A DNA stretch of 26,904 bases from the IMG/VR virus record IMGVR_UViG_3300025117_000607, positions 1 to 26,904 of that record. One strand, given 5' to 3'. The notes below the pieces were generated by a model. It ran no database searches. It worked only from the letters and a program-made list of their open reading frames with translations, and was not told where the DNA came from. The position numbers were made by a program, and so were the translations under genes. Shown piece by piece: positions 1-26,904 of the stretch. Position 1 is the stretch's first letter, and each line of letters opens with the position of its first letter. This DNA comes from a virus.

Positions 1-180
1 GACCTGAGCAGGGCCTACCTGAGCGGGGCCTACCTGAGCAGGGCCGACCTGAGCAGGGCCTACCTGAGCGGGGCCGACCTGAGCGGGGCCGACCTGAGCG
101 GGGCCGACCTGAGCAGGGCCGACCTGAGCGGGGCCGACCTGAGCGGGGCCTACCTGAGAGGGGCCTACCTGAGAGGGGCC
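1..180 (+). repeat. In-frame 15-bp tandem repeat, 12 units, encoding the pentapeptide helix
   Basis: Twelve consecutive 15-base units of the form (g/t)acctgag(c/a)(a/g)ggggcc run from base 1 to base 180, and the array continues past the left edge. Units differ almost only at the first codon (gac or tac), the fourth codon (agg or ggg) and, in the last two units, the third codon (aga for agc). Near identity at DNA level means recent expansion or ongoing slippage or recombination, not just conservation of the protein motif. Confidence 0.93.
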
Positions 181-441
181 ATTGTAGAGGGCGCTAGAAA
201 ATTAATAGGCACTAGACCTATATTACAGATTGGACTGCTTGGATCACGGTGCGCTTATTTACTCGCTTACTTGACTGATCAGGGAATCTGTATCCGTGCC
301 GGATGCTTTTTCGGCACATTGGAAGAGTTCAGATCGGCTGTCAGCAAAACGCATGGCACCAACGATCACCGGCGCGAATACATGGCAGCTATAACCATGA
401 TCGAGGAATTCGCAAAGATCTGGACGCCGAGGGAAGAGTAA
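1..441 (+). CDS. Pentapeptide-repeat protein, 5' truncated by the window edge
   Basis: Frame 1 is open from the first base to the TAA at 439-441, giving 146 residues with no start inside the window. The first 60 residues are twelve five-residue units of the form (D/Y)L(S/R)(R/G)A, i.e. [10 protein letters not shown] repeats, which fold as a right-handed quadrilateral beta-helix in known pentapeptide proteins. After AIVEG the chain leaves the helix into an approximately 85-residue C-terminal region ([56 protein letters not shown]) that resembles the tail found on many phage pentapeptide proteins. The function of that tail is unknown to me. The next gene begins 7 bases after the stop, suggesting co-transcription. 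No enzymatic residue is recognisable; interaction or DNA-mimic roles are known for some family members but cannot be assigned here. Confidence 0.88.
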
Positions 442-448
442 GCAGTCA

Positions 449-712
449 ATGGAATCTAAGCCCAAGCCCCGAATCATAATGCACAATGACGGGCGGGTAT
501 GCTGGCCTGATGTCATACTCTATAGGTATTCAGATGACCCGCCGAATGTCTATCATGCTGTGCCGCCAAAAGTAGTTGAGCTCAACTACTCAGTGATAGT
601 ACTGGACCTGAACAAGCACCATGAGCTCCTTTGCTCTGGCGCGTTATTTAGCCGTGAGCATACGGGCTATTCAGGCTCGGTAGTTGATAATCGAAAGGGT
701 GGTCGTGGCTAA
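449..712 (+). CDS. Small hypothetical phage protein (87 aa)
   Basis: An ATG 7 bases after the pentapeptide stop opens an 87-residue frame. It ends at a TAA that overlaps the start region of the metalloprotease gene. The product is soluble, has no signal peptide or membrane segment, and ends in a basic, glycine-rich tail (DNRKGGRG). The sequence HNDGRVCWPDVILYRYSDD looks like a beta-rich small domain, but I do not recognise a family. Tight packing between two convincing genes on the same strand is the main argument that it is real. Its role is unknown. Confidence 0.6.
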   Translation: MESKPKPRIIMHNDGRVCWPDVILYRYSDDPPNVYHAVPPKVVELNYSVIVLDLNKHHELLCSGALFSREHTGYSGSVVDNRKGGRG

Positions 713-1844
713 ATTTGCTCGCGTGGTCAATGGGAATGCTTTTGGGCTAGGCAAGCCTACCCGCTACAATTCACGCAGACCTATGGGGCAATTTTGGGCT
801 CTGTTATGGGCACTAGCCCTTATAGCTATAGTACTGCTAGCCGCCTGTGGTCCTATTGTGAAATCACCGTTGATTTCAGATAAAGCTATAGAGCAGGAGG
901 CTTTGAAAGAGCGCTTCATCATTATTGAACAATTGCTACGTGAAGAAGCCCAGCTCCAGCGAGTGGCGTACAAGGTAATGACGGCCTCAACGCACCTGTG
1001 CCCTAAGACGCGGGGTGCTTTAGGCTTCACGCTCGCTAACAAGTTCAGCTTTGGTAGTGAATATGCATCAGCTATGGAACAGCTCTATTTCACAGATGGA
1101 CTTACAGTCAGTAGCATAGTCCTAGATTCCCCTGCCGTACGAGCTGGACTAAGAGCCGGTGATGCAATACTTACATTCAACGGCCAGAAGCTGGGCAGCG
1201 GTAAGGACAGCTTAGACCATGCAAGAACAGTGATAGATCAAAGGGTGCAGAACACGGCCGTTGAATTGCAGATACAGCGGAACGGCACACTATACGATAT
1301 AACCTTTGAACTTGAAACGGCGTGTAACTATCCCGTAGTGTTGACAAACAAAGGAATCATAAATGCGTTTACTGATGGTGCAGCCATCAGTATTGATACG
1401 GGCATGATGCGCTTCATTGATGGTGATGATGAACTAGCTATAATCATTGGGCATGAGGTCGCGCATAACATCATGGGTCACATTCCAAAGAAGTTCGCCA
1501 ACTTTGCACTCGGTGGGGTTATTGATCTAGCTTTGTTCCTGACGACGGGCTTTCAATCAACGGCCTTTGGCCAGATGTCAGCGCAGCTATTGCACAGCCA
1601 AGGATTTGAACTTGAAGCTGACTATATCGGATTGTACCTGACAGCTTTAGCTGGATATGAAATAAACAACGCAGCGCAACTATGGCGTAGAATGGGCGTA
1701 TTCCACCCACAATTCGTGACACCTAAAACATGGTCAACACACCCATCCAGCCCAGAACGCTTTGCGCAGCTTGAATCTACAATTGCTGAGATAATACAGA
1801 AGCGAAATGCCGGGGCTGTATTAATTCCAGAGGGTATAAAATGA
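705..1844 (+). CDS. PDZ-containing M48-family zinc metalloprotease, predicted lipoprotein
   Basis: The predicted product is an envelope-anchored zinc endopeptidase. Counting from the GTG at 705: a hydrophobic segment ends in a lipobox (LLAAC, Cys48), so the protein is probably lipid-anchored and faces the periplasm. A PDZ domain follows at about 103-200 (DSPAVRAGLRAGDAILTFNG). The M48 catalytic domain shows HEVAH (His250, Glu251, His254), the third-ligand segment FELEAD (Glu302) and the family's late HPSSPERF motif (346-353). All expected catalytic residues are present. The GTG has AAAGGG about 7 bases upstream and overlaps the previous stop; TTG at 684 and ATG at 783 are alternatives, the last giving a compact signal peptide. 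The downstream gene overlaps by ATGA. Bacterial relatives (BepA/LoiP type) do envelope quality control. As a phage accessory gene it could alter the lysogen's envelope, or act in exclusion or lysis; these roles are inference. Confidence 0.85.
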   Translation: MAKFARVVNGNAFGLGKPTRYNSRRPMGQFWALLWALALIAIVLLAACGPIVKSPLISDKAIEQEALKERFIIIEQLLREEAQLQRVAYKVMTASTHLCPKTRGALGFTLANKFSFGSEYASAMEQLYFTDGLTVSSIVLDSPAVRAGLRAGDAILTFNGQKLGSGKDSLDHARTVIDQRVQNTAVELQIQRNGTLYDITFELETACNYPVVLTNKGIINAFTDGAAISIDTGMMRFIDGDDELAIIIGHEVAHNIMGHIPKKFANFALGGVIDLALFLTTGFQSTAFGQMSAQLLHSQGFELEADYIGLYLTALAGYEINNAAQLWRRMGVFHPQFVTPKTWSTHPSSPERFAQLESTIAEIIQKRNAGAVLIPEGIK

Positions 1845-2719
1845 GTGATAGACAGATGACTGACACCACAACACAAATCGCTTTGGCCATACACAAGCTG
1901 GCCGGGATCATCGACGCTAACGCAACCTACAATATTGGAGCGTGTATCCGCGACGCCTTCCCCCTCCCGTTTGTTGACGACGGCCCCAACGGGCTCGGCG
2001 GGGTGATCAGTCCGGATGATGCGAAGCCCGACACTACATCATCTAGAGACTGGCCAGAAGATTTCAGCCACGAGAATGGCAATTATGTTTGCATATGCTC
2101 GGTCTGCAAGAACACGTTTTGTGGACACAAGCGCCGCCTCATTTGTAAGGAATGTGCAAAAGGCGAGTCCGCCCCCGCCGCGCCGGATGCGCTGATCAAA
2201 AAGTTGCTTAACCCAATGTTTGTGGGTCGTGAAATGAATAGGCCCGGTGAAAAACCTGTGCTTGATCCTACAAGTACGGTTTCCACAATGCGCGAAGCCG
2301 CCGCCGAGATCCATCGCCTCAACAATGAATGGCTCAAGCTGCAAAACATCCGCCTGTCGAGCGATGACTATCAGCGTGCTGAAAAGGCCGAAGCAGTGAC
2401 GGACAAGGAAGTGCGAATATGCAAGGCGCTTCTTGACAGTTCGAGGGCGATGACCTGCGTGGAGTGCGAGCGTTGCGCTAATCTCATCGAACGCCTCGCC
2501 CGCGAGCGGGATGAAGCGCAGGCTGTGGTCATGGCGAATTTTGCTAACGCGGCTTCGTCCCTACATCCGTCTGTAGAACAGTTGCAGCGCCGCCTCGCCA
2601 AGGCCGTGCAGGCGCTCAATCCTTTGGCTAACCAGTATATCGGTGAAAGTGATAAAGGCGCGAGATACTTTCAAGAAGCGATTGTTGCCGCCCTCTCCTC
2701 CCTCAAGGGAGGGGCGTGA
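1841..2719 (+). CDS. Phage zinc-ribbon protein, unknown function
   Basis: The ATG overlaps the metalloprotease stop (ATGA), so the two are likely translationally coupled. The 292-residue product has a segment at about 74-105 (FSHENGNYVCICSVC, then FCGHKRRLICKECA) holding two CxxC pairs (Cys86/Cys89 and Cys102/Cys105) around GHKRR. I recognise this arrangement as a recurrent zinc-ribbon in phage hypothetical proteins. The rest is mostly predicted helix: AAEIHRLNNEWLKLQ, a second Cys-rich stretch (CVECERCANLIERLAR) and a helical C-terminus, so it may oligomerise. No catalytic motif is visible. The GC-rich codons of the last third differ from the more AT-rich protease gene upstream, suggesting separate origins. 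Confidence 0.75.
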   Translation: MSDRQMTDTTTQIALAIHKLAGIIDANATYNIGACIRDAFPLPFVDDGPNGLGGVISPDDAKPDTTSSRDWPEDFSHENGNYVCICSVCKNTFCGHKRRLICKECAKGESAPAAPDALIKKLLNPMFVGREMNRPGEKPVLDPTSTVSTMREAAAEIHRLNNEWLKLQNIRLSSDDYQRAEKAEAVTDKEVRICKALLDSSRAMTCVECERCANLIERLARERDEAQAVVMANFANAASSLHPSVEQLQRRLAKAVQALNPLANQYIGESDKGARYFQEAIVAALSSLKGGA

Positions 2720-2722
2720 TGG
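2705..2722 (+). repeat. Start-site direct repeat, copy 1
   Basis: The 18 bases aagggaggggcgtgatgg occur here and again, identically, at 2920-2937. Each copy supplies the end of one gene (KGGA then TGA), a strong GGGAGGGG ribosome-binding site, and the ATG of the next gene overlapping that stop. Confidence 0.85.
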
Positions 2723-2934
2723 CCAACTGCGCGACATGCAAACACAACAGCTACGTCAACCTGGAAACGGATTGGGTTTCGTGCGGCCATCGCACGACGC
2801 TCGCCAAACAACCAAGATGGGAATTTGGCGACCCAATCGCGGTCAACGCAATGACTAGCGACTGGCGCGCGTCAGAGGCAGCAGCTTGGGACGTTTGCCC
2901 GACCTACGAGCAGGCAAGAAAGGGAGGGGCGTGA
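2719..2934 (+). CDS. Small Cys-containing phage protein (71 aa)
   Basis: The ATG at 2719 overlaps the previous TGA and has GGGAGGGG just upstream, so I prefer it to the GTG at 2716. The 71-residue product begins MANCATCKHNS, with CxxC, and has further cysteines in WVSCGH and WDVCPTY. It could bind one metal ion. Trp-rich pieces (DWRASEAAAWDVCPTY) suggest a compact fold. I do not recognise a named family, but small CxxC proteins of this kind are common in phage accessory clusters. Confidence 0.65.
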   Translation: MANCATCKHNSYVNLETDWVSCGHRTTLAKQPRWEFGDPIAVNAMTSDWRASEAAAWDVCPTYEQARKGGA

Positions 2935-2937
2935 TGG
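2920..2937 (+). repeat. Start-site direct repeat, copy 2
   Basis: Identical to 2705-2722. It ends the 71-residue gene with KGGA-TGA and starts the following 31-residue frame with the same RBS and overlapping ATG. The pair could have arisen by recombination at a reusable gene junction. Confidence 0.85.
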
Positions 2938-3029
2938 ACAAGGCAGAATTAATCAAGAGGCTGGAATGCTCGTCGTGCCGTAGCGGCCACGTCCACCCGA
3001 TAGGCGGCGCCGCGATCTTCAAGATTTAG
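2934..3029 (+). CDS. Mini-protein with CxxC (31 aa)
   Basis: The ATG overlaps the previous TGA and uses the same strong GGGAGGGG context as the gene before it. The frame runs 31 residues to TAG at 3027-3029 and contains ECSSCRSGHVHP, a CxxC followed by two histidines that could bind a metal. It may be a functional mini-protein or the remnant of a longer gene cut by recombination at the repeated junction. The RBS supports translation; nothing else supports a function. Confidence 0.4.
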   Translation: MDKAELIKRLECSSCRSGHVHPIGGAAIFKI

Positions 3030-3042
3030 GGAGCCATAAAAG

Positions 3043-3237
3043 ATGAAGATGGATAAAGCCTTAAAACCGTCGCCCGCGTTGCTCGCCAAGATCGGCAGCA
3101 TCGTGGTTCACGTTCAAGAGGGTCTTAGCCCGACCGGCCACCATTTCGACCTGCAAGGAATGAAGCCACTTCTCGCCGATCCCGAGGTAGTCGAGTGGAT
3201 CGAAGCGATGGGCGTGCTTCTACCTAAGAAGCGGTAA
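3043..3237 (+). CDS. Conserved small phage protein (64 aa)
   Basis: This frame starts at ATG 3043, 13 bases after the preceding stop, with GGGAG upstream. It ends just before the convergent junction. The product contains LLAKIGSIVVHVQEGLSP, TGHHFDL and LLADPEVVEWIEAMG, ending LLPKKR. I recognise this pattern from small hypothetical proteins in many phages of Gram-negative bacteria; their function is not established. It has no membrane segment or signal peptide. It is the last plus-strand gene before the late structural block. Confidence 0.7.
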   Translation: MKMDKALKPSPALLAKIGSIVVHVQEGLSPTGHHFDLQGMKPLLADPEVVEWIEAMGVLLPKKR

Positions 3238-3298
3238 GGATTCCCACTTGCCCACCCTCCTCACCATGTCTGACGTAGCGGGAAGGGCAAGGGTATCC
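3238..3298. terminator. Inverted repeat at the convergent gene junction, candidate bidirectional terminator
   Basis: The 68-base gap between the last plus-strand gene and the Rz1 gene contains GGATTCCCACTTGCCC (3238-3253), which pairs imperfectly with GGGCAAGGGTATCC (3285-3298). The loop is about 31 bases. The position, exactly between two converging transcription units, fits a two-way terminator. The long loop and the absence of a clean T-tract on either strand weaken the call. Confidence 0.35.
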
Positions 3299-3305
3299 GT
3301 GCGGG

Positions 3306-3605
3306 TTACTTAGATGCTGAACCAATCCAAACCCGGATAGCATCAATCTGATCTGCACAGCCCTCTAAGCGTCCAGCAAGCGTTACGATATAGCCACGGA
3401 TATCAGTCAACGTAGCTGTATCAGGGACAGGTGCATCAACCTGTGAGCGCGTGCACGGTGCTACAAGCTCAACGGGCGGCACTAATTTCTCAACGCGGGG
3501 TGGCTCGTGTATTGTCACTATTTGCCGAGTAGGAGTCCCGCAGCCCTCTAAGAACAGCACGGAGCCCAGGAGGAGCAGGAGCGTTATCCAATAGGGTAGC
3601 TGCAT
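3306..3605 (-). CDS. Outer-membrane spanin lipoprotein (Rz1-like)
   Basis: This 99-residue frame starts inside the upstream i-spanin gene in another reading frame and runs 184 bases past its end, the classic overlapping Rz/Rz1 layout. A hydrophobic N-terminus (WITLLLLLGSVLFLEGC) ends in a lipobox with Cys about residue 22, and a proline-rich stretch follows (HEPPRVEKLVPPVELVAP), as in o-spanins. The mature lipoprotein would sit in the outer membrane and bind the i-spanin across the periplasm, fusing the two membranes in the last step of lysis. At 99 residues it is longer than lambda Rz1, having an extra C-terminal helix. Confidence 0.82.
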   Translation of the reverse strand: MQLPYWITLLLLLGSVLFLEGCGTPTRQIVTIHEPPRVEKLVPPVELVAPCTRSQVDAPVPDTATLTDIRGYIVTLAGRLEGCADQIDAIRVWIGSASK

Positions 3606-3921
3606 GGTTCGCCTCTTTGATTATAGTAGCTATGCGAACTTCCGATCGAGCCCGCGCAGCGACTAGCTGTTTAGACGCGGTATCCGCCCTCTGGTTAGCT
3701 TGTTCAAGATTGGCTGTGACTTGTTCAAGCGCCACGCGATAGCGTTCATTTGCACCTTCAGCAACATCGAGTTGTGCATTAAGGCCAACTATCTGTCCGT
3801 CTCGTGCCTCAATACGCCACTGTTGAACCTTCCAGGTTGCACCTAGGGCAAGGACTAATATACCGACTATGGCCCAAGCACCGAGCTTGGAACCTAGGAA
3901 TTGTAGAACCATCATAGGCAT
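3490..3921 (-). CDS. Inner-membrane spanin (Rz-like)
   Basis: The ATG overlaps the stop of the holin-like gene (ATGA). The 143-residue product has one N-terminal membrane segment (about 12-28, GAWAIVGILVLALGATW) followed by a long coiled coil from about residue 38 to 105 rich in Q, E, A and R. This is the i-spanin topology: N-terminus in the cytoplasm, periplasmic rod. The Rz1-like gene begins within its last third in another frame, which strengthens both assignments. Family identity rests on architecture, since spanins diverge too fast for motif recognition. Confidence 0.82.
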   Translation of the reverse strand: MPMMVLQFLGSKLGAWAIVGILVLALGATWKVQQWRIEARDGQIVGLNAQLDVAEGANERYRVALEQVTANLEQANQRADTASKQLVAARARSEVRIATIIKEANHAATLLDNAPAPPGLRAVLRGLRDSYSANSDNTRATPR

Positions 3922-4238
3922 CAGAGCGTTCCCCCGTTGCCGTTGCCGTTTCCTCTAGCTGCCGTGACGATGTCAGCGGTCTTATCCCGAATCACTTTTG
4001 CTGCGCCCATCGCGCCGATGATAGCTGCAATGCTTCCCCCAAAGGCCATCAGACCGGGCTCATGAGCGTTGATAACTACATCATAGGCAAAGACAGCGCA
4101 GTCCACAACCAAAGCGATGAGTCCGCCTATAGTTATAGAATCATTTCGCCTGTCATCTGCTGAGCATAAGGCGGCGAACCAATTACCGGTCGTATCGGTT
4201 GCACGCCGTCGTTGCTCTGTTGGCGACTGATCGTTCAT
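3921..4238 (-). CDS. Putative holin (two membrane segments)
   Basis: This 105-residue protein has a charged N-terminus (MNDQSPTEQRRRATD), two hydrophobic segments (ITIGGLIALVVDCAVFAYDV and LMAFGGSIAAIIGAMGAAKV) and a basic, Gly/Asn-rich C-terminus (AARGNGNGNGGTL). Size, topology and position immediately upstream of the spanins fit a holin controlling lysis timing. It overlaps its neighbours by ATGA on both sides, so the cassette is translated as a unit. Holin families are not distinguishable by eye, and other small phage membrane proteins look similar. Confidence 0.62.
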   Translation of the reverse strand: MNDQSPTEQRRRATDTTGNWFAALCSADDRRNDSITIGGLIALVVDCAVFAYDVVINAHEPGLMAFGGSIAAIIGAMGAAKVIRDKTADIVTAARGNGNGNGGTL

Positions 4239-4582
4239 GATGCGTCGCCATTAGTAACAAAGCCGTGCCAATTACAACCTCCGTTCAATTGCACAGACCG
4301 TGCCGTGCTGGGCGGATCAGCTTCAAGAGTTAGATCATTGAGCCCCGTTCCTACCAATTTCCAACGTCCCGGCCCTGGATGGATTTCATCTGGTACGCCA
4401 CGTGATCTCGACCAGCAAATGACGCGGTGTGCTCCTCTTGAGCCACTGTTAGCAGCGAAGCATTTCGGGCAGAGAAACATGACACCCTGTGCCTCTTCAA
4501 GGGTAATGACTTCAACATAGTATTCGTGCCCATCTCGCGATTCATGGCGCATGAACTTAGCCTCAAGATCAAGCAGGCGCAT
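4235..4582 (-). CDS. DUF6527-like phage protein with metal-binding Cys
   Basis: The 115-residue product contains GVMFLCPKCFAANSG, a later CWSRSRGVPDEIHPGPGRW, NDLTLEADPPS and a C-terminal GGCNWHGFVTNGDAS. The FLCPxC, PGPxRW, DLTL and CxWHGFVxNG series matches my memory of the DUF6527 family of phage proteins, which probably binds zinc through the Cys/His pairs. Its biochemical role is not known to me. It lies inside the lysis cassette, overlapping the DUF5675-like gene by 14 bases and the holin-like gene by ATGA. Confidence 0.65.
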   Translation of the reverse strand: MRLLDLEAKFMRHESRDGHEYYVEVITLEEAQGVMFLCPKCFAANSGSRGAHRVICWSRSRGVPDEIHPGPGRWKLVGTGLNDLTLEADPPSTARSVQLNGGCNWHGFVTNGDAS

Positions 4583-5015
4583 CTTGAACGCCCTTTATCT
4601 CAAGCTCGAAAATCTCCTGCCGCATGATGCGGGCAAATTCAGAAACCGCTGGGCCAGAAGCAACTACAGCCTTCTGTTCACGGCCATCCTTGGTGCGCAA
4701 GATTCCTCGGGATTTACCAAGCAGAATGCAGCCCTCGACATTCGACACATAGCCTAGAGCTGTATCGCCAGCCCAATTCCCCTTATGAATAAGGATATCT
4801 GAACGGCCGGGGACGTCTTGCAGTTCGTAGCACCAGCCAAAGCGGGGTGACTCCTGCCATTGCACGTGATGGGTTCCAATAGGCACACATGATTTACCTT
4901 TTTCATTGCCACGCCACGGCAATTCAGCCGTGTAGAATATCTGCCCTTCAACTTCAATCTTGCCGAAGGTGCCCTCATCAGAACTTTCGAGTCGCTGAAG
5001 AATAATCTGACGCAT
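4569..5015 (-). CDS. DUF5675-like protein, candidate cell-wall hydrolase
   Basis: This 148-residue protein reads RLESSDEGTFGKI, CVPIGTHHVQW, VPGRSDILIHKGNWAG and GCILLGKSRG, which I recognise as the DUF5675 pattern. The IHKGN histidine (His77) and the cysteine of EGCILLG (Cys96) are spaced like the catalytic His and Cys of L,D-transpeptidases (H...GC). It sits between a secreted protein and the holin/spanin genes, and no lysozyme, amidase or peptidase is otherwise seen in the cassette. It is therefore the best candidate for the enzyme that cuts peptidoglycan. It has no signal peptide, consistent with release by a holin. The family call is good; the endolysin role is inference. Confidence 0.65.
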   Translation of the reverse strand: MRQIILQRLESSDEGTFGKIEVEGQIFYTAELPWRGNEKGKSCVPIGTHHVQWQESPRFGWCYELQDVPGRSDILIHKGNWAGDTALGYVSNVEGCILLGKSRGILRTKDGREQKAVVASGPAVSEFARIMRQEIFELEIKGVQDAPA

Positions 5016-5019
5016 CTAT

Positions 5020-5403
5020 CTAGCTTCCCATCGGGGGCGCAAAGAAGCACCGTAACAAGCCAGGGCGCGGGATGCAGGCCCAGAAGCGGCCATCCTCAGA
5101 CATCTTGACTTCCTTCGCGAGAACGGCGTAATGATGCCCCTGAAAATCAAATTCGTAACCGCCGCTAGGATGCGATATGATGTTCTCAATACGCGGCGTG
5201 CCTTTATTTAATCGAGAGGTATTTCCTACATCAGTATAGCAATCATTCTCCCCGCAGCACGCATCACCAGTTCGCTTGTCCCGTTCATTGATCCAGGCAT
5301 AGCGGCCATCCTTGCCGCCTATGAATGCTAAGGCTGGTGAAAGAATAGCGACACTGAGCACAATGACTATAGCAATTATTCTCATAGTAGTTGGTCCTAT
5401 CAT
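5020..5403 (-). CDS. Secreted Cys-rich protein with CCGxxDC motif
   Basis: The ATG at 5403 overlaps the previous stop by ATGA; an internal ATG (residue 7) could also serve. A signal peptide is clear (MRIIAIVIVLSVAILSPALA, cut near ALA-F). The mature part has DACCGENDCYTDV, a central GGYEFDFQGHHYAVLAKEV, SEDGRFWACIPRP and a C-terminal RCFFAPPMGS. This order (CCxxxDC, then SxDGxxxxC, then CFxxPP) is one I associate with secreted hypothetical proteins of Alphaproteobacteria. The five cysteines suggest disulfides in the periplasm. Its function is unknown; the location in the lysis region could mean a periplasmic lysis accessory or a moron gene. Confidence 0.65.
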   Translation of the reverse strand: MIGPTTMRIIAIVIVLSVAILSPALAFIGGKDGRYAWINERDKRTGDACCGENDCYTDVGNTSRLNKGTPRIENIISHPSGGYEFDFQGHHYAVLAKEVKMSEDGRFWACIPRPGLLRCFFAPPMGS

Positions 5404-5759
5404 TCAGCGCCCGCAGACCCTCTAGCCCATAATTCCATAGACGCTCTTAACCCAGCTAGATCCTTGCGGATTTCCGCTAGATCAGATTTGACCTCTATAC
5501 GTGAGATATAGGCTTCAGCTATATGGACTTCATGGTCCTGTAGCTTGGCCTCAGTTCTGCGAATATCACTATCTAAGCTAGACCTAACACCATTGAGATC
5601 GTTTCTAAGGTCGTGGAACTTCTTTGATATCTGTTCAGACACTTTCTCAAACAGTCGCTCTTCACGGTTTCGCTGCCAACGGCTGTGAGCAAGGCTGGTT
5701 CCTATAATTGCGATAACAATACTAACCGCGCTTAGGAATATCGAAGCTGAAGGTTCCAT
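5400..5759 (-). CDS. Single-pass membrane protein with coiled coil
   Basis: This 119-residue product begins with one hydrophobic helix (IFLSAVSIVIAIIGTSLA, about 7-24) followed by a basic cluster (RWQRNREERL) and a long heptad-rich helix to about residue 110. It starts the lysis cassette. The topology resembles small phage membrane-anchored coiled-coil proteins, including haemolysin XhlA-like and spanin-like proteins. A role as a lysis regulator or second holin-like factor is possible but not supported by a motif. Confidence 0.6.
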   Translation of the reverse strand: MEPSASIFLSAVSIVIAIIGTSLAHSRWQRNREERLFEKVSEQISKKFHDLRNDLNGVRSSLDSDIRRTEAKLQDHEVHIAEAYISRIEVKSDLAEIRKDLAGLRASMELWARGSAGAE

Positions 5760-5777
5760 ATAATTTACACCTATTGT

Positions 5778-6332
5778 TTATCCAACCCCGCTAAACTGCA
5801 TTTCCGCGCAGCGCGCGTTGATCACGATGCTCGATGTTCTGACGCGGGCGTACTTGTAAAGGCTTGTATCGGCGCACGTCATCGTGGCGCTGGCGCCGGC
5901 ATTTATGTTGGCCGTGGAAGTCGCAACATTCGTCCAATCGGTGCCGTTGGCCGACACATCGAAGTCGCGTGTCGCGCCGTCGCCGCCGTGGAAGCTCGCG
6001 TTGTTGGGCGCCCAAATCTGCACCTGCGTCCAGCGGATTGCCTGACTTATCTCTAATTGCAGCGTCGCCTCGCCGCCTGACTGTAGGGCGGCTGCTGAGT
6101 CCGCCTGATTAGTGTTCCCGTCGATCAGCGCGGCGGCGCGCGTCGTCCAGGTGTTCGTGACGGTGACGTATGACTCAGCCGGATCGATCACGCCGTCGAT
6201 GCCTAATGTACTAGAACCAGAACTTAAGACTCCATGATCAAACGGGAACATCGTGATGTCGCAGCGCCGTTTGTCTGGCACCAATAGTTCTCGATCTGGA
6301 ACCAACAAGCCACACTGCTTTACATATCGCAT
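5778..6332 (-). CDS. Tail-fibre-associated protein with F5/8 type C (discoidin)-like domain
   Basis: I take ATG 6332 as start, 5 bases after the upstream stop; an in-frame TTG at 6347 is less likely. The 184-residue product has an N-terminal piece with a short internal repeat (LLVPDRELLVPDKR), then a beta-rich domain. WTQVQIWAPNN, FHGGDGATRDFDVSANGT and DWTNVATST follow the discoidin order (planar-strand W/I, DVSxDGTxW). Such domains bind carbohydrates, so this is probably a distal fibre or adhesin component recognising host glycans. It is the last gene of the fibre block before the lysis cassette. The fold call is by pattern only. Confidence 0.6.
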   Translation of the reverse strand: MRYVKQCGLLVPDRELLVPDKRRCDITMFPFDHGVLSSGSSTLGIDGVIDPAESYVTVTNTWTTRAAALIDGNTNQADSAAALQSGGEATLQLEISQAIRWTQVQIWAPNNASFHGGDGATRDFDVSANGTDWTNVATSTANINAGASATMTCADTSLYKYARVRTSSIVINARCAEMQFSGVG

Positions 6333-6337
6333 TGGAG

Positions 6338-7015
6338 TCAAATCCAATTAGTGTCGTCAATAGGATCAAAGAGCTTCAATTTGGCTAAGGTCATGGGCTC
6401 GATAAGATCGCTATCTCCGATGACTTGTAGCTGTAGGGAAGCAGAGCGCTTTAATGTAGCGTTTACGTGCGCTTCAACAGCGAGGTATAAGGACTTGATT
6501 TGCGCCGCTAACGTTACAGAAACCTTCTTACCGGCCGATGTCATGAACTCAGCGGTATAGCTCTCATTGTTTGCCTCTTTCTCTTCAGCAGCCTTGAGCA
6601 TCCCATGAACTCTACTAACCGAGCGGGTATCGGCCTTGAATGTGATACCATTCCAAATTAACCCAGCGTCTATACGGCGTTCAGCCTCATTTATGATAGC
6701 CGCGCGAACGCTATTACTAAGCTCGGTCAAATCCGATATATCCTCAACAGTCGGGGTTCGCACAACGCCCCAATCCGTGATCTCATCGACAAAGCCGGTT
6801 TTAACCTCATACTTGTTATTGAACGATAGCTCCTTAAATTTCAAGACGCCATGCGATTGGAGTACCACCAACGGCCGGTTATCAATATCTTGCTGCGTCA
6901 TACTCGTAGAGTCTGGCGCAATAAAGCCTAACTGGGGGACGGTGAATACCTTGGCGACAGGCAGGTCATAGACGCCTTGCGTCTTTGTAAGAAAACAAAT
7001 CGTGGTATCAGACAT
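6338..7015 (-). CDS. Tail-fibre-related protein with DUF4376-like C-terminal domain
   Basis: ATG 7015 is chosen because GGGAGTAGGGA lies just upstream; a TTG one codon earlier is in frame. The 225-residue product carries AAIINEAERRIDAGLIWNGI, FKADTRSVSRVHGMLKAAEE and SAGKKVSVTLAAQIKSLYLAV. This is the INxxRdrRIdaG, fxGxxFqxDxxS pattern of DUF4376, a helical domain often at the end of tail-fibre or fibre-assembly proteins. The N-terminal half (about 1-95) is unfamiliar. Its position between the fibre gene and the discoidin-like gene supports a fibre, fibre-chaperone or adaptor role. Confidence 0.68.
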   Translation of the reverse strand: MSDTTICFLTKTQGVYDLPVAKVFTVPQLGFIAPDSTSMTQQDIDNRPLVVLQSHGVLKFKELSFNNKYEVKTGFVDEITDWGVVRTPTVEDISDLTELSNSVRAAIINEAERRIDAGLIWNGITFKADTRSVSRVHGMLKAAEEKEANNESYTAEFMTSAGKKVSVTLAAQIKSLYLAVEAHVNATLKRSASLQLQVIGDSDLIEPMTLAKLKLFDPIDDTNWI

Positions 7016-7028
7016 CAATCCCTACTCC

Positions 7029-7889
7029 CTAACCAGACGACACGTTGCCAGCCAAGAACCAATCCCCAGAGCCAGGGACATCCTTCACAACTGAAGCTAT
7101 CGCGTATAACCCGGCCGTCTGGTTCGCACCGTTATATGAGCGCAGCGTCGTACCGCTTTGGGCAGCGAACACAGCCTGCCCTGACGCTGCTTGCATAACT
7201 GCGAATTGGAATCCAGGAGAAAGACTGGCTGTGGCATTTGTCGGCAATGTGAAGGTCAGTTCATTAGAGTTGCTGAACGTAAGCAGCTGACCGTTAGCTG
7301 ACGATACGATCGTTTCGCTTGCTGTGATGGCTATGATGCCACCCGTACGTCCCAGGCCCATCCTTGGGCTTAGGAATACGCTATTGACCTGAGCAGTTCT
7401 AGCTTGAGCTTCTGTTGATTCGCTTGGCACAAATACAGCGGAGGCCGCTGCCGGAATAACGTGATGCGGGCGAAGATCGGTTATGATAGTGTTGGGAACG
7501 GTTGTCATTCCTACAGTGGCGCTGATGCGCGCTACCGGGAAGAAACCCGAGTTCACGGCCGGGTCTACCGGCGAAGCTGCTTCGGCTCCTGTCTGAACAG
7601 CCGCTGATCCCGTAGTCATATTGATTGTAATAAGGTCGCGGCGGGGATTGGCTGATGGCGCTAGGATAGCGCCTGATACGGTATTTTGCACACCCAATAG
7701 AAAGAGCGAACCACTGATAAGAAGTTGGCCGGAATCGATCCGCACCGTCATATCAACGGAGCTTTGCTCATGTACAGCGAAAGCGCCTGCGAACGGGGCA
7801 AAGACCTTTATATCATTATCAATATTGGTCTTGTACTGCGTCCCACCGTCAACCTCGAAGTTTGACTGCGAAAAAGTAGCCGTTCCCAT
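7029..7889 (-). CDS. Tail fibre / baseplate-attached structural protein
   Basis: This 286-residue protein begins TATFSQSNFEVDGGTQYKTN and has an N-terminal beta-rich region with short repeats (SGQLLISGSLFLLG). The C-terminal half (LTFTLPTNATASLSPGFQFA, VFAAQSGTTLRSYNG, GSGDWFLAGNV) closely follows a beta-sandwich end seen on many phage tail fibres and appendages. It immediately follows the gpJ-like gene, the usual fibre position. It has no signal peptide or membrane segment. A receptor-contacting fibre is likely, but the exact class cannot be decided from sequence alone. Confidence 0.72.
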   Translation of the reverse strand: MGTATFSQSNFEVDGGTQYKTNIDNDIKVFAPFAGAFAVHEQSSVDMTVRIDSGQLLISGSLFLLGVQNTVSGAILAPSANPRRDLITINMTTGSAAVQTGAEAASPVDPAVNSGFFPVARISATVGMTTVPNTIITDLRPHHVIPAAASAVFVPSESTEAQARTAQVNSVFLSPRMGLGRTGGIIAITASETIVSSANGQLLTFSNSNELTFTLPTNATASLSPGFQFAVMQAASGQAVFAAQSGTTLRSYNGANQTAGLYAIASVVKDVPGSGDWFLAGNVSSG

Positions 7890-7892
7890 CGC

Positions 7893-10800
7893 TTACACCC
7901 CTACCGCTCGCCAATTCACCGTTCCACCTATATTCGTACCGCTCGCACTGAACACATGCCCAACGAAGCCACTTGTAGTCACTGTTCCTAACCCTGGAAC
8001 CTTGGCCGATGCCTCAGCGTTCCAAATGCCTACAGCTGGTACTAAGGCAAAGTTCTTTGTGAAGTTCACCGTAGAGCCGCCAGAATTGATCGTGACTGTT
8101 TCAGCGTGCTCTTCACGTTCTTCCGCGTCTATTGTAGGATTGAACCCAGTCAGGCGCGTTATATCTGTGCCCGATGACATCTCAGATACGATGCGCGCCT
8201 TGACGTATTGAAGTGACCCTACATCGCCAACGGTCCAGTTCTCGAAGCCGTCATAGCTCCCGATCGAAGTCTTATAATCTATCTGGAGTTGGTAGTTTGC
8301 GGAACCAGAACTGACCGGGCCTAGATTAGCTGCGATATCGGCCCAGATGCGCGCACTTAAATCTGTACCGAGATCAATTTCTGGGGCCTCATAAATAGCT
8401 TGTGATACTGGACTATAGACATATGAATTGAAGACATTGAAGTCATTCCCAGAAGCGGTTATTGTAGAAAGTGGATTAAGATTTCCAGTGATTGGATTAC
8501 GATAAAACCCGCCCTCGTTCTTGTACTGATAAATTTTGTCATTGGTATTGCCCAAAACATAAGCAATCTGCATGTCCTCGGACAGCCTGAATGCTAAAGG
8601 CTGCGTATCTTGGCTGCTTGGGTTAAATTGAGTGGCATCATAATCTACTAAAGATAAATCCCAAGGAACACTCAGATGGTATTGATACACAGAAAAAGGA
8701 GTGTCTCCTAAAATAAATAATCGCCGACCATCTCTATAGAAATGATGATTTCTAGTTTGAGTGGTTTGTGGTGATAGGAAGGAAACGCCGTCATAGCTGG
8801 CTGTAGAAATTTGCCAAGCACTGGCAACTGAGTATTGAAATAACCTCTTAGGAAGGCCCGCTGTAGGAATCCCCGATACATAAAGTTTAGTCCCATCCAG
8901 CTTTAAAGAGATACCAATTTGGCCATCCGATATTTCAGCCGAAGTTGTAAATGATGTATTATCTAAGGTCGCCGTAGATATCTGCCAAGCACTAGATATA
9001 GAAAATTGATATATCTTCTGTGCTACATTATTCGTTACATAAAATTTGGTTCCATCGGGCTTTATAAAAAACCCACCTAATGTATCAAGAGCGCCAACAG
9101 GTAAAGTATAGGACACACCTTGATACGATGCTGTAGATATATCCCCAGATGTATTTAGACCATATTGATAGATTATTTTATTATTTTGGCCTAGAATATA
9201 AGCTTTAGTGCCATCTCCACTAAATCTTAAATCAATGACCTCTGAATTTTGTGAACTAACAGAAAAAGATTTAGATGCATAAGATACGCCAGCTATACTT
9301 CTATTAGTTTCCCAGTCTATCCACAGCGGACGTTGCTCATTTTCAGAGATCACATCAAACACATTAACAATCACTGTAGAGAACGTCTTAGCACTAGCCG
9401 AATAGTTCTCTGATGTATCCCGAGCCTTGATGCCAAACACCCATGCTACCTGAACACCGGATTCTGTTGGGGATGGTGGAACGGCAGCGGATGTGACCTG
9501 AGTGCCCCGCGTGACCGATGTAAGTGTAGTCGCGTCTTCCCAAACAAAAGGCGCTTTCATAAACCGGATTTCGTACCCGGATAGATCAATGTCAGTTACC
9601 TGAGACCACTTGAATACGACCGTGACGCCATTCTGTTGTGCTGTGAAGGTGGTGACATCCTCCGGCTTGGTTGTTTTGCCGATGACCGTATGTCCGGTGA
9701 CGGTCGTGTAAGCTGACTTGACGCCTAGTACATTGACTGAGCGCACGCGGACATCATAGGAAACGCCATCCTCGACATCCAATATCCAATTGACCGTGGC
9801 ACTGCCTGTAACGTTAGGCCCAGTTTCCCAGTTCGCAGCGACGTCAGCATCAGTGCTGCGCTTCCATTGGATTTCTATCTGACCGCCAGACGTGACAAAT
9901 GAATCAGCCGGTGCAGTCCAGGTTGCTTTGATGCGCGTGAAAACAGTGCCGTCTTCACGCAGGAACAGCTCATTCGTACCAGATGCAAGGACCAAGCTAG
10001 TGGGGGCAGCGACCGTGAATGGGTCTGGCAGCGTCGTGGTCTGTGCGGGTTGCATGACGGCTTCATCGGTGCCGGGCGTCCAAGCATAGACATTAGCGTC
10101 GATCTCTTTGATCTGAAGATCACAACCCAGCGTAGGACCTTCGCTACCGCTGCGAATGACAAATTTCCAGGAGCCTACTTCAAATGTCTTAGCATCCCAA
10201 CCGAATCTAGTGTGGTCTACATTTATTATGTCGAAGCCGAGTATCCGCATGGCTGTCAACTTGCACGGCCATGAACCTGATATCTGGCGACGGTTTCGTT
10301 CTAGATCGATACGCGCGATTCGCATCGCCATCGTCGGTGAATTCGTGTATGACAGATCGGCGTCACGCCAGAGCTCAGTCTCCTGGTCCTGCGTCACATA
10401 AGCCGCAACCTGTACAGGAGGAAAGTCAGTTGGTTGCCAGAGATCATCCGGGCTACTGAACACGCCTTTTACGCCGTTGAACAGATCGCGCCGTGAATTG
10501 CGGGTTTGAATGCTGACGCTCCCTGCTAGGTCCTCTTCAGTTATCGTGACTGTCGGGGCGCGCCAAGCACCGGCATAGAGTGTGATGGTCTTGCCGCTGG
10601 TAACACGCGAGCCCGCCATAGCTGAGAGGAGTTTCTTGAGCAGGTCTTCAGCATCCTGGCTGGTATCAATAGTACCATTCAAGGTGTAGCGGGGCTCGCC
10701 GGTAGCGAATATCAGGTGCGTGCCTGTACCGGCATCTGTAATATCAACGGCCGTTCCAGCTCTAGAATTCGCCAGTGACGTAGCAACCTTGCCTGTCGTT

Positions 10801-12023
10801 GAAGTGATGCCGATCCAATAGTAATCTGTGCCCGCACTCAAGCCAGTTGGCAAGGTATCGCTGGAAACTACATTCACGCGCGTTCCAGTACGAAGCTTCT
10901 GGATTGTATCCCCTACTGTAATGATATCAGTAGTCGCGGCTGTGAATGTCGTGACGCCCCTTAAAGTATGCGTGCCCGTACCAGCATCAATGATGTCAAT
11001 TGATGTACCGGCTAGAGCATCCGCCTTGCTGGTAGCGATCTTACCCGTCGTGGCACTTTGCCTGATCCAATAATAGGCCGTGTTGAGGGACATGCCTCCG
11101 GGCAACGTAGTCGTTGTCGTTGCGTAGATCGCCCACCCCGTTGGAATATCAATAGAGCAGGTTAGCAGATCAGTATCAGCGGCGGCTGTGAATGTGTATC
11201 CAGGGTTTCGCGCCTGGATTTCATCGCAGACATTCGCGGCGGCTTGGAGCGCCGTATCGTCTATGTTAGCGGCTGGCCAGTTATACCCGAATTCGTTCTT
11301 GAGCCAATCGGCGATGCATAACGCCGCATTATCAGTCCAGCCCGTGCTGGCGTCACGCGAGTCTAGAATATTGTCCTTGCCCCGCACGATCACAGAGATA
11401 TTAGGCAGCGACCCGCCCTTGAACTTATCAGCATCCCACTTGAGCTGGATATAGAGCTTGGCACAGCCAGTCTGCAAATGAGTGCCGCTCCATTTAGTAG
11501 CGCCTACGGCAGCGGTCAGTTCAGAGTGAAATGTAGAATCTCCAGCTGTGGTCCCTAACCCTAACCACGCGCTGACATTCCCCGCATATGTTCCTGTAGC
11601 GTCACCATTGGCATCGAGTGGGACTACTTCATCATTCAGAAGCAGAGCATCTAGCCTCGATACTCTATGCGTGGTTAGTGTCAGAACTACATGGAGCAAG
11701 TCATTATCGCTGGTCGTATGCAGAAAAGTTTGAGGCCCAGATACACGCATCCAGCCATAGACCATGCGTCGCGCGGTGATCGGCTGCCGAATCATACGTG
11801 TTCGATCAACAGCCGTATCAGCAAAATTGGGGATATTCGGCTTAGGGGGCTTCGGCGTCATTGCCATGGTAGCGAAGCCAACCGCTGCGACGGCTGCGAA
11901 CGCTACACCGGCTGCCAGCCATCCCGCCTCTATCAGCGTTGTGCTAAAGATCACGATACCGGCAGAGTATGCCGCTGAGGCTGCGAAGGTAGCGCCAACT
12001 AGAGCTACGACTGCGGGAGGCAT
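7893..12023 (-). CDS. gpJ-like tail-tip / host-specificity protein with FN3 domains and beta-propeller
   Basis: This 1376-residue protein is the tip attachment protein, the main candidate for contact with the host. A hydrophobic Ala/Gly-rich N-terminus (about 7-55) resembles gpI-type sequences. The gpJ core spans about 70-290 and 440-650 (MVYGWMRVSGPQTFLHT, ALCIADWLKNEFGYNWP, LFNGVKGVFSSPDDLWQ). A duplicated YYW module interrupts it at about 298-440. Two fibronectin-III-like domains follow (668-785 and 786-890), then five propeller blades (about 910-1170; AWQISTASYDG, DGTKLYVSG, YQYxLS). A beta-rich C-terminal end closes the protein (1215-1376). Its ATG overlaps the radical SAM stop as TAATG, so translation is coupled. 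The propeller segment is AT-rich relative to its flanks, suggesting exchange of a receptor-binding module. Confidence 0.88.
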   Translation of the reverse strand: MPPAVVALVGATFAASAAYSAGIVIFSTTLIEAGWLAAGVAFAAVAAVGFATMAMTPKPPKPNIPNFADTAVDRTRMIRQPITARRMVYGWMRVSGPQTFLHTTSDNDLLHVVLTLTTHRVSRLDALLLNDEVVPLDANGDATGTYAGNVSAWLGLGTTAGDSTFHSELTAAVGATKWSGTHLQTGCAKLYIQLKWDADKFKGGSLPNISVIVRGKDNILDSRDASTGWTDNAALCIADWLKNEFGYNWPAANIDDTALQAAANVCDEIQARNPGYTFTAAADTDLLTCSIDIPTGWAIYATTTTTLPGGMSLNTAYYWIRQSATTGKIATSKADALAGTSIDIIDAGTGTHTLRGVTTFTAATTDIITVGDTIQKLRTGTRVNVVSSDTLPTGLSAGTDYYWIGITSTTGKVATSLANSRAGTAVDITDAGTGTHLIFATGEPRYTLNGTIDTSQDAEDLLKKLLSAMAGSRVTSGKTITLYAGAWRAPTVTITEEDLAGSVSIQTRNSRRDLFNGVKGVFSSPDDLWQPTDFPPVQVAAYVTQDQETELWRDADLSYTNSPTMAMRIARIDLERNRRQISGSWPCKLTAMRILGFDIINVDHTRFGWDAKTFEVGSWKFVIRSGSEGPTLGCDLQIKEIDANVYAWTPGTDEAVMQPAQTTTLPDPFTVAAPTSLVLASGTNELFLREDGTVFTRIKATWTAPADSFVTSGGQIEIQWKRSTDADVAANWETGPNVTGSATVNWILDVEDGVSYDVRVRSVNVLGVKSAYTTVTGHTVIGKTTKPEDVTTFTAQQNGVTVVFKWSQVTDIDLSGYEIRFMKAPFVWEDATTLTSVTRGTQVTSAAVPPSPTESGVQVAWVFGIKARDTSENYSASAKTFSTVIVNVFDVISENEQRPLWIDWETNRSIAGVSYASKSFSVSSQNSEVIDLRFSGDGTKAYILGQNNKIIYQYGLNTSGDISTASYQGVSYTLPVGALDTLGGFFIKPDGTKFYVTNNVAQKIYQFSISSAWQISTATLDNTSFTTSAEISDGQIGISLKLDGTKLYVSGIPTAGLPKRLFQYSVASAWQISTASYDGVSFLSPQTTQTRNHHFYRDGRRLFILGDTPFSVYQYHLSVPWDLSLVDYDATQFNPSSQDTQPLAFRLSEDMQIAYVLGNTNDKIYQYKNEGGFYRNPITGNLNPLSTITASGNDFNVFNSYVYSPVSQAIYEAPEIDLGTDLSARIWADIAANLGPVSSGSANYQLQIDYKTSIGSYDGFENWTVGDVGSLQYVKARIVSEMSSGTDITRLTGFNPTIDAEEREEHAETVTINSGGSTVNFTKNFALVPAVGIWNAEASAKVPGLGTVTTSGFVGHVFSASGTNIGGTVNWRAVGV
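8516..9311 (-). other. AT-rich five-blade beta-propeller segment inside the tail-tip gene
   Basis: Residues about 905-1170 of the tail-tip protein consist of five related units, each with a strand like SFSVSSQ, an xDGTKxYVxG strand and an end like IYQYxLS followed by AWQISTA. Base composition changes sharply: three 60-base lines counted here (9001, 9121, 9181) have 20, 18 and 20 G+C (30-33%), against 33 of 60 at 9721 and 37 of 60 at 10561 in the same gene. The change coincides with the domain boundary. Confidence 0.8.
10704..11132 (-). repeat. Duplicated YYW module in the tail-tip protein
   Basis: Residues about 298-352 and 383-438 are two copies of one module: TLPxGxSxxTxYYWI, then TTGKxATSxAxxxAGTxxDI and DAGTGTHxL. 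The linkers (TFTAAxTD) also match. The copies have diverged in DNA, so this is an old internal duplication. The module interrupts the gpJ-like core and is probably a surface decoration domain. Confidence 0.82.
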
Positions 12024-13021
12024 TAGTGCACGCTCCCCATTAACTTTCGGGCTTCTTGTACCAATGCTCCGTGCACGAAGTTGACCTCACCAATGTCAGG
12101 CACGAACATACAAGTCGGGGGCGTATTCAACTCACCAAGATCAACTTCATCGATGCTGGGCCACCTGATGACACGGAAGGTGTTCCCACTGAGATTGAAC
12201 ATCAAGTGATAGGGATTGTTATCAGCGGGCATTAATTCACAGGGCCAGTTACGGGCGGCACAGCAGTCATGAAGAATGGGCAGAAAATCGGACAGGAAAA
12301 AGGATTCATCCCGGCAAAGACCGATCTTCGATGGGATCCTTATTCTAAAGTGATGAACGCGATCTTGATATGCCGCAGCGCTGTCCAATATCTCTGTGAG
12401 ATCATCGACCGTTCGCATAGTAAAGGATATATGGTCGATATAGACATTATGACGTGCCATAGCTTCAAGCGCAGCAAGCTTCGTTTCCCAACCCTTTACA
12501 TAACCTTTCGTATGAAGAGAGAAGCACACAGCATTCAAATTAGCGGCCATCAAGCGCCGGATATAATGGTCATCGTTCATACGAAGGCCGTTCGTATAAA
12601 TGTGCACGTGACGGCCGGTCTTTCTTATATTTGCTACGATGCGGGGAAGATCATCGCGCAACGTAGGCTCAGCGCCCATCAATATGATGCTGCGACCCCC
12701 TTCCACCCGCTCGACTACGTCCATGATTTCTGTTATTGAAGGGTCAGGTTTATGCCCAGGCATGTGATAGCAATGAGGGCAGCGGATATTGCAGCGATCC
12801 GTTACCGGCACCATGCACACATTGAATCTGGTCTTCCATGGTACAGGGTCTTGCATCGTGTGCATGAAGGCCCAAGCATCATGTGACCGCTCGATAAGCA
12901 CCGTCTGTATTCCATGCAGCTTGCATTCTTTAGCTAGATATAAGCCGCCCTCTGTCTCATAGATTTCAGCCGTCACGGGTTGGAGGCAGTCCCGGCAGAG
13001 TGAAGTGGTTTCCACAGTCAC
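12023..13021 (-). CDS. Radical SAM enzyme, COG1964-like, embedded in the tail-tip operon
   Basis: I choose GTG 13021: it overlaps the upstream TGA (GTGA) and has TGGAGAG about 7 bases upstream; ATG 13048 is possible but has no good RBS. The 332-residue product has an N-terminal metal-binding knuckle (SLCRDC, Cys9/Cys12; ECKLHG, Cys33/His36), then the radical SAM cluster motif DRCNIRCPHC (Cys77, Cys81, Cys84), MGAEPT (118-119, a GGEP-type SAM loop) and HIYTNGLR. The SLCxxC...CxxHG head plus TDRCNxxCPxC is typical of COG1964, the family of archaeal tetraether synthase and MJ0619. This copy is shorter and lacks a recognisable SPASM end. It would carry [4Fe-4S] and start radical chemistry on an unknown substrate. 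Its stop overlaps the tail-tip start (TAATG), so it is co-translated with virion genes. Confidence 0.87.
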   Translation of the reverse strand: MTVETTSLCRDCLQPVTAEIYETEGGLYLAKECKLHGIQTVLIERSHDAWAFMHTMQDPVPWKTRFNVCMVPVTDRCNIRCPHCYHMPGHKPDPSITEIMDVVERVEGGRSIILMGAEPTLRDDLPRIVANIRKTGRHVHIYTNGLRMNDDHYIRRLMAANLNAVCFSLHTKGYVKGWETKLAALEAMARHNVYIDHISFTMRTVDDLTEILDSAAAYQDRVHHFRIRIPSKIGLCRDESFFLSDFLPILHDCCAARNWPCELMPADNNPYHLMFNLSGNTFRVIRWPSIDEVDLGELNTPPTCMFVPDIGEVNFVHGALVQEARKLMGSVH

Positions 13022-13470
13022 CGTCCAACTCTCCAGGCACGGGAACATTGGGATATAGGAATCTTCGTTAAGCCAGCAGGCCCTACGAATAGCCCATATC
13101 GATTATCAAGCCCAATAAAGCCTAACGCTGGGGCTAGACCGCCGTCTGGCAGTTGTACTTCAGCCTCAACAATATCCCCACGTTGAGCGAAGGTTGCTTG
13201 TATTGGCTCGCTGCCCGTATGACTACGAAAGGCATCAGCCGCGTTCGGTAATTCAACCGCGCCGAATAGTACCTTCATACGTTTCGCGGCGCCGAGCGCC
13301 GTTGTGTATTTTCCACGGATGTTGGATGTGAAATCAGCTTTGAGAATTGCCTCAGCACAGCCTAGCGCACCTAATACACAATCATGCTCGCCCCATTTGA
13401 AAGGCTTATCCTGAATACTTCGAATATAAGCTTCCAATTCTTGGGGCCAGTTATCAACACGATCGAGCAT
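13018..13470 (-). CDS. DUF6950-type (NlpC/P60-like) tail assembly protein
   Basis: This 150-residue protein matches the phage pattern WPQELEAYIRSIQDKPFKWG-EHDC: the Cys of HDC is the expected active-site Cys of an NlpC/P60-like fold. A C-terminal GFIGLDNRYGLFVGPAGL and SQCSRAWRVG follow. Members sit just before gpJ-type genes and are thought to be tail-tip components or peptidoglycan-cutting aids for DNA entry. The second catalytic residue (His) is not obvious, so enzyme activity is uncertain. It starts directly after the preceding stop (TAGATG), and its own stop overlaps the radical SAM start. Confidence 0.77.
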   Translation of the reverse strand: MLDRVDNWPQELEAYIRSIQDKPFKWGEHDCVLGALGCAEAILKADFTSNIRGKYTTALGAAKRMKVLFGAVELPNAADAFRSHTGSEPIQATFAQRGDIVEAEVQLPDGGLAPALGFIGLDNRYGLFVGPAGLTKIPISQCSRAWRVGR

Positions 13471-14028
13471 CTACGCACCCCATATGAACTTCGCGTCTTG
13501 AAGCTGAGCGACGTATTCAAACCCCCGGTCGGTGGGATCAATCAACTTCTGGTCTTCAGGCGTATAGCGTCTGATACGATTCCTTGCCCAATCAACTTCA
13601 AGCGACTCGACCGTGATGCTGACCGTAGCGGTCTCGCCGCCGTCTTCCATAGTGGGCACATCAGTCAAGCCCTGGAATATCAGGAACGGATCAGCTATGA
13701 GCACGTTGCTGGCATTGAACGCAGCAAGATAAACCGATGCCGTTCGGCCTTGCTGCATCGAATTCAAAGTCAAGGACAAGAGTGCTGACGGAATACCCGA
13801 CAGCGTGAGTGTGATACCTGTTGACTTGAAGTCAGCGGTCTCTTCAATCTCCGAGATTGAACCGAGCGTGCCTATGCCCGTATAAGTATTCCCACTCCAG
13901 ATCAGATCACCGATGCCGCTCCAAACCCGCGTTGTGCCCGCTGAGGTTTCAAGCTCAACGAAGAATGCCGGATAGACGACTGAAGCTAATGTTGCCGTCT
14001 CTAACGCCGCTGTTATGCCCCGACTCAT
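13471..14028 (-). CDS. Tail-tip / hub protein (DUF2163-like)
   Basis: The ATG overlaps the upstream stop by ATGA. The 185-residue product reads VVYPAFFVELETSAGTTRVW, WSGNTYTGIGTLGSIS, EDGGETATVSITVESLEVD and RRYTPEDQKLIDPTDRGFEY. I recognise this combination (ELDF-like strand, IEDGGETA, RRYTxEDQ) from phage tail-tip proteins that lie between the distal tail protein and the DUF6950 gene. By position it is a hub or tip-ring component. It is entirely beta-rich with no catalytic motif. Confidence 0.75.
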   Translation of the reverse strand: MSRGITAALETATLASVVYPAFFVELETSAGTTRVWSGIGDLIWSGNTYTGIGTLGSISEIEETADFKSTGITLTLSGIPSALLSLTLNSMQQGRTASVYLAAFNASNVLIADPFLIFQGLTDVPTMEDGGETATVSITVESLEVDWARNRIRRYTPEDQKLIDPTDRGFEYVAQLQDAKFIWGA

Positions 14029-14657
14029 GGGTTCAACGCCTCAGTCGCAGCAATTGTAATGCCATAATTCACGGCATTCGTAATGTCCCAGGCTGACTCA
14101 TTGCTTGCCAGCCGCCAAATACCGTGGGCGCTATTAACCGTGACCGTAGCCCCGCTGGCTGGGGCGGGGATGCGAATGCGTGGCCATAAGGTAAGGCTGG
14201 CCACCCCGCCAGAATCCGTGCCTGTAGCGAGCAAATTTTTGTACAGGCGGGGCTGTGGGTTAGTGCCTGAAATTATAGAGAGCCAGTCCCCCGCTTTTAG
14301 GATATTTGCCAGACTCGCGGTCCAGCCTGTAGTGACTAGAACTTGACCTGACTGGCTTGCTGATCTTATTATCGGCGTTCCTGTCGCGGTGCCTAGCGGG
14401 GTGCTGCCATCCGGAGGCGCGAACTTGAACGTACCTTCACCGCCATTAAGCAGCCCAAGAAACGCAATGACGTCCTCCAAGGTCTGGCGTGGGCCGGGAA
14501 GTACGGATATTTCCATATCCCACCACTGGCCTGGATGGACGTAGACCTGCTCACCGTGCGTGAATGGGGATATTGACCGGGCCACAATGGTCTTCATAGT
14601 GTAATGAATGTCAGCAGCGATAAGCGCAGCGGGCGGATCAATAGGGTACGTAGTCAT
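14025..14657 (-). CDS. Distal-tail-like protein
   Basis: This 210-residue protein overlaps the tape measure stop by ATGA and lies in the usual distal-tail position, next after the tape measure. Diagnostic pieces are LNGGEGTFKFAPPDGSTPLG, the middle strand GTATGTPIIRSASQSGQVLV, GWTASLANILKAGDWLSI and ASGATVTVNSAHGIWRLASN. These recur in phage proteins I know as Dit-like or tail-tip connectors. Dit proteins form the ring joining the tube to the tip. I rate the structural role high and the exact Dit label moderate. Confidence 0.74.
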   Translation of the reverse strand: MTTYPIDPPAALIAADIHYTMKTIVARSISPFTHGEQVYVHPGQWWDMEISVLPGPRQTLEDVIAFLGLLNGGEGTFKFAPPDGSTPLGTATGTPIIRSASQSGQVLVTTGWTASLANILKAGDWLSIISGTNPQPRLYKNLLATGTDSGGVASLTLWPRIRIPAPASGATVTVNSAHGIWRLASNESAWDITNAVNYGITIAATEALNP

Positions 14658-16861
14658 TTGAACGCACCCCTGAAATCACCACCACGGCGGGCGGCGTCCG
14701 CGACCGCTGCCTTTGAAGCGTTTAGAATTCTAGGCATCATAGCCATAACTTCCGCGCGCACTGTCTGTGACACACCGATACTGAAATTCAGGTTCTGGTT
14801 TATAACGATCTGCTCACCACGCCCGCGACCGGCCTTATTAGCTGGGACCACCTCCTCTCCACGTTGTAGAATCGCGGGAAATTCATCGGATGTGAGACTA
14901 GACATGCCACTATGCAAGCGCGGTGCGTTCATAAATAGAGCCGGGTTAAGCCCCCGACGTGACCCGCCGGTCCCTACATAACCGCCGCCATGGTAGAACG
15001 TAGCGCCCGAAGCAATATCAAAACCGCCGCCGGTAAACCCGATTGGTGAAGCAAGCGTAGTCAGCGCCGCTCGCCCCATACCAAATAATGAACCTAGACC
15101 GCCGCCTCCGCCAAAGAGCGCGGGTGCCATAGCATATCCAGCTATGTTCCCAAATAGAGCGTTCTTGATCGGGTTCATGATCGCGAGTTTGATAAGCTCC
15201 TGCATAAGCTCGGAAAGGACGGCGCGGAACACGTTCTTCCATTCAAGCGCGCCCTGTTTGCCCTCAACGAACATACGGGTGATCTGATCACCGATACGAT
15301 CAAATGCACGTTCGGAGAAGCTGGCCAATTCACGGGTCAGGCTTTCTGCCTGCTCTTTCTGCTGACGCTGCGCGAACCGCTGCTTTGCCATAACTTCCAG
15401 CCGTTCGCGCTCGTCATCAGTCAGATCACGGACCTTCTCGCTCTGTTCATCATAGAGCCGGTTCTGTGCCGTCAATATTTCTTTGGCAACCTCAAGGTCA
15501 ACGCCGTGGAGCTTGCCCAGGCGAATCTCGTCCTCGATGCTTTTTACCTGATCGTCGAGCGCTTTAGCTCTAGACTTCTGGGCAGTCTCCAATGCCTGCT
15601 CGTTTTGAAGTTCGAACTGTATTTGATTGTTTGTTTCCTGTGTAGCCTGGGAAATTTCAACAGCTAGAATAGCACGTTCACGTGCAGTCTTAATTTCATC
15701 GGCTGCTAAGTCTTTGTGTTCACGGTCGAGCTCCAGTGCCTTAAGTACAGCGGCTTCTGCCTTGTCAGCGGCCTCACGCTTCTGCCTCTCCTTTTCATCG
15801 GAAATAGCCGCAAGCTCTGCCTCACGATCTTGTTCAAACTTCAGATCGTCGAGCTTCTTGCTACGGATTTTTTGAAATTCCCCCTCACGTTTTATAGCAG
15901 CAGTGCTAGAATCATTGGCCGCTATATCCCGGTCAATCTGTATCTTGGCCTGCTTCTCTAGAATTTCCGTGCGCTTGGAATAGAGATCATTCAACTTCTC
16001 TTGAACCGCTGCGCGATTAGAATCACCGGCAGACATTCTATTAAGCGTTTCTTCCCACGTCTTGATTTCATCCGTTATGCCTTCAAACTGGCCGCTTGTT
16101 GAAAAACCTTTGTTCAGCTTGTCAAGGATAGGCTGCCAACTTTCTAATCCCTTCTTGAATAGATCAAGGATGCCCATCTTCTGAACAAGACCAAGGCCAA
16201 AGAGCTCAATGCTGTCCGTGAGGTTATCAAAGGCACCGGAAAGGCCACCACCTTTGTTCGCCGCTGTTCCGCCAACCTTCTTTTCAACAATCTCCAGCAA
16301 CACTTCCTGCGCCTTCAATTGCTGGCCGGTCGCCATCAGCAGCTTGATTTGTTCTTTCTGGGTTTCGTTCAGGATAATGCCTGAACGACGGAGCATCATC
16401 ATGCCGCGTTCTGGGTCTTCCATAGCGCGGCCAAGCATAAATGCCGCACTTGATACAGAGCCAAAACCCGCAGCCGCTAGATCTGAAGCGGCACGAAGTG
16501 TTCTATCAAATGTATTTCCAGCGATGCTCTGAAACGTAAGAAGATTTGCAGCAGCCTCGCGCATTTCACTGAAGGATCCGAGGTCATCTACCGAACGTAC
16601 AAGTTCCTCGATACTTTCAACCGTCTTACCAGAAGCACTCTCTGTGGCACGGAGGATAGATTGGATTTTACGTTGGCTGAGATCAAAGTCCTCAGCGCCC
16701 TTGACCGCTTTACCGAAGGCAAGCCCAATAGCTGATACCGCACCGGCTATGGATAAGCTACGGATACCGAGAGAGGATAGGCCAAAAGCAAGCTGACCCA
16801 GCCCTTGCTGAACACCACTGAGCCCAGTAAGTACCGTCCTTACGACAACGTCAGCAGCCAT
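14654..16861 (-). CDS. Tail length tape measure protein
   Basis: At 735 residues this is the second longest virion protein here, in the standard position after the chaperone frames. An N-terminal repeat-poor region (LTGLSGVQQGLGQLAFGLSS) carries hydrophobic helices. A long central coiled coil (about 290-510, rich in E, K, A, R, Q) is followed by a hydrophobic, Gly-rich stretch (about 560-630) and an end INQNLNFSIGVSQTVRAEVM typical of phage tape measures. Tape measure length sets tail length; at about 0.15 nm per residue this predicts roughly 110 nm (inference). No lysozyme or peptidase domain is seen. The ATG is 1 base past the stop of the second chaperone frame. Confidence 0.9.
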   Translation of the reverse strand: MAADVVVRTVLTGLSGVQQGLGQLAFGLSSLGIRSLSIAGAVSAIGLAFGKAVKGAEDFDLSQRKIQSILRATESASGKTVESIEELVRSVDDLGSFSEMREAAANLLTFQSIAGNTFDRTLRAASDLAAAGFGSVSSAAFMLGRAMEDPERGMMMLRRSGIILNETQKEQIKLLMATGQQLKAQEVLLEIVEKKVGGTAANKGGGLSGAFDNLTDSIELFGLGLVQKMGILDLFKKGLESWQPILDKLNKGFSTSGQFEGITDEIKTWEETLNRMSAGDSNRAAVQEKLNDLYSKRTEILEKQAKIQIDRDIAANDSSTAAIKREGEFQKIRSKKLDDLKFEQDREAELAAISDEKERQKREAADKAEAAVLKALELDREHKDLAADEIKTARERAILAVEISQATQETNNQIQFELQNEQALETAQKSRAKALDDQVKSIEDEIRLGKLHGVDLEVAKEILTAQNRLYDEQSEKVRDLTDDERERLEVMAKQRFAQRQQKEQAESLTRELASFSERAFDRIGDQITRMFVEGKQGALEWKNVFRAVLSELMQELIKLAIMNPIKNALFGNIAGYAMAPALFGGGGGLGSLFGMGRAALTTLASPIGFTGGGFDIASGATFYHGGGYVGTGGSRRGLNPALFMNAPRLHSGMSSLTSDEFPAILQRGEEVVPANKAGRGRGEQIVINQNLNFSIGVSQTVRAEVMAMMPRILNASKAAVADAARRGGDFRGAFK

Positions 16862-16862
16862 T

Positions 16863-17006
16863 TTATTCCCGCCGCCTGTCTTGCTCTATGAACATTTTCA
16901 GCACCTCGGCCTGCTTTACCGTGAGACGCCTGATTTCATCCTGGCCCCAACCATATGCTGAAGCAAAGATGTGAATCAATTTCAAGCATCTCACTTCGTA
17001 GGGTTT
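16863..17006 (-). CDS. Second tail chaperone frame (gpT-like), reached by -1 frameshift
   Basis: In the -1 frame relative to the first chaperone, the sequence is open from the slip site to TAA at 16863-16865. It encodes 45 residues: YEVRCLKLIHIFASAYGWGQ, then DEIRRLTVKQAEVLKMFIEQ and DRRRE. The HIFASAYGW, then DEIRRLT and E(V)LKMF pattern is what C-terminal halves of tail assembly chaperones look like. It has no convincing start of its own; the AAACCCT heptamer sits where the frames meet. The fusion protein would guide tape measure and tube assembly, as lambda gpGT does. Frame, length and position are seen; frameshifting itself is inferred. Confidence 0.78.
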   Translation of the reverse strand, partial: KPYEVRCLKLIHIFASAYGWGQDEIRRLTVKQAEVLKMFIEQDRRRE

Positions 17007-17359
17007 AGATCCCCCTCACTACTGAGCAGCTTGTTCACAAACAAAAACGCCCGTGACAGTTTGGTGATGTCCAAGGCTCGGATACCATCTATACTGATAG
17101 CCGGATTTATCTTCTTACAGAAATGAAGGATGACGTTGGCTATGGTCGCCGGGCCTTTCTGAACGATCATACCGCGCTCATCCATATAGCCAGCATCGTA
17201 GAGGTCCATCCAGTCACCCATATTGACTGGGAACGCTTGGCCTAAATCAATGACAGTGGCGCCCTCAGGCAGCTTGAATTCTAGCTTACCGTCCTCGGGC
17301 GCGACGGTGGCCAACAGTTCCATAAACTGCGCCACCGCAGTGGGGTCTACTTCCGCCAT
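16991..17359 (-). CDS. Tail assembly chaperone, first frame (gpG-like)
   Basis: This 122-residue protein has a very strong RBS (GGAGG, 5 bases before ATG) and lies between the tube protein and the tape measure, the fixed position of tail chaperones. It is acidic at the N-terminus (EDGKLEFKLPEGATVIDLGQ) and otherwise helical (VILHFCKKINPAI, KLSRAFLFVNKLL). It terminates at TGA 16991-16993 three codons after a slippery heptamer. A fraction of ribosomes should shift to the -1 frame and add 45 residues. It is expected to be absent from finished virions. Confidence 0.8.
   Translation of the reverse strand: MAEVDPTAVAQFMELLATVAPEDGKLEFKLPEGATVIDLGQAFPVNMGDWMDLYDAGYMDERGMIVQKGPATIANVILHFCKKINPAISIDGIRALDITKLSRAFLFVNKLLSSEGDLNPTK
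17000..17006 (-). other. Candidate -1 programmed frameshift site (AAACCCT)
   Basis: On the minus strand the first chaperone frame reads A-AAC-CCT, which satisfies X-XXY-YYZ (AAA, CCC, T). Slipping back one base re-pairs as AAA-CCC and continues with TAC GAA GTG in the second frame. The zero-frame stop is three codons downstream. YYY = CCC is less common than AAA or GGG-containing sites. Confidence 0.68.
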
Positions 17360-17388
17360 ACCTACCTCCTTGCCTAAGTGTGATCGAA

Positions 17389-18348
17389 CTAATAGTCGCT
17401 CTTGGTCGTCCAGAGAGTTGCTTTGATCATCGATGCTGAGCCCGTATGGTATCGACCTGTAGCATTGAATGACACGATCTGTCGCTCACGGCCTGAAATG
17501 CCCAGGGGGAATTCAGTGTAGACCATGCGTGGGATTTCAATGAGCAATGCAAACGAATTAGCTGCCGTCAAGTGCACCGCGAGTCGCTGCTCAGTCTGCG
17601 CGATCAGCTTGTTATACTCGAAGAAATCTTCGAGCGCCACGGAGCCAGATACTCGCACTGTCGGCGGACCATTGCGCTTGATGCGCGTGATTTCTCCGCT
17701 GTTCGTAGACGCAATTGCAGGAAGCCCTTCAAGGGCGTTGTCTAGTGTGATGGTCAAAGCTTCAATAATGCTGACGCCCGTACCGCCTAGAGCAATCGAA
17801 CAAGAGTCCCAATAGAAGAACCCAGTCGGGGAACCCGGGAATGATGCGGTTGTCTTAGCGATATTCTGTGTGCCCTTGCCAATGACCTGCGCCGTAACGC
17901 GAAGCTCTTGGTTGGGCTGGATCGCCATCTGCACGTTAGCGAACTGGCAACCATCATATTGCTGCGATGACGTGATGTCCCGGAAGATTTCCAAGGTATA
18001 TGCGGGCAGCGGATGAAGGCTATTTGTGTCGCTGGTACGGACAGTGAATTCGTTCTTGAACAAGAAGCCCGAAAGCACTACTGACCCTGAATTGTTACCG
18101 AACACCCCGTTCAGCACGTGACCGAAGGGGCTTGGATGCGCGGGGAATGTGACAGGCCCGGAAATACGAACGACGCCGGTATTATCATCGGGCTCATACA
18201 TCGCGCCTACGATGTTTCTAGACTGGAATCGGTCAGGTACGGCCGTGATTCCTTCGCTCAACGCTTCAAAGTAATCAGTAGCAGCAACGGCCGTTCCCCA
18301 GGTCGTTTCTTTCGCAATTCCAATATGGCCCAAAAATCCATATGCCAT
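17389..18348 (-). CDS. Major tail tube protein (Phage_tube_2-like)
   Basis: This 319-residue protein begins GHIGIAKETTWGTAVAATDY, the hallmark opening of the tube_2 family, continues SGPVTFPAHPSPFGHVLNGV, and has EIFRDITSSQQYDGCQF and a long beta-rich C-terminal domain (VSGSVALEDFFEYNKLIA, ISGRERQIVSFNATG). It would polymerise into the hexameric rings that form the tail tube. A GGAGG-type RBS precedes ATG 18348. The next gene downstream is the chaperone, the expected order. The only unusual point is that it is rather long for a tube protein, which suggests an extra surface domain. Confidence 0.84.
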   Translation of the reverse strand: MAYGFLGHIGIAKETTWGTAVAATDYFEALSEGITAVPDRFQSRNIVGAMYEPDDNTGVVRISGPVTFPAHPSPFGHVLNGVFGNNSGSVVLSGFLFKNEFTVRTSDTNSLHPLPAYTLEIFRDITSSQQYDGCQFANVQMAIQPNQELRVTAQVIGKGTQNIAKTTASFPGSPTGFFYWDSCSIALGGTGVSIIEALTITLDNALEGLPAIASTNSGEITRIKRNGPPTVRVSGSVALEDFFEYNKLIAQTEQRLAVHLTAANSFALLIEIPRMVYTEFPLGISGRERQIVSFNATGRYHTGSASMIKATLWTTKSDY

Positions 18349-18392
18349 TTTAGACCTCCATCAAAACTAAAGCCGTTGCCTTGCTTTCCTGC

Positions 18393-18647
18393 CTATTCAT
18401 AAGCTTCATTCTTTTCGGGCGTAGTCGGGTCATCTCCCTTATATTGGCCTGACCCCTCTCGCGCGCGTTTGCGCATAGGCATCTTCACTTCAGCATCAAC
18501 GCCGACTACATGTGACTCAATTCTAGCGAAGCCTTGCTGTTCAAGCTGGGCTGCGAGGCTATCAGATATATTTTCCCACACCTCACCGGCATGTTTCATG
18601 CCGTGATTGGGAAAGTTGCGATCTTGCGTCATGCGTACTGTTTTCAT
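18393..18647 (-). CDS. Small neck-region protein (84 aa)
   Basis: The short product MKTVRMTQDRNFPNHGMKHA continues with GEVWENISDSLAAQLEQQGF. This is the common form of small phage proteins (basic strand, HxxGxVxxxxxxxAxxLxxxGxA) found in head-neck blocks. The C-terminus is charged and disordered (KRAREGSGQYKGDDPTTPEK). It lies between the tail-terminator candidate and the tube protein. Its role is unknown. Confidence 0.62.
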   Translation of the reverse strand: MKTVRMTQDRNFPNHGMKHAGEVWENISDSLAAQLEQQGFARIESHVVGVDAEVKMPMRKRAREGSGQYKGDDPTTPEKNEAYE

Positions 18648-18656
18648 AATAGCCTC

Positions 18657-19097
18657 CTAAGTCGTCGCTACAGCTTCAGCTATCAGGTCTATAGAAGCAC
18701 CGGCTGCGAAGCCTCTATCAGTTGGCGATGGCCCAGCTATGAACTCACAGCCAATTATCCAAGATGAATTGACCGTGCTGTTCAGCCCATGATTGCCTAG
18801 GAGTGCTACCTGTACATCACCGACCAGATTGTCTCGGGCTTGCATGGCTAGGGCTTTGTCCTTGCCGAAGCCAAAATGCCAGCACCAGATTTTGAACGTG
18901 ATCAATTGCCGTAACCGAGTGCCCGCACTCAAGCCTTGTTGTTCAGCCGGTGCCTGAGCTTCCTCAAGATAGATAGCAACCACATCGCCTTCAGCCCAAT
19001 TGATTTCCTCTTCAATAAGGACCGTGGCGCGAGCCACTTGCGTTTTTATGATCGAGCCTATTTGTTGCTCGATATTCCAATAATTGATCTTCGCCAT
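18657..19097 (-). CDS. Putative tail terminator / tail completion protein
   Basis: This 146-residue protein starts on the stop of the virion-morphogenesis-like gene. Position after that gene and before the tube is where tail terminators (lambda gpU type) are placed. Sequence pieces are NYWNIEQQIGSIIKTQVARA, VVAIYLEEAQAPAEQQGL, a hydrophobic strand ITFKIWCWHFGFG and a C-terminal GASIDLIAEAV. The alpha-beta pattern and length fit, but no diagnostic residues are visible. Confidence 0.6.
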   Translation of the reverse strand: MAKINYWNIEQQIGSIIKTQVARATVLIEEEINWAEGDVVAIYLEEAQAPAEQQGLSAGTRLRQLITFKIWCWHFGFGKDKALAMQARDNLVGDVQVALLGNHGLNSTVNSSWIIGCEFIAGPSPTDRGFAAGASIDLIAEAVATT

Positions 19098-19642
19098 TAG
19101 ACCAGACCTCCGCTTTTGATAGCGCGCTGAATACCGGCGACTATGACCTGGAGCGCTAAAGCCTCGGCGGTCTTCTTGGTAGGCAGCAAGCCTCGAGCCG
19201 GGATGCCGGGATGGTGGACCTCTTTAGCAAATACGACACCGTCAATGGTAGCAAACTTCAGGTACTTCCTGTTTGTGGGCCTGATAATGAACGGGTCGGT
19301 GCCATGATGGTGCCACTTCGCCATTTCGTTTTGCGTACCGACATCAACGTGATCGTTAGCTACCTTCACAGTGTAGGACTGTTGCAAGAATGCCCGAAAC
19401 CGAGAGGATAAGTGCCGTGGACTTGCACGGCCGCTGCTCTTTATCAGTGTATTCGGTGACATTGGCGGATGCGGGGTTTCTGTGCCAGCATCCCGAAGGT
19501 TCTGCACCATCCATTTCAAATGTCGATTGCCAATGGCCTGTAGAAGCTGCTTATCGTTGATGTTAGCCGCGACATGCCGGAGTCTGTTGACGGCACCGGC
19601 AAGACGCCCCGCATCAATCTGAACTGAAAAGCCTAGGGCCAT
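19097..19642 (-). CDS. Phage virion morphogenesis / tail completion protein (Mu gpG or HK97 gp10-like)
   Basis: The 181-residue product carries LKWMVQNLRDAGTETPHPPM followed by SPNTLIKSSGRASPRHLSS, then a beta part MAKWHHHGTDPFIIRPTNRK and GIPARGLLPTKKTAEAL. The RF-type helix followed by P-x-SPxTLxxK and later the HHxGT and PARxxLP motifs are the signature of the virion morphogenesis family. These proteins join head to tail or complete the tail. It overlaps the DUF1320 gene by 10 bases. This type is common in Mu-like and related siphoviruses. Confidence 0.8.
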   Translation of the reverse strand: MALGFSVQIDAGRLAGAVNRLRHVAANINDKQLLQAIGNRHLKWMVQNLRDAGTETPHPPMSPNTLIKSSGRASPRHLSSRFRAFLQQSYTVKVANDHVDVGTQNEMAKWHHHGTDPFIIRPTNRKYLKFATIDGVVFAKEVHHPGIPARGLLPTKKTAEALALQVIVAGIQRAIKSGGLV

Positions 19643-20124
19643 ATCTGCAAGTCCCTATCATTCAGCAGGTCATCGTTCTTCTCAGTATCCTTGACCTGAT
19701 CGTTCCAACCACCACCCTCATGATATGTGGGCTGATAGTCCATAGTATTGGAATAGGCAGCGGACGTACCGGCACGCTCACCGACGATTACACCCGCTGA
19801 ATCAACGAGCAGAAGTTTACCAGCAGCAATTTCCTTCAGTGTTTCAATGGCACGTTCGTACTGCTTTGGCCATGCTGATTCCTTGAGCATTGCCGCTGTA
19901 AAAACACGCAAGGTCAAGGCACGGTGAATTGACATATCGGTAGCGATAGCTTCCAGCATAGGAATAGAGCCAGAAACAGGCACGGTATACGCACGAGCTA
20001 TTCTGGCGTTGATCTCGGCTTCAGCGGGTTTGATGTATGCCTCGACGATTGCTGAGCTGGTCATATCACTTAGCGACCCGATATTGGGTAATAGCACCAG
20101 CATATTTGAGACAGTCGTGTACAT
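19633..20124 (-). CDS. DUF1320 (Mu gp36-like) head-tail connector protein
   Basis: I place the start at ATG 20124 (MYTTVSNMLVLLPNIGSLSD), preceded by AAGGCG. An open frame extends 228 bases further upstream, but that part reads as an out-of-frame shadow of the 82-residue gene before it. The 163-residue product has IVEAYIKPAEAEINARIARA, SIPMLEAIATDMSIHRALTL and ALxxLKEIAAGKLLLVDSAG, the DUF1320 pattern of phage neck proteins (I-x2-ARLxxxY, then LxxIAxGxxxL). It forms the connector between capsid portal and tail. Confidence 0.8.
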   Translation of the reverse strand: MYTTVSNMLVLLPNIGSLSDMTSSAIVEAYIKPAEAEINARIARAYTVPVSGSIPMLEAIATDMSIHRALTLRVFTAAMLKESAWPKQYERAIETLKEIAAGKLLLVDSAGVIVGERAGTSAAYSNTMDYQPTYHEGGGWNDQVKDTEKNDDLLNDRDLQIWP

Positions 20125-20140
20125 TCTGCGCCTTATAGAG

Positions 20141-20389
20141 CTAGCCGTCAGCCCGAATAAAATCGAGATAGTACGTCTCACCTTCATTGAACTTGCCAAG
20201 CAGGGCCGGATTGCAGACTGTGAGGGACAACATTCCAGACGGTGAGAACTTAGCGTAGGTATTGTTTTCGTCGCTTCCGTCGGCGGGGTAACTGTCAGAG
20301 CGCGAAACCGGATTGAAATAGAGGGTTTCTTGGCCCTCGTGACGCCGGTCAATATGATTGATTTTCATCTTCGCTCGCATAGCAGCCAT
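20141..20389 (-). CDS. Conserved phage neck-region protein (82 aa)
   Basis: ATG 20389 has AAGGGG 9 bases upstream. The product MAAMRAKMKINHID continues with YPADGSDENNTYAKFSPSGM and LSLTVCNPALLGKFNEGETYYLDF. The ENxxYAKFSPSGxLxLxxxNP...FxxGxxYYxDF form recurs in short head-tail proteins next to DUF1320 genes in many phages, though I know no function. It directly follows the glycosyltransferase fusion gene in transcription order, 32 bases away. Confidence 0.75.
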   Translation of the reverse strand: MAAMRAKMKINHIDRRHEGQETLYFNPVSRSDSYPADGSDENNTYAKFSPSGMLSLTVCNPALLGKFNEGETYYLDFIRADG

Positions 20390-20421
20390 TTTTCAGTCCC
20401 CTTTATATCTTACCAGATATC

Positions 20422-23400
20422 TTACCAATGTTCCTGTGCCTGAAGCGGCATCATGCGCTCTTTCAAACGGTACTCGATCTCGATGCGGGCCTCTTCATAG
20501 TCAGCGAAGCGTGCAACGATGGGCTGCGGAACCTGACCATTGTGCAGATTGTCACCCTTGCCGTCCCGGTTGGCACCGACTGTGAACACGACATCGATGC
20601 CACGACCCAGAACCTGGAGTGCTTGCGTATAGTATTGCAGGCTATCGATGTTCGTGTATTTGATCTTGCCAAGAAAGTGCTCGCGATAGAGCTGCACGAC
20701 TTCCTCTGCTAAAGCCCGTACCTCAGTCGTCACATTGCCGTTGCTTTGCTGAAGCTGATATTGAGCTAGCAGCATATTGTCACGCATGACAAAATGCTTC
20801 TGAAGCAGCCGTGTAGGATGGTCTCGCCTATCCATATCAAGTAGCGGCTTGTTACGAATGAAGCGTTGCCGCCTGATACTCTCATCGAGATAGCCAATAT
20901 GTGCGATGTTCACATCTGGCAGGATGAGGACTTCGCCGGGGCCTTCATTCAAGTCAAGCTCAGGGTGCTCGTGGATGCGTCCGATGAACTTCATCGATTT
21001 GCCTTTGAGACCGCCTTCGTATGGGTACGGCGAGCGGCGGAAACAGCGCACGGGCATGTCAGGGGAAAAACCAGCATCGATGGCGAAGTGGTGCTGCCTG
21101 ATTGAAAGGCCGTGCCATACTGACTGGCGAAGGTATTTCCGCAGGAACATGCCGCCAAGCAGCTTCTCGTCAGTGTCGATCCACAGCACCCAATCCATGG
21201 AACAGCCCGCTAGGGCCTCGTTTCGAGGCACATCAAAACCGCTGACCGTTGGATCAGAGCCCTTGACCAGCTTCGCACCGTACTTCTTAGCAATAGCCTT
21301 GGCATCTCCAGACATGCCCGTATCAGCGATGACTATTTCATCGATGTAGGGTTGCACAGATTTCAGACACCAGCCAAGGGTCAGCTCAGCCTCACGGCCA
21401 GCAATTATGCACGCAGATATGGTTTGACGCGGGCGCTGTAAGCGAAGCTTCCTGTCCCAGTCAATCCTACCAGTGGGCTTTTGATCGGCACGGTACGTGA
21501 CCAGATAGTATCCGATCATATCACCGGTAACAGAATTCGGATAGATCACACCAGATGTCATTGCGAAGTCTGGCTTGCTGCCGAACATATCCCGCAGGTC
21601 ATGCTGGTCGAACTCCCAGATATGACCACGGAACCCGTCCCAGTTCGGTGTGCCATACTCGGACGTGCCGAATGGCACCGTGAGTATGACGCTACCACCC
21701 GGTTTGATGTGCTGTTCAAGCGAATCCATAACAGCGTACGGATCGGGGCAATGCTCCAGCACTTCACTGATCAACAGGCAATCATAGGGGGCTTTCGAAG
21801 CAGGCACCGCAGTCTGATCACCGACTACGAACTCGAACTCAGCATTACCACGGCCAAACTTTTCAGCGAAGGTCTTGGCCCATTTGATCGCACCTGGATC
21901 AATGTCAAGGGCAGTCCAGCTACGGCCCAGCTTGTTAGCGAAGTAGACCGTTGACCAACCATGCCCGCACCCGAATTCTAGAATGTTCTGGAGTTCAGGG
22001 TGCTGTTCCAAGAATGCTTGGATGTTCAGAAAGCGTTGCTCACCTGTGTTCTCGAACATCGGTGCATGAGCTTCGAGCGGTACAGAGCTCAGTCGTTTGT
22101 CAGTTTCCTTTCCCGCTGCCAGATAGTGCTTTCGATAGCGCTCGGTGCCGAGGGTGAATGCATACTCGTCTTGGACCTTGTTTAGAAGTATGTTTGCAGC
22201 CGGAGAGCCATCATCCAGATTATCAAGGCGTCCAAGAACTTCACGCACTGCTCCAATATCACTGCGCTGATAAAAGTGATGGGCAAGACGCACAGGGTCG
22301 TCATTGAACGTATCGAACAGGGTATCGAACCAGGAGCTCCACTCCTGGGCCACTCCAGCCCATCCCAGGTTGGCTGAATGGGCCATGCCCGCTAGGGCTG
22401 CCCGGTTATAAGCTTCCTCATCTCCAGCGAGCCTTAAAACCGCCCCTGTAAAGGCATCCCGGTAGGCATCAGACCAAGGGTCGCCGTCAATAAGCACGCC
22501 AGCATCGGGATGAAGCGTTTCAGGCAGCGCCCCGCGTGCGCTCGTAACGACCGGCATTCCGCACGCTTGGGATTCCATGATCGATATACACGAAACCTCC
22601 GTAAAAGTCGGGGACGTGGGCGAAGGTGTCGGGTAGGCATAGATGCCCGATTCAGCGTATTGCTTATAGAGTTCATCTTTCGGAAGATAGCCGACGAACC
22701 TGACCTTATCACCGAACTGTGCCGCCTGCTGTTTCAAGCCAGCATAGAACGCGGCCATATGCTCAACAGGATTGTTATAGCCATAGAGCGCGAGCTCAAA
22801 CTCAGGGTCTTTGGCCAAGAGCGCTGGAAGGATACTGCTGAGCATGACATCAAGGCCACGCTCAGGGCGTGCTGAGTACACGAGGCGTTTGCGCAACTTC
22901 TTGGTCAGATCAACCTTGGGAATACGGAACAGATCGATCCCATTACGTGAAGCATAGACCGTTTCATCAGGCAAACCATAGACCTTGCGATACTGCGTCT
23001 TCATGTAGTTGCTGACCGTGATGAACCTGTCAATGTTCCATGACAAGGCACGGAAGGTATCAGCAACTCGGCCCAGAGCTAGGTCATGGCACCAGAGAAG
23101 GTTGATGCGTGCGTTGATGCTGGACTTGAACGGGCCTGGATCGCGCTGCACGATTGCGATATCAGCGGGCATTTGCTGGAGCGCGTGCTCAGCATAGCTG
23201 ATGTGAACGTACAGCACGCCATCATACATGCCGGGCTTCTCACATTCACAGAACATGCGAACGGAGTGCCCGAGCTTGGCCAGCTCACGTGCCATGCAGA
23301 TTGCAGCGGTTTCGCTTCCCCCAAGAGAGGAAGTCTCAAGGGTGTCACCCTGGAAGCGCATACCAGGAACCACCATGATGATTGTGTACTTGTCGCGCAT
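20422..23400 (-). CDS. Three-domain GT4 glycosyltransferase-methyltransferase-GT2 glycosyltransferase fusion
   Basis: The 992-residue protein combines three enzymes. Residues 1-370 are a GT-B fold GT4 transferase (LGGSETAAICMAREL at 26-40, SARPERGLDVML, ExxxxxxxE pair Glu268/Glu276 in FTEVSCISIMESQACGMPVV). Residues 445-640 are a class I SAM methyltransferase (LEFGCGHGWST at 474-484, ALDIDPGAI, SEVLEHCPDP, KPGGSVILTVPFG). Residues 659-850 are a GT-A fold GT2 transferase (ISACIIAGREAELTLGWCLK, DEIVIADTGMSGDA, DTD at 742-744). A helical tail follows. It would build a methylated glycan on an unknown acceptor, with both transferases and the methylase in one chain. It lies inside the structural operon between small head genes and the neck genes. 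All key motifs are intact. Acceptor and sugars cannot be read from sequence. Confidence 0.9.
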   Translation of the reverse strand: MRDKYTIIMVVPGMRFQGDTLETSSLGGSETAAICMARELAKLGHSVRMFCECEKPGMYDGVLYVHISYAEHALQQMPADIAIVQRDPGPFKSSINARINLLWCHDLALGRVADTFRALSWNIDRFITVSNYMKTQYRKVYGLPDETVYASRNGIDLFRIPKVDLTKKLRKRLVYSARPERGLDVMLSSILPALLAKDPEFELALYGYNNPVEHMAAFYAGLKQQAAQFGDKVRFVGYLPKDELYKQYAESGIYAYPTPSPTSPTFTEVSCISIMESQACGMPVVTSARGALPETLHPDAGVLIDGDPWSDAYRDAFTGAVLRLAGDEEAYNRAALAGMAHSANLGWAGVAQEWSSWFDTLFDTFNDDPVRLAHHFYQRSDIGAVREVLGRLDNLDDGSPAANILLNKVQDEYAFTLGTERYRKHYLAAGKETDKRLSSVPLEAHAPMFENTGEQRFLNIQAFLEQHPELQNILEFGCGHGWSTVYFANKLGRSWTALDIDPGAIKWAKTFAEKFGRGNAEFEFVVGDQTAVPASKAPYDCLLISEVLEHCPDPYAVMDSLEQHIKPGGSVILTVPFGTSEYGTPNWDGFRGHIWEFDQHDLRDMFGSKPDFAMTSGVIYPNSVTGDMIGYYLVTYRADQKPTGRIDWDRKLRLQRPRQTISACIIAGREAELTLGWCLKSVQPYIDEIVIADTGMSGDAKAIAKKYGAKLVKGSDPTVSGFDVPRNEALAGCSMDWVLWIDTDEKLLGGMFLRKYLRQSVWHGLSIRQHHFAIDAGFSPDMPVRCFRRSPYPYEGGLKGKSMKFIGRIHEHPELDLNEGPGEVLILPDVNIAHIGYLDESIRRQRFIRNKPLLDMDRRDHPTRLLQKHFVMRDNMLLAQYQLQQSNGNVTTEVRALAEEVVQLYREHFLGKIKYTNIDSLQYYTQALQVLGRGIDVVFTVGANRDGKGDNLHNGQVPQPIVARFADYEEARIEIEYRLKERMMPLQAQEHW

Positions 23401-23417
23401 TGGACCTACCTACCTTC

Positions 23418-23717
23418 CTAAATTGAAATTCTTTCCAGCGTATCACCCGCGTTGTTGCACAGGTACGCTGGATTATCGAACACAGCTACGACGGTCTTGC
23501 CGTCAACGCCGTGCAGGGTCGCGATTTGATAACGGTACAGAGAACCATTGGGCTTTCGCGTGCGTAGATCGCGCATTTCAAAGTTGCTCTGAATTAAAGC
23601 CAGAGCGTGATCTAGATCGGCCTGTGTCTTGGCTTGCTGGGGATGGCTGCTGTAATCGACGTTAGTTACATCGAATATAGCCCAATCACCGTTCCCCTTG
23701 GAAATCTTGAGAAGCAT
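23418..23717 (-). CDS. Hypothetical head-region protein (99 aa)
   Basis: This 99-residue frame has a leader (GTAGGTAGGCA before ATG) resembling that of the downstream glycosyltransferase gene. It reads LLKISKGNGDWAIFDVTNVD, a helix ALALIQSNFEM, then NGSLYRYQIATLHGVDGKTV. It looks like an alpha/beta globular protein without membrane segments. I do not recognise it. It ends 17 bases before the fusion gene starts, so it may be co-regulated with it. Confidence 0.62.
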   Translation of the reverse strand: MLLKISKGNGDWAIFDVTNVDYSSHPQQAKTQADLDHALALIQSNFEMRDLRTRKPNGSLYRYQIATLHGVDGKTVVAVFDNPAYLCNNAGDTLERISI

Positions 23718-23749
23718 TGCCTACCTACGTCCCTCACAGTCGGACAACC

Positions 23750-24115
23750 TCATTCGCGGTTGGCGCCGACACCGGCGCGCTGCCCCATGATGAACGCTTG
23801 GAGCGTAAGAGGGACTGCGACAGCCTGTGCAAATTCAATGCGAGCGTGCGGCCAAGGCCACAGATCGACTACGAGGCCGAGCGAACCGTTACCAGCCGCT
23901 TTCAGATAAGCAGACTGACTGGTCGGGTCTTGCAAACGGCCTATATAGGAACCTGAATTGGGTCCAACCTGAAAGAACAGGTTGGAGGCGCTGGCAATGG
24001 TCGGGACATGGAGGGCGAATTGCCCGCGTGCCCCGACCAGATTGATGTTGCCAGACACAGAGTCACCGGAATTGACGAGAATGGTCTGAATATTGCGTAC
24101 GAGTGCTTCAGTCAT
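23750..24115 (-). CDS. Hypothetical head-region structural protein (121 aa)
   Basis: The product begins TEALVRNIQTILVNSGDSVS and continues GNINLVGARGQFALHVPTIA and SASNLFFQVGPNSGSYIGRL, then a helical AGNGSLGLVVDLWPWPHARI. It is beta-rich and Gly/Ser-rich, typical of virion surface or head accessory proteins. A GGAG RBS precedes the ATG. No family is recognised. Position after the capsid and its 192-residue neighbour supports a structural role. Confidence 0.62.
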   Translation of the reverse strand: MTEALVRNIQTILVNSGDSVSGNINLVGARGQFALHVPTIASASNLFFQVGPNSGSYIGRLQDPTSQSAYLKAAGNGSLGLVVDLWPWPHARIEFAQAVAVPLTLQAFIMGQRAGVGANRE

Positions 24116-24135
24116 TGCCCGTCTCCATCACCGGC

Positions 24136-24714
24136 CTAGTGGTGCGTCGTACTTGTGAGCTGCCACAAGACCTTCGTATCACGAGGCTGAGCGCGGTTGT
24201 CAGCAAAGCCGATCGTGAAGTAGCCTCCATCCGACAGGGTCTTTACTTCAAGCTGCCCAGGCACACCTTCTGCTGGAAAGACATGGTACATGACTGGCAC
24301 GAGCTTGTTGGAAATCGCCGCGCCATCAGAGAAGCCAAACGAGGCCCAACCTGTAGCCAGTGATACGACTTCGACGTCACGATTGGAAGTGCCCGAACTC
24401 TGAGCCGTGCCGTTCTGGCGCGTGGTCAGGAAGATCAAGCTATCCGCTGCGATAGCCGCATTGGACACCGTGACTGAAGCCGCATTCGAGTTGATGTTAG
24501 CAACGCCAGCGATGATGTTTCGATTGGCATTGCCTTCCATCGCGAAGTGGATCAGACTGTCGGACTTTACAGCGGCCGTGGAAACAACGACCGTCGCAGA
24601 ACCTGAGTTGATGGTACTGCGACCAGCGAACTGATGCGCGTGAGACCGGACATCAACAAAACCCGGCCCTTTGAACATCGGCCCAAACAGAAGTTCAAGC
24701 GGGCTCTTGCTCAT
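24136..24714 (-). CDS. Head-region protein with internal duplication, candidate capsid decoration or head fibre
   Basis: The 192-residue protein has AAGGAG upstream of its ATG. An N-terminal segment (LFGPMFKGPGFVDVRSHAHQ) is followed by two similar 26-residue repeats: STINSGSATVVVSTAAVKSD (33-58) and ANINSNAASVTVSNAAIAAD (72-97), each ending DSLI. The repeat pattern (short GSA, TVxVS, AAxxxDSLI) is a beta-sandwich strand set seen in phage surface proteins. A later part (GWASFGFSDGAAISNKLVPV) is also beta-rich. It may be a decoration protein or head fibre, which would be a plausible target for virion modification (inference). Confidence 0.65.
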   Translation of the reverse strand: MSKSPLELLFGPMFKGPGFVDVRSHAHQFAGRSTINSGSATVVVSTAAVKSDSLIHFAMEGNANRNIIAGVANINSNAASVTVSNAAIAADSLIFLTTRQNGTAQSSGTSNRDVEVVSLATGWASFGFSDGAAISNKLVPVMYHVFPAEGVPGQLEVKTLSDGGYFTIGFADNRAQPRDTKVLWQLTSTTHH

Positions 24715-24718
24715 TGCC

Positions 24719-24964
24719 TTACTCCTTCAACCGAGGACGCTGACGCGCCTTGCCAGTTTCGACACCAGCAGATGCGGTCGGCTTGGAACCAGACACTCCC
24801 CTCGCGGCCAAGGCTTCCTTGGTGATAGTGATTTCACCAAGGTCCTGGTCGAGGTTCGTCGCAATCCGCTTCCAAGTGGCTAGAGGCCAGTCATAGAGAA
24901 CGCCAGCGGGGAATTTAACTTCCCCGCTAACATTCTTGACGGGCTCTAGGAACGCACGTTCCAT
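24719..24964 (-). CDS. Small hypothetical protein after the major capsid gene (81 aa)
   Basis: The 81-residue product MERAFLEPVKNVSGEVKFPA contains a Trp-rich middle (YDWPLATWKRIATNLDQDLG) and a basic, Ala/Lys-rich end (ETGKARQRPRLKE). It follows the major capsid gene by 14 bases. Its small size and compact shape fit head-region accessory proteins, such as head completion or connector pieces, but no family is recognised. Confidence 0.6.
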   Translation of the reverse strand: MERAFLEPVKNVSGEVKFPAGVLYDWPLATWKRIATNLDQDLGEITITKEALAARGVSGSKPTASAGVETGKARQRPRLKE

Positions 24965-24978
24965 TAAGCTGCTCCGAC

Positions 24979-25959
24979 CTAAACGACAGTATCGATCAAG
25001 TAGCCGAGGTTCGTTGCCACGAGCTTTTCATCCTGGAAATAGCCCGCCTCAACGATCTCGACATTGCGCTCACCCGGCCCCTCTTCACGCTTGGTGCCGA
25101 CAGCCATCGGAGCCGGGAACTCAGGAGGAGTCCAACTGAACCGAAGGCCAAGGGTGCGGGTCTGAAGGCCGACCGCCGGTTCGATATGCGCCAACAGGAC
25201 TCCGGTGCCAAAAAGAGCGGTCATTGAAGACGTACCACCTTCAAGAGCGTTCTCTTTGACTGCTCGGCTGATGAGCAGCCTATCGACCTTGAACGTAGCG
25301 GCAAGCTGCGCCTCATCGATTTGACCGCCCGCCGTATACTTGTACATATCGAGGAGCTGAGGGTGACGACGGATGACCTGGAACGTGTTCCAGTCCATAG
25401 CGGCAGTATTAGCAATGAGGCCAGTCTGCTGCTGAATGAACGCGTGGCCTGTGGTCACATCGCCGAGCGGATCGGAGTTGACGTAATCACTCCAACGGTT
25501 GGTGCCTGTCAGCAGCGTACCCGAACCAAGGTTCGATGCCGAAGTCACCAGATTGAGGATGCGTTGCTCTTGATCACGAAGCAGATCCGTGGTCACCAGA
25601 TTAATGGTATTTCCACGGAGATTGAACGCGACATCAGCATTGGCTAGGTCTTCGAGAGAGATTTCGCCGGCGAGCGCAAAGTTATCAGCGAAATACTTGT
25701 CAGACGAAGCCGTCCACTCAACGCGTCGTGCGCGGGTCTTAGGCGCACGCCTCGTATCCGGGATGGTAAGGAACGCTGCCTTATCGATGATGGCATAGCG
25801 ATCCGACTGTTTCCCCACGGTGACAGAGGGGAAGAGTTGGCTGCCGATGAGGCCGTCAACCCCAGTGGAAAACGCCGCCACGGCGAGGGTCGACAAAAGA
25901 ACGTCGTGGTGGGCATCCGGTCCACTGACCGTAGCATAAGTCTTGGGTCCGATAAACAT
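24979..25959 (-). CDS. Major capsid protein (HK97-type fold)
   Basis: The 326-residue product follows the decoration protein and has the layout of an HK97-type or Mu gpT-like capsid protein. There is an N-terminal arm (SGPDAHHDVLLSTLAVAAFS), a central beta-hinge region (YFADNFALAGEISLEDLANA), a long helix (TTDLLRDQEQRILNLVTSAS) and a C-terminal P-domain stretch (GQIDEAQLAATFKVDRLLIS; YFQDEKLVATNLGYLIDTVV). AAAGGAGGG precedes the ATG. Fold assignment rests on these segments and the gene order; a Mu gpT versus HK97 split is not resolved here. Confidence 0.84.
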   Translation of the reverse strand: MFIGPKTYATVSGPDAHHDVLLSTLAVAAFSTGVDGLIGSQLFPSVTVGKQSDRYAIIDKAAFLTIPDTRRAPKTRARRVEWTASSDKYFADNFALAGEISLEDLANADVAFNLRGNTINLVTTDLLRDQEQRILNLVTSASNLGSGTLLTGTNRWSDYVNSDPLGDVTTGHAFIQQQTGLIANTAAMDWNTFQVIRRHPQLLDMYKYTAGGQIDEAQLAATFKVDRLLISRAVKENALEGGTSSMTALFGTGVLLAHIEPAVGLQTRTLGLRFSWTPPEFPAPMAVGTKREEGPGERNVEIVEAGYFQDEKLVATNLGYLIDTVV

Positions 25960-25973
25960 TGTGATGCCCTCCT

Positions 25974-26375
25974 TTACAGTGCCGCCAGCGAGCTCGGCGC
26001 CTGATGCGCCGGGATGCTGAGCAGTACACGAATGACTTCACTGTTAGCACCAGCCGCTTCAAGTGCCGTACCAAGAATCCAGTCGCCTGACGCAGCGTGC
26101 GCCAAACGGCCTGCACTATTGGTAGTCACAGAACGGTTAGCGGTAATAGCGCCGCCAGCGATTGCCTTGGTCTCACCCGTAATGCCAATAGAGGCGTTAC
26201 GGCCGCTCGTGGGCTTGTTTTGCAGCACACCCGCAACTTCCTGCGTGCCGCCGCCAGGGTTGGATGCGACGTTGACAATACCCGCTGCGGAATAACGCAT
26301 GACGAGGTATTGACTACCAGAGAGATCAACAGCGGCCTGAGCCGTGATTGCCTCAACTTTTCCGAACAGAGCCAT
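25974..26375 (-). CDS. Capsid decoration protein (DUF2190-like)
   Basis: The 133-residue protein sits immediately before the major capsid gene in transcription order, the typical decoration-protein slot. It reads SGSQYLVMRYSAAGIVNVAS, a GxxxGVLQNKPTSGRNASIG stretch, then KAIAGGAITANRSVTTNSAG and ASGDWILGTALEAAGANSEV. This AGGAI-x6-VTTNSAGRxxxA pattern with GTALEAA is what I recognise as DUF2190 head decoration proteins. They trimerise on the capsid surface. A strong GGAGG RBS lies upstream. Confidence 0.8.
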   Translation of the reverse strand: MALFGKVEAITAQAAVDLSGSQYLVMRYSAAGIVNVASNPGGGTQEVAGVLQNKPTSGRNASIGITGETKAIAGGAITANRSVTTNSAGRLAHAASGDWILGTALEAAGANSEVIRVLLSIPAHQAPSSLAAL

Positions 26376-26384
26376 TGCTACCTC

Positions 26385-26904
26385 CTACTGCCTGCCGCCG
26401 CGAACACCAGCACCGGCAGTGTAATTCGCGTAGGCAACCCTCAGCTCTTCGTCTGCGCCGAGAATTGCTTCAGCCGCTGCCTTGAAGTCCTTGGTCTTGT
26501 GCTCAGCCATGTAAGCCTTCGCACGCTTGGTGACCTCAGCTGAAGGATCGCCATCGAACTTGGCAACCATCGGGTCTTCGCCTTCCTCGCGAATGGTGGG
26601 GGTTGTCTGCGAGAACTCACGGAACATCTTCATCGACTCGCCCCGCAGCAAGTCCACCATCTTGTCGAGCAGCGCGACTGGCGAAAGTTCCTCTTCCTTG
26701 GCATCCTTCGTAGCCGCCATGAACTTGACTACCTTCGGCGAAGTACCGGAAGTCGCCGTGTCATAGAGCGTTGCAAAGAAGGGCTTCAGGATGGGAACGG
26801 GAACGCGGTCCACCTTGGCCTTGACGTCCTTCTGCCGCTGCGATTCCTGCATACTGGCAATCGCCGCGCCCTGCTGCGTCAACTGCGCTTTCAGAGCCGT
26901 GATT
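26385..26904 (-). CDS. Phage head protease / scaffold, C-terminal part (Mu gpI-like), 5' end outside window
   Basis: The frame is open through the right edge: the first complete codons read ITALKAQLTQQGAAIASMQ, so the TTG at 26882 is not the true start. The 3' part has a coiled coil, an acidic stretch (EEGEDPMVAKFDGD) and a C-terminal AEVTKRAKAYMAEHKTKDFK with AEAILGADEELRVAYANY. That end resembles Mu-type protease I proteins whose C-terminus is the scaffold, and the genes after it (decoration, major capsid) agree. The catalytic part lies outside the window, so the protease call is an inference. Confidence 0.62.
   Translation of the reverse strand, partial: ITALKAQLTQQGAAIASMQESQRQKDVKAKVDRVPVPILKPFFATLYDTATSGTSPKVVKFMAATKDAKEEELSPVALLDKMVDLLRGESMKMFREFSQTTPTIREEGEDPMVAKFDGDPSAEVTKRAKAYMAEHKTKDFKAAAEAILGADEELRVAYANYTAGAGVRGGRQ

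Follow-up and report, generated by a model that had tools for sequence, protein, structure and literature searches.

Besides its rubredoxin motif, C9X2C12X20C33X2H36, the tetraether synthase Tes (GDGT-MAS) has two auxiliary [4Fe-4S] clusters, of which one is active in its chemistry (PMC9433317). In pelagimyophages, a host-recognition island contains tail fibres, LPS genes, and radical SAM cassettes (PMC7029224). We analysed a viral stretch of 26,904 bases from an IMG/VR record, here called the window, in which a gene predicted to encode a small radical SAM enzyme lies inside the tail operon. No description of such a system was found in the literature under open licence. The features that the text refers to are listed below, with residue numbers given for the 341-aa form of the protein.

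7893..12023, minus: gpJ-like tail tip/host-specificity protein, 1376 aa (phrog_5616 9e-66, phrog_31 6e-52)
12023..13021, minus: radical SAM gene, GTG start, 332 aa (PF04055 and PF23545), identical in a second contig
12023..12343, minus: C-terminal region of the radical SAM protein, residues 236-341 and stop, with the motifs RIRxxSxIG, DNxYH, RxIxW, and NF and conserved columns
12662..12679, minus: MGAEPT, a GGEP-type motif with the family-typical Ala, residues 124-129
12770..12793, minus: CNIRCPHC, SAM-binding [4Fe-4S] site predicted from the three-cysteine motif, residues 86-93
12914..12997, minus: N-terminal rubredoxin-like knuckle CX2C-X20-CX2H, with ligands C18, C21, C42, and H45
13018..13470, minus: DUF6950 tail gene, the upstream partner (PF22262 1.1e-31), its TGA inside GTGA
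13471..14028, minus: DUF2163/GTA gp13-like tail protein, no cysteines (phrog_2048 9.8e-52)
14025..14657, minus: distal tail protein (phrog_1302 2.6e-22)
20422..23400, minus: GT4 - methyltransferase - GT2-like fusion (GT-MT-GT gene), 992 aa, named from Pfam and PHROG, in the head-tail part of the operon

The radical SAM gene and its place in the tail operon

An earlier note on this DNA had placed a radical SAM gene between a DUF6950 and a gpJ-like gene, joined to them by GTGA and TAATG overlaps. This was borne out on the minus strand; the plus strand of 12023-13021 contains stop codons throughout. The DRCNIRCPHC, MGAEPT, and SLCRDC...CKLHG motifs that it had picked out are all present in the translation of the minus-strand open reading frame, and the Pfam match to DUF6950 and the phrog_31 and phrog_5616 matches agree with the identities it gave to the flanking genes. 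The open reading frame has an alternative ATG start that would extend it to 12023-13048 (-) and 341 aa. We favour the GTG start because it alone has a GGAG 8-11 nt upstream, while the ATG at 13048 has no clear ribosome-binding site. The start of the radical SAM gene overlaps the DUF6950 stop in GTGA (13021-13018), and its stop overlaps the gpJ start in TAATG (12025-12021), with GGGGAG upstream of the gpJ start. A second contig, IMGVR_UViG_3300002097_000277, is identical to the window over the whole gene and both joins, which rules out the assembly error that had been named beforehand as grounds for refutation. Over the 12.5 kb compared, the two contigs show 22 differences, all of them in a 240-bp patch of gpJ (11043-11281) and 19 of them synonymous. 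The pattern resembles recombination over a short tract or a mixture of strains close to the end of the contig.

Both genes were found in 17 of 18 related contigs, and in these 17 DUF6950 leads directly into gpJ, with the enzyme absent. The enzyme is also absent from Roseobacter phage CRP-811, where DUF6950 and gpJ overlap by 4 nt, and from a 61-kb relative sharing the GT-MT-GT gene, where the two are 3 nt apart. Within the window operon itself, many neighbouring genes overlap or abut. Judged from these sequences, the radical SAM gene is a precise, moron-like insertion between DUF6950 and gpJ, and these two genes evidently do not need the enzyme in related phages. Because relatives lack the enzyme and overlaps are general in the operon, the overlaps point to neat insertion and shared late expression, not to a specific partnership with the tail tip. 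The description of the gene as "locked" to host recognition was thus overstated, the more so since family members occur beside unrelated genes.

The earlier note had suggested a tail-tip protein, a virion glycan, or a host surface lipid or polymer as the target of the enzyme. On the first of these readings, DUF6950 or gpJ would be modified co-translationally. The position of the gene, its overlaps on both sides, and its late expression fit this idea, as do the Mtd-type fibre genes found near many family members. However, the 17 related contigs, CRP-811, and the 61-kb relative have these tail proteins but no enzyme, overlaps are not particular to this gene, and the protein has neither a SPASM domain (Pfam) nor auxiliary-cluster cysteines. 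We therefore regard modification of a tail protein as doubtful. The absence of the gene from relatives and the long end branch of the protein in our tree would also be consistent with neutral cargo, recently acquired and of no benefit to the phage. This is very unlikely given that the catalytic and knuckle ligands are all intact, the start and stop are fitted to both neighbours, the gene is intact in two assemblies, and its GC content (0.497) equals that of gpJ (0.497).

Two other candidates were rejected. In phage lambda, gpL is an iron-sulfur tail-tip protein, and a helper for such a protein was discarded because the DUF2163 protein of the window has no cysteine. An RNA element was discarded because there was no Rfam match.

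Across about 17 related viral contigs, the GT-MT-GT gene belongs to the syntenic core, with 30-59% identity. This suggests that glycosylation of the virion or of a surface is a standing trait of the phage group, and the fusion is a possible partner pathway of the radical SAM enzyme. By eye, the DUF6950 protein has NlpC/P60-like HDC and RGDIV motifs and no clear catalytic histidine. Elsewhere in the window, 684-1844 (+) is predicted to encode a PDZ and M48 metallopeptidase with a lipoprotein-like start, on the strand opposite the structural operon, and there is a pentapeptide-repeat-like run at the window edge (1-200, +).

Domains, conserved residues, and predicted fold

The window protein matched Radical_SAM (PF04055) at 1.8e-17 and 64.4 bits (curated cut-off 29.5) and Zn_ribbon_HMPTM (PF23545) at 4.1e-13 and 49.1 bits (curated cut-off 27) in Pfam. 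Both matches are far beyond chance, and the first upholds the radical SAM identity that had been read from the motifs. The three-cysteine site in CNIRCPHC shows no variation among 16 aligned members or among 57 dereplicated viral ones. The GAE of MGAEPT is likewise invariant in the viral family, and each of the four knuckle ligands is at least 95% conserved across it. The only fully conserved cysteines among the 57 dereplicated members are 18, 21, 42, 86, 90, and 93. The window protein retains 45 of 65 near-invariant family positions, including all cluster and knuckle ligands. Its departures include NH179-180 to HT, KQ189-190 to TK, and R244 to L, and with several near-invariant residues changed, it may act on a different substrate from the rest of the family.

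An AlphaFold2 model from a 16-row alignment had a mean pLDDT of 84. The best fold match of this model was Tes/GDGT-MAS (7tom/7tol; E 6e-16, TM-score 0.72-0.74 by query length), and the next families fell to E 4e-7. Tes was also the best profile match of the protein. Among NCBIfam models the best match was TrsS (NF045646), which at 97.5 bits was far below its cut-off of 490, and Tes (NF045702), at 79.2 bits, was likewise far below its cut-off of 450. The earlier note had likened the protein to COG1964 and Tes. Kinship with this group stands, on the PF23545 match and the fold and profile matches to Tes, but these NCBIfam scores do not support membership in the studied equivalogs. No auxiliary-cluster cysteines were found in the C-terminal region of the window protein. 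Because both auxiliary [4Fe-4S] clusters of Tes are missing, carbon-carbon chemistry of the Tes type is not transferable to it; the suggested analogy with "demanding carbon-carbon chemistry" fails, and identity as a tetraether synthase was rejected.

Neither a SPASM domain (Pfam) nor an RRE was found in the window protein. The case for the enzyme maturing a small RiPP-like peptide directed against competitors or the host consists of the several radical SAM families that mature peptides and of weak matches, by fold or profile, to SuiB and SkfB. With no RRE or SPASM domain, and with neither join leaving space for a distinct precursor gene, we consider such a role extremely improbable; identity as a RiPP maturase was rejected because the SPASM domain and auxiliary-cluster cysteines are missing. 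By contrast, the domain matches, the model, and the joins make it nearly certain, in our judgement, that the gene encodes a small radical SAM enzyme and was inserted without a scar.

A family of related proteins in uncultured viruses

Single-sequence scans of viral and genome contigs returned the near-identical contig or nothing, and a first profile built with haloarchaeal relatives missed the viral family. A hand-made pattern, CNxxCPHCYH, matched at least 119 stretches in viral contigs, a lower bound for a family fixed by its CPHCYH motif. Among the matches listed, 80 of 80 encode relatives of the window protein, most over about 335 residues. The relatives in viral contigs are full-length and mostly 28-35% identical over about 335 aa (E to 1e-61), and a profile scan found at least 205 of them in IMG/VR. 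They have a common signature consisting of CX2C-X20-CX2H, DRCNxxCPHCYHxP, GAEP, RIRxGSxIGR, DNxYH, RxIxW, and TNFLHQ. In the tree, the window protein joins the viral family as its first branch (SH-aLRT 100) with cellular proteins on the other side, although its long end branch makes its exact place less sure than this support suggests.

A tblastn search of 50,697 deposited phage records gave no convincing match, only weak matches to the core, and the outcome was the same with a typical member as query. The family profile gave no match at E <= 1e-28 in 398 Pseudomonadota genomes (outside that phylum: 4 single genomes). Cellular homologues aligned to this profile over about 180 positions at about 90 bits, versus 426-577 bits for viral members. 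Matches in plasmids and genomes were mostly to Tes-like proteins of about 470-520 aa that are similar over the N-terminal half only. Residues 179-341 alone gave chance-level matches in phages (E 6-8) and none in plasmids. A TS-12 phage match was set aside as a MoaA-type enzyme beside a MoeB-like gene (named by eye). From sequence comparison, then, the window protein is the deepest branch of a large unnamed family found here only in uncultured viruses, and it is this family, with the window protein at its base, that is new here. A survey of Baltic viruses reported 261 "ahbD" genes, with only three contigs passing its domain check (PMC9301287). Some of these genes may belong to the viral Tes-like radical SAM family.

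We surveyed the neighbourhoods of 61 dereplicated loci. In large contigs, which we call marine from a reading of gene content and literature, a common cassette consists of an opposite-strand 267-aa protein, a kinase-like protein (its profile match to protein kinases is weak), a protein of 184 aa, and the radical SAM enzyme; two B12-type radical SAM genes often follow downstream. A tail-fibre gene with Mtd_N (tropism determinant) is present in 31 of 50 records. The enzyme lies within 8 kb of it in 24 of these 31, versus 9.3 expected at random placement. Given that these are related contigs, with distances of two typical sizes (1.1-1.7 kb and 5.1-5.9 kb), the association probably represents few effective events, and the shuffle p-value is not to be read literally. 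Other members adjoin thyX-/nrdA-like genes or a terminase-like gene, or lie near a ligase-like gene (named by eye), and because of these members a surface role is not general in the family.

Some neighbourhoods are richer in enzymes. Several viral islands (L230, L236, L244, L261, and others) contain kinase-like, aspartyl-hydroxylase-like (by eye), and B12 radical SAM genes together with tryptophan halogenase, amidinotransferase-like, and class III aminotransferase genes. Read in part by eye, such gene sets make up a putative biosynthetic island. One deep-branching member (L299, 2904-8625) is found between thyX-like and nrdA-like genes that are followed by IscU/IscA-like Fe-S assembly genes (by eye).

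The enzyme might instead be an auxiliary metabolic enzyme for a nucleotide, a cofactor, or a small molecule, with its place in the tail operon accidental. The thyX/nrdA and Fe-S assembly setting of the L299 relative fits this explanation, as do the marine islands with aminotransferase, halogenase, B12-type radical SAM, and kinase-like genes. The nearest studied kind of enzyme also includes lipid and pterin enzymes. However, late tail expression would be ill-timed for host takeover, and the sharp drop in fold score after Tes disfavours a MoaA- or QueE-like function. We consider auxiliary metabolism rather unlikely for the window gene.

A proposed role and its relation to known systems

Our best explanation as a whole, held tentatively and with somewhat less than even confidence, is that a radical SAM enzyme of this virus family carries out late tailoring of a surface glycan or polymer. 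Given its scarless insertion between DUF6950 and gpJ, we expect the enzyme to be produced together with the late proteins of the tail. By analogy with the superfamily, an electron would pass via the rubredoxin-like site to the [4Fe-4S] cluster, SAM would be split to give a 5'-deoxyadenosyl radical, and the radical would take a hydrogen from a substrate beneath the C-terminal cap. The least secure step is the substrate, which may be a glycan or another polymer on a surface where phage and host meet, whether in the host envelope or as a virion decoration. We infer this from the expected late expression, the islands for host recognition, and the conservation of the GT-MT-GT gene in this phage group; against it, the enzyme is missing from relatives that have this same gene. 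The gene would be a late moron that alters the receptor or surface, not a tail assembly factor. A surface-polymer function of this kind is possible but uncertain. It is unlikely, though conceivable, that a large virus-only family of minimal Tes-like enzymes, unseen in cultured phages, remodels the phage-host interface more widely, acting on a receptor polymer or a receptor-binding protein and having come to lie independently beside host-recognition genes in both T4-like marine phages and the siphovirus-type phage studied here.

Radical SAM genes in viruses are often assigned to auxiliary metabolism with no substrate named. The present family is coherent: it has fold features and a sequence signature of its own, and its cassettes recur, so that it can be given a name, looked for in other data, and put to the test. 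If its members act on surface polymers or tail fibres, they would give phages a chemical route to alter host recognition; if on nucleotides or cofactors, they would account for a gene that is common in marine phages and has lacked an explanation. That the family is absent from the deposited phage records shows how large a part of phage diversity escapes isolate collections.

The likeness to TrsS is confined to the N-terminal half, with the radical SAM core as the best-matching stretch. With Tes, the window protein shares identical CX2C-X20-CX2H spacing in the knuckle followed by the radical SAM core, and by its spacing R237..S240 probably corresponds to Q268..S271 of Tes. The two differ in length (526 aa for Tes, 332-341 aa for the window protein), in the [Fe4S4]N and [Fe4S4]C ligands, which the window protein lacks, and in GAEP, which replaces GGEP. 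In its setting, the gene resembles the siphovirus tail-operon morons lom, bor, and cor, which are, like it, accessory genes inserted in the late tail region. These encode small envelope proteins, unlike the predicted iron-sulfur enzyme of the window. The pelagimyophage cassettes, compared by setting, likewise place radical SAM genes with tail fibres in a variable island of the structural region, but those phages are contractile and T4-like with large islands, whereas the window has a single gene inside a tail operon (PMC7029224).

Follow-up and report, generated by a model that had tools for sequence, protein, structure and literature searches.

The window analyzed here is the whole of a viral record of 26,904 bases (IMG/VR record IMGVR_UViG_3300025117_000607), and positions 20422..23400 of its minus strand, including the stop codon, hold an open reading frame that starts with ATG and runs for 992 codons with no internal stops. 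The encoded protein combines two glycosyltransferases and a methyltransferase. Residues 1-365 (22306..23400) form a GT4 domain of the GT-B fold, with the motifs GGSE (27-30), RPERG (178-182) and EX7E (268-276). A helical linker (residues 366-455; 22036..22305), the least conserved part of the protein, leads into a class-I SAM methyltransferase domain (residues 456-640; 21481..22035) with motif I around residues 474-481. This is followed by a GmaR/SunS-like GT2 domain of the GT-A fold (residues 641-838; 20887..21480), bearing DxDE at 742-745 and HEHPE at 810-814, and by a mostly helical C-terminal region (residues 839-992; 20425..20886) into which the alignment with SunS and ThuS extends.

The GT4 domain is recognized by the Pfam models PF13439, PF13692 and PF00534 over about residues 26-310; it has the two Rossmann domains and EX7E motif of the family, and its fold aligns with GT4/GT-B enzymes such as MshA, BshA and sucrose-phosphate synthase at Z 31-34 over 310-339 residues (VIA-align). 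The methyltransferase matches PF13489 (E 2.8e-19, residues 458-605) and has both the Gly-rich motif I and the acidic residue after strand 2 that mark class I. PF00535 matches the GT2 domain from residue 662 with E 0.0024, which is below the cut-off for a single sequence; the assignment is nevertheless secure because of a family profile, described below, and the structure, and both the GT-A fold and the DxD metal-binding motif are present. AlphaFold2 models the protein as a single compact chain (mean pLDDT 93.9, pTM 0.93). In a viral structure library the full-length matches were proteins of several domains from uncultured phages that superposed poorly overall (rmsd near 28) and so give no indication of kinship. 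An earlier note, made from the sequence alone, had described one 992-residue chain with intact motifs for two glycosyltransferase folds and a methyltransferase and had named structure prediction among the checks; the reading frame, Pfam, the family profile and the predicted structure all bear this description out. Two further IMG/VR contigs (L002 and L003) carry the fusion at 100% identity, and these identical contigs, the many homologues and the one compact predicted fold rule out an indel or assembly fusion of neighboring genes.

The gene sits within a run of virion structural genes, all on the minus strand. In the direction of transcription, these are a cement/head-fibre-like protein (25974..26375; PF09956 with E 6e-5, just under the cut-off; phrog_673), the major capsid protein (MCP; 24979..25959; phrog_1005, E 5.1e-60), a protein of 81 residues, a small head-region protein of 192 residues with two internal repeats and a weak K1-lyase_C match (24136..24714), a small conserved protein of 121 residues (23750..24115; its family was found in 26 placements), a rarely conserved protein of 99 residues directly upstream of the fusion (23418..23717), the fusion itself and, directly downstream, a gp36-like head-tail connector (19633..20352 as listed, with a true start that may lie inside; PF07030, E 5.4e-11; phrog_195). 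Neck, tail tube and tape measure genes follow the connector and are co-directional with the fusion, which thus lies, as the earlier note had it, inside a structural operon with head genes on one side and connector and neck genes on the other.

Several other genes of the window deserve mention. A radical SAM protein with an HMPTM zinc ribbon is encoded inside the tail module (12023-13048, minus strand), its best NCBIfam matches being TrsS and tetraether lipid synthase, both far under cut-off. A divergently oriented gene on the plus strand (684-1844) encodes an M48 peptidase with a PDZ domain and a lipoprotein-like N-terminus. Positions 3306-3921 of the minus strand hold an overlapping spanin-like pair, the outer member of which matches Rz1-like LysC (PF23793); the host is therefore probably Gram-negative.

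Relatives of the fusion were sought in viral, bacterial and deposited phage sequences. A profile scan of IMG/VR gave 265 related stretches, the best 80 of which were retained, and a scan of bacterial genomes gave 63 loci, some of them full-span copies in MAG contigs. Distinct full-span homologues numbered 92, mostly about 30-59% identical. Some of the MAG-contig full-span copies (L022 and L025, labelled Proteobacteria and SAR324) lie among head and tail genes of phages, and others, from Myxococcales (L023 and L024), have no recognised head genes nearby. At this search sensitivity none of 50,697 deposited phage records held a match covering 80% of the fusion protein, and partial GT4 matches occurred in seven of them. 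The cultured capsid relatives Roseobacter CRP-6, Pseudomonas KPP23, Vibrio 13VV501A and Arthrobacter Ottawa all lack the fusion. No description of the fusion family was found in the literature searched, a library poor in subscription papers.

When the loci are compared, the association of the fusion with the capsid gene becomes clear. The MCP gene lies upstream of the fusion in 51 of the 53 loci that hold both, the gap between the fusion and gp36 has a median of 18 nt, and the fusion falls between MCP and gp36 in 48 of the 49 loci that have MCP, gp36 and a distinct fusion. Loci were also retrieved with MCP alone to avoid circularity, using a closer MCP set for the collection scan because the broad MCP alignment was too diverse; of the 32 distinct capsid loci that extend 5 kb or more downstream, 28 have the fusion there. 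How far two fusions have diverged correlates with the divergence of the accompanying MCP (Mantel r 0.76), gp36 (0.81) and tail tube protein (0.83), values reached in 0 of 2000 permutations, a correlation that is partly expected for any genes that stay linked. Three loci (L117, L118 and L139) have the fusion and its flanking genes inverted relative to the structural genes, still between the capsid and connector genes; despite this inverted cassette, the capsid-based search and the Mantel tests disfavor a mobile accessory gene with random placement. The position in the structural operon informs on timing, not on substrate.

The interval between the capsid and connector genes is also informative in its other contents. 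Capsid relatives without the fusion (L205, L214, L222 and L224) have other genes in this slot, such as that of a beta-helix protein in L222. Among 84 slot proteins of relatives there are 10 radical SAM enzymes and six lectin-fold proteins, and the slot genes further include extra glycosyltransferases, a GDP-mannose dehydratase and a UDP-sugar dehydrogenase, a content that would suit a locus for surface modification. In six loci (L122, L127, L128, L129, L130 and L131) the slot gene directly upstream of the fusion is radical SAM-like, and a radical SAM-like ORF occurs somewhere in 34 of 136 fusion loci; the slot gene represents a possible second modification of head proteins. As a separate observation, the region upstream of the head genes in one of the identical contigs (L003:45-4572) encodes a radical SAM/SPASM protein, two Methyltransf_24 proteins, a 260-residue protein and a stand-alone methyltransferase akin to that of the fusion.

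Conservation was assessed in an alignment of 65 homologues that are 31-55% identical to the fusion protein of the window. In the GT4 domain R86, H105, D106, N153 and RPERG are invariant, and of the EX7E pair, position 268 is E in 59 sequences and D in six, and E276 is kept in 64 of 65. The GT2 domain has seven invariant residues (D742, D744, E745, R785, G807, H810 and E811). In the methyltransferase, G477 is present in 64 and D499 in 60 of the 65, and D540 is also conserved. Mean pairwise identity is highest in GT2 (47%), followed by GT4 (40%), the C-terminal region and the methyltransferase (33% each) and the linker (25%).

The architecture itself varies among members of the family. One homologue (L145) is naturally split into GT4 and methyltransferase-GT2 genes with a TGATG overlap, and the fused state is therefore common, not universal. 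Another locus (L115:2122-11081) holds three tandem copies of the fusion, two of them without the methyltransferase domain; this domain is likewise missing from L028 and L029, and its motif I is degenerate in L020, which indicates that methylation is dispensable in some members. A regular-expression search for the methyltransferase motif flagged two more (L105 and L097) as being without motif I. Solo paralogues of the fused methyltransferase are present in L003, L113 and L120.

Five homologues are interrupted by inteins (L004:2119-6276, L104:7395-11246, L113:2446-5940, L116:2378-6331 and L179:15938-19921), at three positions that fall inside or next to conserved motifs of the glycosyltransferase domains: within GG|SE of GT4 in L004, within the EX7E segment in L113, and just before HEHPE of GT2 in the other three. 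The splicing-domain model PF14890 scores above its cut-off in L004, L104, L113 and L116; L179 was judged on sequence alone, and all five inteins end in HN before S or C. Those of L104 and L116 additionally match HNH and NUMOD3 models. Conserved motifs are common intein locations, and the placement fits a functional importance of the interrupted sites; inteins inside glycosyltransferase motifs are nonetheless unexpected, and such enzymes are an unusual setting for them. The intein-bearing fusion of L004 is adjoined, in the head region, by a gene for an IS605-type OrfB (TnpB-like) transposase (L004:190-1398).

The kinship of the GT2 domain offers a clue to the substrate. A profile built from 61 aligned GT2 regions gave whole-domain matches to the solved structures of GmaR (E 3.5e-30), ThuS (9.5e-21) and SunS (3e-19 to 5e-19), and matched chondroitin synthase and other polysaccharide or small-molecule GT2s at 4e-9 at best, mainly over the first half. 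The predicted fold of residues 641-992 aligns best with SunS (Z 22.1, 273 residues aligned) and ThuS (Z 21.3, 277 residues aligned), with SunS/ThuS matches spanning Z 20-22 and the next family reaching Z 16, and Foldseek agrees that SunS and ThuS are closest. By whole-domain similarity in sequence and fold, both above those to polysaccharide GT2s, the domain belongs with the GmaR/SunS/ThuS group. It resembles SunS and is outside the SunS family as curated: the GT2 domain of a homologue scores 31 bits against TIGR04195, which has a cut-off of 350 bits, and the SunS model is absent from the best 25 matches listed for P0001. GmaR transfers GlcNAc to flagellin (PMC9638930). Sequence and modeled fold thus appear to point to a protein acceptor; the likeness falls short of proof, the set of solved structures is small, and other members of the GT2 clade may use other acceptors.

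We therefore suggest that the enzyme probably glycosylates the phage's own head protein, a reading favored because the GT2 domain matches GmaR, SunS and ThuS far better than it does polysaccharide GT2s. In this scheme a cytoplasmic enzyme with three activities would act late in infection, before or during assembly, on a phage head protein that would most likely be the MCP or the cement-like protein. The GT2 domain would start the glycan by linking one sugar straight to an acceptor side chain, in the manner of GmaR with flagellin and SunS with its peptide, the GT4 domain would add a second sugar, and the methyltransferase would cap the latter. We infer the acceptor, the order of these steps, the sugars and the presence of the finished glycan on the virion. 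Regarding the acceptor, the earlier note had pointed to the neighboring head proteins, including the one with repeats. That suggestion is weakened: the family of the 192-residue repeat protein occurs in only 30 loci, as against 53 placements of MCP and 54 of the cement-like protein, and many distant relatives have no small gene at all between MCP and the fusion, with gaps of 64-300 nt. The repeat protein is thus a weaker candidate for sole acceptor, and MCP and the cement-like protein are the more constant candidates.

A related explanation is that the sugars go to a protein of the tail, to one that binds the receptor or to a different surface protein from the slot, and not to MCP or the cement-like protein. 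The slot and downstream genes do include lectin-fold and beta-helix surface proteins, and both the capsid and the tail tube are glycosylated in mycobacteriophages, according to work cited in PMC12619734. The surface proteins of the slot are, however, variable or absent from locus to locus, whereas MCP, the cement-like protein and the connector are constant, and we consider such an acceptor quite unlikely. The glycosylation and methylation of hypermodified phage DNA would be a more distant alternative, phage glycosyltransferases that act on modified bases being well known (as cited in PMC12619734). Yet no member of the thymidylate-synthase-type base hydroxymethylase family turned up in 12 virus contigs (41-61 kb) and one MAG, 13 records in all, in a search whose control worked, the GT2 clade acts on proteins and the gene sits in the head module, all of which makes this explanation very improbable. 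A Tet/JBP search likewise gave no match but was run without a positive control and carries no weight.

The earlier note had offered two outcomes side by side, a virion protein decorated with a short, methylated glycan or the capping of a host surface glycan, and the first is now the better reading, as the GT2 domain has its kin among enzymes that glycosylate proteins or peptides and the gene stays next to that of the capsid protein and has diverged in parallel with it. According to the second, the enzyme would modify O-antigen or capsule late in infection and so block superinfection or the sticking of progeny to debris. GT4s that act on small molecules or polysaccharides include many that are similar to this GT4 domain, the synthesis of surface polysaccharides often involves GT4 enzymes and methyl caps, and a Gram-negative host is probable from the Rz1-like protein; integrase genes in 4 of 12 large contigs also suggest that temperate members may exist. 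Against this stand not only the protein and peptide kinship of GT2 but also the fixed position in the head module and the divergence with the capsid; neither a membrane anchor nor a flippase was noted next to the fusion gene, and the known seroconversion cassettes usually sit with lysogeny genes. We regard modification of host glycans as unlikely, and glycosylation of a head protein remains the preferred reading.

Comparison with characterized enzymes places the fusion in context. A close parallel in architecture is A064R of chlorovirus PBCV-1, a GT-GT-methyltransferase protein that finishes the virus glycan and is described as among the few enzymes with three transferase domains; like the phage fusion it unites, in one polypeptide encoded by a virus, two glycosyltransferases with a class-I methyltransferase, and it builds a methylated glycan end (PMC9614988). 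The two were compared by function and architecture only: A064R has 638 residues in the order GT-GT-MT and finishes an existing N-glycan in a virus of a eukaryotic alga, whereas the phage protein has 992 residues in the order GT4-MT-GT2 and a GT2 domain that looks like an initiating protein glycosyltransferase. GmaR, the flagellin GlcNAc transferase of Listeria and the closest solved structure to the GT2 domain by sequence, is likewise a cytoplasmic enzyme that modifies a self-assembling surface protein (PMC9638930). Unlike the fusion, it combines GT and TPR domains with a linker and an antirepressor domain, also functions in transcription and has no GT4 or methyltransferase partner. SunS and ThuS, the peptide S-glycosyltransferases that are the best structural match to the GT2 domain and C-terminal region, act directly on a ribosomal peptide; they belong, in contrast, to single-enzyme peptide systems and are about 16-20% identical over the aligned part. 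The glycosylation enzymes of mycobacteriophages are separate proteins in actinobacterial phages, unlike this one fused chain from phages of apparently Gram-negative hosts. In mycobacteriophages glycans have been reported on both the capsid and the tail tube (Freeman et al. 2023, cited in PMC12619734).

What is new here is the GT4-MT-GT2 architecture, the GmaR/SunS-like GT2 domain within it, the fact that it appears to be nearly a core gene of an uncultured capsid lineage, and the presence of inteins. Taken further, the fusion may be a lineage-defining capsid-glycosylation enzyme that initiates, extends and methyl-caps a glycan directly on a head protein. It would be inherited vertically with the capsid throughout a large group of uncultured siphovirus-like phages and would, in its entirety, be missing from deposited phage genomes; we put forward this broader view tentatively, as somewhat short of an even chance. 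Because the three activities reside on a single chain, each step would be open to point mutation of one protein. Phage virion glycosylation is known from few cases and has seldom been set in the context of genome evolution. In a broad uncultured lineage the fusion has the behavior of a core head gene, such that sugars on the capsid may belong to the normal make-up of these particles, which would bear on adsorption, immune recognition and stability.
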